NCBI RefSeq assembly: GCF_030410395.1
Contig: NZ_JAUHHF010000003.1
Span: 310,001-374,000 of the forward strand
Direction: 5' to 3'
From: Zwartia panacis
GTDB lineage: Bacteria; Pseudomonadota; Gammaproteobacteria; Burkholderiales; Burkholderiaceae_B
Length of the DNA: 64,000 bases
The notes beneath the pieces were generated by a model. That model ran no database searches. It was not told the DNA's origin and saw only the letters and a list, made by a program, of their open reading frames with translations. A program made the position numbers and the translations under genes. Within the stretch, counting starts at the first letter, position 1; each line of letters opens with the position of its first letter. Positions 1-64,000 of the stretch are shown here, one piece after another.

Positions 1-321
1 CATGATGGCCCAGGATTCGGAAAAGTGACCGGTGCCGGGTATCAGCACCTTTTGTCCGGGTGCCAGCAGATTGACGATCATCGCCTCCCATACACCATGA
101 CCGTTGGCAGCGTAAAAAAACACATCTGCAGCCTGCGTATTCAACAACTTTTTCAATCCCGCCTCACACGCATCTACGCAGGCATCGACTCTCGGATCAC
201 CCATGTCCATGGGTTGCTTGGTCATCGCATCCAGAACCGCTTTGGGCACATTGGAGGGACCTGGCGAGTGGAGCAAACGTATACCGGGAAAGTAGGGAAA
301 AGCAGCTGCTGACGAGGTCAT
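1..321 (-). CDS. Class V aminotransferase, N-terminal part (window-truncated)
   Basis: The first 107 residues of a PLP-dependent aminotransferase of the alanine/serine-glyoxylate type are visible; the rest lies beyond base 1. The N-terminus carries the family signature with 'LLHSPGPSNVPKAVLDAM', then 'MGDPRVD', then a segment ('FFYAANGHGVWEAMIVNLL') matching the small cofactor-binding loop of these enzymes. The PLP lysine is outside the window. The ATG at 321 is preceded by AAGGA at a good distance, which fixes the start. Such enzymes transfer an amino group from alanine or serine to glyoxylate; the exact donor cannot be decided from this part. It is divergent from the TadE-like gene. Confidence 0.82.
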   Translation of the reverse strand, partial: MTSSAAAFPYFPGIRLLHSPGPSNVPKAVLDAMTKQPMDMGDPRVDACVDACEAGLKKLLNTQAADVFFYAANGHGVWEAMIVNLLAPGQKVLIPGTGHFSESWAIM

Positions 322-454
322 ATCCGATCCTTGTGAAAGTTGATAGATTTTAACCTGCCACTATCCATGGGCGCTCGTCCGAATCGACATCGCGTACCCA
401 GAACACCACACTTTGGACACTTTTTTAACGCATCACGATGACGGAGGTCCTTCT

Positions 455-1036
455 GTGCACCCACAGCGACAAACCAGTCCCCTTCACGGACAAAGATTAT
501 TCAAACAGCATGGGGGGACCATGGCCGAAACACTTCTTGCCTTACTCCCCGTCATCCTGATCGCAAGCCTGTGTATCGAACTTGCACGCGGCTATCAGAT
601 TCGGCAACTGCTCACACTTTCTTTGCAGGAGACTGCTCGGGTGGCTGCAGTGCATCAAGGCGCCCCACATATCTGGCAACCTGCGTTACGCGATGCGCTG
701 ACAACATTGTTCGTGCCGGCAGGACGATTTCACTCTCCACAGGCACGGCGCGATGCGGCCCGTGACGAGTTTGCAAAAAGATTTGGTTTGCCGCTTTGGG
801 AGGTAGTCAGACAACCCGGCCCCGCAGACATCATTCATCTGAAGATGACATATTTACATGCGCCGATGCAGGACTGGTTGAGAACATTGCTCAAAGCACT
901 ATCGGGTATCAGCTCAAGCCTGCAGAAAAAACAAAACCCTAGACAACACCTCGAACAACGCGCTTGGGCGCTGGGGCTCATCCCGATCGTGATCGAACAT
1001 CGCGTACTCAGGCAACGCAGCCTGGGTCCGAGTTGA
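455..1036 (+). CDS. TadE/TadG-like pseudopilin-type membrane protein
   Basis: A 193-residue protein with one hydrophobic N-terminal helix ('LLALLPVILIASLCIELARG') followed by a soluble domain of no recognised fold. Just before the helix is 'KQHGGTMAE', i.e. a glycine followed five residues later by glutamate, the layout of TadE/TadG and prepilin-like leader sites. I chose GTG at 455 because GGAGG lies 7 bases upstream and because this start keeps the putative leader. The ATG at 521 would remove the leader, and ATG 413 has no clear ribosome site. No other tad or pilus gene is in the window, so the role is open. It is convergent with ftsB. Confidence 0.6.
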   Translation: MHPQRQTSPLHGQRLFKQHGGTMAETLLALLPVILIASLCIELARGYQIRQLLTLSLQETARVAAVHQGAPHIWQPALRDALTTLFVPAGRFHSPQARRDAARDEFAKRFGLPLWEVVRQPGPADIIHLKMTYLHAPMQDWLRTLLKALSGISSSLQKKQNPRQHLEQRAWALGLIPIVIEHRVLRQRSLGPS

Positions 1037-1081
1037 TCTGGGTTGAGCGGATGAAGCCGGGCTGAGGGCAGACCTCAGTAC

Positions 1082-1489
1082 TTAGCGAGTGGCAGGCTTG
1101 GTGGCGGGAGGTTGAGGAGTCGCCGGTTTGGCGGGGGGAGTGACAGGTTTGACTGCAATCCCGGGCTTGGCGGCCGTACCTGGTTTCGCATTTGACTTGA
1201 GCTCGGGCGGTTTGACGCCAGGAGGCAAAATTTGGACAAAAACCTCGCCCTGACGCATCATGCCCAATTCGCTGCGCGCGCGCTCTTCCGAGGCCTCGGT
1301 ACCTGAGCGAAGATCTTCCACTTCGGCGGCTAGCGCGACGTTACGCGCGGTCAGACCCTCGTTGATCATTCGCTGATCGACGACCTGCGCCTGCATATCC
1401 CAAACGGAAAACCAGCCACCCCGACCCATCCACAACGGATACTGGATCAGACCGACTAGCGCAACCATCACAATCAGTAGCAGACGCAT
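1082..1489 (-). CDS. ftsB: Cell division protein FtsB
   Basis: FtsB is a small bitopic inner-membrane protein that joins FtsL and FtsQ in the divisome. The 135-residue product has a short cytoplasmic start, a transmembrane helix at about residues 2-19 and a periplasmic coiled coil at about 30-80 ('QAQVVDQRMINEGLTARNVALAAEVEDL' pattern). The family signature 'ARSELGMMRQGEVFVQI' follows, giving good support. The last ~45 residues are an unusual Pro/Ala/Lys-rich tail (repeats of KPGTAAKPG and TPPAKPATP type) not found in the ~100-residue enteric protein. Its position right after eno is the classical eno-ftsB arrangement, and it is probably cotranscribed with eno. Confidence 0.9.
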   Translation of the reverse strand: MRLLLIVMVALVGLIQYPLWMGRGGWFSVWDMQAQVVDQRMINEGLTARNVALAAEVEDLRSGTEASEERARSELGMMRQGEVFVQILPPGVKPPELKSNAKPGTAAKPGIAVKPVTPPAKPATPQPPATKPATR

Positions 1490-1536
1490 AACACCTTGTT
1501 CAACTGAAACGACCGGGGTCGTTCCAGTGGGTCGAT

Positions 1537-5396
<3,860 letters not shown>

Positions 5397-5483
5397 TTAT
5401 AGCCGCCTGTCTTACTTTTGCGGAAAACCCGACTCGCTTTAACAGCAAAATTTTCCATAATTAAGGTGGAAAACTCAGATCAA

Positions 5484-7289
5484 TCAATGCATAGGCTCAG
5501 TGCGGTGCAGCAACCAGGCCAGCGCAGGTCCGGACACTTTGGGCGCCAACCGTCTGCGCACCTCGGCATGATAGGCATTGAGCCAGTCCACTTCGTCCTG
5601 GCGCAACTGCGCTCTCTGTATGCACCGTGTATCGATGGGGCACAGCGTCAATGTCTCAAACTCAAGGAATTCGCCAAACTCCGATGTACCAGCCGATACG
5701 TTACACACCAGGTTTTCAATCCTGATGCCCCAGCGACCGGGGCGATAAAGACCGGGCTCATTCGAAGTGATCATGCCTGGCTGCATCGCCGTGTGGGGGC
5801 CAGGAGCAGCGCGATACGAGATAACTTGCGGCCCTTCATGCACGTTCAGGTAGTAACCCACACCGTGGCCCGTACCATGACCATATTCAGCCAGCCTTTC
5901 CCAGAGCGGCGCACGCGCGACCGCATCGAGCATCGGCGAAGCCACGCCGCGCGGAAACCTCAAACGCGAAAGCGCGATCATGGCGCGCAATACAGCGGTG
6001 TAGTCGTCTTTCTGAGCAGCCGTGGGCTGCCCGACCGGCACCACACGCGTGATGTCGGTTGTGCCACCCACGTATTGACCCCCGGAATCAATCAACAGTA
6101 GTCCGTCTCCCGCGATTGTCGCGAAAGATTGAGGCGTGGCGCGGTAATGAGGCATGGCACCGTTTGCGTTGTATGCCGCGATCGTGCCAAAACTGCGCGA
6201 AATGAAACCCGGTTGACGGCTGCGCTGGGCGAGCAATTGTTCGTCAATCATCAACTCGTTGAGTGGAGTCTGCGCGCAGCGTGCAATGGCGTCCTCAAGC
6301 CAGGCAAAAAAGGCGCATAGCGCTGCGCCGTCATCTTCCATCACCCTGCGGACGTGGCCCAGCTCAAAGGGTGTCTTTTGCGATTTGAAAAAAGTGCTGG
6401 GATTGATCGCCCGCACTAATTCGCATGGCACTCGATCGATCAATGCGCAGGTGGTACGCGCAGGATCAAATAACAGACGCGCATCCTGATCCAACTCAGC
6501 GAGCGCCTGACCGGCATCATGATAGGGTCTGACCTCGATTCCATCGAGAGCAAGCTCCTGAGCCAGCGCAGCGTCAATTTTTCCTGGCAACACAAACAGC
6601 CAGACACGCTCGGGGCCGATCAGCACATGGGCCAGAAACACAGGATTGAAACTGACATCCTCGCCGCGCAAATTCAACAACCAGGCAATATCATCGAGTG
6701 TGGAAACGAGATGCCATTGCGCGCCACGCGCAACCATCTCGGTACGCACGCGCGCGAGTTTTTCCTGCCTTGACTGTCCTGCGATTTCCACAGGCAAATC
6801 TCGAACAGGCGCGCTCGGGAGAGCCGGTCTGTCCAACCAGCACAGACCGGGTAAATCCAAAGACAAATCGAGCCGAATCTGATGCGCAGCGAATTGTTCC
6901 ATGAGGGCTTCGCGAGCAGCCAAACCGAGCGCGCGACCATCCACCGCCACAACGCCGCCTGGGGGAACATGCTCAGCAAGCCAGGCCGCATGCGCTGGAT
7001 CCGTCGCTACCCCGATTTTCATCAAGGTCACGCCGGAACCCGCCAACTCTGCCTCGGCTTGCACCCAGTAACGACTGTCCACCCAAATTCCCGCAAAGTC
7101 CTGCGTCACAACCACTGTTCCGACAGAACCTGTAAAACCCGTCAACCATTGTCTGATCTGCCAGTACGCAGGCAGATACTCCGACAGATGCGGATCCGCG
7201 GAGGGAATCAAACAGGCACTGACGCAGGCCTGTTGCATCGCACGACGCAAGGCGACCAGGGCCTCGCCACGAGAAAGAGCTTGAGTCAT
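5484..7289 (-). CDS. Aminopeptidase P family protein (M24B metallopeptidase)
   Basis: A 601-residue Xaa-Pro aminopeptidase of the long cytosolic type, which removes an N-terminal residue preceding proline. It has two creatinase-like N-terminal domains (to about residue 310) and a C-terminal pita-bread catalytic domain. The metal ligands are visible in order: two Asp in 'LLIDSGGQYVGGTTDITR', His in 'YGHGTGHGVGYYL', Glu in 'TSNEPGLYRPG', and Glu in the following 'GIRIENLV'. The sequence ends with the family C-terminal extension ('WLNAYHAEVRRRLAP'). It starts two bases after the DedA gene stop and so is probably cotranscribed with it. Confidence 0.93.
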   Translation of the reverse strand: MTQALSRGEALVALRRAMQQACVSACLIPSADPHLSEYLPAYWQIRQWLTGFTGSVGTVVVTQDFAGIWVDSRYWVQAEAELAGSGVTLMKIGVATDPAHAAWLAEHVPPGGVVAVDGRALGLAAREALMEQFAAHQIRLDLSLDLPGLCWLDRPALPSAPVRDLPVEIAGQSRQEKLARVRTEMVARGAQWHLVSTLDDIAWLLNLRGEDVSFNPVFLAHVLIGPERVWLFVLPGKIDAALAQELALDGIEVRPYHDAGQALAELDQDARLLFDPARTTCALIDRVPCELVRAINPSTFFKSQKTPFELGHVRRVMEDDGAALCAFFAWLEDAIARCAQTPLNELMIDEQLLAQRSRQPGFISRSFGTIAAYNANGAMPHYRATPQSFATIAGDGLLLIDSGGQYVGGTTDITRVVPVGQPTAAQKDDYTAVLRAMIALSRLRFPRGVASPMLDAVARAPLWERLAEYGHGTGHGVGYYLNVHEGPQVISYRAAPGPHTAMQPGMITSNEPGLYRPGRWGIRIENLVCNVSAGTSEFGEFLEFETLTLCPIDTRCIQRAQLRQDEVDWLNAYHAEVRRRLAPKVSGPALAWLLHRTEPMH

Positions 7290-7291
7290 GA

Positions 7292-7936
7292 TCAGGTTGC
7301 TTTAGATTTGGAAAACCGCGCGCGCAAAACTGCGATGACGCCTGGCAAGAGCGAGACAATGATGATGCCTAAAATCACGGCCGTCAGGTTATCGCGCACA
7401 AAAGGCAAATTACCAAACCAATATCCCGCCGCCGTCAGCGACACTACCCAGAGGATGCCACCCGAAAAGTTGAACAGGAAAAACTTTTTCGGATCCATTT
7501 TGGCAAAGCCCGCGACAAATGGCGCCATCGTGCGCGCGATTGGCAGAAAACGCGCGATGATGATTGTTTGACCACCGTAACGATCAAAAAAACCCTGCGT
7601 GTAGGCGAGCCTGGCTGGATTGACCAGTTTCGTGCGTCGAATCAGTGCTTGACCAAACCAGCGACCGACCGAGTAGTTGACCGCATCACCCACGATCGCC
7701 GCTGTGGTCAGCAAAAGCATGAGAAGGGGCAAATCCATTTTGCCCATCGCGCAAATCGCGCCCGCGACAAACAACAGGGAATCACCCGGCAGCAGACTGG
7801 CAAATACCAAACCGGTTTCTGCAAAGATAATCGTCACTAACAGCACGTAAATCCAGGCGCCGTGCTGTTCGATAAATTGCAGCATTGTGCGATCGATATG
7901 CATCATCATATCGATCGCCGCCGAGAGAAAATCCAT
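7292..7936 (-). CDS. DedA-family (VTT domain) inner-membrane protein
   Basis: A 214-residue polytopic protein of the DedA/SNARE-associated family, linked in bacteria to lipid-carrier recycling and membrane homeostasis. It shows 'FAETGLVFASLLPGDSLLFVAG', the re-entrant 'GDAVNYSVGRWFG' segment, and 'RFLPIARTMAPFVAGFAKM' with the conserved Arg and Pro of the family, then two C-terminal hydrophobic helices. ATG 7936 is chosen; an in-frame GTG directly before it (7939) is equally placed relative to AAAGGA. It lies between the CoA-transferase genes and the aminopeptidase gene, all on the minus strand with short gaps. The substrate cannot be read from sequence. Confidence 0.9.
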   Translation of the reverse strand: MDFLSAAIDMMMHIDRTMLQFIEQHGAWIYVLLVTIIFAETGLVFASLLPGDSLLFVAGAICAMGKMDLPLLMLLLTTAAIVGDAVNYSVGRWFGQALIRRTKLVNPARLAYTQGFFDRYGGQTIIIARFLPIARTMAPFVAGFAKMDPKKFFLFNFSGGILWVVSLTAAGYWFGNLPFVRDNLTAVILGIIIVSLLPGVIAVLRARFSKSKAT

Positions 7937-7945
7937 CACGCTGAT

Positions 7946-8602
7946 TTATCCTTTGACTGCAGAAACATCGAGCTTGGCGGAGGTCTTTGACTTGATCTCC
8001 TCCACTGTCACGCCTGGCGCGAGCTCCAGCAACTTGAGACCATTCGGCGTCACTTCCATCACACCCAGATCGGTGATGACCATGTCGATCACACCCACCC
8101 CCGTCAAGGGCAAGGTGCACTTGGGCAACAGCTTGAGATCCGTCGTGCCGTCTTTTTTGTTCGCGACATGCTCCATCAGGACAATCACACGTCCGACGCC
8201 TGCGACCAGATCCATCGCGCCACCCATGCCTTTGACCATCTTGCCAGGAATCATCCAGTTCGCCAGATCGCCAGTCTCGGAAACCTGCATCGCGCCCAGA
8301 ATCGCCAGATTGATCTTGCCTGCGCGAATCATGCCAAACGAATCGGCCGATGAAAAAATCGCCGAACCCGGCAACGTCGTCACCGTTTGCTTGCCAGCAT
8401 TGATCAGATCGGGGTCCACTTCACTTTCGAGAGGATAGGGGCCGATACCGAGCAAACCATTCTCAGACTGGAGCCAGACTTCCATGCCTTCTGGAACATG
8501 GTTAGCCACCAGTGTTGGCAAACCAATCCCCAGGTTGACGTAAAAACCGTCTTTCAATTCGCGGGCCGCACGCGCAGCCATTTCATCACGAGTCCATGCC
8601 AT
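7946..8602 (-). CDS. scoB: 3-oxoacid CoA-transferase, subunit B
   Basis: Beta subunit of a family I CoA-transferase, which moves CoA from succinyl-CoA to a 3-oxoacid such as acetoacetate. The active-site glutamate lies in '[13 protein letters not shown]' near residue 50, where it forms the enzyme-CoA thioester. The N-terminus '[20 protein letters not shown]' and '[19 protein letters not shown]' are family hallmarks. The 218-residue length is normal. The gene follows the alpha-subunit gene by 12 bases with a ribosome site in the gap, as expected for a heteromeric enzyme. Substrate preference (acetoacetate versus 3-oxoadipate) is not certain, but the sequence resembles the ScoAB/AtoDA group. 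Confidence 0.93.
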
Positions 8603-8614
8603 GTTGTTTTCTCC

Positions 8615-9316
8615 TTAGCTCGCCGCGCGGACGGTGCGTTGCTCGATACGTTTTTCAGGTGTGGCATTGATCACAATGCGATGCACATAAATACCGGGCA
8701 AATGAATGTTTTCAGGATCGAGTTCACCGTTTTCAACGACTTTCTCGACCTCGACGACGGTCAGTTTTCCTGCCATGGCGACAGGAGGATTAAAGTTGCG
8801 CGCGGTTTTGCTAAACATCAGATTGCCGCTGCGGTCGGCCACTTCGGCTTTGACCAGAGAGACTTCGGGCACCAGTGCGCGCTCCATGATGTATTGCTGA
8901 CCATCAAATTCGCGAACTTCTTTGCCCTCGGCCACGATCGTGCCGACCCCTGTTTTGGTGAAAAAAGCCGGAATCCCGGAACCCCCGGCGCGCAATCTTT
9001 CCGCCAGAGTCCCTTGAGGCGTGAATTCGAGCTCAAGTTCGCCGGACAGGTACTGACGCTCAAACTCTTTGTTTTCGCCCACATAGGAGGCGATCATGCG
9101 ACGCACCTGACGGGATTCGAGCAATATGCCCAGGCCGAAGCCATCCACGCCCGCGTTGTTGCTAATACAAGTCAAATTCTTTGTGCCAAGGTCCCGGACG
9201 GCGGCGATCAGCGCCTCCGGGATTCCGCACAATCCGAAACCACCCACAGCGATGGTCTGGCCATCTTTCAAAATACCGGTCAGCGCGTCTTTCGCGCTCG
9301 GATACAACTTGTTCAT
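8615..9316 (-). CDS. scoA: 3-oxoacid CoA-transferase, subunit A
   Basis: Alpha subunit partner of the preceding entry. The 233-residue chain begins with the glycine-rich '[20 protein letters not shown]', followed by '[19 protein letters not shown]', '[22 protein letters not shown]' and '[15 protein letters not shown]', all characteristic of the GctA/ScoA family. It is the first gene of a minus-strand run scoA-scoB-dedA-aminopeptidase P. The pair would allow growth on ketone bodies or 3-oxoacids and fits with the acs/prpE acyl-activating genes elsewhere in the window. Confidence 0.93.
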
Positions 9317-9349
9317 CAGAACGACTCCTAGAAGGTCACCTAAAGTTGA

Positions 9350-9802
9350 TTATCGACGATTTATGCTTCTTGCCAACGCCTGCAAAACTTCCGCGGGCCA
9401 GGGATGGGCACGGTTTAATTCAAAATCCATCCACACCATGATAGATTTACCTTGAGCACAAAGCTCAAGCTGGCCATCCGGGTGAATCACCGATAAATCC
9501 ACGGCATGCTCCATGCTGGATCGACCGATTCGGTCCACGCGATGACTGACACGGATCTGAGCCGGATAGGTAATCGGTTTTTTAAAGTCACAGGAGCAAT
9601 GCACCACCACAGGGCTGAATCGGGTGCTTTGCTCAACCTTGCCCTCGTAGAACATCCGGATCCGCCCCTCTTCCATATAGCGAAAATAATTGGCGTTATT
9701 CAGATGATTGAGCGCGTCGGCATCGGCCCAACGCATGGGGAGATCAAAATCAAAAATATCACCCACGGCAAGCGTACGGGGGGAGTTATCAGTCTGCGCC
9801 AA
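9350..9802 (-). CDS. Acyl-CoA thioesterase, 4HBT hot-dog fold
   Basis: A hot-dog-fold thioesterase of the 4-hydroxybenzoyl-CoA thioesterase/YbgC-FadM group. The catalytic Asp sits in 'LPMRWADADALNHLNNANYFRYMEEGR', where WxDxDxxxHxNN is the family signature. I start it at the TTG at 9802 (150 residues), because GTGGAG precedes it by six bases and the fold begins about 13 residues later. The frame is open up to 9898, but that would leave only 33 bases for the divergent promoters shared with the ETF oxidoreductase gene. The substrate chain length is unknown. Confidence 0.8.
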   Translation of the reverse strand: MAQTDNSPRTLAVGDIFDFDLPMRWADADALNHLNNANYFRYMEEGRIRMFYEGKVEQSTRFSPVVVHCSCDFKKPITYPAQIRVSHRVDRIGRSSMEHAVDLSVIHPDGQLELCAQGKSIMVWMDFELNRAHPWPAEVLQALARSINRR

Positions 9803-9931
9803 AGCACACTCCACAAAATAAAGTGAAAGGGTAGGTTCATGATTTTGCAACCCCTGCGGACGCTCAATTCCGTCCTCGTGCAATACAATCCCCACCAATC
9901 AAACATCATACTTGGAAGCAGGGAGACTCTC

Positions 9932-11578
9932 ATGTCCGAACGTGAATCGATGGAATACGACGTTGTTGTCGTAGGTGGTGGCCCCGGCGGCCTGGCAACG
10001 GCCATCCGGCTTAAACAGCTTGCCGCCGAGCGCAATCATGAGATTTCGGTCTGTGTGCTTGAAAAAGGCAGCGAAATTGGCGCCCATATTTTGTCCGGCG
10101 CCATCATGGATCCCAAGGCGCTGACTGAGCTGCTCCCCGACTGGAAAGCCATGGGTGCCCCGCTCAATACGCCAGTCACAGAGGACGAGTTCCTCTTTCT
10201 CTCGCCCACCGGCTCGAAAAAGACCCCAAACTGGTTATTGCCAGAGTGTTTTCAAAACCATGGCAACTACATTGTCAGTCTGGGCAGTGTCGCCCGCTGG
10301 ATGGGCGAGCAGGCCGAGGCGCTGGGCGTGGAGATTTTCCCGGGCTTTGCCGCTGCCGAGGTGCTGTATGACGACAAAGGTGCCGTGCGTGGTGTCGCCA
10401 CAGGCGATATGGGCGTCGGACGCGACGGACAGCCGACTGACCAGTACCAGCAAGGCATGGAGCTCCATGCCAAGTACACGATTTTCGCCGAGGGCGCGCG
10501 CGGTCAGCTTGGCCGTCAACTGATCGAAAAATTCAAACTCGATCAAAACCGCGATCCACAAAGCTACGGTATCGGTATCAAGGAACTGTGGGAAGTCGAA
10601 CCCTCGAAATCGCGTCCCGGCCTGGTCGTGCACACGGCGGGTTGGCCGCTGGATGCCGACACGTACGGCGGCTCCTTTCTCTATCACCTCAAAGACAATC
10701 TGGTCGCTGTGGGCATGGTCGTGGGACTGGACTACGCCAATCCCTGGATTTCACCCTTCGAGGAATTCCAGCGCTACAAGACACACCCCGCCATCCGTGG
10801 CACGTTCGAAGGTGGCAAGCGCATCGCCTATGGCGCGCGGGCGATTACCGCCGGCGGCTTGTTGTCCCTGCCCAAACTGGTGTTCCCGGGCGGTGCGCTG
10901 GTCGGCTGTGAGGCCGGCTTCCTGAATGCCTCCCGCATCAAGGGCAGCCACGCCGCCATCAAATCCGGCATGATGGCCGCTGAGGCCGCTTTTGACGCGT
11001 TGGTCGCCGCGCGGAGCCACGACGAATTGCCCGCCTACCCTGCCGCGTTTGAGAGCTCCTGGCTACACACTGAGCTCAACAAGGCGCGCAATTTCAAGCA
11101 ATGGTTCAAAAAAGGCCGTTCCGTTGGCACGTTGATGACCGGTATCGAACAATGGCTCCTGAAAGGCAACATGCCCTGGACGATCCATCGCGACAAGCCC
11201 GACCACGCCTGCCTGAAACCGGCAGCCGACTGCGTCAAGATCGAGTATCCAAAACCTGATGGCGTGCTGACTTTTGATCGGTTGAGTTCGGTGTTTATCT
11301 CCAACACCAATCATGAAGAAAATCAGCCCATTCACTTGACCCTGAAGGATGCCTCCGTGCCGGTATCCATCAATCTGGCCAAGTTCGGCGGACCCGAAGC
11401 GCGCTACTGTCCGGCGGGTGTGTACGAATACGTCAAAGACGATCAGGGTGCGGATCGTTTGCAAATCAATGCGCAAAATTGCGTGCATTGCAAAACGTGC
11501 GATATCAAAGACCCCACACAAAATATCGTCTGGGTGACCCCTCAAGGTGGTGAGGGTCCGGTCTACACCGGGATGTAA
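9932..11578 (+). CDS. Electron transfer flavoprotein-ubiquinone oxidoreductase
   Basis: ETF-QO passes electrons from acyl-CoA dehydrogenases and related enzymes, via ETF, to ubiquinone. The 548-residue protein opens with an FAD-binding Rossmann motif 'VVVVGGGPGGLATAIRL' at about 9-25. The central quinone-binding region includes 'GGSFLYHLKDNLVAVGMVVGLDY'. A C-terminal 4Fe-4S ferredoxin-like segment has 'RYCPAGVYEY' and 'NCVHCKTCDIKDPTQNI', supplying the four cluster cysteines. ATG 9932 is preceded by GGGAG. It is divergent from the thioesterase gene and followed 18 bases later by the cupin gene. It could serve the acyl-CoA dehydrogenase encoded at 32.4 kb. Confidence 0.96.
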   Translation: MSERESMEYDVVVVGGGPGGLATAIRLKQLAAERNHEISVCVLEKGSEIGAHILSGAIMDPKALTELLPDWKAMGAPLNTPVTEDEFLFLSPTGSKKTPNWLLPECFQNHGNYIVSLGSVARWMGEQAEALGVEIFPGFAAAEVLYDDKGAVRGVATGDMGVGRDGQPTDQYQQGMELHAKYTIFAEGARGQLGRQLIEKFKLDQNRDPQSYGIGIKELWEVEPSKSRPGLVVHTAGWPLDADTYGGSFLYHLKDNLVAVGMVVGLDYANPWISPFEEFQRYKTHPAIRGTFEGGKRIAYGARAITAGGLLSLPKLVFPGGALVGCEAGFLNASRIKGSHAAIKSGMMAAEAAFDALVAARSHDELPAYPAAFESSWLHTELNKARNFKQWFKKGRSVGTLMTGIEQWLLKGNMPWTIHRDKPDHACLKPAADCVKIEYPKPDGVLTFDRLSSVFISNTNHEENQPIHLTLKDASVPVSINLAKFGGPEARYCPAGVYEYVKDDQGADRLQINAQNCVHCKTCDIKDPTQNIVWVTPQGGEGPVYTGM

Positions 11579-11596
11579 CTTTTCAAGGGATCAATC

Positions 11597-11884
11597 ATGA
11601 CAACACGTCCACAGGCAGTCCCGACGAACCAGATCGATAATGACCGCGTCATCGTCACCGAATGGCGTTTCGCCCCCGGTGCCGAGACGGGTTGGCATAC
11701 ACATGGTCACGATTACGTGGTGGTGCCCACGACCAACGGTACGCTCCACCTGGAAACGCCCGATGGACTCAAGGAGTTTCCTTTGGTCCTCGGTCAGTCT
11801 TACACGCGTGGGGCGGGTGTGCACCACAACGTGATCAACGCGAGCAATCACGAAGTTGTTTTTGTAGAGATCGAATTACGCTGA
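11597..11884 (+). CDS. Small single-domain cupin protein
   Basis: A 95-residue cupin barrel. Motif 1 is 'TGWHTHGHDYVVVPTTNG' with two His and the metal-site spacing, and motif 2 is 'GAGVHHNVINASNHEVVFVEIE'. Only a few substrates are known for such stand-alone cupins, so no reaction is assigned. It follows the ETF-QO gene by 18 bases and precedes the esterase gene by 34 bases on the same strand, so the three may be cotranscribed. Metal binding is expected from the histidines. Confidence 0.8.
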   Translation: MTTRPQAVPTNQIDNDRVIVTEWRFAPGAETGWHTHGHDYVVVPTTNGTLHLETPDGLKEFPLVLGQSYTRGAGVHHNVINASNHEVVFVEIELR

Positions 11885-11918
11885 GCCATCCCTCAACCCC
11901 TTTTTCGGAAACAATGAC

Positions 11919-12854
11919 ATGCTCGATCCACAAGCCAAGGCCCTGATTGATCTCGTTGTTGAAAAAGGGATTCCGCCTGTCCACACCACAGAGCCCGTAC
12001 AAGCACGCATTTTTTACGCGGAGCGGCGCTTTTTTAGTCAGCCCGATGCACCTGAAGTTGCTCAATCTGTGGATATCCAGGTCCCAGGTCCGGTTGGCAC
12101 GATCACCGTGCGCCACTATCGTCCTCTGGGCTCGGCAACAACAGACAAATTACCCGCCCTGGTCTACTACCATGGCGGTGGTCATGTGATTGGTGACCTC
12201 GACACACACGATGTACTGTGCCGCACACTCTCCAACCAAGCCCAATGCGCAGTGTTTTCCGTTGACTATCGACTGGCTCCCGAGCACATTTTCCCGGCAG
12301 CCGCAGACGACTGTGTGGCCGCGACAAAATGGGTGCATGCAAACGCTCGCGCCTTAAACATTGATGCAGCGCGCATTGCAGTCGGCGGAGACAGCGCGGG
12401 TGGCCAACTCGCAGCTGTGGTGGCACTCGCGCTGAAACAAGACGGTGCGTTCAAACCAGTGTTGCAACTGTTGATCTATCCCGTCACGGATGCCAGCACT
12501 GAACGAGAGTCCATGCGCACCAATGGTCAAGGCTATTTACTGACACGTGACTCGATGGATTATTTTTATGGGCACTATATGCCCGAGGCTTGGATGCGCC
12601 AGGACTGGCGGGCTTCACCGATGCTCGCCAAGGACCACTCTGATTTACCGCCAGCGCTGGTCATCACGGCGGGATACGATCCCTTGCGCGACGAGGGTTA
12701 CGCGTATGCGGACAAGCTTTCCGCCGCGGGTGTTCCTACGCAATACATCTGTTTCGAGCGTCAAATCCATGGATTCGTTCCGCTCGGTCGAATACTCGAC
12801 GAGGCCAACACGGCCGTGAAGCTCTGTGCACAGGCGCTTCGCGACCGGTTTTGA
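11919..12854 (+). CDS. Alpha/beta hydrolase, HSL-type esterase
   Basis: A 311-residue carboxylesterase of the hormone-sensitive-lipase family. The oxyanion-hole motif HGGG is seen in 'VYYHGGGHVIGDLDTHD', the nucleophile elbow GDSAG in 'VGGDSAGGQLAAVV', and the acid and base in 'ITAGYDPLRDEGYAYAD' and 'RQIHGFVPLGR'. No signal peptide is present, so it is cytoplasmic. It follows the cupin gene on the same strand and is convergent with the FAH-family gene, with only 6 bases between the stops. The natural ester substrate is not deducible. Confidence 0.92.
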   Translation: MLDPQAKALIDLVVEKGIPPVHTTEPVQARIFYAERRFFSQPDAPEVAQSVDIQVPGPVGTITVRHYRPLGSATTDKLPALVYYHGGGHVIGDLDTHDVLCRTLSNQAQCAVFSVDYRLAPEHIFPAAADDCVAATKWVHANARALNIDAARIAVGGDSAGGQLAAVVALALKQDGAFKPVLQLLIYPVTDASTERESMRTNGQGYLLTRDSMDYFYGHYMPEAWMRQDWRASPMLAKDHSDLPPALVITAGYDPLRDEGYAYADKLSAAGVPTQYICFERQIHGFVPLGRILDEANTAVKLCAQALRDRF

Positions 12855-12860
12855 TACGCC

Positions 12861-13712
12861 CTACTTTTTGAACGCAATCACTTCCTGACGCTGTTCGCCC
12901 AAACCCTGGATGCCCAGAGTCATGACATCGCCCGCTTTCAAGTAACGTGGCTTGGGTTTGACGCCCATGCCCACACCTGGAGGCGTGCCGGTCGTGATGA
13001 TATCGCCTGGCATCAAAGTCATGAACTCACTCACGTAGCTCACAATCGTGGCCACATCGAAAATCATGGTCTTGGTGTTGCCGGTCTGGAAGCGCTTGCC
13101 GTTGACATCGAGCCACATATCCAGATTTTGCGGATCCTTGATTTCATCAGTCGTGACAAGCCAGGGACCCACTGGACCGAAAGTATCGCAGCCCTTGCCC
13201 TTGTCCCACGTACCGCCTCGCTCGAGCTGATACTCGCGCTCGGAGATATCGTTCACGAGGCAGTAACCCGCGACATATTTCAGTGCGTCCTTCTTGCTGA
13301 CGTAACGTGCTTTTTTTCCGATCACAAACGCAAGCTCGACTTCCCAGTCGGACTTTTTTGAGCCCTTCGGCAACATGACCTTGTCGTTCGGGCCGGACAA
13401 GCTTGTATCGGCCTTGAAGAAAATGATGGGTTCTTTGGGACAGGGCATACCGGCTTCGGCAGCGTGGTCCGAGTAATTCAAACCAATCGCCAGGAACTTG
13501 CCAACATTGGCAAGCGGCACGCCAAAGCGCGGTTTACCTTTGACCAGCGGCAATGTGCTCGTCTTGATTTTAGCGAGCTTGGCGAGTGCAGCTGAGGACA
13601 GCTGCTCGGTCGTGATGTCTGACACTACACCTGACAAGTCGCGTAACTTGCCTTCTTTGTCGATCAGGCCGGGCTTTTCTTTGCCTTTCGCGCCGTAACG
13701 TACGAGTTTCAT
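12861..13712 (-). CDS. Fumarylacetoacetate hydrolase family protein
   Basis: A 283-residue FAH-superfamily enzyme; these cleave C-C bonds or hydrate/decarboxylate beta-dicarbonyl acids using Mg2+. The N-terminal region resembles ureidoglycolate lyase-type homologues ('MKLVRYGAKGKEKPGLIDKEG'). The C-terminal catalytic domain has 'AIGLNYSDHAAEAG', the metal ligands in 'SDWEVELAFVIGKKARYV' and 'DISEREYQLERGGTWDKGKGCDTFGPVGPWL', and 'GDIITTGTPPGVGMG'. Family members range from fumarylpyruvate hydrolases to oxaloacetate decarboxylases, so the substrate is not named. It is a single gene, convergent with the esterase. Confidence 0.9.
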   Translation of the reverse strand: MKLVRYGAKGKEKPGLIDKEGKLRDLSGVVSDITTEQLSSAALAKLAKIKTSTLPLVKGKPRFGVPLANVGKFLAIGLNYSDHAAEAGMPCPKEPIIFFKADTSLSGPNDKVMLPKGSKKSDWEVELAFVIGKKARYVSKKDALKYVAGYCLVNDISEREYQLERGGTWDKGKGCDTFGPVGPWLVTTDEIKDPQNLDMWLDVNGKRFQTGNTKTMIFDVATIVSYVSEFMTLMPGDIITTGTPPGVGMGVKPKPRYLKAGDVMTLGIQGLGEQRQEVIAFKK

Positions 13713-13783
13713 TGCTTCTCCTTGGTTGAATGCCCTCGCAATTTAACAGCTTACGCAAGGGCAAATCAATCAAGAACATGCAA

Positions 13784-14242
13784 TCAGAAGTAGCGACCAC
13801 CCGCGCCGATCGCGACAGTGATGAGACCCAGTACCAAATTTGTCAGCATGAGTGCGCGAATTTTCCCGAGTGCTTGCGCGCCCAAAGGCCATTGCTTGTC
13901 GGCAACGGCAGCTTTGAGCTTTTTAAATGGGCTCGCGTAGATGTAGCCAAAAATGATAGTCATGATGACGGCAATGAACAGCATGGCGTGCACATGACCG
14001 CCGAGCTTGGCCTGTGCGCCCATCAGCGAAATCAAACCAAAACCCGTGAGGAACAACACGACGATGGAGGCTTTGACCCATATGAAGAATCGTTTGAACA
14101 CACCGCACAAAAGCGTCAGGCGCTCGGGAGGCTGTAAAACTTCCGCCGCTGTTGGACGCAAAGCACTATGCGCGAAAAACATTCCTCCCACCCAGATTAA
14201 AGCGGCCAGCAAATGCAGCACGATCAGAATCGCGATTGACAT
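13784..14242 (-). CDS. CopD-like four-helix membrane protein
   Basis: A 152-residue integral membrane protein with about four hydrophobic helices (near 3-25, 50-72, 80-100 and 128-148). The N-terminal 'LHLLAALIWVGGMFFAHSALRP' has the conserved His and Trp-Val-Gly-Gly found in CopD/DUF2269-like proteins, which are proposed to bind heme or copper. The middle 'GHVHAMLFIAVIMTIIFGYIYASPFKKLK' supplies more histidines. No copper-resistance gene is adjacent. Function is family-level only. It lies downstream of acs but is separated from it by a strong terminator. Confidence 0.75.
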   Translation of the reverse strand: MSIAILIVLHLLAALIWVGGMFFAHSALRPTAAEVLQPPERLTLLCGVFKRFFIWVKASIVVLFLTGFGLISLMGAQAKLGGHVHAMLFIAVIMTIIFGYIYASPFKKLKAAVADKQWPLGAQALGKIRALMLTNLVLGLITVAIGAGGRYF

Positions 14243-14297
14243 GATGTGTTCTCCAGAATTGGTGAACGCAGTCTACCCTTCATTTGCACCGCACAAC

Positions 14298-14323
14298 AAA
14301 AAGGGCCTCTTTCGAGACCCTTT
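14298..14323 (-). terminator. Rho-independent terminator of acs
   Basis: On the minus strand AAAGGG-TCTC-GAAA-GAGG-CCCTTT forms a stem of about 10 bp closed by a GAAA tetraloop and followed by TTTTTG. It lies 33 bases past the acs stop, so it ends the prpE-glcG-acs transcript before the CopD-like gene. Confidence 0.85.
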
Positions 14324-14355
14324 AAGCCCACACCTCATGTGGCTATTGCGACCCT

Positions 14356-16335
<1,980 letters not shown>

Positions 16336-16399
16336 GGAAGGAAGTCTCCTCTTTCATCCTGAAGGAAGTGGGTGTTGTATGAGCGTGAGGCAATAACAA

Positions 16400-16807
16400 T
16401 TAAATTTTCAACGCAGCAATTCCAGCGGCGGCAACCTGTGCATCCTCATGGGACTGCACGCCTGATACGCCAACTGCGCCGATGGTGACGCCATCGACCA
16501 GAATCGGCAAACCGCCCTCAAGCATGCCCTGCAGCAAAGGCGCGGACAAAAAGGACATACGGCCCTTGTTGATCACGTCTTCGTAAATCTTGGATTCGCG
16601 CGCGCCCATGGCGGCTGTGTGTGCCTTGGCTGGCGCGATGTAAGCTGAAATGGTGTTGGCACCATCCAGGCGCTGCATCCCAAGCATATGGCCACCATCA
16701 TCGACGACCGCGATCGTCACGGCCCACTTGTTTTGACGGGCATGAGCTTTAGCTGCTTCGAGAATCAGCGAAACATCGGCATCTGTCAGTACAACTTTTG
16801 TTTTCAT
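16400..16807 (-). CDS. GlcG/HbpS family protein
   Basis: A 135-residue single-domain protein of the GlcG/HbpS heme-degrading-like family ('WAVTIAVVDDGGHMLGMQRLDGA', 'KAHTAAMGARESKI', 'GGLPILVDGVTIGAVGVSGVQSHEDAQVAAAGIAAL'). Members bind heme or corrinoids or stand beside glycolate and diol-utilisation genes; no enzymatic activity is established for most. Its ATG overlaps the prpE stop by four bases (ATGA) and it lies between prpE and acs, so it is very probably co-expressed with both. A role linked to propionate/acetate activation is inferred only from that position. Confidence 0.85.
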   Translation of the reverse strand: MKTKVVLTDADVSLILEAAKAHARQNKWAVTIAVVDDGGHMLGMQRLDGANTISAYIAPAKAHTAAMGARESKIYEDVINKGRMSFLSAPLLQGMLEGGLPILVDGVTIGAVGVSGVQSHEDAQVAAAGIAALKI

Positions 16808-18690
16808 AATGAATCCTTAATTTGTTCAAGTGCACTTGGGTCTTCAATCGTGGTGAGGTCGCCCGGATCACGTCCCTCGCATACAGCCACAATAGCCCGG
16901 CGCAGAACTTTACCAGACCGCGTTTTGGGCAGAGCTGTGACGAAACGCACACGTGCAGGACGGGCGACCGGACCGAGCTGTTCGTCGACACGTTTCATAA
17001 TGTCGCCTTCGAGTTTCATCGCGGCAGCAGGATCAGCATACGCGGCTGAATCCCGCAGCACGGCGAAGCCCATGGCGACTTGCCCTTTGAGCTGATCCGC
17101 GACTCCCACCACGGCCGACTCGGCTACAGCAGGATGGCTATTGATCGACTCCTCGATTTCTCGCGTGCCAAGACGGTGCCCTGCCACGTTGATGACATCA
17201 TCGGTACGCCCAAGAATGAACCAGTAGCCTTCTTTGTCAACCAGACCCCAGTCAAACGTCGAATACACCTTTCGACCCGGGATGGAGGAGAAATAGGTAT
17301 CCACGAACCTCGCGTCATCCCCCCAGATGGTCGTCATTGCCCCAGGGGGCAAGGGCGGGACAATCGCAACCACGCCCTTTTCATCCGGACCGAGATCTTC
17401 GCCCGTTTGCTCATTGAGCACACGGACATCAAAACCATAAACAGGAAAGGAAGGACTTCCAAACTTGGTCTGGACATGTTCGATACCGGGTTGGGCGGCC
17501 AAAATCGGCCAGCCGGTCTCGGTTTGCCAATAATTGTCGATAATCGGCTTACCCAAGCCGTCCGCGATCCATTGCGCGGTGGGTTCATCCAGTGGCTCAC
17601 CCGCCATATACAAGGCTCGCAAACTGGACAGGTCATACTTTTTAAGCAAAGCGGGATCCTGCTTTTTCAGGACGCGGATCGCTGTGGGAGCGGAAAACAT
17701 GGTGTTGACCTTGAAGCGCTCAACCAGACTCCAGAGAATCCCGGCATCCGGGCGCACCGGTGTCCCCTCATACAAGATCGTGGTCTGTCCCGCGATCAGC
17801 GGGCCATACACAATATAGGAATGCCCGACGACCCAGCCAATATCGCTGGTGCATAGATACGTTTCGCCCGGCTGACCATTAAAAATACGTTGCATGGATG
17901 AGGCAAGCGCCACCGCATAGCCACCTGTATCACGCTGAACGCCTTTTGGTTTGCCGGTTGTACCGGAGGTGTAGAGCACATAACTAGGCGCGGATGACTC
18001 CAACCAGGTCACAGGGACCTCCACCCCGTCAAACTGTTTGCGTAAAGTGGCATAGTCCAGATCGCGTCCGGGGACAGGCTCAAAGGGGAAGAGCCCACGA
18101 TCCACCACGATTACTTTTTCAGGCGGGCGTGTGGACAAAGAAATAGCTTTATCCATCAATGGCTTATAAGGGGTGACCTTGCCACCCCGGGAGCCGGCGT
18201 CTGCGCAAATAATGACTTTGGGCGATGCATCGTCGATGCGCTGCGCCAAATTGACCGATGCAAATCCACCAAAGACGACAGAATGAATTGCACCTAAGCG
18301 CGCGCACGCCAACATCGCGAACACGGCCTCAGGAACCATTGGCATGTAAATCAAAACCCGATCACCCTGCCTGATACCCTGAGCGGCCAGCATCGCGGCA
18401 ACCGCGTTCACTTCCTGGTAAATTTGGCGACGAGTGTAGATTTTCTCTTGCTCAACCTCAGTGGACACCCAGATCAGCGCAGGCTCGTCGGCCTGGGACT
18501 CGAGCCAACGATCTATCGCGTTGAAGCATAAATTCGTCTGTCCGCCGACAAACCACTTAGCAAAAGGGGGATTGGAGAAGTCTAAAACCTGTTCAAAGGG
18601 TGTTTCCCAATGGACAAGTTCTGCCTCTTTTGACCAAAATAGATCCCTTTCGTGAATGGAACTGTGGTGGGTGCCTTTGATCGCCTGCAT
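16804..18690 (-). CDS. prpE: Propionyl-CoA synthetase
   Basis: PrpE activates propionate to propionyl-CoA. From ATG 18690, with GGAGAC five bases upstream, the product is 628 residues, the same as the enteric PrpE. Motifs are 'VHWETPFEQVLDFSNPPFAKWFVGGQTNLCFNAIDR' at the N-terminus, the P-loop '[20 protein letters not shown]', 'DNYWQTETGWPI', 'ILGRTDDVINVAGHRLGTREIEESI', and '[14 protein letters not shown]' with the regulatory lysine. PrpE is distinguished from Acs here by its shorter length and by 'FDWGLVDKEGYW'. No prpB/C/D methylcitrate genes are in the window. It is the first gene of prpE-glcG-acs. Confidence 0.93.
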   Translation of the reverse strand: MQAIKGTHHSSIHERDLFWSKEAELVHWETPFEQVLDFSNPPFAKWFVGGQTNLCFNAIDRWLESQADEPALIWVSTEVEQEKIYTRRQIYQEVNAVAAMLAAQGIRQGDRVLIYMPMVPEAVFAMLACARLGAIHSVVFGGFASVNLAQRIDDASPKVIICADAGSRGGKVTPYKPLMDKAISLSTRPPEKVIVVDRGLFPFEPVPGRDLDYATLRKQFDGVEVPVTWLESSAPSYVLYTSGTTGKPKGVQRDTGGYAVALASSMQRIFNGQPGETYLCTSDIGWVVGHSYIVYGPLIAGQTTILYEGTPVRPDAGILWSLVERFKVNTMFSAPTAIRVLKKQDPALLKKYDLSSLRALYMAGEPLDEPTAQWIADGLGKPIIDNYWQTETGWPILAAQPGIEHVQTKFGSPSFPVYGFDVRVLNEQTGEDLGPDEKGVVAIVPPLPPGAMTTIWGDDARFVDTYFSSIPGRKVYSTFDWGLVDKEGYWFILGRTDDVINVAGHRLGTREIEESINSHPAVAESAVVGVADQLKGQVAMGFAVLRDSAAYADPAAAMKLEGDIMKRVDEQLGPVARPARVRFVTALPKTRSGKVLRRAIVAVCEGRDPGDLTTIEDPSALEQIKDSL

Positions 18691-18804
18691 AGTGTCTCCG
18701 ACTGCTTTTTTTGGAATTTTGAAGCATTTTGTACTACTATTGTGGCAGGTCAAGCTTGCACGAGCCTTTCCGATCGCTATTTTTTTGATGACAAATTCAG
18801 AACG

Positions 18805-19416
18805 ATGACAGCAAAACCCACCGGACAAACAAGCACGTTTTCAATGTTACGCACGCTGCAAAGCGCTCGCGTGGCTTTGGTGTGCCTGGGAGTTGCGGTG
18901 TTGACGGGTTGCGCGCAGGATGGTTCTGGAAGCGGCTTGCGATCAGGATACGACTGGCGTAACTCTTCCGATCCGATTGGTGCTTTTGCTGCGGGACCTA
19001 AGTACGTGGCAGGTCTGGGGGTGATTGACCATCCTCTGGCCAATCAAGCACTCAATCAGCTCGGTATTCGCTACAAATGGGGCGGAAAATCTCCAGAAAC
19101 CGGCTTTGATTGCAGCGGCCTGATTGTTTATTCAGCCCAGCGCTCTTTGGGTCTGAAGCTCCCTCCCCGAGCCGATGACATCGCCAAATTTGGTGATACG
19201 GTGAACAAAAAAGACCTCCAAGTCGGCGACCTCGTCTTTTTTAATACCTTGGGTACGCGCTATTCCCACGTAGGCGTTTATCTCGGTCAGGACAAATTCG
19301 TTCACTCCCCCACGCGCGGCAGCGTCGTCCGTATCGAGGACATGACGCAGCGTTATTGGACGGCCCGTTATACCGGCGCTCGCCGTCTAGATCCGACCTT
19401 GATCGCATCGCGCTGA
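18805..19416 (+). CDS. NlpC/P60 (C40) cell-wall hydrolase lipoprotein
   Basis: A 203-residue lipoprotein endopeptidase predicted to cut peptide bonds in murein stems. A hydrophobic signal ends in the lipobox Leu-Thr-Gly-Cys ('LGVAVLTGCAQ'). The catalytic domain has Cys in 'GGKSPETGFDCSGLIVYS', His in 'RYSHVGVYLG' and a third polar residue in 'FVHSPTRGSVV'. Two in-frame ATGs (18805 and 18844) could start it; both keep the signal peptide and neither has a strong ribosome site. It is divergent from prpE. Its 3' end overlaps the convergent DUF2325 gene by 30 bases. Confidence 0.9.
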   Translation: MTAKPTGQTSTFSMLRTLQSARVALVCLGVAVLTGCAQDGSGSGLRSGYDWRNSSDPIGAFAAGPKYVAGLGVIDHPLANQALNQLGIRYKWGGKSPETGFDCSGLIVYSAQRSLGLKLPPRADDIAKFGDTVNKKDLQVGDLVFFNTLGTRYSHVGVYLGQDKFVHSPTRGSVVRIEDMTQRYWTARYTGARRLDPTLIASR

Positions 19417-19803
19417 GTTCGCGCACGTACACAAACCACACTGTTCGAGCGCTTGCTGCATCGCGCACACAGATCGACGGCACGCAACCACCCTGACACC
19501 TGACTTCTGTGCCGCATTTCTGAACGTTTTCATGACGTTATGGCCTAGGAAGTCCGTCAAGAGAATGACGATTTCGGTGCCGCTTGGCAAAGCGAGTGTC
19601 TTTTTCTGATGCGCCGGATCCCGGCCGCTGATGTGGTGGGTGATAGAAATATTGTGACCGCGCAGCAAATCCGGAATATTTCCCAGACGATCTGCGCCCA
19701 CAACCACAGCGCTTAGCGCAGGTCGCTCAAGCCGCCCCCCTTTTAGGGCCGAACCCTTGATGCCCGGACCATCGAACGCTTGCCTGCCGAAAACTGGAAT
19801 CAT
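19387..19803 (-). CDS. DUF2325 domain protein
   Basis: A 138-residue protein whose central part matches the DUF2325 family: 'SAVVVGADRLGNIPDLLRGHNISITHHISGRDPAHQKK' and 'PSGTEIVILLTDFLGHNVMKTFRNAAQKSGVRVVACRRSVCAMQQAL'. A Rossmann-like fold is expected; no biochemical function is established for the family as far as I know. Cysteines near the C-terminus ('CGLCTCANSARC') add a possible metal-binding tail. AAGGA stands six bases before the ATG. A Fur-like site lies 32-46 bases upstream, suggesting iron control. The gene overlaps the convergent NlpC/P60 gene by 30 bases. Confidence 0.82.
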   Translation of the reverse strand: MIPVFGRQAFDGPGIKGSALKGGRLERPALSAVVVGADRLGNIPDLLRGHNISITHHISGRDPAHQKKTLALPSGTEIVILLTDFLGHNVMKTFRNAAQKSGVRVVACRRSVCAMQQALEQCGLCTCANSARCDQGRI

Positions 19804-19834
19804 GTCTGTTCCTTAAAAATGAAAACAGACTAAA

Positions 19835-19849
19835 TGATAATGATTCTTA
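19835..19849. promoter_or_regulatory. Putative Fur box upstream of the DUF2325 gene
   Basis: TGATAAT-G-ATTCTTA matches the 7-1-7 Fur consensus (TGATAATnATTATCA) at 12 of 14 arm positions. It lies within the predicted promoter of the minus-strand DUF2325 gene. A weaker related stretch (TAATAATACTCATTCTT, 19865-19881) follows 15 bases further and overlaps the cysB stop. Confidence 0.55.
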
Positions 19850-19873
19850 TTTAAATAGCAAGCGTAATAATAC

Positions 19874-20818
19874 TCATTCTTGTTTGTTTTCGATCAAATT
19901 CCTGACCCGCTCGGCGTCCAGCTCAGGATTCAGCATCGAAATAAAGGTGTAGACGTAGTCCCGCAAGAACACTCCGGACTTCAACGCGACTTTTGTCGTT
20001 TGCTGACCGAACAAGTGACCGGCAGGCAAACTCACCAGGTGTCCGTCACGCGCGGGCTCATAGGCCATCCCCGCGATAATGCCGATGCCGAGACCGACAT
20101 CCACATAGGTTTTAATCACGTCGGCATCAATCGCCTCCAGCACGACATCGGGCCGAATACTTTGCGCTTCAAAGGCACGGTCAATCGAGAGACGTCCGGA
20201 AAAAGCCTTGTCATAGGTCACGATCGGATAGCTCGCCAAATGCTCAAGCGTCAGTTCGAAACCCTTTTTTTTCGCCTGATCGGCCAAGGGATGATCGGGC
20301 TTGACGACAACGGAGTGCTCCCAGATGTAGCAAGGCATCGTCTCGAGCCCGGGGGTCAACGCCAGCGACTCTGTCGCCACAGCAAGATCGGCTTGGCCGC
20401 TCAAGACCATCTGCGCAAGTTGGGGTGGACTGCCCTCAGCCAGCGAGAGATGCACCTTGGGAAAATGTTTACGAAATGCGGGAATCACCTTGGGCAAGAC
20501 ATAACGCGCCTGCGTGTGCGTGCAGGCAATCACCAGACTGCCCTCGTCACGCCGGGCAAACTCGTCACTGACTTTTTTCAGGTTGTCGATTTCCTGCATG
20601 ATGCGTTCAACGACTTGCGAGACGGCTCGGCCGGGTTTGGTTAAACCTTTGATCCGCTTGCCATGGCGTTCAAAAATCTGCACACCGAGCTCATCCTCGA
20701 ACTCAAGAATCGCCTTAGAGACGCCTGGTTGCGAAGTAAACAGGCTGCGGGCCGCCTCGGTTAAATTGAAATCCCGGCGGATGGTTTCACGGACAAACCG
20801 AAACTGCTGCAAATTCAT
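19874..20818 (-). CDS. cysB: CysB-type LysR transcriptional regulator
   Basis: A 314-residue LysR regulator closest to CysB/Cbl, which activate sulfate assimilation and alternative sulfur-source genes in response to O-acetylserine. The N-terminal winged helix-turn-helix (about 1-60) reads 'LNLTEAARSLFTSQPGVSKAILEFEDELGVQIFERHGKRIKGLT'-like. The effector domain contains 'IACTHTQARYVLPKVIPAFRKHFPKVHLSLAEGSPPQL' and 'SFSGR'-type sulfate/acetylserine-pocket sequence (here KAFSGRLSIDRAF). The C-terminus 'GIIAGMAYEPARDGHLVSLPAGHLFG' is typical. It is divergent from pepA, with an LysR-type dyad in the gap. No cys structural genes are in the window. Confidence 0.9.
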   Translation of the reverse strand: MNLQQFRFVRETIRRDFNLTEAARSLFTSQPGVSKAILEFEDELGVQIFERHGKRIKGLTKPGRAVSQVVERIMQEIDNLKKVSDEFARRDEGSLVIACTHTQARYVLPKVIPAFRKHFPKVHLSLAEGSPPQLAQMVLSGQADLAVATESLALTPGLETMPCYIWEHSVVVKPDHPLADQAKKKGFELTLEHLASYPIVTYDKAFSGRLSIDRAFEAQSIRPDVVLEAIDADVIKTYVDVGLGIGIIAGMAYEPARDGHLVSLPAGHLFGQQTTKVALKSGVFLRDYVYTFISMLNPELDAERVRNLIENKQE

Positions 20819-20866
20819 ATGAAATCTCCTGTAAACACGATTATAAGTAATATAGGAAATAATCTA

Positions 20867-20890
20867 AATAACTTTTTGGAATAAGTTATT
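20867..20890. promoter_or_regulatory. LysR-type dyad between cysB and pepA
   Basis: AATAACTT-N8-AAGTTATT is a perfect 8-bp inverted repeat 49 bases upstream of the cysB ATG in a very AT-rich stretch. Its ATAAC/GTTAT arms resemble half-sites bound by CysB, so autoregulation is likely. This is inference from position and form. Confidence 0.5.
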
Positions 20891-20980
20891 AAGAAGATCG
20901 TGATGTGAGCTTTCAAAACATGCGAGATAATCAAAGCATTCTCTTGTTCACATCATTTCGTTTCTCAACAGGCAGGACCT

Positions 20981-22486
20981 ATGGACTTCAGCACGCACGT
21001 CACCGTCTCCCCCCATCAAATCAAAACCGCAGCGCTTGCGATCGGTGTGTTCGCCGATGGCGTTTTGAGCACCACAGCCGACATCATTGACCGCGCGAGT
21101 CAAGGCGCCGTCCGTGCCGTCGTGAAGAGCGAATTTCAGGGCCGTACAGGCAGCACACTGATTCTGCGCGACCTCACGGGTGTGACAGCCACGCGCATCG
21201 TACTGGTTGGTCTGGGCAAACAAGCGGACTACAACGCCCGGGCTCAAGCCGCTGGTGAGCGGGCATTTGCACAGGTTTGCGTTCAGGCACGCTTGACCGA
21301 GGGCACCTCCTGCCTTGCGGGAATTGCTTATGGCACCAGTACCGCCCGAGATCGCGCCCGAATCGCAGCATCCTCAGTCGGAGAAGCCAGCTATCATTAC
21401 GACGCAAGCTTCGGCAAACCCGATCCCGATGCGCGACCCAAGCTCAAAAAAGTCTCACTGCTTGTGGCCAAAGCTGATCAACATGCTGCCAACGAGGGGT
21501 TAAAAGAAGGTCGGGCCCTCGCCCAAGGGATGTCGCTGGCGCGCACGCTCGGCAATATGCCCGGCAACCTATGCACGCCCACTTATCTGGGCGACACCGC
21601 AAAAAAACTCGGTCGCGAATTCAAAAGCATCAAGGTGAACGTTCTCGATCGCAAACAAATCGAAGCGCTCGGCATGGGTTCCTTCCTGTCAGTCGCAAAG
21701 GGTTCGGCAGAACCACCGCGTTTCATTGTCATGCACTACAAGGGCAAGGACGCCATCAAAAAGACCGCCAAAAGCAAAGGTCCTATTGTGTTGGTCGGCA
21801 AAGGGATTACCTTTGACTCCGGTGGAATCTCAATCAAACCCGCCGGTACGATGGATGAGATGAAATTCGACATGTGCGGCGCAGCCAGCGTGCTCGGCAC
21901 CATGCGTGCGATCGCTGAGATCGAACTGGCCGGCGAGGTGATTGGCCTGATTCCCGCCTGCGAAAACTTGCCAAGCGGCACCGCGAACAAGCCTGGTGAC
22001 GTTGTCACGAGTATGTCCGGTCAGACCATTGAGATTCTCAACACGGACGCCGAGGGTCGGCTGGTACTGTGCGACGCACTCACCTATGCCGAGCGCTTCA
22101 AGCCCTCAGCGGTCATTGACATCGCCACGCTGACTGGCGCGTGCGTCACAGCCTTGGGCTCTGTCAACTCCGGCTTGTTTTCAACCGATGACGCGCTGGC
22201 CGATGCATTGCTCGCCGCGGGTAAACAGGCACTTGATCCTGCCTGGCGCATGCCGCTGGACGACGCTTACCAAGAGCAGCTCAAATCGAACTTTGCGGAT
22301 ATGGCCAATATCGGTGGTCCGCCAGCAGGCGCTGTGACCGCAGCCTGCTTCTTGTCACGCTTTACCAAGTCCTACAGCTGGGCACACCTCGATATCGCGG
22401 GTACCGCCTGGCGGGGTGGCAAGGATAAGGGCTCGACGGCGCGTCCTGTCCCGTTACTCGTGCAGTACCTGCTGAATCAGGCTTAA
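20981..22486 (+). CDS. pepA: Leucyl aminopeptidase (cytosol aminopeptidase, M17)
   Basis: PepA removes N-terminal residues from peptides using two metal ions, and in E. coli it also acts as a DNA-binding protein in Xer recombination. The 501-residue length is normal. The C-terminal catalytic domain has '[32 protein letters not shown]' (metal-binding Lys and Asp residues), the family signature '[18 protein letters not shown]' with Asp and Glu ligands and the catalytic Arg, and '[16 protein letters not shown]'. The N-terminal domain is the variable part. It is followed 10 bases later by holC, the usual pepA-holC pair. Confidence 0.97.
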
Positions 22487-22496
22487 AACCAAGACC

Positions 22497-22949
22497 ATGG
22501 CGCGCATTAATTTCGCTTTTGGAGCGGTCGAGCGCATCTCTCAAGCCTGCCAGACGACTTTAAAACAGTATCTGGCAGGTCAAAAGCTCATCGTTTACTG
22601 CAGCGATGTCGAGCGCCTGCGTCAGTACGACCAAAAACTCTGGGCGGTGAATGATGCGGCGTTTGTCCCGCATGTCTGGGTCAATGATCCACTTGCGGAC
22701 CAAACGCCTATTGTTCTGGTCGCACAAGACCTGGAGCGGACGTTGGAGAACACGTCATCCGAAACCTGGTTTCTCAATCTTGACGATGCTTGTCCGCCCA
22801 CCTTTGGCGCACTGACTCGCGTACTCGAAATTGTTTCTGAAGATCCTGAAGACAAAGACGCAGCCAGGCAGCGCTGGCGCACCTACCAAGCCGCCGGTCA
22901 CGACCTCAAATCCTACTCTCTGCAAAACACCCTGCAGTCGCAGGACTGA
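22497..22949 (+). CDS. holC: DNA polymerase III subunit chi
   Basis: The chi subunit links the clamp loader to single-strand binding protein at the replication fork. The 150-residue protein shows the family pattern 'INFAFGAVERISQACQTTLKQYLAGQKLIVYCSDVERLRQYDQKLWAVNDAAFVPHVW' (the FVPH motif is diagnostic), then 'TPIVLVAQ' and 'WFLNLDDACPPTFGALTRVLEIVSEDPEDKDAARQRWRTYQAAGHDLKSY'. Its place 10 bases after pepA is the standard order (pepA-holC-valS in many proteobacteria), but here valS does not follow. Confidence 0.93.
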   Translation: MARINFAFGAVERISQACQTTLKQYLAGQKLIVYCSDVERLRQYDQKLWAVNDAAFVPHVWVNDPLADQTPIVLVAQDLERTLENTSSETWFLNLDDACPPTFGALTRVLEIVSEDPEDKDAARQRWRTYQAAGHDLKSYSLQNTLQSQD

Positions 22950-23013
22950 ATAGCCCCACAATTTTGAGGAAACCTAGCCTTTCAGGGAACTGTAAGGTAT
23001 GCTTCCGGTCATA

Positions 23014-23043
23014 GACTCTGGGCTGGTTAAAACTACCAGAGTC
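23014..23043 (+). promoter_or_regulatory. Stem-loop in the leader of the Bax-inhibitor-1 gene
   Basis: GACTCTGG and CCAGAGTC form an 8-bp stem around a 14-base loop that itself contains a short TGGTT/ACTACCA pairing. It ends 23 bases before the ATG at 23067. No U-run follows, so it is either a poor terminator for holC or a leader structure of the next gene. Confidence 0.35.
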
Positions 23044-23066
23044 CCATTATGAGAAAGGAGATTTAA

Positions 23067-23771
23067 ATGAATGATCCGCGTCCCACACTATCCCACAGCC
23101 CTTACCAGACTGGTGCTGGAGAGGTCGTGCGCAACCGGGTTTTGCGCAACACTTACTGGTTGTTGGCGCTTTCACTGATTCCTACTGTTCTGGGCGCTGC
23201 TGTCGGCATGTACAGCGGCCTGAACGAAGTCATGGCCACCAGTCCAGGCATGACAGCGATCGTCTTTCTGGTCGGCGCCTTCGGTCTGATGTTTGCGATC
23301 GAAAAAAATAAAGAAAGCTCTTTGGGCGTTGGTCTGCTGCTGTTGTTCACGTTCTTCATGGGCCTGATGCTCTCGCGCATGCTGGGTTTCGTTCTGGGCA
23401 TGAGCAACGGCACATCGCTGGTCATGTTCGCCTTTGGTGGCACGGCGATCGTATTCGGCACCATGGCTACGCTCGCCACGTCGATCAAGCGTGACTTGTC
23501 GGGTCTGAGCAAGTTCATGTTCATGGGCGTCGTGATCTTGTTGCTCGCCAGCCTGGCCAACATCTTCTTGCAGATCCCTGCTCTGATGTTGACTGTGTCG
23601 GTGCTTGCGATCGTGATCTTCTCGGCATTCATGCTGATTGACTTGCAGCGTGTGGTCAACGGTGGCGAGACGAATTATGTCTCCGCGACTTTGGCGATCT
23701 ACCTCGACGTCTACAACGTCTTTGCCAACCTGCTTGCTATCCTTGGTATTTTTGGTGGCAGCCGCGATTAA
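23067..23771 (+). CDS. Bax inhibitor-1/YccA family membrane protein
   Basis: A 234-residue protein with seven predicted transmembrane helices, of the BI-1/YccA family; members affect membrane proteolysis (FtsH inhibition by YccA) or act as calcium-leak channels. Typical segments are 'VLRNTYWLLALSLIPTVLGAAVGM', 'LGVGLLLLFTFFMGLMLSRMLGFVLGM', 'FGGTAIVFGTMATLATSIKRDLSGLSKFMFMGVV', and the C-terminal 'NYVSATLAIYLDVYNVFANLLAILGIF' with the conserved Asp near the end of the pore helix. AAAGGAG precedes the ATG at the right distance. A strong terminator follows directly. Confidence 0.93.
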   Translation: MNDPRPTLSHSPYQTGAGEVVRNRVLRNTYWLLALSLIPTVLGAAVGMYSGLNEVMATSPGMTAIVFLVGAFGLMFAIEKNKESSLGVGLLLLFTFFMGLMLSRMLGFVLGMSNGTSLVMFAFGGTAIVFGTMATLATSIKRDLSGLSKFMFMGVVILLLASLANIFLQIPALMLTVSVLAIVIFSAFMLIDLQRVVNGGETNYVSATLAIYLDVYNVFANLLAILGIFGGSRD

Positions 23772-23795
23772 GTCTATTGATCTGGTTGGTTGGAG

Positions 23796-23825
23796 AGGCC
23801 CACTTCGGTGGGCCTTTTCTTTTTT
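23796..23825 (+). terminator. Rho-independent terminator after the Bax-inhibitor-1 gene
   Basis: AGGCCCAC-TTCG-GTGGGCCT is a perfect 8-bp GC-rich stem with a stable UUCG loop, followed by TTCTTTTTTC. It begins 24 bases after the stop codon. Confidence 0.93.
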
Positions 23826-23838
23826 CCTCTTTTAGCTT

Positions 23839-24031
23839 GGAGGGGGTGCCTGACCGTGACAGACCGAAGCTTGGTCCGGGCTTTGCCCGGACTGCCCTGC
23901 GCCCGCCTTGAGTGCATCGCACAACACCCGAACTCGCCCCGTCGGGGCTCAGACACGGGCGTTGTTGACACGATGCACTCTGCTTTGGGCTTGGCTGCGC
24001 TAACGGTCTGTCACGGTCAGGCGCCCCCTCC
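23839..24031. repeat. Long palindromic repeat, copy A
   Basis: A 193-bp non-coding element with 28-bp terminal inverted repeats matching at 27 of 28 positions (23839-23866 against 24004-24031). Inside are further pairings: CCGGGC-TTTG-CCCGG near 23876, CCCCG-TC-GGGG near 23937, and GAGTGCATCG near 23910 with CGATGCACTC near 23971. The whole element can fold into one long branched hairpin. It is related to copy B (25006-25199) in the reverse orientation. It carries no coding capacity and no obvious target-site duplication. Confidence 0.88.
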
Positions 24032-24114
24032 GTTGAAGAGCTCGCAAAGCGCAGTGAAAGGCATCACCTAAAGAGTCTAAGGTGTTTGACAGTCAATAAG
24101 ACAATCTAGTCGGT

Positions 24115-24177
24115 TTCACTTTTTGTTAGATCGAATTCACTTTTTGTTAAATCAAATTCATTTTTTCTTATTTAGAA
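24115..24177. repeat. Three 21-bp tandem repeats at the 3' end of the crotonase gene
   Basis: Units start at 24115, 24136 and 24157, each beginning TTCACTTTTTGTTA or TTCATTTTTTCTTA. The third, most diverged unit contains the stop codon and last codons of the minus-strand crotonase gene. The two further units lie beyond the stop, as if the gene end had been duplicated. Confidence 0.75.
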
Positions 24178-24904
24178 ATGCAGCAAAGGCGGCTTGGGCC
24201 TCATCGGATTTCAACCTTTCGTTGAAATGAGCCCATTCGTAGTCAAACGCAGCGTGAATTTTTGGTCGAAGGGTGTGCTTAAGCATGCGCTTGGAAGTTT
24301 GGAGAGCCTCTGGCGGAAGCGCGGCAAGTTCGCGCGCTGTGTGTTGGGCGACCTGAAGTGCCTCGCCAGGTGCACAAAGCTCTGTAATAAAGTCGGCATC
24401 CAGAGCTTCTTTTGCACTAAATGGTCGGCCACGTAACAGCCAGTCCGTGGCTCGACGAACGCCAACAATTTGCGCCATCAGCATGCTGGAGGCACCCTCA
24501 GGACATAGACCGAGCGGGACGAAGGGAATCTTAAAAGTGACATTATCCGCCGCATAAATAAAATCGCAGTGCTGTAACAAAGTGACACCAATCCCGATTG
24601 CACTCCCTTCAACCGCGGCGATCACTGGTAAATCACAATCTGCCAGACTGCGAAGAAATTTGATTCCGGCGCTATCCCCATCCGGCCTCGGTCCTTGAAA
24701 ATCCTTTAGATCATTACCTGCAGTGAAATAGTTGTTGGCGCCAGTCAACACAACAGCCCGGACATCCTTGTCCTGACCTGCCCCCCAAATCTGTTCAGCC
24801 AACCCAAGATACGTCGCCACATCCAAGGCATTCCGACGCTCAGGACGATTAATCGTCAACGTCAATACCCCATTAGCCTTTTCAGCCAAAACCGTTTGAG
24901 TCAT
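24158..24904 (-). CDS. Enoyl-CoA hydratase/isomerase (ECI2-like crotonase)
   Basis: A 248-residue crotonase-fold protein. The oxyanion-hole regions are 'VLTGANNYFTAGNDLKDF' and 'AAVEGSAIGIGVTLLQHCDFIYAAD'. The catalytic region reads 'FKIPFVPLGLCPEGASSMLMAQIVG'. The PEG-(A/C)-SS sequence carries the single catalytic Glu of Delta3,Delta2-enoyl-CoA isomerases of the ECI2 type, while the first hydratase Glu is replaced by Phe. Isomerase activity is therefore more likely than hydration, by inference. GGAG six bases upstream fixes ATG 24904; an earlier ATG contains that site. The gene stands alone between the inverted palindromic repeats A and B. Confidence 0.88.
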   Translation of the reverse strand: MTQTVLAEKANGVLTLTINRPERRNALDVATYLGLAEQIWGAGQDKDVRAVVLTGANNYFTAGNDLKDFQGPRPDGDSAGIKFLRSLADCDLPVIAAVEGSAIGIGVTLLQHCDFIYAADNVTFKIPFVPLGLCPEGASSMLMAQIVGVRRATDWLLRGRPFSAKEALDADFITELCAPGEALQVAQHTARELAALPPEALQTSKRMLKHTLRPKIHAAFDYEWAHFNERLKSDEAQAAFAAFLNKKK

Positions 24905-25005
24905 CAAATACTCCAAAAAAATTCACTATCAACTTGTAGCCCAAAAAAACAAGAAAGACACCAATAAGGCCTCTCTTTATGTGTTTGACCTTTGGCGTCT
25001 AGCTC

Positions 25006-25199
25006 TTGAGGGTGGCGAAGGGGCGCCAGACCGTCAGCGCAGCCAAGCCCGCCTGAGAATCAGCGCGCTAACAACGCCCTACTGTCTGAGCCCCAACGGG
25101 GCGAGTTAGGGCGTTGTGCGATGATTCCCAGACGGGCGCAGGGCAGTCCAGGCAAAGCCTGGACCCAGCGTCGGTCTGGCGCCCCTTCGCCACCCTCAA
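25006..25199. repeat. Long palindromic repeat, copy B (inverted relative to copy A)
   Basis: A 194-bp element with perfect 28-bp terminal inverted repeats (25006-25033 against 25172-25199). Read on the minus strand it aligns with copy A. Shared are GGCTTTGCC, GGACTGCCCTGCGCCCG, ACTCGCCCCG, GGGGCTCAGACA, GCGTTGTT and GGGCTTGGCTGCGCT. The outer arms and several stems differ between copies but stay complementary within each copy, e.g. CCAGGC/GCCTGG here for CCGGGC/GCCCGG in A. Confidence 0.88.
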
Positions 25200-25215
25200 T
25201 AGCCATCAATAGCCA
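25196..25215. repeat. 10-bp tandem duplication at the edge of repeat B
   Basis: TCAATAGCCA occurs twice in a row. The first copy overlaps the last four bases of the terminal inverted repeat of copy B, so it could be a slippage product or a remnant of insertion. Confidence 0.5.
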
Positions 25216-25323
25216 ACAAGAGCTTTCAAAAACAATCAAAACCCAAACCCTCCAAACCAACAAGATCTCTTGACGCTCCCAACAACCTCATGCCAAGCTA
25301 ACCCACTCAAAAGGAGATACAAC

Positions 25324-26208
25324 ATGTTGACCGTAAAAACTGACGATGGCGTTGATCTAGTCTACGAGACCACAGGCTCGGGCACCCCGATTGTTTTTGT
25401 CCACGAATTTGCCGGACACAAAGAAAGCTGGGAACCACAGGTGCGTCACTTTTCACGTCAATACCAAGTCATCACCTACAACGCACGCGGCTATCCCCCG
25501 TCTGCCGTCCCACCCGAAGTTTCCTCGTACTCACAGAATCGCGCCGTCGCCGACATTATTGCCGTGATGGATCATTTAAAAATCGATAAAGCCCACATCG
25601 TCGGCTTATCCATGGGCGGATTTGCGACATTGCATTTTGGCCTGCAACATCCCCACCGCGCCTTGTCCTTGTGCGTGGCAGGTTGCGGCTACGGTGCAGA
25701 ACTCGAACAACAAGAACAGTTTAAAAAAGAAGCCGAAGCGAGCGCGGACATGTTGCTCAAACAAGGCATGAAAGCCTTCGTCGATAAATACGCACACGGT
25801 CCCACGCGCTTGTCGTTTGAACGCGCCGACCCACGCGGCTTTGCCGAGTTCAAGCAACAGTTCTATGGACATTCAGCACTCGGCTCAGCCAACACACAAC
25901 TCGGTGTTCAGCGCGAACGTCCATCACTTTACAACCTGAAAAGTCAGCTTGCCAAACTCACCGTCCCCACCCTGATTTTGAATGGCGACGAAGACTGGCC
26001 TTGCCTAAAACCCGGCCTCATGCTCAAAGAAACGATTCCATCGGCCGCGTTGGCGATATTGCCCAACTGCGGACATACGATGAACATTGAAATGCCCGAT
26101 GAGTTTAATCACGTATTGGGTAACTTCCTCGCGCATGCCTCAAGCGGTCGCTGGCCCATGCGCGATCCTCGTGCCATGGTCGCCTCCATCACTGGCATCA
26201 AGGACTAA
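25324..26208 (+). CDS. Alpha/beta fold hydrolase
   Basis: A 294-residue alpha/beta hydrolase. The nucleophile elbow is 'HIVGLSMGGFATLHFGLQHP' (Gly-Leu-Ser-Met-Gly), the acid is in 'LILNGDEDWPCLKPG', and the base His is in 'LPNCGHTMNIEMPDEF'. The fold begins 'MLTVKTDDGVDLVYETTGSGTPIVFVHEFAGHKESWEPQ'. The family includes enol-lactonases and ring-cleavage-product hydrolases, so a step in organic-acid breakdown fits, but no substrate is assignable. ATG 25324 has AAAAGGAG eight bases before it, better than an upstream TTG. The next gene starts 2 bases after its stop, so the two are coupled. Confidence 0.9.
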   Translation: MLTVKTDDGVDLVYETTGSGTPIVFVHEFAGHKESWEPQVRHFSRQYQVITYNARGYPPSAVPPEVSSYSQNRAVADIIAVMDHLKIDKAHIVGLSMGGFATLHFGLQHPHRALSLCVAGCGYGAELEQQEQFKKEAEASADMLLKQGMKAFVDKYAHGPTRLSFERADPRGFAEFKQQFYGHSALGSANTQLGVQRERPSLYNLKSQLAKLTVPTLILNGDEDWPCLKPGLMLKETIPSAALAILPNCGHTMNIEMPDEFNHVLGNFLAHASSGRWPMRDPRAMVASITGIKD

Positions 26209-26210
26209 AG

Positions 26211-27128
26211 TTGCCCGCAATGAGACTCACGCTTGCCGAAAACTTCAGAGCGATTTTTTACACGCCGTTTTATCTGCTCAAAGCCTTGGGTCTGGCCGAG
26301 CAAGCAGGTCTCACTCTGGAATGGTTGCCACCTGGATCACCAGGTGGTGCCATCGACGCAATCAAAGAGGGCCGCGTCGACCTGACCTGGGGCGGTCCCA
26401 TGCGGGTCATGAAAGATCACGATACGACCCCCGCCAACGGACAATCCCTCTTGTGTTTCGGCGAAGTCGTCTCGCGCGATCCGTTTTTTTTGCTTGGTAA
26501 AAAGACACTCGGACGTTTTGAGCTGGCACAGCTCAGGCAACTTCGCATGGCACTCGTCTCTGAAGTGCCGACCCCCTGGCTCTGTCTGCAGGCAGATCTG
26601 CGAGACCTTCGCTTAAATGTGCGCGAGATCGAAAACTCGCTCAAACGCGGCTTGAGTATGCCCGAACAAATTCAGGCGCTAAAAGCAGGAACACTCGATG
26701 TTGCACAACTCTTTGAGCCACTCGCCAGCGAACTGTTGACCGATCCTGATTACCAAGTGCTCTACGCCGCGCATACGCGTGGTCCCACCGTCTACACCAC
26801 CTTGATTTGCTCAAGGAATGGCTGGGATCGGCACCATCAAGCCTTCACCCTACTCAACCAGGTACTGGGCGAACTCCAAACATGGATGCATGCCCAAACG
26901 CCTGCGGCGATTGCCAGTCAGGTCCGGAGTTTCTTTCCGGAGCTCAGCCTGCAACTTCTCGAAAATTCAATGAGCCGCTATTTGCAAAACGGCATCTGGG
27001 CAAGTTCGCCCAACATGTCGCAACCAGGCTTCGACCGATTGTCCTACAGCTTGAATAGCGGCGGATTTATCCGTACACAGATTGATTTTGCCTCCTGCGT
27101 CACCCCCTTAGACCAACCAAGCACCTAG
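26211..27128 (+). CDS. NMT1/THI5-like substrate-binding-fold protein lacking a signal peptide
   Basis: A 305-residue protein with the type 2 periplasmic-binding fold of the NMT1/SsuA group: 'YTPFYLLKALGLAEQAGLTLEWLPPGSPGGAIDAIKEGRVDLTWGGPMRVM' corresponds to the first lobe, and 'EQIQALKAGTLDVAQLFEPLASELL' to the second. Normal receptors of this group have a signal peptide. Here the fold begins within ten residues of the start, so the protein is probably cytoplasmic. The TTG at 26211 has AGGA six bases upstream; ATG 26220 is the alternative and lacks a ribosome site. No ABC permease or ATPase gene is nearby. It lies between the hydrolase and Bug genes. Confidence 0.8.
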   Translation: MPAMRLTLAENFRAIFYTPFYLLKALGLAEQAGLTLEWLPPGSPGGAIDAIKEGRVDLTWGGPMRVMKDHDTTPANGQSLLCFGEVVSRDPFFLLGKKTLGRFELAQLRQLRMALVSEVPTPWLCLQADLRDLRLNVREIENSLKRGLSMPEQIQALKAGTLDVAQLFEPLASELLTDPDYQVLYAAHTRGPTVYTTLICSRNGWDRHHQAFTLLNQVLGELQTWMHAQTPAAIASQVRSFFPELSLQLLENSMSRYLQNGIWASSPNMSQPGFDRLSYSLNSGGFIRTQIDFASCVTPLDQPST

Positions 27129-27146
27129 CCTCTTACGGAGTCCCAC

Positions 27147-28136
27147 ATGATTACTTCCCGTCTCCTCAAATGGCTCGCAGCCTCTGTTGCCGGTATCGGC
27201 CTGATCCACAGTGCCGCATACGCACAGTCACCCGCCCCCTATCCGAATCGACAGCTCCAGCTGATCGTCCCCTTCCCCGCTGGCGGACCGACCGATATCG
27301 TCGCCCGCCTCTATGCCCAGCAACTTTCAAAACTCGCGGGGCAGCCTGTTGTTGTAGAAAACATGGCCGGCGCCGCAGGCATGATCGGCACCCAGAATGC
27401 CGTGCGCGCCGAACCCAATGGCTACACCATTCTTTTCAGCACAGCCAGTACAAGCGTGATCAATGAAGTCGTGCAAAAGAAAGTCCCCTATAACTTTCAG
27501 CGCGATTTTTCCATGATAGGACTGATCGCTGACGCACCGCACGTTTTGGTCATTGGTCCCTCTGTTCCAGCCAACAATGTGGCTGAACTCATCGCGCTAG
27601 CTAAAAAAGAACCTGGCAAACTGAGCTATTCCTCCGCGGGCACAGGCAGTATTGTTCAGATGGGCGCCGAACTTTTCCGCACCAAAAGCGGCATCGAGCT
27701 GATGCACGTTCCTTATAAGGGTGGTGCGCCCGCAACCATGGCTGTTTTGCGCGGAGAGGTGAGCCTGAATGTCAATGATTTGAGTACGTTCAAATCTCAG
27801 ATTGCAGAAGGCAAACTCAAACCGTTAGCCGTCGCGCACACGAGCCGCCTCAAGCCTTTGCCTGACGTCCCTACATTTATTGAGCTAGGGATGCCCGAGA
27901 TTGTGTCGAGTTCCTGGTGGGGCATCGCAGTACCCACCAAAACACCCGCCGCGATTCAGACCAAACTGCGCGAATGGAATCAGCAAATTGTCACCAACCC
28001 CGAGTACATCGCGCGTTTAGCTGATATGGCTTTTGAAACCATCAATATGACGCCTGAGCAGACCAAGGCGTTTATCGATGCAGAAATCAAAAAGTGGCAG
28101 ACCGTCGCAAAAGCCGCCAATATTCAGTTAGATTAA
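27147..28136 (+). CDS. Bug/TctC-family periplasmic solute receptor
   Basis: A 329-residue receptor of the Bordetella uptake gene (Bug) family, which captures carboxylates and other small acids in the periplasm. A Sec signal peptide ('LLKWLAASVAGIGLIHSAAYAQS') is followed by 'YPNRQLQLIVPFPAGGPTDIVARLYAQQL', 'VVVENMAGAAGMIGTQNAVRAEPNGYTILF', 'YSSAGTGSIVQMGAELF' and 'MHVPYKGGAPATMAVLRGEV', all family landmarks. No TctA/TctB membrane genes lie in the window, which is common for this greatly expanded family. It follows the NMT1-like gene by 18 bases. It is convergent with the SDR gene. Confidence 0.93.
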   Translation: MITSRLLKWLAASVAGIGLIHSAAYAQSPAPYPNRQLQLIVPFPAGGPTDIVARLYAQQLSKLAGQPVVVENMAGAAGMIGTQNAVRAEPNGYTILFSTASTSVINEVVQKKVPYNFQRDFSMIGLIADAPHVLVIGPSVPANNVAELIALAKKEPGKLSYSSAGTGSIVQMGAELFRTKSGIELMHVPYKGGAPATMAVLRGEVSLNVNDLSTFKSQIAEGKLKPLAVAHTSRLKPLPDVPTFIELGMPEIVSSSWWGIAVPTKTPAAIQTKLREWNQQIVTNPEYIARLADMAFETINMTPEQTKAFIDAEIKKWQTVAKAANIQLD

Positions 28137-28191
28137 AAGTCAGATAAAAAAGGGTGCACCCGCTCAGCAGCGCGGTGCACCGACTACTCTC

Positions 28192-28914
28192 TTAGGCCGT
28201 CAATCCTACGGTCATGCCCCCGCAGACATACAGCAGTTGTCCGGTCAGGAAGCCTGCCTTGCGATCAAGAAACATCCGGACCACGTGGGCGATTTCCTCG
28301 GGCTCGCCAAAGCGCCCCACAGGAATCGACTCCGCGATCTTTTTAGTCTGAGGTAAATCAGGCGGGTTGCTCGCTAAAAACAACTCGGTCGCAATCGGAC
28401 CTGGAGCAATTGCGTTGACGGTAATTCCGTCTGCGGCGGTTTCCAGTGCCCAAGTACGCGTCATTCCCGCCAGACCCGCTTTCGTGCCACCATAGATTGT
28501 CCGTCCGGACTTTCCGAGTGCGGCGCGACTACCGATGTTGACGATGCGACCAAACTTGTTCGCACGCATCGCCGGCAAGACTGCCTGCGTCATGATCAGG
28601 GGCGCAATCATGTTTAAAGACACCATGTCGTCGATTTGTTCGAGCGTGATGTCCTCGATCTTACCGATATGAATCATTCCGGCGTTGTTGACGAGATTCA
28701 AGATGTCTTTTTTGGCTGCCCAGTCAAAAGCGGCTTCACGCGCGCGCTTGGGGTCTCCCAAATCGACGGATTCGAAAATTTCCCCTGGCAACAACTGTGC
28801 AGGTGCAGTGCGACTGAAGTTGATGACCTCGTAGCCATCCTCAATCAGTGACTGCACCACAGCGCGACCGATTCCCCGGCTGCCGCCGGTCACAAGTGCT
28901 GTGGTGCCTTTCAT
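28192..28914 (-). CDS. Short-chain dehydrogenase/reductase (SDR)
   Basis: A 240-residue classical SDR oxidoreductase. The cofactor motif is 'ALVTGGSRGIGRAVVQSL', then 'LVNNAGMIHIGKIEDI'. The catalytic Ser-Tyr-Lys set is in 'NIGSRAALGKSGRTIYGGTKAGLAGMTRTWALE', and the C-terminus 'FLDRKAGFLTGQLLYVCGG' is typical. The segment after the second beta strand ('NFSRTAPAQ') suggests NADP preference by the Arg. ATG 28914 lies one base after the stop of the Bug gene upstream, with AAGG provided by that gene's last codons, so the two are translationally coupled. The substrate is unknown. Confidence 0.92.
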   Translation of the reverse strand: MKGTTALVTGGSRGIGRAVVQSLIEDGYEVINFSRTAPAQLLPGEIFESVDLGDPKRAREAAFDWAAKKDILNLVNNAGMIHIGKIEDITLEQIDDMVSLNMIAPLIMTQAVLPAMRANKFGRIVNIGSRAALGKSGRTIYGGTKAGLAGMTRTWALETAADGITVNAIAPGPIATELFLASNPPDLPQTKKIAESIPVGRFGEPEEIAHVVRMFLDRKAGFLTGQLLYVCGGMTVGLTA

Positions 28915-28915
28915 C

Positions 28916-29905
28916 TTATTGCGCCTTGATGTCACGTTCTTTGATCAGTTTGCCCCACTTGGCACGCTCGCCTGCTTCAAACTTGGCCAGGTCAGGGCCA
29001 AACAAGTTGCCGGGAACAGCTGCCAGTCGCTCATAGGCCTTGATGACTTGTTCAGACTTAAGTCCCACACGCGCAGCTTCGATCAGCTTGTCCATCACAG
29101 GCTGAGGTGTGCCCTTGGGCGCATAAATCGCGAACCAGGCGGTCACGTCAAAACCTTTGACGCCATCTTCCGCAAAGCTAGGCAGCGTTGGCAACATTGG
29201 CGAGCGCTCCAGTGACGTCACGGCAATGCCACGCACGCGCGAGCCATCTTTGATCTGGGCGATCGAGCCAGACAGATTGTCAAACAGCAGATCGATCTGT
29301 CCGCCGATCAGGGCAGGCATCGAAGCTGAAACGCCTTTGAAAGGGACGTGCAGGAGCTCAACGCCGGCCATCGCTTCAAAGTATGCACCCGTCAGGTGTG
29401 GTGACGAACCAATACCTGGCGTACCATAGCTGAGCTTTTTATCCTTGGCTGCGCGAGCGGCCGCCAGGACGTCACCGAGGTTTTTCCAGGGTGAGTTCGC
29501 AGCCACAACCAACACGTTCGGTGTGGTCGAGACTAGCGCGATCGGCACCAGATCGGTGGCCGGATCAAACTGCATCTGGGTGTAGAGGAACTGGTTAATC
29601 GCTTGGGTACCGATGGTACCCAAACCAATGGTGTAACCGTCTGGTTTGCTGCGTGCGACCTGAGTCAAACCAACGTTTCCGGCCGCACCTGGCTTATTTT
29701 CAACAATCACAGGCTGTTTTAGTGTGGTTTCCATCGCCTGGGCGATTGAGCGGCCAAAAATATCTGCGGCGCCTGCAGTTGGATATGGAACGACCAAGGT
29801 GACTGGGCGTGTCGGGAAATTCTGGGCGTGGGCAACGCCAAACATCGCGGCACCTAGTGTGAATGCCGCCGCGATCGCGCGGATAACAAAACGCGTTGAC
29901 TTCAT
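28916..29905 (-). CDS. Bug/TctC-family periplasmic solute receptor
   Basis: A second Bug receptor, also 329 residues. The signal peptide 'FVIRAIAAAFTLGAAMFGVAHAQN' is followed by 'FPTRPVTLVVPYPTAGAADIFGRSIAQAME', 'VIVENKPGAAGNVGLTQVARSKPDGYTIGLG', 'YGTPGIGSSPHLTGAYFEAMAGVELLHVPFKG' and 'IYAPKGTPQPVMDKL'. It differs enough from the receptor at 27147 that the two probably bind different ligands. AAAGGAG precedes ATG 29905. It is divergent from the ligase operon and shares the palindromic promoter region with it, so its ligand may be the substrate of that operon. It is coupled to the SDR gene. Confidence 0.94.
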   Translation of the reverse strand: MKSTRFVIRAIAAAFTLGAAMFGVAHAQNFPTRPVTLVVPYPTAGAADIFGRSIAQAMETTLKQPVIVENKPGAAGNVGLTQVARSKPDGYTIGLGTIGTQAINQFLYTQMQFDPATDLVPIALVSTTPNVLVVAANSPWKNLGDVLAAARAAKDKKLSYGTPGIGSSPHLTGAYFEAMAGVELLHVPFKGVSASMPALIGGQIDLLFDNLSGSIAQIKDGSRVRGIAVTSLERSPMLPTLPSFAEDGVKGFDVTAWFAIYAPKGTPQPVMDKLIEAARVGLKSEQVIKAYERLAAVPGNLFGPDLAKFEAGERAKWGKLIKERDIKAQ

Positions 29906-29984
29906 GGGATCTTGCTCCTTTAGATATACGCCTTCGGGGAAGCGCTCGTCGTTCGTGAAACTCAAATCAAAAGTACGTAAATAA

Positions 29985-30024
29985 GTACTATAGTAATAGT
30001 TCTACAAGATCACTATAGCAGTAC
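29985..30024. promoter_or_regulatory. Palindromic operator-like sites in the divergent promoter
   Basis: GTACTATAGT (29985-29994) faces ACTATAGCAGTAC (30012-30024) as an imperfect dyad with a 17-base centre. A further AGTAC-N8-GTACT pair lies at 29972-29989. They lie between the divergent Bug and ligase start codons. The GntR regulator encoded in the ligase operon is the obvious candidate to bind here, by inference. Confidence 0.5.
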
Positions 30025-30062
30025 CGCGTCTTTTGCTGCACAAAGTCCACTCGAGGCAACCA

Positions 30063-31658
30063 ATGTATTTTTCAGAACGTATGGCCGCACTGGCCAAAAG
30101 CCATGGCCAGCACCCTGCCCTCATCGATCAGGATGTGCCAACCACTTTTGCCCAGCTGCATGCGCAAGCCCAGCAACTGGCCGGTAATTTCTCCAAGCTT
30201 GGCATTGGCCCCAAGGATCGGGTCGCAGTCTGGCTGCCCAATTGCCTGGCGTGGCTGCAAACCTTTCTGGCGTGCGCCCACCTGGGCGCGACCGTACTCG
30301 CTGTCAATACACGTTTTCGTAGTCAGGAGGTTGCGGATATTGTCGGTCGCGGCAAAGCGGACTGGCTGCTGATGTGGCCAGATTTCAAAGGCATCGCATT
30401 TGCAGATATTTTGGCGGATGTGCCGACAGAAGTCTTATCCAGGCTGCACGCCATCATCACCCTGGGTGACACACAGGGTGCGGCCACCCAGGCCATCGCC
30501 GCGCGTGGCTACAAAGTCCTCGGCTACAACGCCTTGCTTGATACGCCGAGCGTCGCGCCCCCAGCTGCTGGAAACACCGGTGTATTGTGTTTCACCACGT
30601 CAGGGACAACCTCGCTGCCCAAGTTCGTCTTGCATGATCAAGCCACTTTAATCAAGCATGGCGAAGTCATGCAACAAGCTTATGGTTACGATTCCAGCAG
30701 CCGCATCCTCGCCAGCGCGCCGTTTTGCGGAGCTTTTGGCTTTGCGACCTTGACAGGCGGACTCGTGACAGGGTGCACCACAGTGAGCGAGCCCGTATCT
30801 GATACGCACAGCACACTGGCGCAAATCCGCAAACATCGCGTCACCCACACCTATGCCAACAACGAATCGATTCTGAAACTCTTTGAAACCGCACAATCGC
30901 CCGCAGATTTTGAAAGCTGCAAACTATTTGGTTTCGCCAGTTTCTCACCGGCCATCAACAGTCTGCTCGAACAAGCCGAGCGCAATCATGTTGAGCTGAC
31001 GGGTCTGTATGGCTCAAGCGAACTCCAGGCACTTGTCGCCGCGCAACCAACCAAAGCCAATGAAGGTGACCTCAGCGTGCGCTATCTGGCCGGTGGCCGG
31101 TTGATTCACCCCGAGGCGCGCGTGAGGACCTCTGATCCCGAGACCGGTCAGATACTCAAACAGGGCGAATCAGGCGAAATCGAAATTTTCAGCCCCAGTC
31201 GCATGGTGGGCTATCTGGATCAGCCTGAAGCGACGGCAAAAGCCATCACCGCAGATGGATACTTCAAGACGGGTGACCTGGGTTATGCGGTGAGCGAGCG
31301 TCAATTCGTATTTCAAACACGCATGGGGGATTCGATGCGACTGTCCGGGTTTTTAGTCAATCCCGCCGAAATCGAACAAGCAGTGGAAAAACTCCCTGGC
31401 ATCCAGGCATGTCAGGTCGTAGGTGGCACCCTGGGTACAAAAATTCTACCTGTCGCCTTTGTCATTTTGCGCGACGGTGCAAAAGCTGATCCAGCCGGCT
31501 GGACTCAGGAATGCAAGCGCCTGATGGCAGGATACAAGGTGCCGGTTCGTTTCGAGGTTGTCACAGTATTTCCCTCCGTCGAAAGCGCCAACGCAGTCAA
31601 AATCCAGAAAAATAAATTACGCGAAATGGCGGATGCTTTGCTCGCTGCCCACGCATGA
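30063..31658 (+). CDS. AMP-dependent acyl-CoA ligase (ANL superfamily)
   Basis: A 531-residue adenylate-forming ligase expected to activate a carboxylic acid to its CoA thioester. Visible motifs are 'LPNCLAWLQTFLACAHLGATVLAVN', the phosphate loop 'FTTSGTTSLPKFVLH' (A3, with two residues unlike the usual GKPKG), 'GLYGSSELQAL' (A5), 'ADGYFKTGDLGYAV' (A7), and 'GFLVNPAEIEQAVEKLPGIQACQVVG'. The C-terminal lysine is in 'NAVKIQKNKLREMA'. GAGG six bases before ATG 30063 supports that start. It is the first gene of the operon and its stop overlaps the gntR start (ATGA). The acid substrate is unknown. Confidence 0.9.
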   Translation: MYFSERMAALAKSHGQHPALIDQDVPTTFAQLHAQAQQLAGNFSKLGIGPKDRVAVWLPNCLAWLQTFLACAHLGATVLAVNTRFRSQEVADIVGRGKADWLLMWPDFKGIAFADILADVPTEVLSRLHAIITLGDTQGAATQAIAARGYKVLGYNALLDTPSVAPPAAGNTGVLCFTTSGTTSLPKFVLHDQATLIKHGEVMQQAYGYDSSSRILASAPFCGAFGFATLTGGLVTGCTTVSEPVSDTHSTLAQIRKHRVTHTYANNESILKLFETAQSPADFESCKLFGFASFSPAINSLLEQAERNHVELTGLYGSSELQALVAAQPTKANEGDLSVRYLAGGRLIHPEARVRTSDPETGQILKQGESGEIEIFSPSRMVGYLDQPEATAKAITADGYFKTGDLGYAVSERQFVFQTRMGDSMRLSGFLVNPAEIEQAVEKLPGIQACQVVGGTLGTKILPVAFVILRDGAKADPAGWTQECKRLMAGYKVPVRFEVVTVFPSVESANAVKIQKNKLREMADALLAAHA

Positions 31659-32401
31659 AACACGCACCCGGCCTCCTCTACGCGAGAAGTCCACAACCCT
31701 TGTATTTACAAGTGGCCGCGATTGTGCGGCGAAACATCGAACGCGGAGTCTGGCCGCGCGGCGAACAAGTCCCTGCCCTGGAAACTCTGGTCGAGACACT
31801 CGGGGTCTCACGGGCGACGGTCAGACAAGCCTTTGGACTCTTGGAGCGCGAGGGCCTGATCCATCGGTCCAGAGGGTCGGGGACTTATGTCAATGAGCAT
31901 ATCCCTCAGACACATCGGCTCACCCTTCCAAAAACCTGGGCCGATACCGTCGCCCTCTCCAAAGAACTCGGCACCACCACCTTGATGGAGTCCAATGCCG
32001 ATGTTCCACTGCCGCTCCTAGGCATGGAGTGCCCTTATCAGACCGACGGGCGCTTTCAATATCTGAGACGGATACACACGACCTCGACAGGCCCATTCTG
32101 CTACACAGAGGTTTATCTGGAGCGAAATATCTACCGTCAGCATCCCGCACGTTACCGTCACTCTACCGTGGCCCCCGTTCTGGATGAACTGCACGGTGAA
32201 GCGCTGACCCATGCCGGACAACTACTCACGATCATCGAAGCGGGTGCCGACTCGGCCGAGGCCTTGCATCTTCCCCTGTCCGCTCCCGTCGCGGAGTTAC
32301 GCCGCTATGCCTGCATCGGCGAACAAGTCGTGTATTTAGCGCGTCTGGAAATTCCGACACGTTATGTGCAAATGAAATTTGATCTTCTTGGAAATCAATA
32401 A
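31655..32401 (+). CDS. GntR-family regulator, HutC/UTRA subfamily
   Basis: A 248-residue repressor-type regulator. The N-terminal winged helix (about 13-80) reads 'PLYLQVAAIVRRNIERGVWPRGEQVPALETLVETLGVSRATVRQAFGLLEREGLIHRSRGSGTYV', matching GntR. The C-terminal UTRA effector domain follows, with 'LRRIHTTSTGPFCYTEVYLERNIY' near residues 140-165. UTRA domains sense small metabolites. The gene overlaps the ligase stop by four bases and ends immediately before the acyl-CoA dehydrogenase ATG, so it is embedded in the operon it presumably controls. Confidence 0.93.
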   Translation: MKHAPGLLYARSPQPLYLQVAAIVRRNIERGVWPRGEQVPALETLVETLGVSRATVRQAFGLLEREGLIHRSRGSGTYVNEHIPQTHRLTLPKTWADTVALSKELGTTTLMESNADVPLPLLGMECPYQTDGRFQYLRRIHTTSTGPFCYTEVYLERNIYRQHPARYRHSTVAPVLDELHGEALTHAGQLLTIIEAGADSAEALHLPLSAPVAELRRYACIGEQVVYLARLEIPTRYVQMKFDLLGNQ

Positions 32402-33574
32402 ATGTTTAATCCCGATTCGCTGAAGTTACCCTTTTTCGATGACAGTCATCGCAGACTCTACGCAGACGTCAAAGCCTGGGCAGCGGCGGCCCTGACAAAC
32501 AGAGTGCATACTGGCAGCGTCGATGAGCACTGCGTCAAGCTCACCCGAAAAATGGGCGATGCAGGCTGGTTGCGCTACTGTGTCCCAGCAGAATACGGTG
32601 GCGCACTCCAAGATCTGGACTCGCGCAGTCTGTGTCTGTTGCGCCAGGCGCTTGGCTACTACGATGGTCTGGCAGACTTTGCTTTTGTGATGCAGGGATT
32701 GGGCAGCGGACCGATTTCTCTCTTTGGCTCAGAGGCGCTCAAGCAAAAATATTTACCTCATGTCGCCTCCGGAAAAATGCTGGCGGCTTTTGCCTTGTCT
32801 GAACCCGATGCAGGCTCCGATGTAGCCGCCATGAGCACCCGTGCCACCCGCACAAATCAGGGCTATCGTTTGAACGGTGTCAAAACATGGATCTCCAATG
32901 CCGACATCGCTGACTTCTACACAGTGTTTGCCCGGGTGGAAAACGATGAGGCTGAAGGCGTCACCGCTTTTGTGGTCGATGCCAATACGCCTGGGCTGCA
33001 AGTCACTGAGCGCTTTGATGTGTGTGCTCCACACCCGATTGGCACACTGACTTTTACGGATTGCGAAATCCCGGTTAGTCAGCGGATCGGACAAGCGGGC
33101 AAGGGCTTCAAGGTCGCCATGCAAAACCTCGATGTCTTTCGCGCCTCGGTGGGCGCAGCAGCCCTGGGATTTGCCGAAGCGGCACTCGACATGGGAATCG
33201 CGCGCGCCAGCTCGCGCAAGATGTTTGGCGCGACGTTGGCGGATCTGCAGATCACGCAGGCGGCGATCGGCGACATGAGTACGGAAATCGATGCCTCGAC
33301 TTTGCTGATATATCGCGCGGCTTGGGAGCGCGATGTCCTCAAACAACGCACAACGAAATCAGCCGCGATGGCCAAGATGTTCGCCACCGAGTCCGCACAG
33401 CGTGTGATCGACCGATGTGTACAGTTGCATGGAGGCCTGGGCGTCAAAGTCGGACATCCGATGGAAATGTTGTATCGTGAAATCCGGGCGTTACGTATTT
33501 ATGAAGGTGCGACCGAAGTCCAGCAGGTCATCATCGCGCGTGAAACAATGAAAAACAAAACTGGAGAGATATGA
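32402..33574 (+). CDS. Acyl-CoA dehydrogenase
   Basis: A 390-residue FAD-dependent acyl-CoA dehydrogenase, which introduces an alpha,beta double bond into an acyl-CoA and passes electrons to ETF. The FAD-binding sequences are 'AFALSEPDAGSDVAAMSTRATR' and 'TWISNADIADFYTVFAR'. The C-terminal domain has 'QLHGGLGVKVGHPMEMLYREIRALRIYEGATEVQQVIIARE', where the Glu of YEG is the expected catalytic base. It begins directly after the gntR stop (TAAATG) and overlaps the next gene by four bases. It probably acts on the product of the upstream ligase, with electrons leaving through the ETF-QO encoded at 9.9 kb. Confidence 0.94.
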   Translation: MFNPDSLKLPFFDDSHRRLYADVKAWAAAALTNRVHTGSVDEHCVKLTRKMGDAGWLRYCVPAEYGGALQDLDSRSLCLLRQALGYYDGLADFAFVMQGLGSGPISLFGSEALKQKYLPHVASGKMLAAFALSEPDAGSDVAAMSTRATRTNQGYRLNGVKTWISNADIADFYTVFARVENDEAEGVTAFVVDANTPGLQVTERFDVCAPHPIGTLTFTDCEIPVSQRIGQAGKGFKVAMQNLDVFRASVGAAALGFAEAALDMGIARASSRKMFGATLADLQITQAAIGDMSTEIDASTLLIYRAAWERDVLKQRTTKSAAMAKMFATESAQRVIDRCVQLHGGLGVKVGHPMEMLYREIRALRIYEGATEVQQVIIARETMKNKTGEI

Positions 33575-35139
33575 AAATGAACGGTTCAGAAGCTATGGTG
33601 CAGACCCTGCTCGCAGGCGATGTGGATGTGTGTTTTGCCAACCCCGGCACCTCGGAGATGCATTTCGTTTCCGCCCTGGATCGCGCACCAGGCATGCGCT
33701 GCGTGCTGGGTTTGTTTGAGGGCGTCGCGAGCGGCGCCGCGGATGGTTATTACCGCATGGCGGAAAAACCAGCGGCCACGCTTCTGCATCTGGGACCTGG
33801 TCTGGGCAATGCGCTGGCCAACATCCATAATGCCAAACGCGCCTACTCTGGCATGGTCAATATTGTCGGCCAGCATGCGTGGGATCACATCCACAACAAT
33901 GCCCCGTTGAACTCCGACGTCGAAGCGGTCGCACGCCCCATGTCCAACTGGGTCAAAACCACCATGTCCGCTGCGGCAGCGCCTCTGGATACCGCCGAAG
34001 CAATCTCTCAGGCCCGCAGCACTCCAGGCCGCATCGCGACCTTGGTGCTACCTGCAAACTGCGCCTGGGAGCCCTCCGACCCAGGACACTACTCCACAGC
34101 GCCTGCGCAAACGGCTGCCGCGCCCCTCAATGACACAGTGATCGCACTGGCCAGACTTTTGTCGGACCGCAAGACTGCGGAGGCGACGACTTTACTCCTC
34201 GGCGGTCGCGCGCTGCGCGCACGCGAAGCCACACTCGCTGGCAAAATCGCTGCGCACACTGGTTGCAAACTGGCGTCCGAACCGCGCAACCCTCGCATGG
34301 AGCGCGGGCGTGGACGCGTCAACGTCACCCCCCTGCCTTTCCCTGTCGATGGGGCTGTCGCCATGCTCAAAGACACCAAACATCTGGTTTTGGTGGGCAG
34401 CGCGCCTCCGGTGGCATTTTTTGCCTACCCAAATAAGCCACGCATGATCAAGCAACCCGATTGCGAGGTCCATACACTGGCCACGCTCACACACGACATC
34501 GAAGCAAGCTTGCAGGCACTGGTCGACGCTCTTGGCGCACAAAACACCGCGCCTGCCCAGCTCTCGACGGGTCCCATCATCACAGACTTGCCCACCGGCG
34601 CACCTGTTCCTGAACACATTGGTACGGTGATCGCAGCGCTTTTGCCTGAAAACGCCATCATGGTGGACGAAGCGGTCACCACCGGTCGCCAGTTCGCGAA
34701 AGTCACGCCTCAGGCTGCTCCGCACGACTGTATCGATATCACGGGCGGCGCGATTGGCTGGGGCATGTCGGCAGCAGTCGGCGCCGCAGTCGCGTGTCCG
34801 GATCGCAAGGTCTTCGCTTTTCTGGGCGATGGCAGCGCGATGTACACGGTCCAGGGTCTCTGGTCGATGGCACGTGAAAATCTCGACGTGACGGTTGTGA
34901 TTTTTGCCAATCGCTCCTACAAAATCCTCCGCGGCGAACTCGCCAACATGGGAGGGCCTGAAGCCGGTGAGAATGCCCGCCGGATGCTCGATCTGGATCG
35001 GCCTTATCTGGATTGGGTATCGATCGCCCGCGGTCATGGCGTGCCAGGCGTACAGGTCAACACACTCGAGGGTTTTGCAGATGCCCTGCGCATCGCCGCG
35101 AAAGAAAAAGGTCCTCGACTGATTGAACTGGTCATGTAG
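33571..35139 (+). CDS. Thiamine-diphosphate enzyme, acetolactate synthase/benzoylformate decarboxylase type
   Basis: A 522-residue ThDP-dependent enzyme with the three-domain pyruvate-oxidase fold. The catalytic Glu that activates the cofactor is Glu50 in 'LGLFEGVASGAADGYYRMA'. The ThDP/Mg motif is 'FLGDGSAMYTVQGLWSMA' ending at 'FANRSYKIL', where the usual NN is AN. The sequence resembles acetolactate synthase large subunits that have been recruited to 2-oxoacid decarboxylation; no regulatory subunit gene is present, which argues against branched-chain synthesis. The start overlaps the acyl-CoA dehydrogenase stop (ATGA). The reaction in this pathway is unknown. Confidence 0.88.
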   Translation: MKMNGSEAMVQTLLAGDVDVCFANPGTSEMHFVSALDRAPGMRCVLGLFEGVASGAADGYYRMAEKPAATLLHLGPGLGNALANIHNAKRAYSGMVNIVGQHAWDHIHNNAPLNSDVEAVARPMSNWVKTTMSAAAAPLDTAEAISQARSTPGRIATLVLPANCAWEPSDPGHYSTAPAQTAAAPLNDTVIALARLLSDRKTAEATTLLLGGRALRAREATLAGKIAAHTGCKLASEPRNPRMERGRGRVNVTPLPFPVDGAVAMLKDTKHLVLVGSAPPVAFFAYPNKPRMIKQPDCEVHTLATLTHDIEASLQALVDALGAQNTAPAQLSTGPIITDLPTGAPVPEHIGTVIAALLPENAIMVDEAVTTGRQFAKVTPQAAPHDCIDITGGAIGWGMSAAVGAAVACPDRKVFAFLGDGSAMYTVQGLWSMARENLDVTVVIFANRSYKILRGELANMGGPEAGENARRMLDLDRPYLDWVSIARGHGVPGVQVNTLEGFADALRIAAKEKGPRLIELVM

Positions 35140-35151
35140 AGCGGAAAATTT

Positions 35152-35214
35152 AAAACCCTTAAACACCCTAAACACCCTAAACCCCCTCACCACCATAAAC
35201 ACCTCAAACCACGC
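35152..35214. repeat. Degenerate 9-bp tandem array upstream of the alcohol dehydrogenase
   Basis: Seven units of about 9 bases of the type AAACACCCT, best preserved at 35161-35187, fill the gap between the ThDP-enzyme stop and the alcohol dehydrogenase ribosome site. A matching array with a different unit lies after the dehydrogenase gene. Confidence 0.7.
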
Positions 35215-35245
35215 GAACCCCGCAGGCACCTTAGGAGCCCAAAAC

Positions 35246-36304
35246 ATGAAATGCTATTGCGTCATGAATTTCAAAGAGCCGCTTGGCTTAATGGAAATGG
35301 AAACACCGACGCCTGTGGGCACACAGGTTCTCGTGCAAGTGCGTGCCGCAGGTGTGTGTCATAGCGACATTCACTTTTGGGAAGGCAGTTACGACCTTGG
35401 GAATGGCCGCAGTTTGTTACTCAAGGATCGGGGCATCAAGCTGCCCATGACGATGGGTCACGAGACCGCAGGCACCGTTGTGGCCATGGGTCCCGAAGCA
35501 ACAGGTGTCGAGAAAGGTCGCAACTATCTTGTGTATCCGTGGATTGGCTGCCGACAGTGTCCGGCCTGTCTCGATGGCCTGGAAAATCACTGTTCCAGCC
35601 CGCAGTACCTGGGCGTACAAAGACCGGGAGGTTACGCGGATCACCTCCTTGTGCCGCATCCCCGCTATCTGATCGATATCGCAGACATGGATCCGGCCGT
35701 CATCGCACCCTATGCATGCTCGGGGCTGACGACCTATAGCGCGCTCAACAAAGTCGGTGCCAATATCTATCAGAAGCATCCCATCGTGATCATGGGCGCG
35801 GGTGGGCTGGGCTTGATGTGTCTGGCTCTGGTCAAGGCCTTGAATGGCGTGGGCGCGATTGTCGTGGATATCGATCCGGCCAAACGTCAGGCCGCACTTG
35901 AGGCCGGGGCACTCGCAGTGATCGATGGTGCGGCACCCGATGCTGCGCAACAAATCATTGCGGCCAATGGCGGCAAACTCGTGCAGGCCATGATCGATCT
36001 GGTCGGGGCGCCCTCAACGACATCTTTGGGTTTCGATATCCTGATCAAGGGCGGCAAGCTTGTGATTGTTGGTTTATTTGGTGGCGGCGCCTCTTGGCCG
36101 ATTGCCTTCATCCCGATGAAAGCTTTGCAAATCCTTGGCAGCTACACAGGGTCACTGGCCGAGCTCAGAGAGTTGTTACAACTGGTCAAGGACAACAAGA
36201 TCACGCCCATTCCCGTACACAAACATCCGCTTGCGGAGGCTGACAAAGTCTTGACTGCCTTGCGCGAAGGCAAAGTCACAGGACGCGCGGTACTGACGGC
36301 TTAA
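35246..36304 (+). CDS. Zinc-dependent alcohol dehydrogenase (MDR family)
   Basis: A 352-residue medium-chain dehydrogenase. Catalytic zinc ligands are in 'GVCHSDIHFWEG' and 'MTMGHETAGTV'. The structural zinc lobe has four cysteines in 'WIGCRQCPACLDGLENHCSSP'. The dinucleotide site is 'GAGGLGLMCLALVKALNGVGAIVVDIDPAKR', with Asp after the second strand favouring NAD. The substrate could be an alcohol, aldehyde or cyclic hydroxyacyl-CoA. ATG 35246 has AGGAG seven bases before it; the open frame upstream is only the 9-base repeat array. It is probably the last gene of the ligase operon, and its stop lies inside the downstream repeat array. Confidence 0.92.
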   Translation: MKCYCVMNFKEPLGLMEMETPTPVGTQVLVQVRAAGVCHSDIHFWEGSYDLGNGRSLLLKDRGIKLPMTMGHETAGTVVAMGPEATGVEKGRNYLVYPWIGCRQCPACLDGLENHCSSPQYLGVQRPGGYADHLLVPHPRYLIDIADMDPAVIAPYACSGLTTYSALNKVGANIYQKHPIVIMGAGGLGLMCLALVKALNGVGAIVVDIDPAKRQAALEAGALAVIDGAAPDAAQQIIAANGGKLVQAMIDLVGAPSTTSLGFDILIKGGKLVIVGLFGGGASWPIAFIPMKALQILGSYTGSLAELRELLQLVKDNKITPIPVHKHPLAEADKVLTALREGKVTGRAVLTA

Positions 36305-36372
36305 GGGGCTTAAGGGGCTTAAGGGACTTAAGGGACTTAAGGGACTTAAAGGACTTAAAGGACATAGAGGAC
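36301..36372. repeat. Eight-unit 9-bp tandem array between the ADH and recO stop codons
   Basis: Units TTAAGGGGC (two), TTAAGGGAC (three), TTAAAGGAC (two) and ATAGAGGAC run without interruption from the ADH stop codon to the recO stop codon. The order of variants shows stepwise duplication. TTAA at each junction makes small palindromes. Nothing else fits between the two convergent genes. Confidence 0.9.
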
Positions 36373-36975
36373 TTATGGCTTGGCGGGCTGAAAACGCTGT
36401 AAGGCCACCAACACCTGGCGCGTTGTGAGTGGACGGCCCGCCAGGTGTTCCGACAAGCGTTCGCGCAAAGAAGCACGCAGAGCTGGTTCGCCCTGAGGAT
36501 CGTCAAAATCGGGCTCTTCGGCATCCAGACCGTAGCCTGTTTCCTTGAGCAAAATCCATTCGAAACGCCTGAGAGCCCCCGCCGCAGGCTGACCCGCTGC
36601 GAGTCGCTGCAACGCAAGCACATACGCATCAAACAAGCCGGGATGTGGATCCTCGCGGGGTAATAAACGGAACAACAATTCGTTCATATACCAGCAAGAC
36701 ATCATGGCGGCCCCGGGCAATGCATGCACGCCCGCACATTCTGCGCGCGTGAGCGTTTTGATTTCACCGGAGCCCGTCCATGACAAAAGCAGCGGCTGAA
36801 ACACCGAGAGGGCAGGCCTGAGCACAGAGTGTGGTCGTTTGGCGCCTTTGGCCACCATGCTGACCCAGCCATGGTCTCTGGAAAACGCCTGGACGATCAG
36901 AGAGGTTTCTCTCCAGGGTGTCGCATGCAACACATATCCCGGAGTTTCAAGGACACGAAGAACGCGTCTACTCAT
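36373..36975 (-). CDS. recO: DNA repair protein RecO
   Basis: RecO works with RecR and RecF to load RecA at single-strand gaps. The 200-residue product begins '[48 protein letters not shown]' (OB-fold, residues 1-80), followed by the helical domain with 'ALPGAAMMSCWYMNELLFRLLPREDPHPGLFDAY' and 'ALRRFEWILLKETGYGLD'. It is about 40 residues shorter than E. coli RecO, the loss being at the C-terminus, which ends against the tandem array. ATG 36975 overlaps the era stop by eight bases, giving the common rnc-era-recO coupling. Confidence 0.93.
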   Translation of the reverse strand: MSRRVLRVLETPGYVLHATPWRETSLIVQAFSRDHGWVSMVAKGAKRPHSVLRPALSVFQPLLLSWTGSGEIKTLTRAECAGVHALPGAAMMSCWYMNELLFRLLPREDPHPGLFDAYVLALQRLAAGQPAAGALRRFEWILLKETGYGLDAEEPDFDDPQGEPALRASLRERLSEHLAGRPLTTRQVLVALQRFQPAKP

Positions 36976-37894
36976 ATCCCAAATCGCGCAGGCTGCTCTC
37001 TTTTTCAGCCCAGCCTTTTCGAACCTTGATATAAACCTCAAGGTGCACGGGTTTATCCATCAGCTTGGCCATATCCTGGCGCGCCTCCGAGGCGATGCGC
37101 TTCATGTGGCTACCGCCCGCACCCAGCAATATGGGGCGATGGCTGTCGCGCTCGACAATCACGCAGGCGTTGATGTGCGCGCCCTTGGCGGTTTCTTCCC
37201 ATTGCTCGATCACAACCGTGCAACCGTAGGGCAGCTCATCACCCACCAGTCGAAAGATTTTTTCACGAATCAGCTCTGCCGCGATAAAGCGCATCGGACG
37301 ATCGGTCAGTGTATCGGCATCGAAAAACGGCTCATTTTCAGGCAAGCGTTTAGCGACTTCATCGAGCAACTGATCAAGCTGATGGCGTTTGGTCGAGCTC
37401 ACAGGCACCACGGCATCAAACTTGAACTGCGAGGCGATATTGGCCACAAACGGATACAGCTCGTCACGATTTTTAAGCTGGTCAATTTTGCTGATGACCA
37501 GAATAGTGCGCTCAGGATGATGCAACAGCGACAAAAGTTTGGCGTCACCCGGCGACCATTTGCCCGCCTCGACGACAAACAAAACGACATCCACATCGGC
37601 GAGCGTCTGTGTGACCACCCGGTTCATCATCTTGTTCATCGCGCCGCCATGGCGCGTCTGAAAGCCGGGAGTATCCACGAACACGAACTGCTCATGTTCC
37701 CGCGTGAGCACACCCTGGATTCTGTGGCGCGTCGTTTGAGCCTTGCGGGACACAATTGAGATTTTGCTACCGATGAGCGCATTGGTCAGTGTTGACTTGC
37801 CGACATTCGGTCGTCCGACAACAGCGACAAAACCGCAGCGATAGGGAATGTCGGTTGAACTGGCTGAAGGTGTTGTTTCGATGTTTTCTGTCAT
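36968..37894 (-). CDS. era: GTPase Era
   Basis: Era is an essential GTPase for 30S assembly that binds the 3' end of 16S rRNA. The 308-residue protein has G1 '[16 protein letters not shown]', G3 '[13 protein letters not shown]', and G4-like 'ISKIDQLKN' (Ser-Lys-Ile-Asp, where NKxD is usual), G5 'PVSSTKRHQ', and the C-terminal KH domain with '[46 protein letters not shown]'. An N-terminal extension of about 20 residues precedes the G domain. It overlaps rnc by four bases (ATGA) and recO by eight. Confidence 0.97.
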
Positions 37895-38649
37895 TTAAGT
37901 TCCTGAGCAACCGCAACCGGCAGCGTCAATTGTGCCGTTTTGCGCGCCCGGGTTGAACGCTTTTTAACTGGAGCGGGACTGGCAGTCTCGGCAGCCTCGA
38001 GCGCGAGTTTGGCGGCCGACTGCTCTGCGGCACGACGACTGGAACCTGGAGCCGTGACCTTGATCTCAAGAGAAGGGATCGAACACTCAACCTCGAACTG
38101 CTGACTATGGGCCGCACCATGGGTCGCCACCACGCTGTAGAGAGGCAAGGCGAGCTTGCGGCTCTGGAGAAACTCTTGCAGCAAAGTCTTGGCATCCTTG
38201 CCAAGCGTCAATGGATCCACACTCGCGAGGATAGGCTTGTACAGGCGCTCAATCAGCTCTTGAGCGGCATTGAACCCACCATCGAGATACACCGCGGCAA
38301 GTATGGCTTCGAAGGTATCGGCCAAAATGGAAGGCCGTCTGAATCCACCGCTTTTAAGTTCACCCTCCCCTAATCGGAGGTACTTGGACAGGTCAAGTTT
38401 TTGTGCAATATCGGCGAGAGAAGCTTGCTTGACCAGGTTGGCACGCACGCGCGATAGATCACCTTCATCCAGCGTACCGTAGTGGTGGAACAGCAAGGCG
38501 GCTACCGCCATGTTCAAAACCGAATCACCCAGAAACTCCAGGCGCTCGTTGTGACGGGCACCATGGCTGCGATGCGTCAGCGCCTGCTCAAGCAATGCAG
38601 GTTTAACGAACTTATATCCAAGCGAAGTCTCAAGAGAGGACAAGGGCAT
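37891..38649 (-). CDS. rnc: Ribonuclease III
   Basis: RNase III cleaves double-stranded RNA in rRNA and mRNA processing. The 252-residue product has the signature '[22 protein letters not shown]' with acidic metal ligands, '[19 protein letters not shown]' with the catalytic Asp/Glu pair, and a double-stranded RNA-binding domain from about 150 ('[23 protein letters not shown]'). A basic C-terminal tail of about 25 residues ('[13 protein letters not shown]') extends beyond the E. coli length. It follows lepB by 41 bases and is coupled to era. Confidence 0.97.
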
Positions 38650-38690
38650 GTAGCGGTTGACATAAAACGAGTGACAAGGATCTGGTCAAC

Positions 38691-39578
38691 TTAATGGAAG
38701 GAACCGATACGGCTGAGATTTCCAAAGTTCATCCAGATAAAGAAAGCTTTACCGACGATATTCGCCTCGGGGACAAAACCCCAAAATCGACTGTCCAGGC
38801 TGTTATCGCGATTGTCACCCATCATAAAGTAAACGCCCTCAGGTACGGTGCAACGAATGCCATTTCTGAGATATTCACATTTTTCACGATATGGAAAGCT
38901 TGAAGTAGGCCCCAAATCCTGCCATCTTCGCTCATCTAGCAATATCTGATGTGGCTTTTCACCCAGATACTCTGTGAACTGTGCCGTATACGCCACACGA
39001 TCTGGCTCAAAATACTCACCATCACGCTTGCGAGGCACTTCTTTTCCATTGATATAAAGACGCTTGTCGAGGTAAGCGACCTCATCCCCGGGCAAACCGA
39101 CCACGCGCTTGATGTAATCCACGGAAGGATCGACTGGGTAACGAAACACCATCACGTCACCGCGCGCTGGTTCGCCCAGCGAAATGACTTTTTGATTGAG
39201 TACAGGCAAACGCAAGCCATACGAAAATTTATTCACCAGAATCAGATCGCCGTTTTGCAAGGTGGGCAACATCGATCCCGAGGGGATGCGAAAAGGTTCA
39301 ACGATGAAAGAACGCAATACAAAGACAAACAAAATCACAGGAAAAAAACTTGCGCCATACTCGACCCACCAAGGCTGTTTTCCAAGATCGGCTCGAAGCT
39401 GCTCCTCGCGGCTACGCTTTTCTTCCTCGGGCAAAGCCGACCAGCTTGGTCGAGCCAGCTCGATTGCCTGCATCATGCGCGCATGACGTTTTTGTCTCAG
39501 CGAAAATTTATCGATCGTCCAGATCACACCCGTGACCACAAGCGCGATAAACAAAATCAGGGCAAAGTTCCAGCTCAT
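38691..39578 (-). CDS. lepB: Signal peptidase I
   Basis: LepB removes signal peptides from exported proteins at the outer face of the inner membrane. The 295-residue protein has two N-terminal transmembrane helices (about 4-22 and 75-92). The catalytic Ser102 is in 'RIPSGSMLPTLQNGDLILVNKFSYG' and the general-base Lys157 in 'VDYIKRVVGLPGDEV'. The C-terminal box 'YFMMGDNRDNSLDSRFWGFV' is diagnostic. It follows lepA by 21 bases, the conserved lepA-lepB-rnc-era order. Confidence 0.97.
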   Translation of the reverse strand: MSWNFALILFIALVVTGVIWTIDKFSLRQKRHARMMQAIELARPSWSALPEEEKRSREEQLRADLGKQPWWVEYGASFFPVILFVFVLRSFIVEPFRIPSGSMLPTLQNGDLILVNKFSYGLRLPVLNQKVISLGEPARGDVMVFRYPVDPSVDYIKRVVGLPGDEVAYLDKRLYINGKEVPRKRDGEYFEPDRVAYTAQFTEYLGEKPHQILLDERRWQDLGPTSSFPYREKCEYLRNGIRCTVPEGVYFMMGDNRDNSLDSRFWGFVPEANIVGKAFFIWMNFGNLSRIGSFH

Positions 39579-39599
39579 CAGTTCAACCTTGCTTAAACA

Positions 39600-41393
39600 T
39601 TATTTGTCATCAACCTGCAAAATCGCCAGGAAAGCTTCTTGAGGAATTTCGACACTACCGACTTGCTTCATGCGCTTTTTACCGGCCTTCTGCTTTTCAA
39701 GCAGTTTTTTCTTGCGGCTGATATCACCGCCGTAACACTTGGCTAGAACGTTTTTACGCAGGGCCTTGACGTTTTCACGGGCGATAATTTCCGCACCGAT
39801 CGCGGCCTGAATCGCCACATCGTACATCTGACGCGGGATGAGCTCGCGCATACGGGACACCACTTCGCGGGCACGATAACGCGCATTGGAGCGGTGGCAA
39901 ATCGTCGACAAGGCATCGACTTTGTCGCTATTGATCAACAAGTCGACCTTGACCACATCGGCGGCCCGGTATTCTTTGAACTCGTAATCCATCGAAGCAT
40001 AACCACGCGACACGGACTTCAGCTTGTCGAAGAAATCGAGCACGATCTCGGCGAGCGGGATTTCATAATGCAGGTGCACCTGGCGACCGTGATAGGTCAT
40101 GTCGAGCTGAACGCCACGCTTGTTGTTACACAAGGTCATGACCGTGCCCACGTATTCCTGGGGCATGAACAGCGTGACCGTCACGATAGGTTCGCGCACT
40201 TCGATATATTTGCCAACCTCGGGCATCCGTGATGGACTTTCGATATGGATGACCGAGTTGTCCCGCAACACCACCTCATACACCACCGAAGGCGCGGTTG
40301 TGATGATGTCCATGTCGAACTCGCGCTCGAGTCGTTCCTGGACAATTTCCATATGGAGCAGGCCCAGAAAGCCGCAACGGAAACCAAAACCAAGCGCCTG
40401 CGATACCTCTGGCTCGTACATGAGCGCGGAGTCATTGAGCTTGAGCTTCTCAAGAGAGTCGCGTAACTGATCGTACTCGCTACTTTCGACGGGATAGAGA
40501 CCAGCGAAGACCTGGGGCTTCACCTCTTTGAATCCGGGCAGAGGCTCGGTGGCTGGCTTGGCCAGCAAGGTAATCGTGTCACCCACCTTGGCATCGGCCA
40601 GCTCTTTGATCCCGGCGATCACAAAACCTACTTCGCCTGCCGAGAGGTGTTTACGCGGCTCAGACTTGGGTGTGAACACCCCAACCTGCTCGCATAAGTG
40701 GATGGCGCCCGTTGCCATGAAGGAAATTTTATCTTTGGGCTTGAGCACGCCGTTGATCACGCGAATCAGCATGACCACGCCAACATAGTTATCAAACCAT
40801 GAGTCGATAATCAAGGCTTGTAGGGGTGCCTCGGGATCACCCTTGGGAGCAGGAATGCGGGCGACGACGGCCTCGAGGATATCGTCGATCCCCATGCCGG
40901 TTTTAGCGCTTGCCAAAATCGCGTCCGTGGCGTCAATCCCGATGACTTCCTCAACCTCGGCACGCGCGCTCTCCGGATCGGCCTGGGGCAAATCCATTTT
41001 ATTGAGAACAGGTACGACCTCTACGCCAAGTTCGATCGCCGTGTAGCAGTTCGCGACCGTTTGAGCTTCAACGCCTTGAGAGGCATCGACGACCAGCAAC
41101 GCGCCCTCGCAAGCGGAAAGAGAGCGACTGACCTCGTAAGAGAAGTCGACGTGTCCGGGCGTATCAATCAGATTGAGGTTGTAAATCTTCCCGTCCTGCG
41201 CTTTGTAGTGCAGAGCAGCCGTCTGGGCCTTGATGGTGATGCCCCGTTCGCGCTCGATATCCATGGAGTCAAGCACCTGCGCAGACATTTCACGATCAGC
41301 CAGTCCTCCGCAGCGCTGGATCAGTCGATCCGCCAGGGTGGACTTGCCATGGTCAATGTGGGCAATGATGGAGAAATTGCGAATATGCTGCAT
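39600..41393 (-). CDS. lepA: Elongation factor 4 (LepA)
   Basis: LepA is a ribosome-associated translational GTPase affecting initiation and possibly back-translocation. The 597-residue length is standard. GTPase motifs are '[17 protein letters not shown]', '[12 protein letters not shown]' and '[10 protein letters not shown]'. The C-terminal domain unique to LepA holds '[34 protein letters not shown]' and '[45 protein letters not shown]'. It opens the lepA-lepB-rnc-era-recO run. A terminator separates it from mucD upstream, so it needs its own promoter in the roughly 30 bases after that terminator or receives read-through. Confidence 0.98.
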
Positions 41394-41423
41394 AACACCT
41401 GAAAAGTAAGCGGGCTAGCAAGC

Positions 41424-41449
41424 AAAAAGGGGCGCTCTGCGCCCCTTTT
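41424..41449 (-). terminator. Rho-independent terminator after mucD
   Basis: On the minus strand AAAAGGGGCGC-AGA-GCGCCCCTTTTT is an 11-bp stem that runs into a T tract. It lies 33 bases after the mucD stop and 31 bases before the lepA start codon. Confidence 0.9.
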
Positions 41450-41481
41450 GCGGCAAACCGCTATTCTAGCCGTTCTTGAGT

Positions 41482-42984
41482 CTATTTGGCGGGAGTCACT
41501 GCGACCCAGCGGGTTTGATCCCCTGTTCGGACCATCAACCCGACAGGACGGGACTTGTCCACACCGGCGATCACCTTGGCGAACTGCTCGGGACTCGTAA
41601 TGTCACTGTCGTTGGCAGCCAAGATAATGTCACCCTCGGCGATTCCTGCCGTGGCTGCAGGTCCGGAAACGCTTGTCACCTGGACACCACCTTTGATGCG
41701 AAGTTTTTTCTGCGCATCCGCGGCCACCGGCACGACGGACATTCCCAAAACTTCAGTTTGAGCCGTTGCAGGCTTGTCCTTGGGAGCGGGGGCCTCGGCT
41801 GTGCGCTCTGCCTTGAGTTCCGTGACAGTCACATTGAGTTTGACAGTCTTGCCTTTACGCCAGACCTCGACAGGTGATACTGAACCTGGCTTGGTTTGAC
41901 CCACAAGTCGCGGCAAATCAGACATTCTGGTGATCGTTTTACCGTCAAACTTCAGGATCACGTCGCCTGGCAAGATACCGCCTTTTTCAGCCGGGCCGTC
42001 AGGCTCAACACCGCTCACGAGCGCGCCTTCGGCTTTGGGCAAGCCGATCGCCTGAGCGACATCCTTGCTGACTTCACCGATTTGGACACCGATGCGACCA
42101 CGTGTGACGCGGCCGGAGGCCTTCAGCTGGTCGACGACTTGCATCGCTTCATCAATCGGGATGGCCAGGGAAATTCCCATAAAGCCGCCACTGCGGGAGA
42201 CGATCTGGGCGTTGATACCGACCACCTGTCCCTCGAGATTTAACAAAGGACCACCCGAGTTACCAGGGTTGACCGCGACATCGGTCTGAATGAAGGGTAA
42301 ATAATCACCCGTCTCGCGACCCAGTGCGCTGATGATGCCCGAAGTCACTGTCGACTCCAGCCCAAAAGGCGAGCCGATCGCCAACACCCACTGACCTTTT
42401 TTCAAAGTCTTGGCGTTGCCAATTGGCAGAGTGGCCATGCCTTTCGCATCAATCTTGAGTAAAGCCACATCGGTGCGCTGATCACTTCCAACTACCTTGG
42501 CCTTGAACTCGCGGCCATCGGTCAGCGTGACAAAAATATCTGTCGCATCCGCCACCACATGATGGTTCGTGAGCAAATGACCATCTTCCGAGATAAAGAA
42601 ACCAGAGCCTACGCCGCGTGGAACGGAGCGCTCTTCTGGCTCAGCGCGTCGTCCGCGTGGACCTTGCTGGGGACCTTGGCGCCCACCAGGTGGCACAAAA
42701 TCAGGGCCGAAAAAATGACGAAACAATTCGTAAGGGTCCTGTCCGGGGGCGCCACCCGAACCCGCACGCGAAGAGACTTTGGCTGTCGTGCGAATATTCA
42801 CCACGGCTGGTTCAGACTTTTCAACAATGGCCGTAAAGTCTGGCAATCCAGCATTGCGCGCTTGTGCAGGCGTGACATGCAGGCCACCGAGCAGCAATGC
42901 CATGGCCACCATCAATGTGCTCGCGATGCGACGCATGCGAACAACAGGCTGATACAGATATAAGTGTGACTGATCTTGCATCAT
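41482..42984 (-). CDS. mucD: Periplasmic serine protease MucD/DegP (HtrA family)
   Basis: A Do-like protease-chaperone that clears misfolded envelope proteins and tunes sigma-E. From ATG 42984, next to GGAG, it is 500 residues. A signal peptide ('MVAMALLLGGLHVTPAQAR') precedes the trypsin domain with His142 ('LLTNHHVVADA'), Asp172 ('QRTDVALLKI') and Ser243 ('AVNPGNSGGPLLNLEG'). Two PDZ domains follow ('GALVSGVEPDGPAEKGGILPGDVIL' and 'GVQVTSVSGPAATAGIAEGDIIL'). A Gly/Arg/Gln-rich loop near 98-118 matches the variable LA loop. A second ATG directly follows the first (42981). It is the last gene of rpoE-rseA-rseB-mucD. Confidence 0.96.
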   Translation of the reverse strand: MMQDQSHLYLYQPVVRMRRIASTLMVAMALLLGGLHVTPAQARNAGLPDFTAIVEKSEPAVVNIRTTAKVSSRAGSGGAPGQDPYELFRHFFGPDFVPPGGRQGPQQGPRGRRAEPEERSVPRGVGSGFFISEDGHLLTNHHVVADATDIFVTLTDGREFKAKVVGSDQRTDVALLKIDAKGMATLPIGNAKTLKKGQWVLAIGSPFGLESTVTSGIISALGRETGDYLPFIQTDVAVNPGNSGGPLLNLEGQVVGINAQIVSRSGGFMGISLAIPIDEAMQVVDQLKASGRVTRGRIGVQIGEVSKDVAQAIGLPKAEGALVSGVEPDGPAEKGGILPGDVILKFDGKTITRMSDLPRLVGQTKPGSVSPVEVWRKGKTVKLNVTVTELKAERTAEAPAPKDKPATAQTEVLGMSVVPVAADAQKKLRIKGGVQVTSVSGPAATAGIAEGDIILAANDSDITSPEQFAKVIAGVDKSRPVGLMVRTGDQTRWVAVTPAK

Positions 42985-43025
42985 GAACTCCGATTTAAAC
43001 ATCCCGGCTCGCTGCTGACGCCAGG

Positions 43026-44069
43026 TTAGCGCGCAGACGTCGAGGGGACGTATTGAATTGACTGAGCCAACTGTTCAAGGGTTGCGGCCGGCACTTCACC
43101 CAGAACGGTCAACCAGAAGTTTGCTACTTTGATCCCGAAGATATTCACTGAGCCACTACGCGCAGCGCCTTGGGGTTCATACTCAGACCGTTCTGGCAAA
43201 TAAGGTTCAATAAAAATTGAAATTGTTGCGAGACCATCTGATAAAACGAGTTGATTGACTCGCTTGTCATCGGAAAAAACTCTCTCGAGCTGCGAGGTCG
43301 GCACATAGCCCGCAGGGGCTGCAATCCTCCAACCTTGCGCAAATAAATCCACTTTCGAATGTTGCGCGCGGACAGTCCGCCAATCGGTTGTCGTCCAAGT
43401 TGGTGCGAGCATCGCCTCGGTAATGTCGGCTCCGATCGCGACTTGCGTAAATGCGACTTGCTCGATCACCACACCATCATGTCCGACCATCTGTGCTTTG
43501 AGCAACAAATTCGATTCAAGATCTGCGCACAGCCGATAACCATATCGATGGGTGTCGCGCGGTGTAATTTCTATGCCGCGACAAGGTCGACCCGCGATAC
43601 GCAAGACCTCGGGGGCAAGTCGCAAACTATAATTTTTTTCCAATGATTGCGCGTTGTTGAGCAACAGACCGGGGAAACGGTCACCGCGTTGACGCTCAAG
43701 CAAAACGAGCTTGCGATCAGGCATCAAGCCTTGCACTTCATCATTGAAACGCAAATATTCACGCGGTGCGCCGTCAAGAACTTCGATACGCTCTTTCTCA
43801 TTTTTTCCATCGAAAAAATGTGTAATGCGCGAGGACTCGAATCGCTCACCTTGCTGAAAAGCGAACACACCCACATAGTTCAGCGTACGTGCCGCATGCT
43901 GGATTTGTCGCACGATTTGTCCGACATCAGACTGGTCCGTTTGTGGCGAAGCAACTTGTTGACTGGCAGTGGATGCCGCTTGCGAAACATTTTGAGCCAA
44001 TGCCGTTTGGTTCAGTGCGCCCGCACTCACCAGCATGAAGGACAAAGCATACCCAACCGCGCGCGACAT
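43026..44069 (-). CDS. rseB: Sigma-E regulatory protein RseB (MucB)
   Basis: RseB is the periplasmic sensor that binds RseA and delays its degradation until lipopolysaccharide signals envelope stress. The 347-residue protein has a signal peptide ('GYALSFMLVSAGALNQTALAQN'). The LolA-like N-terminal domain follows ('LNYVGVFAFQQGERFESSRITHFFDGKNEKERIEVLDGAPREYLRFNDEVQ'), and the C-terminal domain ends 'GSVNIFGIKVANFWLTVLGEVPAATLEQLAQSIQYV'. Its ATG shares a base with the rseA stop (TAATG), so the two are tightly coupled. Confidence 0.94.
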   Translation of the reverse strand: MSRAVGYALSFMLVSAGALNQTALAQNVSQAASTASQQVASPQTDQSDVGQIVRQIQHAARTLNYVGVFAFQQGERFESSRITHFFDGKNEKERIEVLDGAPREYLRFNDEVQGLMPDRKLVLLERQRGDRFPGLLLNNAQSLEKNYSLRLAPEVLRIAGRPCRGIEITPRDTHRYGYRLCADLESNLLLKAQMVGHDGVVIEQVAFTQVAIGADITEAMLAPTWTTTDWRTVRAQHSKVDLFAQGWRIAAPAGYVPTSQLERVFSDDKRVNQLVLSDGLATISIFIEPYLPERSEYEPQGAARSGSVNIFGIKVANFWLTVLGEVPAATLEQLAQSIQYVPSTSAR

Positions 44070-44641
44070 TACCGCATAGCTCCGAAGGAAACCTGACGAA
44101 CATTCGCCGGACCTGAAATTTCGCGATGCGTATTGACATAGTCACGGACAACAGGCGCATTGAAAGCGACTTCACTGGCACGCACTGGGGCAACGTTTGT
44201 GACCTCGGCGACCTGTTCAGCGGGAGAGGAAAGCTCTGGCAACAAAAATGGCTTGGCGACCCAAATCACCGATGCTACGGCTGCGGCCATGGCAACACCT
44301 GGCCAAACGGTTCGCCCCCAAAATCTCGCATGCGTTTTGCCAGGACGGTTGATTCTTGTGGATTCGTTAGGAGCAGGCTTGGCTGTCGCGATGATCGGTG
44401 GTTCATTTGCGAGAGCGAGAGAAATACGTTTTTGCAAGGAGTGCGTAGCAGGTAGAGCCAGCTCCGGCGTACGCAGGGTGTCGCCGATCAGGTGGTACAA
44501 ATCCCAAGTGGCTTGCCCTTGAGGTGACAATAACTGCTCTGGCATGCCAGTCTCTGCATCGCCGTCCATCCAGGCTGAAATCGCTTGCTGCGGCTGTTGG
44601 GTTGACTGATTCATGTTCGAGATCTCGTTAGATTGTTTCAT
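44069..44641 (-). CDS. rseA: Anti-sigma-E factor RseA (MucA)
   Basis: RseA is a single-pass membrane protein whose cytoplasmic part holds sigma-E. The 190-residue product has an N-terminal sigma-binding region ('QQAISAWMDGDAETGMPEQLLSPQGQATWDLYHLIGDTLR'), a transmembrane helix at about 112-130 ('WPGVAMAAAVASVIWVAKPF'), and a periplasmic tail with 'APVVRDYVNTHREIS' typical of the RseB-binding segment. It starts 12 bases after rpoE. A second ATG ten codons in is possible. Confidence 0.92.
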   Translation of the reverse strand: MKQSNEISNMNQSTQQPQQAISAWMDGDAETGMPEQLLSPQGQATWDLYHLIGDTLRTPELALPATHSLQKRISLALANEPPIIATAKPAPNESTRINRPGKTHARFWGRTVWPGVAMAAAVASVIWVAKPFLLPELSSPAEQVAEVTNVAPVRASEVAFNAPVVRDYVNTHREISGPANVRQVSFGAMR

Positions 44642-44653
44642 CGTTTGAACTCC

Positions 44654-45253
44654 TCACCAGCGTCGATCGCCGGTATCACCCAGCAAGGGACGCAGTCGTG
44701 TTGCGATGGCCTCGCGGGCCCGAAAAATCCGGGACCGAACCGTGCCAATCGGACAACTCATACTTTCAGCAATATCTTCGTAACTCATACCGTCGATCTC
44801 ACGCATCACAATCGCATTGCGTAATTCTTCGGGCAAATCATTAATAGCCTTGTTCACGGTATCCGCGATCTGGCGACTCGCCATCTCTGATTCCGGGTTG
44901 CTACTGTCTGTTAGGTTGTCAGTTGCGTCAAAAGTTTCACCTTCTTCGTTTTCTTGTGCGGAAGGTGTACTTGGACGACGATTATTTTGAGCCAGCCAAT
45001 TGCGGGCTGTGTTGATCGCGATACGGTAAAGCCATGTATAGAAAGCACTTTCACCTCGAAACTGAGGTAAAGCGCGGTAGGCTTTTATAAAGGCTTCCTG
45101 AGCCACATCCTCGATTTCACCGGGATCACGAATCATGCGCGACAGTAAGCGCATGATTTTTCTCTGATATTTCAGCACCAACAGGTCAAATGCCTGTTTG
45201 TCTCCGCGTTGTACGCGCGCCACCAATTCGGCGTCTACGTCGCGTTCACTCAA
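44654..45253 (-). CDS. rpoE: RNA polymerase sigma factor RpoE (AlgU/SigE)
   Basis: The extracytoplasmic-stress sigma factor, 199 residues. Region 2 reads 'RVQRGDKQAFDLLVLKYQRKIMRLLSRMIRDPGEIEDVAQEAFIKAYRALPQFRGESAFYTWLYRIAINTARNWL', and region 4 reads 'LPEELRNAIVMREIDGMSYEDIAESMSCPIGTVRSRIFRAREAI'. The linker is longer and more acidic than in E. coli RpoE. The start is TTG at 45253, overlapping the stop of the preceding gene as TTGA; no ATG or GTG lies in frame nearby, and homologues begin MSER as here. It leads rseA-rseB-mucD. Confidence 0.96.
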   Translation of the reverse strand: MSERDVDAELVARVQRGDKQAFDLLVLKYQRKIMRLLSRMIRDPGEIEDVAQEAFIKAYRALPQFRGESAFYTWLYRIAINTARNWLAQNNRRPSTPSAQENEEGETFDATDNLTDSSNPESEMASRQIADTVNKAINDLPEELRNAIVMREIDGMSYEDIAESMSCPIGTVRSRIFRAREAIATRLRPLLGDTGDRRW

Positions 45254-45753
45254 GCTGCATCCCCTTTTGAATGACGACCCGACCCCTCAAGCTGACGAGC
45301 CGCTTCAAGTGCGACCGCATGGAAAGCCAGCGGGCTCAGGCACTGCCTCCAGACCACCACAATGAGGGTCTGAGACTTGTTATGGGGACGATTCTGCAAT
45401 TTCAAACCCAGGCTTAGTCCAAAAAAATGATGCCAACGCTGACTGACAATAACCTCTATGCTATCAGTCAGGCGAGCGTCTTTTGAAAAAAACGACAATT
45501 GCCACGGTTTTTCAGAATAAACATGCAGAATGCGATCTTGAGTGGCTTTCCCGTCCTTCAGGCGCCCGAAAAAATGCACTAAAAAGGGGATCGTTGCCAA
45601 AGAGTACGCGAGCCAGACATTCCACTCCATCCAGAGAGCGGACGTGACAAATGCCCAAGCCGCCACACTCAGCAGGCCGAGTTTGAGTGCCGCCACCCAG
45701 CCGGGTTGAGTGAGCGGGACCAGCAAACCTGACGATGAAGACGGATTCGTCAA
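45250..45753 (-). CDS. Two-helix membrane protein of unknown function
   Basis: A 167-residue protein between fabF and rpoE that I do not recognise with certainty. Two hydrophobic helices (about 20-40 and 43-65, 'LKLGLLSVAAWAFVTSALWM' and 'WLAYSLATIPFLVHFF') are followed by a cytoplasmic domain of ~100 residues ('WQLSFFSKDARLTDSIEVIVSQRWHHFFGLSLGLKL', 'TLIVVVWRQCLSPLAFHAVALEAAR'). Size and layout recall YgfX/CptA-like proteins, but I see no decisive motif. It starts with TTG overlapping the fabF stop (TTGA), and its own stop overlaps the rpoE TTG the same way. It may be part of the same coupled transcript. Confidence 0.8.
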   Translation of the reverse strand: MTNPSSSSGLLVPLTQPGWVAALKLGLLSVAAWAFVTSALWMEWNVWLAYSLATIPFLVHFFGRLKDGKATQDRILHVYSEKPWQLSFFSKDARLTDSIEVIVSQRWHHFFGLSLGLKLQNRPHNKSQTLIVVVWRQCLSPLAFHAVALEAARQLEGSGRHSKGDAA

Positions 45754-46979
45754 ATACGACGAACGGCCATGGAGCCGTTGGTACCACCAAATCCAAAGGA
45801 GTTGGAGAGCGCGACATCAATCTTGAGATCCCGCGCGGCATTCGCGCAGTAATCCAGATCGCACTCGGTATCCTGATTGAAGATGTTGATGGTGGGAGGT
45901 GAAATCTGATGATGTACGGCGAGCGTGGCAAAAACAGCCTCGATACCGCCGGCCGCGCCCAACAAGTGACCCGTCATGGACTTGGTGGAGTTGACCACCA
46001 GTTTTTTAGCGTGATCACCGAAAGCGAGTTTGAGCGCCTCGGTTTCGTTTTTGTCACCAAGCGGGGTAGAGGTCCCGTGTGCATTGACGTATTGCACCTG
46101 ATCTGGGTTGATACCACCGTTACGCAAAGCATTCACAATGCCACGACGCGGACCGTCACGATCGGGAGCCGTGATGTGATGCGCGTCACTGCTCATACCA
46201 TAACCAGCAAATTCGCCATAAATACGGGCACCACGCTTTTTGGCGTGCTCGTACTCCTCGAGGATCAAGACACCAGCGCCCTCACCCAGCACGAATCCAT
46301 CACGGTCCCGATCCCAGGGGCGGGACGCCGTGGTCGGATCATCGTTTCGTTGAGAAAGTGCACGCATCGCAGCAAAGCCGCCGATGCCCAGAGGAGAAAC
46401 CGTTGACTCGGCACCGCCAGCCATCATGACATCGGCATCGCCATATTCGATCATGCGGGCAGCGTCACCGATAGAATGCAAGCCGGTGGTACAAGCCGAA
46501 ACAACGGCGTAAGACGGGCCCTTGAAGCCCAGCATGATGGAGAGCTGCCCCGAAATCAGATTGATCAGGGAAGCGGGAACGAAAAAGGGTGAAATGCGTC
46601 GGGGTCCACGCTCGAGATACTCGGTCTGAGTCTCCTCGATGCGCTGCAAGCCGCCGATACCGGAACCCACGATCACACCCACACGCTCAGCATTGGCCTC
46701 GGTGATTTCCAGACCGGAATCCTTCCAGGCCTGCATGCCAGCCGCAATACCATAATGGATGAACGTATCCATTGTCCGCGCCTCTTTGGCGGGAATCAGC
46801 TGGGTAATGTCAAACCCTTTCACTTCGCCGGCAATATGGGCATTGAACGCACTTGGATCAAAGCGTGTGATCCGTCCGATGCCAGACCGACCGTTAACGA
46901 TATTGTCCCAGGCAGTGGCGATATCGTTGCCCACTGGGCTCACAATGCCAAGACCTGTAATCACGACCCGTCGCTTCAC
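45750..46979 (-). CDS. fabF: 3-oxoacyl-ACP synthase II
   Basis: FabF (KAS II) elongates acyl-ACP with malonyl-ACP in fatty-acid synthesis. From GTG 46979, with GAGGAG six bases upstream, the product is 409 residues, the usual length. An upstream ATG would add 21 residues before 'KRRVVITGLGIVSPVG'. Catalytic residues are Cys163 in 'YAVVSACTTGLHSIG', His in 'YVNAHGTSTPLGD' near 303 and His in 'KSMTGHLLGAAGGIEA' near 340. It is the last fab gene before the unknown gene and rpoE, and follows acpP. Confidence 0.97.
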   Translation of the reverse strand: MKRRVVITGLGIVSPVGNDIATAWDNIVNGRSGIGRITRFDPSAFNAHIAGEVKGFDITQLIPAKEARTMDTFIHYGIAAGMQAWKDSGLEITEANAERVGVIVGSGIGGLQRIEETQTEYLERGPRRISPFFVPASLINLISGQLSIMLGFKGPSYAVVSACTTGLHSIGDAARMIEYGDADVMMAGGAESTVSPLGIGGFAAMRALSQRNDDPTTASRPWDRDRDGFVLGEGAGVLILEEYEHAKKRGARIYGEFAGYGMSSDAHHITAPDRDGPRRGIVNALRNGGINPDQVQYVNAHGTSTPLGDKNETEALKLAFGDHAKKLVVNSTKSMTGHLLGAAGGIEAVFATLAVHHQISPPTINIFNQDTECDLDYCANAARDLKIDVALSNSFGFGGTNGSMAVRRI

Positions 46980-47114
46980 GGAGCACTCCTCAAATATGAT
47001 AATGGCGGCCAAGAAACCTGACGCACCGAGTCGGGAGCCCAAAGCCCCGACCCTGCGATACAGATTGTCCTAACCGCCTGAACCTTGAGCGCATGATCCT
47101 TGCGGGATGCGCAG

Positions 47115-47147
47115 TGCTTACGAACGGATTGCCTCCGTTTGTAAGCA
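47115..47147. promoter_or_regulatory. Stem-loop between acpP and fabF
   Basis: TGCTTACGAACGGA and TCCGTTTGTAAGCA pair at 13 of 14 positions around a 5-base loop, eight bases after the acpP stop. No U tract follows on either strand. It could be a partial terminator or an RNA-processing/stability site that sets the high acpP-to-fabF ratio; that role is inferred. Confidence 0.5.
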
Positions 47148-47155
47148 GACAAAAA

Positions 47156-47392
47156 TTACTTGGAATTGGAAGTGATGTAATCGACGGCCTGTTGAACGGT
47201 CGTGATTTTCTCTGCTTCTTCATCCGGAATTTCGGTCTCGAACTCGTCTTCGAGTGCCATGACCAGCTCAACCATGTCGAGCGAATCGGCACCGAGGTCG
47301 TCAAGAAAGGAAGATGCGTTCTTGATCTCGGCTTCATTAACGCCAAGTTGTTCAGCGACGATCTTTTTGACGCGCTGTTCGATGCTTTCCAT
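47156..47392 (-). CDS. acpP: Acyl carrier protein
   Basis: ACP carries growing acyl chains on a phosphopantetheine arm. The 78-residue acidic protein is classical: '[18 protein letters not shown]' start and the modified Ser37 in '[21 protein letters not shown]'. ATG 47392 is used because GGAG stands six bases before it; an ATG four codons earlier would place that site inside the gene. It lies between fabG and fabF as in most proteobacteria. Confidence 0.98.
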
Positions 47393-47451
47393 GCAAATCT
47401 CCAAAGGGGAAAAGTCCGGCGAATTATAGCCAACCGGGAGAAAAAAACCTA

Positions 47452-48186
47452 TTACATGTACATGCCGCCATTGACGTGCAATGTCGTGCCTGTGATGTAG
47501 CCTGCGTGAGGTGACGCCAAAAACGCCACCGCGTGCGCGATATCGCTGGCCGAACCAAGTCGTCCAAGCGGAATTTGTCCCAAAAGCGCCGTCGTTTGGC
47601 CCTCGTCCAGCGTGCTGGTCATGTCTGTTTCAATGAACCCGGGCGCCACGCAATTGACCGTGACGCCACGACTACCCAGCTCACGAGCCAGCGCGCGACT
47701 CATGCCGGCGACTCCGGCCTTCGCTGCCGCATAGTTCGCCTGACCGGGGTTTCCACTCGAGCCCACCACGGAAGTGATGTTGATAATGCGTCCCCAGCGC
47801 GCCTTCATCATGCTGCGCATGACACCGCGTGACAAGCGAAATACCGCACTGAGGTTGGTTTGCAACACGGCGTCCCAGTCTTCGTCTTTCATGCGCATGG
47901 ACAAGTTGTCGCGCGTGATGCCGGCGTTGTTGACCAGAATGTGCGGACCACCCGATTCTTTGGCCAAAGCATCCAGCAAAGCCTCACAACCCGCCACATC
48001 GGTCACGTTAAGCACAACGCCCCGGCCGCCGTGCGAAGCCAGCATTTCCGTCACGCCAGCCGCCCCCGCTTCGGTCGTTGCCGTACCAATCACGATCGCA
48101 CCACGCGATGCCAGTTCGAGGGCAATCGCGCGACCAATTCCGCGCGACGCACCCGTGACGAGAGCGACTTTATCTTTAAGGTCCAT
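47452..48186 (-). CDS. fabG: 3-oxoacyl-ACP reductase
   Basis: FabG reduces 3-oxoacyl-ACP with NADPH. The 244-residue SDR has the cofactor motif '[19 protein letters not shown]', '[35 protein letters not shown]' (a strong FabG signature), the catalytic Ser and Tyr-Lys in '[24 protein letters not shown]', and '[15 protein letters not shown]' at the C-terminus. ATG 48186 has AAGGA at proper spacing, while the ATG three codons earlier overlaps that site. It is flanked by fabD and acpP. Confidence 0.97.
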
Positions 48187-48209
48187 GACATTCATCCTTG
48201 AGCTTTTCG

Positions 48210-49145
48210 TTAGGCAGCCGACAGCGTATCCAGGGCGGCTTGCATCGACTCTGGGTCTGTCACCGAGAGCGCCACCAGGTCCGGGTCAATGCGTTTGACC
48301 ATTCCTGTCAATACCTTGCCTGGACCGCACTCGACCACATGGGTGATGCCCTGGCCGCGCATGGCCTGGATGATCTCCACCCAACGCACAGCATGCCAGG
48401 CCTGACGCACCAAAGCATCCCGGATCTGCGCAGGATCCTGCACAATCGCCACATCGACGTTGTTAATGACGGGAACCTGAGGAGCAGAAACCTCCACGGA
48501 CGCGAGAGCCCCTTGAAGCACCTCAGCGGCTGGTTTAAGCAAGCTGGAGTGAAACGGAGCGGAGACAGGCAAAAGCATCGCGCGTTTGGCGCCTGCCGCC
48601 TTGGCAGTCTGAATGGCGCGCTGCACGGCTTCGGCGTGTCCGGCGATCACCACTTGCGAGGGCGCATTGAAATTCACGGCCTCGACCACTTGTCCTTGGG
48701 CGGCCTCGGCGCAAGCCGCGCGCACCGCATCATCCTCCAAACCCAAGACAGCAGCCATGGCGCCCGTGCCCACAGGCACAGCCGCCTGCATCGCATCCGC
48801 GCGAATACGCACCAGACGCACCGCATCAGCCAGGGACAAAGAGCCGGCAGCCGTCAATGCGGCATATTCACCCAGACTATGTCCCGCCATCAAAGAGGCC
48901 ACCGGACCTCCGGCCGCACGCCAAGCCTCGAACATCGCGACACCGGCGGTCAACATGGCTGGCTGCGTGTTGGTTGTCAGATTGAGCTGTTCAACCGGGC
49001 CCTCGGCCATCAGTTTACCGAGATCCTCTCCCAGCGCGGCGCTCGCCTGGGCAATGACTTGCATGGCGGCAGGATGACCTGACCAGACATCCATCATGCC
49101 AACGGACTGGGAACCTTGACCAGGAAATACGAACGCAAATTTCAT
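48210..49145 (-). CDS. fabD: Malonyl-CoA:ACP transacylase
   Basis: FabD loads malonate onto ACP. The 311-residue protein begins 'MKFAFVFPGQGSQSVGM'. The nucleophile is Ser90 in 'SLMAGHSLGEYAALTAAG', and the catalytic His is in 'LLPVSAPFHSSLLKPA' near 200. The C-terminus has 'VVECGPGKVLTGMVKRI'. The chosen ATG has a weak ribosome site. An ATG ten codons earlier exists, but the family start fits better at 49145. It is placed between fabH and fabG. Confidence 0.97.
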   Translation of the reverse strand: MKFAFVFPGQGSQSVGMMDVWSGHPAAMQVIAQASAALGEDLGKLMAEGPVEQLNLTTNTQPAMLTAGVAMFEAWRAAGGPVASLMAGHSLGEYAALTAAGSLSLADAVRLVRIRADAMQAAVPVGTGAMAAVLGLEDDAVRAACAEAAQGQVVEAVNFNAPSQVVIAGHAEAVQRAIQTAKAAGAKRAMLLPVSAPFHSSLLKPAAEVLQGALASVEVSAPQVPVINNVDVAIVQDPAQIRDALVRQAWHAVRWVEIIQAMRGQGITHVVECGPGKVLTGMVKRIDPDLVALSVTDPESMQAALDTLSAA

Positions 49146-49215
49146 GATGTCGCTGTGCAAAAATAATTGAAACATGGATAACTGAACATTACTACATCAG
49201 TGTCTTTAAGTACTG

Positions 49216-50202
49216 TTACATACGTACCAGTACCGAACCCCAGGTAAACCCGCCTCCAACACCTTGCATCAACACAAGCTGACCGGGCTGGATTCGGCCA
49301 TCCCGACGTGCGACATCGAATGCCAGAGGGATACTCGCGGCTGAGGTATTGGCATGCTGATCGACCGTGATGACAACTTTCTCGACAGGAATGTCCAGCT
49401 TTTTAGCCAAAAACGTCAAGATTCTCAGATTGGCCTGGTGTGGAATCAGCCAGTCGATTTCAGACAGGGCGACACCCGCTTGTTCGGTCACTGTCCGTGC
49501 CGAGCGATCAAGAACCGTCACAGCTTGCTTGAACACCGCTTGGCCGTCCATACGCAAAAACGGATCACCCGTCACCTGTCCAAAAGCGACATTACCCGCG
49601 GCGCACAAAATATTCATCTGGCTACCATCGGCATGCAGCTCGGCGCCCAGGATCCCGGGCGCATCGCTGGCCTTGAGGACGACCGCACCCGCACCATCAC
49701 CGAACAACACGCAGGTGGAGCGATCGCTCCAGTCGAGAATGCTTGAAAAAACTTCGGCACCAATAATGAGTGCGCAGCGCGCGCGTCCGGCACGGATAAA
49801 ACTGTCAGCTGTGGTCAATGCGTACACGAAACCGCTGCAAACTGCCTGCACGTCAAACGCGGCAGCACCCTTGTTGCCCAGATTGGCTTGCACCAGGCAT
49901 GCCGTGCTGGGAAAAACAAAATCAGGGGTTGAGGTCGCCACAATGATCAGATCGACTTCGCCCGCCTCAACTCCCGCATCGGCAAGCGCGCGGCGAGCCG
50001 CCTCAGTTGCCAGTGCGCTCGTAGTCATCCCCTTGTCGGCAAGATGGCGCTGACGAATACCGGTACGTTCCGTGATCCACTGATCCGAAGTTTCAATCTG
50101 ACGTGTCGCCAACTCCGCAGCCAGGTCGTCATTGGTCACAACGCGCGGAGGCAAAAAACCGCCTGATCCAACGATGCGCGCAAAAGGCTTGACCTGGGTC
50201 AT
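49216..50202 (-). CDS. fabH: 3-oxoacyl-ACP synthase III
   Basis: FabH starts fatty-acid synthesis by condensing acetyl-CoA with malonyl-ACP. The 328-residue protein shows '[16 protein letters not shown]'-type start (here [17 protein letters not shown]), '[17 protein letters not shown]', Cys122 in '[17 protein letters not shown]', His in '[12 protein letters not shown]' and Asn in '[14 protein letters not shown]', together the Cys-His-Asn triad. Its ATG overlaps the plsX stop by four bases (ATGA). A stretch of 70 bases separates it from fabD. Confidence 0.97.
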
Positions 50203-51272
50203 TCGGAATCTCCCGATTGAGTCGAAGACACTGCTTCGACTTGTGAATTTGTTAATTTGGCAATCGCCTCGGCTGTTCGCTTGAGCAAACCTGTCTGCAC
50301 CGCTTCGCGTGCACGCTCAAGTGCGCATCCAAATGCCACAGCATCCGCGGCACCATGACTCTTGATCACTACGCCACGCAATCCTAGCAAGGCGGCCCCA
50401 TTGTATTGACGATTATCGACACGACGCCGAAACTTCGCCAGAACGGGCATCGCAATCAAACCCAATAATTTAGTGAAGATGTTGCGGCTGAATTCCTCGC
50501 GCACCATGACCGACATCATTCGTGCCACACCCTCGGCAGACTTGAGAGCGACATTGCCTACAAAGCCATCGCAGACCACCACATCGACCGTGCCCTTGAA
50601 AATATCGTTGCCCTCGACATTTCCATAAAAATTGAGCGTACTTTGGCGCAGTAACTCTGCAGCCTGCTTGACGATGTCATTGCCCTTGATGACCTCTTCA
50701 CCAATGTTGAGCAGTCCAACAGAGGGAGAATGGTTCACATCGCCCGCCTGTGCGAGTGCAGTTCCCATAATGGCAAATTGCAGTAGGTGTTCCGCAGTGC
50801 AATCAACGTTAGCGCCCAAATCCAGCATCGTTGTCGTGCCGCCTTTTTGGTTCGGCAACGCCGAGGCGATTGCAGGCCGATCAATGCCGAAAAGTGTTTT
50901 CAGAACGTAGCGGGAAATCGCCATCCAGGCGCCGGTGTTACCAGCCGAAATACACGCATCAGCACGACCATCCTTGACCGCCTGAGCCGCCACGCGCATG
51001 GATGAGTCTTTTTTGCGACGCAAAGCGACTTCGACGGGATCATCCATCGTTACGACTTCAGTGGCCGCAACGATCGAATAACGATCGGATGACACATCCG
51101 GATAACGCTTTGCACAAACGGAAACAGCCTGCTCGATTTCCTCGGGCAGGCCCACCAAAAGCAAATGCGTATCAGCGTAGCGTTGTGCGAAAGCAAACGC
51201 AGCGGGGACAGTGACGGGGATACCCTCGTCACCACCCATACAATCTATCGCGATGCGAATTACGGTAGCCAC
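50199..51272 (-). CDS. plsX: Phosphate acyltransferase PlsX
   Basis: PlsX makes acyl-phosphate from acyl-ACP for phospholipid synthesis. The 357-residue product (from GTG 51272) begins '[29 protein letters not shown]'. Landmarks are '[50 protein letters not shown]', '[19 protein letters not shown]', and '[25 protein letters not shown]'. TTG 51284 is an alternative four codons earlier; neither has a strong ribosome site. It follows rpmF and is coupled to fabH, the canonical rpmF-plsX-fabH order. Confidence 0.96.
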
Positions 51273-51288
51273 GTGATGATGCAACGTA

Positions 51289-51318
51289 GCGCGCTTAGAC
51301 GAGGCGCGCCTAGACGAG
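51289..51318. repeat. 15-bp tandem duplication between rpmF and plsX
   Basis: GCGCGCTTAGACGAG is followed directly by GCGCGCCTAGACGAG (14 of 15 identical). The pair fills half of the gap between the rpmF stop and the plsX start, close to the expected plsX ribosome-binding region. Confidence 0.7.
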
Positions 51319-51340
51319 GTCAGAGCCCGTCAGCCGCGTT

Positions 51341-51523
51341 TTATTCGTCAGTCTTAGTCTTGAGAACCTTGCGACCACGATAGAAGCCTGTCGGGCTAAT
51401 GTGGTGACGCAGATGTTGCTCGCCCGTGTTCGGCTCAATAGCCGTTGGGGGATTCACTAAAAAGTCGTGCGAACGGTGCATACCGCGCTTGGACGGGGAT
51501 TTTTTATTTTGCTGAACAGCCAT
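51341..51523 (-). CDS. rpmF: 50S ribosomal protein L32
   Basis: A 60-residue basic protein beginning '[22 protein letters not shown]', with '[25 protein letters not shown]', the proteobacterial L32 sequence without zinc cysteines. It sits between the DUF177 gene and plsX, the conserved yceD-rpmF-plsX arrangement, which ties ribosome supply to lipid synthesis. Confidence 0.97.
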
Positions 51524-51572
51524 GACAACTCCTGTGGATTGGCGAATTGTACGCCAACCATCTTGATAACAA

Positions 51573-52172
51573 CTACTGACCCTTGGTTTTGAGCTGACTC
51601 AACACCGCGAACGGCGAGAGAGGCTCTTCCCTACCAGCTTCTTCATCGGCTTGTGCATCCAAATCGGCTGTTTCCGGACACACTTCGTGCCTCGGAACGT
51701 AGGGAACATCTAAAATCAACTCATCTTCTACTAAATCGCACAAGTCAAACTTGGGCGAGCCTACAATCTTTTCTGGACGGTCGAAATCGTCGTCCTCGAT
51801 TTCTTCATCGTCGAGGTCAGACTCACGCCGAACCAACTCGAACACCGTTTGCCGATTCACAGGAAAAACGAGTTCACCTAAACATCTCTGGCATTCCAGC
51901 ACCAAATTGGCCTGTATCCTCACAACCAACTCGGACTTGTCGTCTTTGGTACGACGGCCTTCAATCTCGTAGCGCACAATCCCGGGAACGGTTGGTGGAC
52001 CATCGAGAACACCGAGCTCAGATACGGGCTGTTCAGGCAAGCCCTCAAGCAAGCGACCCAGTCTGTGCACACTGAAGGCACCTTTCAACACCTGACCACG
52101 GCGCGCGAAATCAAACGCATCGACGACGGGTGGAGCACTCAACCGGAATGCGGCATTAAAATCTTCTGACAA
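51573..52172 (-). CDS. DUF177 (YceD) family protein
   Basis: YceD/DUF177 proteins lie next to rpmF and in some bacteria and plastids affect 23S rRNA accumulation. The product contains '[34 protein letters not shown]', then '[42 protein letters not shown]' (the CxxC and acidic run are typical), and '[17 protein letters not shown]'. There is no in-frame ATG upstream. I chose TTG 52172 (199 residues), with GAGG eight bases before it. The frame is open to TTG 52235. The gene is divergent from maf. Confidence 0.85.
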
Positions 52173-52306
52173 AATTGCTTGCCTCAAATCTCTTGGCAAA
52201 GTTGCTTGCCACAAAGCGCTTATAAACCGCACCAAAAATGCAGCAAAGCAAGAGATAATAGCGTGTTTACCCCTGTATCGTCAATTTCAAACCGACTGAA
52301 ACAACA

Positions 52307-52942
52307 GTGATCCACCCTCTTATTCTCGCCTCAAGCTCTCCGTACAGAAAAGAACTTCTTTCCAGGCTAAGAGTTCCTTTTTTCACGGTATCTCCCGATG
52401 TGGATGAAACTCCTTTGCCTGGCGAGACACCGCATACACTGGCATGCCGCCTAGCCCGGGCCAAAGCGCAAATTATCGCGGCCAAGTATCCGGGGCATAT
52501 CGTCATCGGTGCCGATCAGGCTGCATCGCTCAACGGACAACCTCTTGGAAAACCGGGTAATCGAGCAGGCGCGCAACGCCAGCTCAGAGCATTGTCCGGT
52601 CAGTCCGTCATTTTTCACAGCGCCATGTCAGTGGCGCTTGGCCATCGCATCCAAACAGTCGACGTTCCCACAACCTGTGTTTTTCGGACGCTCTCGGACG
52701 CTGCCATCGAGAAGTATCTGGATATCGATGCCCCTTACGACACAGCGGGCAGCGCCAAAGCGGAATCTTTGGGGATTGCTTTGATGCAAAGCATGGAAAG
52801 CACAGACCCGACCTCCATTATTGGCCTCCCCCTGATCGCGTTGACACATCTGCTCGCAGAATTTGGTCTCGATCCGCTTGAACATGCCGTTCAGGCGATT
52901 TCAACTTCTTCGGTTTCATCCCCTCATGCTGCCCGACCCTAA
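52307..52942 (+). CDS. Maf-family nucleotide pyrophosphatase (YceF type)
   Basis: Maf proteins hydrolyse non-canonical nucleoside triphosphates, and the YceF branch prefers m7GTP. The 211-residue product starts with GTG and shows 'LILASSSPYRKELLSRL', the catalytic Asp in 'IVIGADQAASLNGQPLGKPG', 'RTLSDAAIEKYLDIDAPYDTAGSAKAESLGIALM', and 'SIIGLPLIALTHLLAEFGL'. A Ser/Ala-rich tail follows. It is divergent from the yceD-rpmF-plsX operon, and its 3' end overlaps the next gene by 17 bases. Confidence 0.93.
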   Translation: MIHPLILASSSPYRKELLSRLRVPFFTVSPDVDETPLPGETPHTLACRLARAKAQIIAAKYPGHIVIGADQAASLNGQPLGKPGNRAGAQRQLRALSGQSVIFHSAMSVALGHRIQTVDVPTTCVFRTLSDAAIEKYLDIDAPYDTAGSAKAESLGIALMQSMESTDPTSIIGLPLIALTHLLAEFGLDPLEHAVQAISTSSVSSPHAARP

Positions 52943-53678
52943 ACAAACCCGACGTTCACCCCAAGGCGGCCTGGGCACGCTGCACCTCATTCCAGTCGGA
53001 CTCGGCGAGGCCCCGATCGACCAGTGGCTCCCCGTGCAAGCACAGTCGCAAGCCGGGCACCTCAAGACCTACATTGTGGAAAACGCCAAAGTCGCGAGAG
53101 CCTTTCTCAAACTGACGCCACTCGTTCACCCCCTGCAGGAAGTTACGCTCCACGAGCTGAATACGCGCACGGAGGATACCAGCCTCGCACAGTGGCTCGC
53201 CCCTCTCAAAACGGGCCAAGATATCGGTCTGGTGTCGGATGCTGGATGCCCAGCCGTCGCAGACCCGGGCGCACGCGCAGTCGCTTTGGCCCATCAATGG
53301 GGGGCCACCGTCAAGCCCTGGGTCGGGCCCTCCTCCATCTTGCTGGGTCTGATGGCCAGTGGTCTGGATGGTCAGCGGTTTGCGTTTCATGGCTATGCGC
53401 CCGTCGAGCCTGCTGAACGCGCCAAACAACTCAAAGCCTGGGAACAATTGTCAGCCAAGCTCAAACAGTCTCAACTCTTCATAGAAACACCCTACCGCAA
53501 CCAGGCAATGTTCTCGAGCCTCACGGAACATCTCAAAGGCAACACCAGGCTTTGCGTAGCCCGCTCTGTCACCACACAAGATGAATGGATACGCACCCTG
53601 ACGATCGCACAGTGGAAAACCCAGCCAGCACCTGTGCTTGATAAACACCCAACCCTCTTTTTATTTCAGGCTGCCTGA
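52926..53678 (+). CDS. SAM-dependent tetrapyrrole-methylase-fold methyltransferase (RsmI-like)
   Basis: A 250-residue methyltransferase of the TP-methylase fold, related to RsmI, which methylates C1402 ribose of 16S rRNA. It shows 'GTLHLIPVGLGEAPIDQWLPVQ', 'YIVENAKVARAFLK', 'GLVSDAGCPAVADPGARAVALAHQWGATVKPWVGPSSILLGLMASGLDGQRFAFHGYAPVE' (cofactor and substrate loops), and 'LFIETPYRNQAMFSSL'. It is shorter and more diverged than RsmI proper, so the target is uncertain. The ATG lies inside the end of maf, and its stop overlaps the amidase ATG (TGATG). Confidence 0.88.
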   Translation: MLPDPKQTRRSPQGGLGTLHLIPVGLGEAPIDQWLPVQAQSQAGHLKTYIVENAKVARAFLKLTPLVHPLQEVTLHELNTRTEDTSLAQWLAPLKTGQDIGLVSDAGCPAVADPGARAVALAHQWGATVKPWVGPSSILLGLMASGLDGQRFAFHGYAPVEPAERAKQLKAWEQLSAKLKQSQLFIETPYRNQAMFSSLTEHLKGNTRLCVARSVTTQDEWIRTLTIAQWKTQPAPVLDKHPTLFLFQAA

Positions 53679-54514
53679 TGCATACGCTCGTTTCCGCAAC
53701 AAGCACTTCTTGCAAACGTTTCAGCATTTTTTTGCTGGCTTTGCTGCTGTCGGGGTGCGCCTCGCAAGTCAGCGGTCCCTTGCGCTTTGATGACTCCATG
53801 AAATCACGCGGTCAGAGCGGCCGTATCGACATCATTGTGTTGCACTACACCGCTTCGACCAAACCCAGCGCACTCATGACGCTCACCAACCGGGATGTCA
53901 GCGCGCATTATGTTGTCACCGACGACAAACCTCCAATTGTCTACCGTCTGGTCAATGAGGACAAAAGTGCCTGGCATGCTGGTGAAAGCAGTTGGTATGG
54001 CAAGACATTCCTGAACCAGCGTTCGATCGGCATTGAAATTGTCCATCCCGGCTGGACAAAAAACAGCAACGGTGACAAGGGCATGCCCTACTCGGACACA
54101 CAAATCGCCGCCGTCATCGAACTCACGCGCGACATCGCCAAGCGCAACAACATCTCACCGGAAAATATCGTGGGACACAGCGATATCGCCCCCATGCGAA
54201 AGATTGATCCCGGCCCCTCTTTTCCATGGAAAAAGTTTGCCCAGGCGGGCGTAGGCCGATGGTTCGACGAAGCGGCCGCAGCAAAATACGAAGCTAATTT
54301 CATTCGCACGGGCTATCCGGATGCGGGCTGGTTTCAGAAACAACTCAAACGCGTTGGTTATCAAGTCCCGGAATCCAATTACTTTGATGCGGGCACCTTG
54401 GCTGCGATTGGCGCCTTCCAGATGCATTACCGCCCTGATCGCGTCACAAGCAGACCCGATCCGCAAACAGCTGCGCGTCTGATGGCTCTACCGACGACAG
54501 GATCCGGCCTTTAA
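53678..54514 (+). CDS. N-acetylmuramoyl-L-alanine amidase lipoprotein (AmiD-like)
   Basis: A 278-residue zinc amidase that cleaves the muramic acid-alanine bond of murein or anhydro-muropeptides. A lipoprotein signal ends in Leu-Ser-Gly-Cys ('FSIFLLALLLSGCAS'). The Amidase_2 domain has a zinc His in 'IIVLHYTASTKPSAL', 'RSIGIEIVHPGW' and the second His in 'IVGHSDIAPMRKIDPGPSFPW'. A C-terminal peptidoglycan-binding-like segment follows ('GYQVPESNYFDAGTLAAIGAFQMHYRPD'). It is coupled to the methyltransferase and convergent with msrQ. Confidence 0.94.
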   Translation: MHTLVSATSTSCKRFSIFLLALLLSGCASQVSGPLRFDDSMKSRGQSGRIDIIVLHYTASTKPSALMTLTNRDVSAHYVVTDDKPPIVYRLVNEDKSAWHAGESSWYGKTFLNQRSIGIEIVHPGWTKNSNGDKGMPYSDTQIAAVIELTRDIAKRNNISPENIVGHSDIAPMRKIDPGPSFPWKKFAQAGVGRWFDEAAAAKYEANFIRTGYPDAGWFQKQLKRVGYQVPESNYFDAGTLAAIGAFQMHYRPDRVTSRPDPQTAARLMALPTTGSGL

Positions 54515-54539
54515 GCGTCGCCCGCTTGTGTAAGAGACG

Positions 54540-55166
54540 TTAAGAGGCGTGTCGTGATGGAGAAGCGTGTTTTAACCAAGCGCGTCGCACACGCCATGCC
54601 AATAAAACCGCAAGGACCGCGGCATAAATCAGCACGGTGTCAAAATCATTTTTGCCTTCTTTATGCCACCAATAATGAAGAATCGCCAAGACGCCGATCA
54701 GATAAATCAAACGATGCAGCTGCTGCCAGTGCCTGCCCAGGCGCCGCATCCAGCCGTGGGTGGAGGTAATCGCCAGCAGCGACATGGTTAAAAAGGCAGC
54801 GGCGCCCACCAGAATGAAAGGTCTTTTCCAGACGTCAGAGAGCATGGGGATCAATTCAAAGCTCTGATCCCACCAGGCCCAGGATAGGGCGTGAAGCGTG
54901 GCATAAAAAAAAGCAAACAATCCACACATGCGACGCCAGCGCAACAGCGCGGGCTGCTTGAGCCATTGACGTAACGGTGAAATGGAAAGTGTGACAAGTA
55001 GACACACCAACGTCCAGGTACCCGACGAACGCGTTAAAAACTCGACAGGATTCGCAGTCAGCGCATTTTGATAACCAAGCACCACCCATCTGATCAGCGG
55101 ATAAAGACCCGCTAAAAAAACCAGTGGTTTGGCCCGGTCAATGGTTTTGACTGAAAGCGATGTCAC
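54540..55166 (-). CDS. msrQ: MsrPQ heme-binding membrane subunit MsrQ
   Basis: MsrQ is the inner-membrane cytochrome b-type subunit that feeds quinol electrons to the periplasmic methionine sulfoxide reductase MsrP. The 208-residue protein has about six helices of the ferric-reductase-like fold, with heme histidines in 'YATLHALSWAWWDQSF', 'WQQLHRLIYLIGVLAILHYWW'. The start is GTG 55166, seven bases after the msrP stop; the frame upstream only runs back through msrP. It is convergent with the amidase gene. Confidence 0.93.
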   Translation of the reverse strand: MTSLSVKTIDRAKPLVFLAGLYPLIRWVVLGYQNALTANPVEFLTRSSGTWTLVCLLVTLSISPLRQWLKQPALLRWRRMCGLFAFFYATLHALSWAWWDQSFELIPMLSDVWKRPFILVGAAAFLTMSLLAITSTHGWMRRLGRHWQQLHRLIYLIGVLAILHYWWHKEGKNDFDTVLIYAAVLAVLLAWRVRRAWLKHASPSRHAS

Positions 55167-55173
55167 GCTGAAC

Positions 55174-56133
55174 TCAGTAGTTTTTACGCAAATCCATGCC
55201 TGCGTAAAGGGACGCCACTTCGTTGGCGTAGCCATTAAACATGAGTGTCTTACGCTTAGGTGAGAACACGCCATCTTCGCCGATGCGTCTCTCTGTCGCC
55301 TGACTCCAGCGCGGATGTGAGACCTCGGGATTCACGTTGGAATAAAAGCCATATTCCGATGGTTGGGACTGCTCCCAGCTTCCAACGGGCTGCTTTTCAA
55401 GCAGGCGAATGGTCACAATCGATTTGACCGATTTAAAGCCATATTTCCAAGGCACCACCATACGAACGGGTGCGCCATTTTGATTTGGCAAAACTTTACC
55501 GTACATACCCATGACCAGCATGGTCAACGGGTGCATGGCCTCATCCATCCGTAAACCATCGCGATACGGCCAGTCGATGGAACGGATCCGAACACCTGGC
55601 ATGTTTTTAGGCTGAACGTCTGTTACAAACTCAACAAACTTTGCGTTCCCTGTTGGCTGAACTTGTTTGATCAGCTCAGACATCGAATAGCCAATCCATG
55701 GAATCGCCATCGACCAACCCTCGACGCAGCGCATACGATAGGTCCGGTCTTCAAGAGGAGCGAGTTTAAGCAAATCGTCGAGATCAAAAGTTTTGGGTGC
55801 CGCGCACTCGCCTTCCACGCGCACTTTCCAGGGCGTGGTTTGCATTTTGCTGGCGTACTTGACCGGATCGCCTTTGTCCATGCCAAATTCAAAAAAGTTG
55901 TTGTAAGTCGTCGCGTCTTTTTCTGGCGTGACGGGCTCCATCAACACATACTTCGATGAGCGCTGGGCATTCAGAGAGGCCAGGCTCGCGGCCGAACCCA
56001 GTAAAGGCCAGCCTGCAAGTGTTCCGGCAGCAACAGACGCTCCCGCGGCTTTCATCCACTGACGTCGGCTGGCCCAGACCTCTTCAGGCGTGATTTCACT
56101 GGCGTGTATGCGTGGGTAGCGGTAGACAGGCAT
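55174..56133 (-). CDS. msrP: Periplasmic methionine sulfoxide reductase catalytic subunit MsrP
   Basis: MsrP is a molybdopterin enzyme that repairs oxidised methionines in periplasmic proteins. The 319-residue precursor has a twin-arginine signal ('[20 protein letters not shown]', Arg23-Arg24). The molybdenum ligand Cys136 is in '[19 protein letters not shown]', and other family landmarks are '[56 protein letters not shown]'. GGAG precedes ATG 56133 by six bases, while an ATG four codons earlier lies before that site. It is followed by msrQ. Confidence 0.95.
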
Positions 56134-56210
56134 GTGGGGCTCCAATATTTGGAATTCTGCTAGAGATTAAAACACACTTCAGGTGACTGAATCACGTATT
56201 CAAAGTGGGC

Positions 56211-56867
56211 TTAAGCAATCCGCTCACGCAACCACTGATGCAGGCTCGGCACATCAGCAGCGATGGTGTGATGCGGACAGGCTCTGAGCTCATGCTCAGG
56301 GTGAGCGCCATAGGCTACGCCGATTCCATGCACGCCTGCGTTGGCTGCCATGGTGAGGTCATGGGAGGTGTCCCCCACCATGACCATCTGGTCAGGCTCA
56401 ACCATCAGCTCGTCGATCAGTTCCAGCAGCATGCCCGGATGTGGTTTACCAAAGGTCTCGTCAGCCGTTCGGGTTGCAGCAAAGGCGCCATGCAAGGCGG
56501 TGGAGGCAAGCGCACGGTTCAGCCCCACCCGACTTTTACCTGTCGCCACGGCAAGTGTGGCGCCCGCTGCCCGGAGATCACTCAGCATCTCCGGCACACC
56601 ATCGAAGAGTTTAAGCTGCGTGTCCTTGGACAGATAATGATGGCGATAGCGCTCCAGAAACAAGGGTTCCATCGAAGCGGTTAAGTCCGGTACAGCACGT
56701 CTTAAGGCAGGCTCCAGCGACAGGCCTATCACCCAGGCAGCCTCTTGCGCCGTCGGAACGCGTAACTCTAGATCACGGCACGCTCCCTGGATCGCAGCGA
56801 CGATGCTGTGTGTCGAGTCCATGAGTGTGCCATCCCAGTCAAACACAATCACTGAATAGGGCTTCAT
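56211..56867 (-). CDS. HAD-superfamily phosphatase (phosphoglycolate-phosphatase-like)
   Basis: A 218-residue HAD hydrolase with a small cap domain. Motif I is 'VIVFDWDGTLMDSTHSIV' (nucleophile Asp), motif II Thr/Ser in 'LAVATGKSR', motif III Lys in 'TFGKPHPGMLLEL', and motif IV Asp in 'MVMVGDTSHDLTMAANAGV'. Sequence and size fit the Gph/YqaB-like group, but substrate specificity cannot be read. The ATG overlaps the rluC stop (ATGA), with GGAGG just upstream, so it is cotranslated with the pseudouridine synthase, an order common in Burkholderiales. Confidence 0.92.
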   Translation of the reverse strand: MKPYSVIVFDWDGTLMDSTHSIVAAIQGACRDLELRVPTAQEAAWVIGLSLEPALRRAVPDLTASMEPLFLERYRHHYLSKDTQLKLFDGVPEMLSDLRAAGATLAVATGKSRVGLNRALASTALHGAFAATRTADETFGKPHPGMLLELIDELMVEPDQMVMVGDTSHDLTMAANAGVHGIGVAYGAHPEHELRACPHHTIAADVPSLHQWLRERIA

Positions 56868-57841
56868 TTCGCCTCCAGCTTTTGGAGGATTTTCTCGCAA
56901 CTCGGCGGTAGAGGCGCTTCGAGCACCATGGGCTCCTGAGTCAGGGGATGGGGCATTTCCAGTCGACAGGCATGCAAAAACATTCTTGAGAATCCTAGCT
57001 TGCTGAATTTGGCGCGTGTTTCGTCGCGTCCATATTTATCGTCACCCACGATCGGGAAACCGCTCGAGGCCAAGTGCACCCGTATTTGATGCGTTCGGCC
57101 GGTCCGAAGTTCGGCATCGACCAAACTATAGCCATCGAAACGTTTTAACGCACTGACAATCGTATGGGCGACCTGGCCTTCGGCCTCCACTTTGACCCGA
57201 CGTTCGCCAGACTGCGTCGTCCACTTCACTAATGGTAAGCGGATGTGCTGGCGGGCATTGACCCAGTCACCCTCCACCAGGGCTAAGTAATGTTTTCTTC
57301 CGCCGCCTGTCCGGAACATTTCATGCAAGGACAGCAATACGTTTCTTTTTTTGGCAATAATCAATAAACCAGAAGTATCCCGGTCCAGACGATGCGCAAG
57401 CTCGAGAAACTTGGCTTCGGGACGCGCGGCACGCAATGCCTCAATCACGCCAAACGACACGCCGCTTCCGCCATGCACGGCGGTTCCTGCGGGCTTATCA
57501 ATGACCAACAGGCCCTCATCTTCGAAAACAATGGGGAATTCGCTACCTGGAACAGATCTTTTCTCATCCGGGGCAGGTAAGCGCATGGGCGGCACGCGCA
57601 CCACATCGCCGAGAGAGAGCCTGTCGTCGGGGGCGACCCGTCCTTTGTTGACACGCACTTCTCCGCCCCGGACAGCTTTGTAAATGTGGCTTTTCGGCAC
57701 CCCTTTGCACAGGCGCATCAAAAAATTGTCCAGCCGCTGACCGTCATGCTCCTCGGTGACTTCGACCCAACGCACGGCGGGCGCAGAGTCATGCGTTTGG
57801 TTTAAATTTTTTTTAGGAGTCACTGGGGAATCTTTGCGCAT
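56864..57841 (-). CDS. rluC: 23S rRNA pseudouridine synthase RluC
   Basis: RluC converts uridines 955, 2504 and 2580 (E. coli numbering) of 23S rRNA to pseudouridine. From ATG 57841 the product is 325 residues: an S4 RNA-binding domain at about 33-90 ('GQRLDNFLMRLCKGVPKSHIYKAVRGGEVRVNKGRV'), then the RluA-type catalytic domain with Asp153 in 'LAHRLDRDTSGLLIIAKK' and 'RTGRTHQIRVHLASSGFPIVGDDKYG'. TTG 57868 is an alternative start. It is divergent from rne, the same arrangement as in enterobacteria, which supports RluC over RluA or RluD. Confidence 0.93.
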   Translation of the reverse strand: MRKDSPVTPKKNLNQTHDSAPAVRWVEVTEEHDGQRLDNFLMRLCKGVPKSHIYKAVRGGEVRVNKGRVAPDDRLSLGDVVRVPPMRLPAPDEKRSVPGSEFPIVFEDEGLLVIDKPAGTAVHGGSGVSFGVIEALRAARPEAKFLELAHRLDRDTSGLLIIAKKRNVLLSLHEMFRTGGGRKHYLALVEGDWVNARQHIRLPLVKWTTQSGERRVKVEAEGQVAHTIVSALKRFDGYSLVDAELRTGRTHQIRVHLASSGFPIVGDDKYGRDETRAKFSKLGFSRMFLHACRLEMPHPLTQEPMVLEAPLPPSCEKILQKLEAK

Positions 57842-57861
57842 CAGCAAAAGCGGCTTATAAT
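57834..57861 (+). promoter_or_regulatory. Predicted rne promoter
   Basis: A perfect TATAAT (57856-57861) stands 16 bases after TTGCGC (57834-57839), a weak -35. Transcription starting near 57868 would give rne a leader of about 590 bases. Confidence 0.45.
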
Positions 57862-58459
57862 CGGGCAAGCCTTAAAAGGGTTAAGAAAGCCGGGTTGTAA
57901 CGCCTTGCAGGGGAGCGCTTGTTGAAAAGCAGCCGACCAGCGGCATTACGTGACCCTCCTTCGTAGAGATGCAGCATTTTGTTGCGTCTCCGTCGGGATC
58001 GCGCACTGCACTATTTTTGTATTGTACCGCTTGCTTTCTTGTCCTCTGGGTTGCTGGTCGTCGGCTTGACCGGGATGCCCTTCAGGCGCGTTGTTGCGAC
58101 GTTCAAACGTTTCGCCCGCGCCGAAGATGTATGCCCCTTCTCGCCGCGCGCGATACTGAATTAAGAGCAAGATTAAAAGCAAGAAACCGTCGTATCCCTG
58201 CACCAGGCGTTTGACACATATCCGCCTGATGTTCACAGCATTTTTTTCGTCAACCACTTTTGTCAAACACTCTTGTGACCCTGACCCTCCTGCTGAATGA
58301 ACCCCGCGCCCTAGGGCGCACAGTGCCGGTCTAAAGACCTTTTCTTCGTGCGTCCCAACAAGGGCGCGCGTCCTCTTTGCCTGCTTCAGTGTTTCGCAGC
58401 CAACAACGCGTGGCTGCGCGTCGATTTCCGGCGCGCCATTTAAATGGAGAAACTCTCTC
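57842..58459. other. Long structured rne leader (rluC-rne intergenic region)
   Basis: The 618 bases between rluC and rne hold no credible gene; open frames on both strands have no codon pattern or recognisable product. Hairpins are visible at 57966-57990 (GAGATGCA/TGCGTCTC), 58306-58319 (GCGCCCT/AGGGCGC, perfect, no loop) and 58395-58418 (CGCAGCCA/TGGCTGCG). Pyrimidine-rich stretches separate them. In E. coli the long rne 5' UTR mediates feedback cleavage by RNase E; the same role here is inference. Confidence 0.6.
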
Positions 58460-61273
58460 ATGAAGCGCATGCTGTTTAACGCGACGCACCAGGAAGAACT
58501 GCGCGTTGCAATTGTTGATGGGCAAAAGCTCATCGACCTCGATATCGAAATCGCCGGACGCGAACAGCGCAAAGGCAACATCTACAAAGGTGTCATCACC
58601 CGCATCGAGCCCGGTCTCGAAGCATGTTTTGTGAATTACGGCGAAGACCGCCATGGCTTCCTGCCCTTCAAAGAAATCGCCCGAAGCTATTTCAAAGAGG
58701 GTGTGGATGTCCGGACAGCTCGTATTCAAGACGCGCTGCGCGAAGGCCAAGAGCTGATCGTTCAAGTCGAAAAAGAAGAGCGCGGCAACAAGGGCGCAGC
58801 TCTGACCACCTTTATTTCCCTCGCTGGCCGCTATCTGGTGCTGATGCCCAACAACCCTCGTGGTGGTGGCGTCTCGCGTCGGGTCGAAGGTGAAGAGCGT
58901 CAGGAACTGCGCGAGGCCATGGATCAGCTGACGATTCCGCCCGGTATGAGCATTATCGCCCGCACCGCAGGTATCGGCCGCAACGCCGAGGAACTGCAGT
59001 GGGACATGTCCTACCTCATGCAGCTTTGGACGGCCATTGACGGTGCGGCCAAAGACAACCCGGCCCCTATCCTGATTTACCTCGAGTCAAGCCTGGTGAT
59101 TCGCGCGATCCGCGATTATTTCTCACCTGACATCGGTGAAATCCTGATTGATACGGACGACATCGCTGACCAGGCGACTGCGTTCATGAGCGTTGTGATG
59201 CCTGACAATGTCGAGCGCGTCAAACGTTATCGCGATGATGTGCCCTTGTTCTCGCGCTTTCAGATTGAACATCAGATCGAGACGGCCTATTCGCGTACTG
59301 TCGATCTGCCTTCGGGCGGATCGATCGTGATCGACCACACCGAAGCGCTGGTCGCGGTCGACGTCAACTCCGCACGTGCCACGCGTGGTGCGGACATCGA
59401 AGAAACCGCATTACGCACGAACCAAGAGGCTGCCGACGAAGTCGCACGCCAATTGCGTTTACGCGACTTGGGCGGCCTGATCGTGATCGATTTTATCGAC
59501 ATGGAAGACACCAAGAACCAGCGCGCGGTTGAAAATCGTTTGCGAGATGCGCTGCATTTCGACCGTGCGCGTGTCCAAATGGGCAAAATTTCACGTTTTG
59601 GCCTGATGGAGCTGTCCCGCCAGCGGCTGCGTCCCGCCTTGAATGAAGGTTCACACATCACGTGTCCGCGCTGTAACGGCACGGGTGTGATCCGTGACGC
59701 CGAGTCGAGCGCGCTGCAAGTCTTGCGTCTGCTCCAGGAAGAAGCCATGAAGGAAAACACAGCAGCTGTGCATGCACAGGTGCCTGTCGATGTGGCGACT
59801 TTCTTGCTGAATGAAAAACGCTCTGACATCACCAAGATTGAGACGCGCCTCAAGGTCAATCTGATCCTGATTCCCAACCGTCACCTCGAGACGCCCCATC
59901 ATCATATCGAACGGTTGCGTCATGATGATCCTCGTCTTGAAGACATCAAAACCAGCTTCGATCTGGTGGATGCCCCTTCGACAGACATGAGCTGGGCCCC
60001 CAAGGAACAAGAAGTCAAAGCCAAACCCGAAGCGTTAGTCAAGGGCATCACCCCTGCACAACCTGCCCCGGTTTCCTCGACTCCCGCCAAAAAAGCGGAA
60101 GCAGAGGCTAAACCCGGTCTGTTCTCACGCCTTTTCGGTTGGCTCTCAGGTGGATCTTCCTCGGAAAAGAAAGAAGAAGCCCCCAAGGCTAGTGATTCAC
60201 GCGATCGCGGCCGTTCTGCCCAGGGTGACCGTCGCGGTGGAAATCGCGGTGGCCGTGGACGTCGTCCGGACAATCGCACAGACGGTCGTCCCGCCACCCC
60301 CGAGCTGACCGCCACGCCCGATCAACGTCGCGCCCCGAAAAATGACGAGCGCAGTGACCGCGCTCCTCAGTTGCGAGGCGAAACATCTGATCAAGGCGAA
60401 GACAGCCCACGCGGTAATCGTAACCGCCGTGGTCGTGGCCGACAGCGCCGCGAAGACGGTTCGGATATTCGCGCGGACCAAGTCGAAGGCGGCACCAACA
60501 ACACGCAGGCAGTCGATGCTGCTGCGCCAAACGAGCGCCGCCCCCAAGCTCCACGCCCAACACCTTCCGTGAGTCAGCTGACAGAAGATCAAGCCCACCT
60601 GCAACAAGGTCTCGATCCTCAAGGACTCGCCGAGGACGAAGCAGATCAAGCTGATCCAGAACGCAAACGTCGCCGTCGCCGTAGCCGTCGTGGTCGTCGT
60701 ACAGGCGATGAAGGGTCGAATCTCGAAGGCCGTGACGATCAGGCACAAGAGAACGAAGGTTTCGCTCACGTTTCCAGCACTGCGCTTTCCGGCGCACCTG
60801 TGAACTATGTCGAACCTGCCTCTGGCACAACATCAGTTGCGCCGACACCTTCGGCAGCGCCTGTCGCCACTGCGAATGCTGTACAAGCATCTGCACCGGC
60901 ACCTGCACCTGCACCTGCACCTGCACCTGCACCTGTTCCGGTTCAAACCGCTCCGGTTGAACCTGCTCCGGTTCAACCCGCTGCTGTTCAGGTCGTGCCG
61001 GTTAGTGCTCCAACCCCTGCACCGGTACCCGCTCAGACCTACTCGGCACCGTCTGCTCCGATCGTGGTTCCCGCCACGCCGCGCGCCGACACTGCAACTC
61101 TGCACGCGATCGTGCAGTCGGCAGGTTTGCAGTGGGTTGAAAGCGATCCAGTTCGTGTCGCTCAGGCGATGGCAAATCAGCGTGTGGTGCCTGTCAAGCT
61201 TGGACGTGAACCCAAGCCTCAGCCCGTTGTTTCAAATACGCCCTTGATTCAGGTTGAAACCAACCGGCATTAA
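58460..61273 (+). CDS. rne: Ribonuclease E
   Basis: RNase E is the essential endonuclease that starts mRNA decay, processes rRNA/tRNA and scaffolds the degradosome. The 937-residue protein has an S1 domain (about 36-120), 5'-sensor and DNase I-like regions, catalytic Asp301 ('VAVDVNSARATRG') and Asp344 ('IVIDFIDMED'), and the zinc-link Cys402/Cys405 ('TCPRCNGTG'). From about 520 on is the disordered scaffold: an amphipathic segment ('GLFSRLFGWLSGG') that probably anchors to the membrane, arginine-rich RNA-binding tracts near 600, 660 and 735, and a Pro-Ala repeat near 815-830. GGAG lies 11 bases before the ATG. Confidence 0.97.
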   Translation: MKRMLFNATHQEELRVAIVDGQKLIDLDIEIAGREQRKGNIYKGVITRIEPGLEACFVNYGEDRHGFLPFKEIARSYFKEGVDVRTARIQDALREGQELIVQVEKEERGNKGAALTTFISLAGRYLVLMPNNPRGGGVSRRVEGEERQELREAMDQLTIPPGMSIIARTAGIGRNAEELQWDMSYLMQLWTAIDGAAKDNPAPILIYLESSLVIRAIRDYFSPDIGEILIDTDDIADQATAFMSVVMPDNVERVKRYRDDVPLFSRFQIEHQIETAYSRTVDLPSGGSIVIDHTEALVAVDVNSARATRGADIEETALRTNQEAADEVARQLRLRDLGGLIVIDFIDMEDTKNQRAVENRLRDALHFDRARVQMGKISRFGLMELSRQRLRPALNEGSHITCPRCNGTGVIRDAESSALQVLRLLQEEAMKENTAAVHAQVPVDVATFLLNEKRSDITKIETRLKVNLILIPNRHLETPHHHIERLRHDDPRLEDIKTSFDLVDAPSTDMSWAPKEQEVKAKPEALVKGITPAQPAPVSSTPAKKAEAEAKPGLFSRLFGWLSGGSSSEKKEEAPKASDSRDRGRSAQGDRRGGNRGGRGRRPDNRTDGRPATPELTATPDQRRAPKNDERSDRAPQLRGETSDQGEDSPRGNRNRRGRGRQRREDGSDIRADQVEGGTNNTQAVDAAAPNERRPQAPRPTPSVSQLTEDQAHLQQGLDPQGLAEDEADQADPERKRRRRRSRRGRRTGDEGSNLEGRDDQAQENEGFAHVSSTALSGAPVNYVEPASGTTSVAPTPSAAPVATANAVQASAPAPAPAPAPAPAPVPVQTAPVEPAPVQPAAVQVVPVSAPTPAPVPAQTYSAPSAPIVVPATPRADTATLHAIVQSAGLQWVESDPVRVAQAMANQRVVPVKLGREPKPQPVVSNTPLIQVETNRH
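60899..60934 (+). repeat. Hexanucleotide tandem repeat (GCACCT)6 inside rne
   Basis: Six perfect GCACCT units, preceded by one GCACCG, encode an Ala-Pro run in the RNase E scaffold. Changes in unit number would lengthen or shorten the linker by two residues without frameshift. Confidence 0.9.
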
Positions 61274-61287
61274 GAGTCTGTAAAAAG

Positions 61288-61325
61288 AAACGGCCCATCA
61301 ATATTTTTGATGGGCCGTTTTAGTT
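61288..61325. terminator. Bidirectional terminator between rne and accD
   Basis: AAACGGCCCATCAA-TATTT-TTGATGGGCCGTTT is a 14-bp stem followed by T-rich sequence on both strands (TTTTAG on plus, TTTCTTTTT on minus). It lies 15 bases after the rne stop and 39 bases before the accD stop, so it can serve both convergent genes. Confidence 0.92.
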
Positions 61326-61363
61326 TGCAAGAGATCGTTGTGCGATCTTGACTTGTACGATCT

Positions 61364-62248
61364 TTAAGCAGCAGCCACGCTATCCATGGGCTGATTCATC
61401 ATAATCGCCATCAACCGCGCAAGCTCTTCGCGAAGTTGACGCCGGTCCAGGACCATATCGATTGCCCCTTTTTGCTGCAAAAACTCCGAACGCTGAAAAC
61501 CCTCGGGCAGTTTCTCACGGACCGTCTGCTCAATCACACGCGGCCCCGCAAAACCAATCAGTGCTTTGGGTTCACCAATCACGACATCGCCCATAAACGC
61601 GAAGCTAGCCGAGACACCTCCCATCGTAGGATCCGTCAGGACACTGATGAAAGGCAGTTTCGCCTCGGCCAAACGCGTCAACATGGCATTGGTTTTAGCC
61701 ATCTGCATCAAAGAAAACAAACTTTCCTGCATCCGTGCACCGCCCGAAGCCGCGACACAGATGAAGGGGACTTTGTTTTTAATCGCTGCCTGAACACCTT
61801 GGACGAAACGCTCACCCACGACAGAACCCATGGAGCCGCCCATGAACTCGAATTCAAAGCATGCGAGTACGCAGGGCACGCTCCGAATGGCGCCGCTGAC
61901 CACCACCAGTGCGTCGGTCTCGCCAGTTTGACGAACGGCCTCTTGAACACGCTCAGGGTATTTACGCGAGTCTTTAAATTTCAGCGGATCCATCGATCGG
62001 GTATTGGATCCAATCTCTACTCGCCCCTCAATATCGAGCAATGATTCAATGCGTGCACGCGCGCCGATCCGCATATGGTGATCACACTTGGGGCATACGT
62101 GAAGATTCGCCGCAAGATCTTCGTTGTAAAGCACGGATTCACAAGAGGGACATTTGACCCAGAGGCCTTCGGGTACGCGCTTACTCGCAGTTTCCTGCGC
62201 AGGAACTTTGTTGATACGGGGCGGGAGAAGTTTACCGAGCCAACTCAT
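61364..62248 (-). CDS. accD: Acetyl-CoA carboxylase carboxyltransferase subunit beta
   Basis: AccD with AccA transfers the carboxyl group from biotin carrier protein to acetyl-CoA, making malonyl-CoA. The 294-residue protein has an N-terminal zinc ribbon with Cys33, Cys36, Cys52 and Cys55 ('CPSC...CPKC'), then the carboxyltransferase crotonase fold with '[22 protein letters not shown]', '[22 protein letters not shown]' and '[36 protein letters not shown]'. ATG 62248 overlaps the trpA stop (ATGA). The trpB-trpA-accD order is common in betaproteobacteria. Confidence 0.97.
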
Positions 62249-63102
62249 TTTGCATGCTCCGCTTGTCGGGCAACATCCATTGCCTGACGAATACCTGCCA
62301 ACCAACCCGCACCCGCATCGATCGCCGCCTGAGACTGCAGGTCTTTGGGCAGGCCCGCCGAGGCTTTGGTCATGGTGTCGATCAGTTTGCTACCAATCAC
62401 GACTGCATCGGCAACCAGACTGATGCTTTGTGCGCTTTTTGCATCGCTGATGCCAAAACCCACGCCCACAGGCAAAGCAACGTGCTGACGGATACCTTTG
62501 AGGCGCGTGGCAACGTCCGCTGTATCGAGGTGACCTGCACCCGTCACACCATTCAATGAGACGTAGTACACGTAACCACGGGCAATTTTGCCAACAGCTT
62601 TGATGCGGGTCTCAGTCGAAGTCGGGGCCAGAAGGAAAATAGGCGCGATGTGATGCTTGTTGAGTAAACCAACAAAATCGTCGATTTCCTCTGGGGGATA
62701 ATCAACAGTCAGCAGTCCATCAACACCCACCTGCTCGGCCTGTTCTGCAAAGGCTTGATGCCCGATGTTTTCAATCGGATTGGCATAACCCATCAACACA
62801 ATCGGAGTGTCCTGATCTTTCTTGCGAAACTCTGCCACCATCCCCAATACGTGTTTGAGTCCAATGCCTTGGGAGATCGCATGCTCTGCTGCACGCTGGA
62901 TCACGGGGCCATCAGCCATCGGATCCGAAAAAGGGATACCGAGTTCGATCACATCGGCACCCGCTTTGACGAGTGCATGCATCAAGGGCACCGTTGTCTC
63001 AGGCAAGGGGTTGCCCGCTGCGATGTAGGGAATCAGCGCAGCGCGCTGCTGTTGCGCAGCGCGGGCAAACGCCGCGGCGATGCGATCTTTGTGTTGAGCC
63101 AT
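62245..63102 (-). CDS. trpA: Tryptophan synthase alpha subunit
   Basis: TrpA cleaves indole-3-glycerol phosphate to indole and glyceraldehyde 3-phosphate; indole is channelled to TrpB. The 285-residue TIM barrel has the catalytic Glu53 and Asp64 in '[21 protein letters not shown]', '[38 protein letters not shown]', and the phosphate site '[17 protein letters not shown]' with '[12 protein letters not shown]'. ATG 63102 is used; TTG 63111 is possible. It follows trpB by 24 bases and is coupled to accD. Confidence 0.97.
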
Positions 63103-63126
63103 ATTTATCAAAAAACCTTTAAAACC

Positions 63127-64000
63127 TTAGAGCACGATGCCCGCACGCTGCGCGACGGTATTGATATCCTTGTCGCCTCGGCCGGACAAGTTCACCAGAA
63201 TGACCTGATCCTTGGAAAGCGTTGGTGCAAGCTTGGCAGCGTAAGCCAGCGCATGTGATGTCTCGAGCGCCGGGATGATACCTTCGATCCTGCAGCAATG
63301 GTGAAAACTTGCCAATGCTTCGGTATCGGTCACGCTGACATAGGAGGCGCGCCCACTATCTTTGAGCCATGCATGCTCGGGACCGACGCCTGGATAATCC
63401 AGACCGGCCGATACAGAATGCGTCTCGGCGACCTGGCCGTTTTCATCCTGCAACACGTAAGTGCGGTTGCCATGCAATACGCCTACTCGTCCAGCGGTCA
63501 GCGACGCGGAATGTTTCCCGGTGTCGACGCCCTCGCCCGCCGCTTCTACGCCGACGAGTTTGGTGTTTTCATATGGAATATACGGATGGAATATACCCAT
63601 CGCGTTTGAGCCGCCGCCCACGCAGGCCAACACGTAATCAGGCTGACGTCCAGCGTACAAAGGCATTTGTTCGATGGACTCCTGACCAATCACGGAGTGA
63701 AAATTGCGGACCATCATCGGATAGGGATGGGGACCTGCAACGGTACCAATGATGTAAAACGTATTATCGACGTTGGTCACCCAGTCGCGCATGGCCTCGT
63801 TCAAGGCGTCCTTGAGGGTCTTGGAGCCGGACTCGACGGGCACCACGGTCGCGCCAAGGAGTTTCATCCGAAACACGTTTGGCGACTGACGCTTGACGTC
63901 CTCGCTACCCATGTAAACCACGCACTCCATGCCATAACGGGCACATACGGTCGCAGTCGCAACACCGTGCTGACCAGCCCCCGTTTCAGCGATGATGCGG
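63127..64000 (-). CDS. trpB: Tryptophan synthase beta subunit, C-terminal part (window-truncated)
   Basis: TrpB joins indole and serine to tryptophan with PLP. The last ~290 residues are in the window; the N-terminus and the PLP lysine lie beyond base 64000. The visible part begins '[31 protein letters not shown]', a TrpB hallmark, then the phosphate-binding '[16 protein letters not shown]', '[36 protein letters not shown]', and the C-terminal '[16 protein letters not shown]'. A Met within the visible part (63930) is internal and not the start. Confidence 0.97.

Follow-up and report, generated by a model that had tools for sequence, protein, structure and literature searches.

Elements A and B, two intergenic palindromes of about 193 bp each in a 64,000-nucleotide stretch of the Zwartia panacis genome (the window), are members of a large and widespread repeat family that has no match in Rfam. 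The explanation that we favour, and to which we give an even chance, is that they are REPIN- or MITE-like chromosomal repeats acting through a folded DNA hairpin, formed either by a single strand or as a cruciform.

A preliminary description of the window had reported two palindromes of this size with 28-bp complementary arms, and these were confirmed by a repeat search and in the letters. The outer arms of A are 28 nt long and complementary at 27 of 28 positions (96%). Those of B (25002-25033 and 25172-25203) are 97% complementary over 32 nt, a perfect stretch of 28 included. The arms are thus self-complementary within each element, yet they differ between the copies. The core common to A and the reverse complement of B is 96 nt long and 86% identical. 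The paired stem changes described earlier, and the replacement of GAGTGCATCG by a stem of the GAATCA type, are likewise visible in the letters and in the alignment. With short flanks included, A folds at -137.4 kcal/mol (z -11.2) and B at -153.8 kcal/mol (z -13.2), and each fold beat 200 of 200 dinucleotide shuffles. Both folds have the same architecture (Table 1): an outer stem, P1; a hairpin, P2, of 9 bp closed by 3 unpaired nt; a long stem, P3, which is interrupted by an asymmetric internal loop and carries the conserved tip; and a junction block on the 3' side. No Rfam family reached its gathering score in the window, in L107 and L108 or in eight loci of other families, and at a permissive E-value only sub-threshold matches were obtained.

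Table 1. Elements A and B, their parts and the neighbouring genes (positions in the window)
Feature	Position	Strand	Basis
Element A, complete branched palindrome (P1, P2, P3 with conserved tip)	23839..24031	+	Letters, repeat search, fold
A, left outer arm (P1, 5' side)	23839..23866	+	96% complementary to 24004-24031
A, right outer arm (P1, 3' side)	24004..24031	+	Inverted-repeat search
A, hairpin P2, GGTCCGGGC-TTT-GCCCGGACT, then conserved GCCCT block	23873..23893	+	Fold and alignment; position from letters
A, stem P3, GAGTGCATCG...CGATGCACTC	23910..23980	+	Letters, fold, alignment
A, conserved tip AACTCG...CTCAGACA, in P3	about 23931-23955	+	Letters, fold, alignment
A, conserved block GGGCTTGGCTGCGC, 3' side of junction (CTCGGC in more distant copies)	23987..24000	+	Alignments
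Element B, entire palindrome, in opposite orientation to A	25006..25199	-	Letters, repeat search, fold
B, hairpin P2, CCAGGC/GCCTGG type	25145..25165	-	Letters, fold
B, conserved tip	25083..25107	-	Letters, fold
Bax1-I (YccA-like) gene, upstream of A	23067..23771	+	ORF, Pfam
Enoyl-CoA hydratase/isomerase gene (Pfam ECH_1), between A and B	24158..24904	-	ORF, Pfam, genome comparison
Alpha/beta hydrolase gene	25324..26208	+	ORF, Pfam

BLASTN with the element found only A and B in the window's genome and gave matches in 7 of 101 genomes among relatives, the window's genome included. Covariance models raised the number of copies in the window's genome to six, the four beyond A and B lying on C50 (three) and C11 (one). 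With a first model, R1, at a cut-off of E≤1e-3, copies were present in 21 of 32 congeneric genomes. A search at BLASTN level therefore misses much of the family (7/101 against 21/32, in a different genome set and at a different threshold). A second model, R2, built from 40 copies, matched 60 of 200 genomes (24 of 42 genera) in the family at E≤1e-4 and, at E≤1e-5, 26 of 250 genomes (18 of 121 genera) in the order and 23 of 232 (21 of 197) in the class. The congeneric, family, order and class figures all include the genome of the window. Because the three wider searches (family, order and class) scored only 11-14 candidates per genome, they give minimum copy counts, and the E-values of the models are rough. 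In 218 kb of unrelated DNA, one match was seen at E≤1 (E=0.41). The earlier expectation that further copies should exist was thus borne out by four in the same genome and many in relatives.

No match for A was found in plasmid and phage collections; the copies at L190 and L131 had no plasmid match, and L303 had neither a phage nor a plasmid match. An exact 19-mer occurred in 60 stretches of viral contigs, most of them AT-rich, mutually similar and without a model match. The model matched 6 of these 60 loci at E≤0.01 (7 matches), three of the six loci having only matches weaker than 1e-4. In L310, L303 and L333, on contigs labelled viral, the same tip stands beside an ACCAAA...AAAAATCAAGGCTG-like flank, and L303 holds a +- pair with weak scores; the three are possibly host DNA of another phylum. 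In the window's genome an ABC transporter operon (L107; periplasmic binding protein and ATPase by Pfam) has copies at both ends (8210-8576 and 14325-14482), three in total. Three copies are likewise present in L108 and L110, and two in L109 and L111. No description of the palindrome family was recognised in the literature searched; literature outside that search may differ.

The most constant letters of the family are largely unpaired: ACT-TCCC after P2, AACTCG...CTCA(G/A)ACA at the tip and CGGC at the 3' junction. Stem sequence is free across diverged copies, and Watson-Crick pairing is kept. In a seven-copy alignment, 27 of 77 predicted pairs showed double changes, mostly in the outer arms. 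Over 126 copies, 88.0% of cells were paired, compared with 54.5% after shuffling and at most 44.0% with slid partners, percentages that lean towards structure because alignment A6 was fitted to the model. The covariation score of the same copies was 0.677; shuffling reduced it to 0.154 and sliding the partners to 0.109 or less. A double change had occurred in 55 of 59 pairs. The covariation noticed in the two window copies is supported by these figures. The number of further pair types showed no excess in the 126 copies (198 against 204.1 in shuffles). This set includes one weak match, L111:1261-1419, which is also a member of one +- pair.

Arms lying beyond the model provided a test without the lean towards structure. 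They were complementary for 40 of 41 matches in the genus (6 of 190 with swapped flanks), for 48 of 53 in other genera of the family (4 of 256) and for 6 of 32 in other families of the order (0 of 151), where membership rests on model scores and the common tip. Most copies inspected in these other families have a different, AT-rich 5' hairpin. At L179, L184, L188, L190, L192 and L193, an AT-rich hairpin of the TTACTTTCTTTTGC-TTCG-CCAAAAGAAAGTAA type and a CCAAAGAAAAGGCGACC-like tract precede the core. The motif TTCTT(G/A/T) adjoins the arm on the 5' flank in 26 of 99 copies, and on the other side in 1 of 99.

If a folded transcript were under selection, G-U pairs would be expected to be common as intermediates. 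RNase P of 29 congeneric genomes was used as a control. G-U accounted for 1.7% of standard pairs in P1, 2.3% in lower P3 and 0.9% in upper P3, compared with 12.9% in RNase P. Among the non-Watson-Crick states of variable pairs, its share was 0.11, 0.19 and 0.09 respectively, against 0.72 in RNase P. Taking P1, P3 and P2 minus its first pair together, 65 cells were G-U and 88 were A-C, misplaced alignment columns being expected to raise mismatch counts. G-U and A-C are thus similarly rare in the long stems, whether the site is convergent, tandem or divergent, and pairing there is strand-symmetric. Outside these stems G-U was more frequent: 13.0% in P2, where 108 of 117 cells came from one constant position, and 14.9% and 16.6% in junction helices 2 and 10, in which only 72% and 67% of cells were paired. 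Over all helices it amounted to 4.7%, G-U (285 cells) slightly exceeding A-C (236). A structured RNA is conventionally recognised by G-U pairs that are common and preferred over other mismatches, and the long stems did not show this. Strand-symmetric pairing fits DNA hairpins or arm-to-arm copying; it weakens a model in which one strand folds as RNA, and weakens a two-strand RNA model less. The covariation of the long stems therefore points to DNA-level pairing or arm-to-arm copying, and not to one folded transcript.

The preliminary description had attributed the compensatory changes to selection on a folded RNA or a DNA cruciform, with protein binding, mobility or transcription termination as possible roles. 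That the elements are non-coding, palindromic, covarying and constrained is supported. Among the options named, a folded RNA is a less likely source of the covariation and an intrinsic terminator is not supported; the best fit is a hairpin or cruciform at the level of DNA, combined with mobility. The family would be a natural example of strong covariation that seems to originate in DNA, although such a signal is usually taken to prove a functional RNA. The comparison of G-U with A-C, using RNase P as control, is a simple discriminator that can be applied to other candidate RNAs.

The alternative of a two-strand RNA structure at gene 3' ends, which we consider unlikely, supposes that the palindrome folds in either of two convergent transcripts and there blocks 3' exonucleases or aids Rho-dependent termination. 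Both strands would then have to fold, and G-U, being A-C on the other strand, would be excluded. The locations of the copies are in its favour: 66 of the 126 matches lay between convergent genes, with 24 tandem in sense, 20 tandem in antisense, 11 divergent and 5 of unassigned context, as judged by a longest-ORF heuristic and with members of a pair counted singly. The even orientation at tandem sites also suits a structure that serves both strands. G-U was lowest in convergent copies among the known contexts (1.3%), but it was scarce in tandem and divergent copies too (1.5-2.8%). At the 3' end of the fumarase gene (identified by Pfam), an obvious hairpin with T-run was seen by eye at 3 of 12 sites without the element (L218, L219 and L223) and visual inspection of 6 sites with it revealed no strong intrinsic terminator, a weak comparison because it is small and the next genes differ between sites. 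Against a two-strand role, the Bax1 gene retains its own hairpin and T-run (about 23796-23826) before A, and a T-rich tract followed the arm end in 3 of 99 copies when both strands were inspected. An intrinsic terminator, hairpin plus T-run, is not supported by the latter count. Likewise, a sense-strand 3'-UTR element was ruled out by the absence of strand bias in tandem copies.

Orthologous sites allowed the changes within single elements to be followed. Between the enoyl-CoA hydratase (ECH) and hydrolase genes, the flanks of L012 and L015 are homologous, whereas the core is identical at 127 of 137 positions when reversed and at 86 of 111 in the forward direction. A simple outside-in pairing of the arms gave 26 pairs that were the same, 5 double changes, no G-U and 1 broken pair. 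Both orientations also occur among copies between the fumarase and formate-tetrahydrofolate ligase genes (named by Pfam). Template switching is reported as homogenising arms and inverting spacers (PMC8604942) and as explaining perfect stems with compensatory changes (PMC8794818). Coupled arm changes with spacer inversion at an orthologous site are the pattern observed here, and arm-to-arm template switching alone can yield changes that look compensatory. The reported cases concern short repeats in yeast genes or RNA genes, whereas the present elements make up a dispersed family whose core changes slowly.

The core was less diverged than four-fold sites of the neighbouring genes (0.07-0.19 against 0.37-0.65) in all 20 pairwise comparisons, which are non-independent and cover five genomes at each of two sites. 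This amounts to 2.5-6 times less divergence at the two orthologous sites and indicates that the core is kept at fixed places. Between L012 and L015, divergence was 7% in the core, 15-18% in the arms, 37-42% at four-fold sites, 26% in the left flank and 5% in the right flank with its promoter-like stretch. As the arms are less diverged than the four-fold sites and the left flank, they too are under constraint. Paralogous cores within a genome (0.18 for A and B, 0.16 in L014) are about as close as orthologues, so that concerted evolution could feign constraint and exchange between copies may contribute. With that qualification, a core constrained at fixed sites suggests a host role alongside, or in place of, mobility.

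The same data bear on the view that the elements are neutral relics, their symmetry upheld by template switching alone. The published precedents for arm homogenisation, spacer inversion and compensatory change would accommodate it, as would the strong differences between the arms of different copies, the inversions of the core and the similar divergence of paralogues and orthologues. We nevertheless think it improbable: the same unpaired motifs recur in highly diverged copies from several families, the core evolves more slowly than four-fold sites, and copies are biased to gene ends and arranged in +- pairs. We consider it very improbable that the elements are strand-specific RNAs, whether structured small RNAs or cis-regulatory ones. 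This would explain the three-way junction, the conserved loops and the short junction helices rich in G-U, and a possible precedent is given by the transcripts bprJ1 and bprJ2, of about 80 and 200 nt, reported from a possibly related Bordetella repeat (PMC3110155). However, it is opposed by the lack of an Rfam match at gathering score, by the depletion of G-U in the long stems relative to RNase P, and by the inverted cores at orthologous sites and even orientation at tandem ones. Insertion of the core into existing terminator hairpins, with the outer arms as host terminator stems, was prompted by L156 (two copies with cores 90% alike, outer arms different but self-complementary, and a T-run visible after the arm of one copy), but it is scarcely credible and as a general rule ruled out, since T-rich tracts are so rare, no hairpin was seen by eye in the ECH-hydrolase spacer of outgroups, and arms travel with the core in genome G111.

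Close pairs of copies were predominantly head-to-head: 22 of 25 were +-, with two --, one ++ and no -+, in a set for which some loci had been chosen for two neighbouring matches and which does not include every close pair of the family and order searches. An exception outside this set is G002:C41, with - followed by +. Loci read later add 12 +- pairs and one -- pair, many of them from the same genomes.

Some genomes carry many copies. Counts of the tip pattern were 101 in G111, 52 in G189 and 26 in G056, with none in each for the reversed-pattern control, which low counts (0-2 per genome) resemble. Model R2 matched 15 of 17 loci retrieved from G111 at 25-40 bits. Near-identical copies in this genome include the arms, and P2 and the tip hairpin vary as whole paired modules. 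Two element subtypes are present in G111 (L365-L381), facing each other in several loci. The two copies of G060 are 95% identical over 253 bp and similarity is lost within about 12 bp of the palindrome, while in G032, and partly in G111, it extends beyond the palindrome. All 7 loci of G032 (L382-L388) hold a +- pair of near-identical make-up, and the repeated unit looks like a dimer. Because similarity there spans the pair, the moving unit may be the pair itself. No target-site duplication was evident by eye in the flanks of G060, G111 and G032, and no exact empty site was found.

Under the DNA hairpin reading that we favour, A and B would both be members of an old family of palindromic chromosomal repeats that has become dispersed. 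A putative protein acting in trans would read the unpaired motifs on the folded DNA hairpin; with the loops read in this way, only the complementarity of the stems would matter, for which attC sites and REPIN/RAYT repeats offer parallels. Template switching or conversion between arms would copy mutations across and occasionally flip the core. Dispersal may occur by mobilisation in trans, as single or head-to-head units, through a protein that we postulate, and copies may be tolerated or retained at gene 3' ends, where they could have a host role. A protein reading conserved loops on a DNA hairpin would make the family a convenient system in which to study structure-directed DNA recognition and the persistence of palindromes in genomes. 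More tentatively, and with considerable doubt, the elements could represent an undescribed and very widespread class of DNA-structure elements across much of the Gammaproteobacteria (in the GTDB sense), its tip present in a few viral-labelled contigs, in which a protein reads loops and junction, stems drift but stay paired by arm copying, movement is head-to-head and copies are adopted at gene ends.

The element pair also suggests how a gene in the window came to be inverted. The ECH gene is co-oriented with Bax1 in 24 of 26 genomes that have both genes (the window counted) and reversed only in the window and L014. At BLASTN level, these two are also the only ones of the 26 with oppositely oriented copies on both sides of the ECH gene. 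The reversal of the gene in the window probably came about by recombination between A and B, which are in opposite orientation to each other. A crossover inside the cores would be expected to leave hybrid arms, yet both copies are now well paired with different arms; the copies may thus have been alike at the crossover, or the arms may have been copied again later. Between B and the alpha/beta hydrolase gene sits TTGACG...AAGCTA, which we take to be promoter-like from the sigma-70 consensus. The neighbourhoods of L026, L032 and L036, titled 'MAG: Bordetella parapertussis', resemble Zwartia and Sheuella records, and these titles look doubtful.

Integron attC sites are recognised as a folded single DNA strand, with a variable stem and conserved unpaired bases. 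The present family may be analogous, as its stem sequence varies and its unpaired bases are conserved. REP, BIME and REPIN repeats are moved by RAYT (Y1 HUH) transposases, and REPs have a conserved stem and tag. These repeats resemble our family in being palindromic, intergenic, arranged in inverted doublets, numerous in some genomes and probably moved in trans. They differ in that REPs and REPINs conserve a stem and tag, whereas here the stem is free, conservation falls on the loops and the junction, and the junction is a three-way one. REPs measure 20-40 bp (PMC3733652). Bordetella 'Bor' repeats of 26-30 bp (PMC1590033) and stem-loop families (PMC2267715) have also been described.

The nearest published item, by description, is the BRE (Beta-proteobacterial repeat element) of Hot et al. 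(2011), to which the palindrome family is possibly related. According to that paper (PMC3110155), BREs are GC-rich, chromosomal and usually intergenic, and occur in Bordetella, Polaromonas, Delftia and Acidovorax, some of them at convergent gene ends (lexA); they are suspected of mobility, and their function is given as unknown. Compared by these descriptions only, hosts and habitat are similar, but BREs are 75-91 bp long and at some loci tandem with variable copy number, whereas the present elements are about 190-230 bp, branched, and single or in inverted pairs. The lexA loci of 32 genomes (24 and 8), among which the presence of B. pertussis-like genomes is uncertain, contained no tandem array of about 90 bp, the longest TRF period being 32. 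Elements of the present family lie near lexA in L242 and L249.
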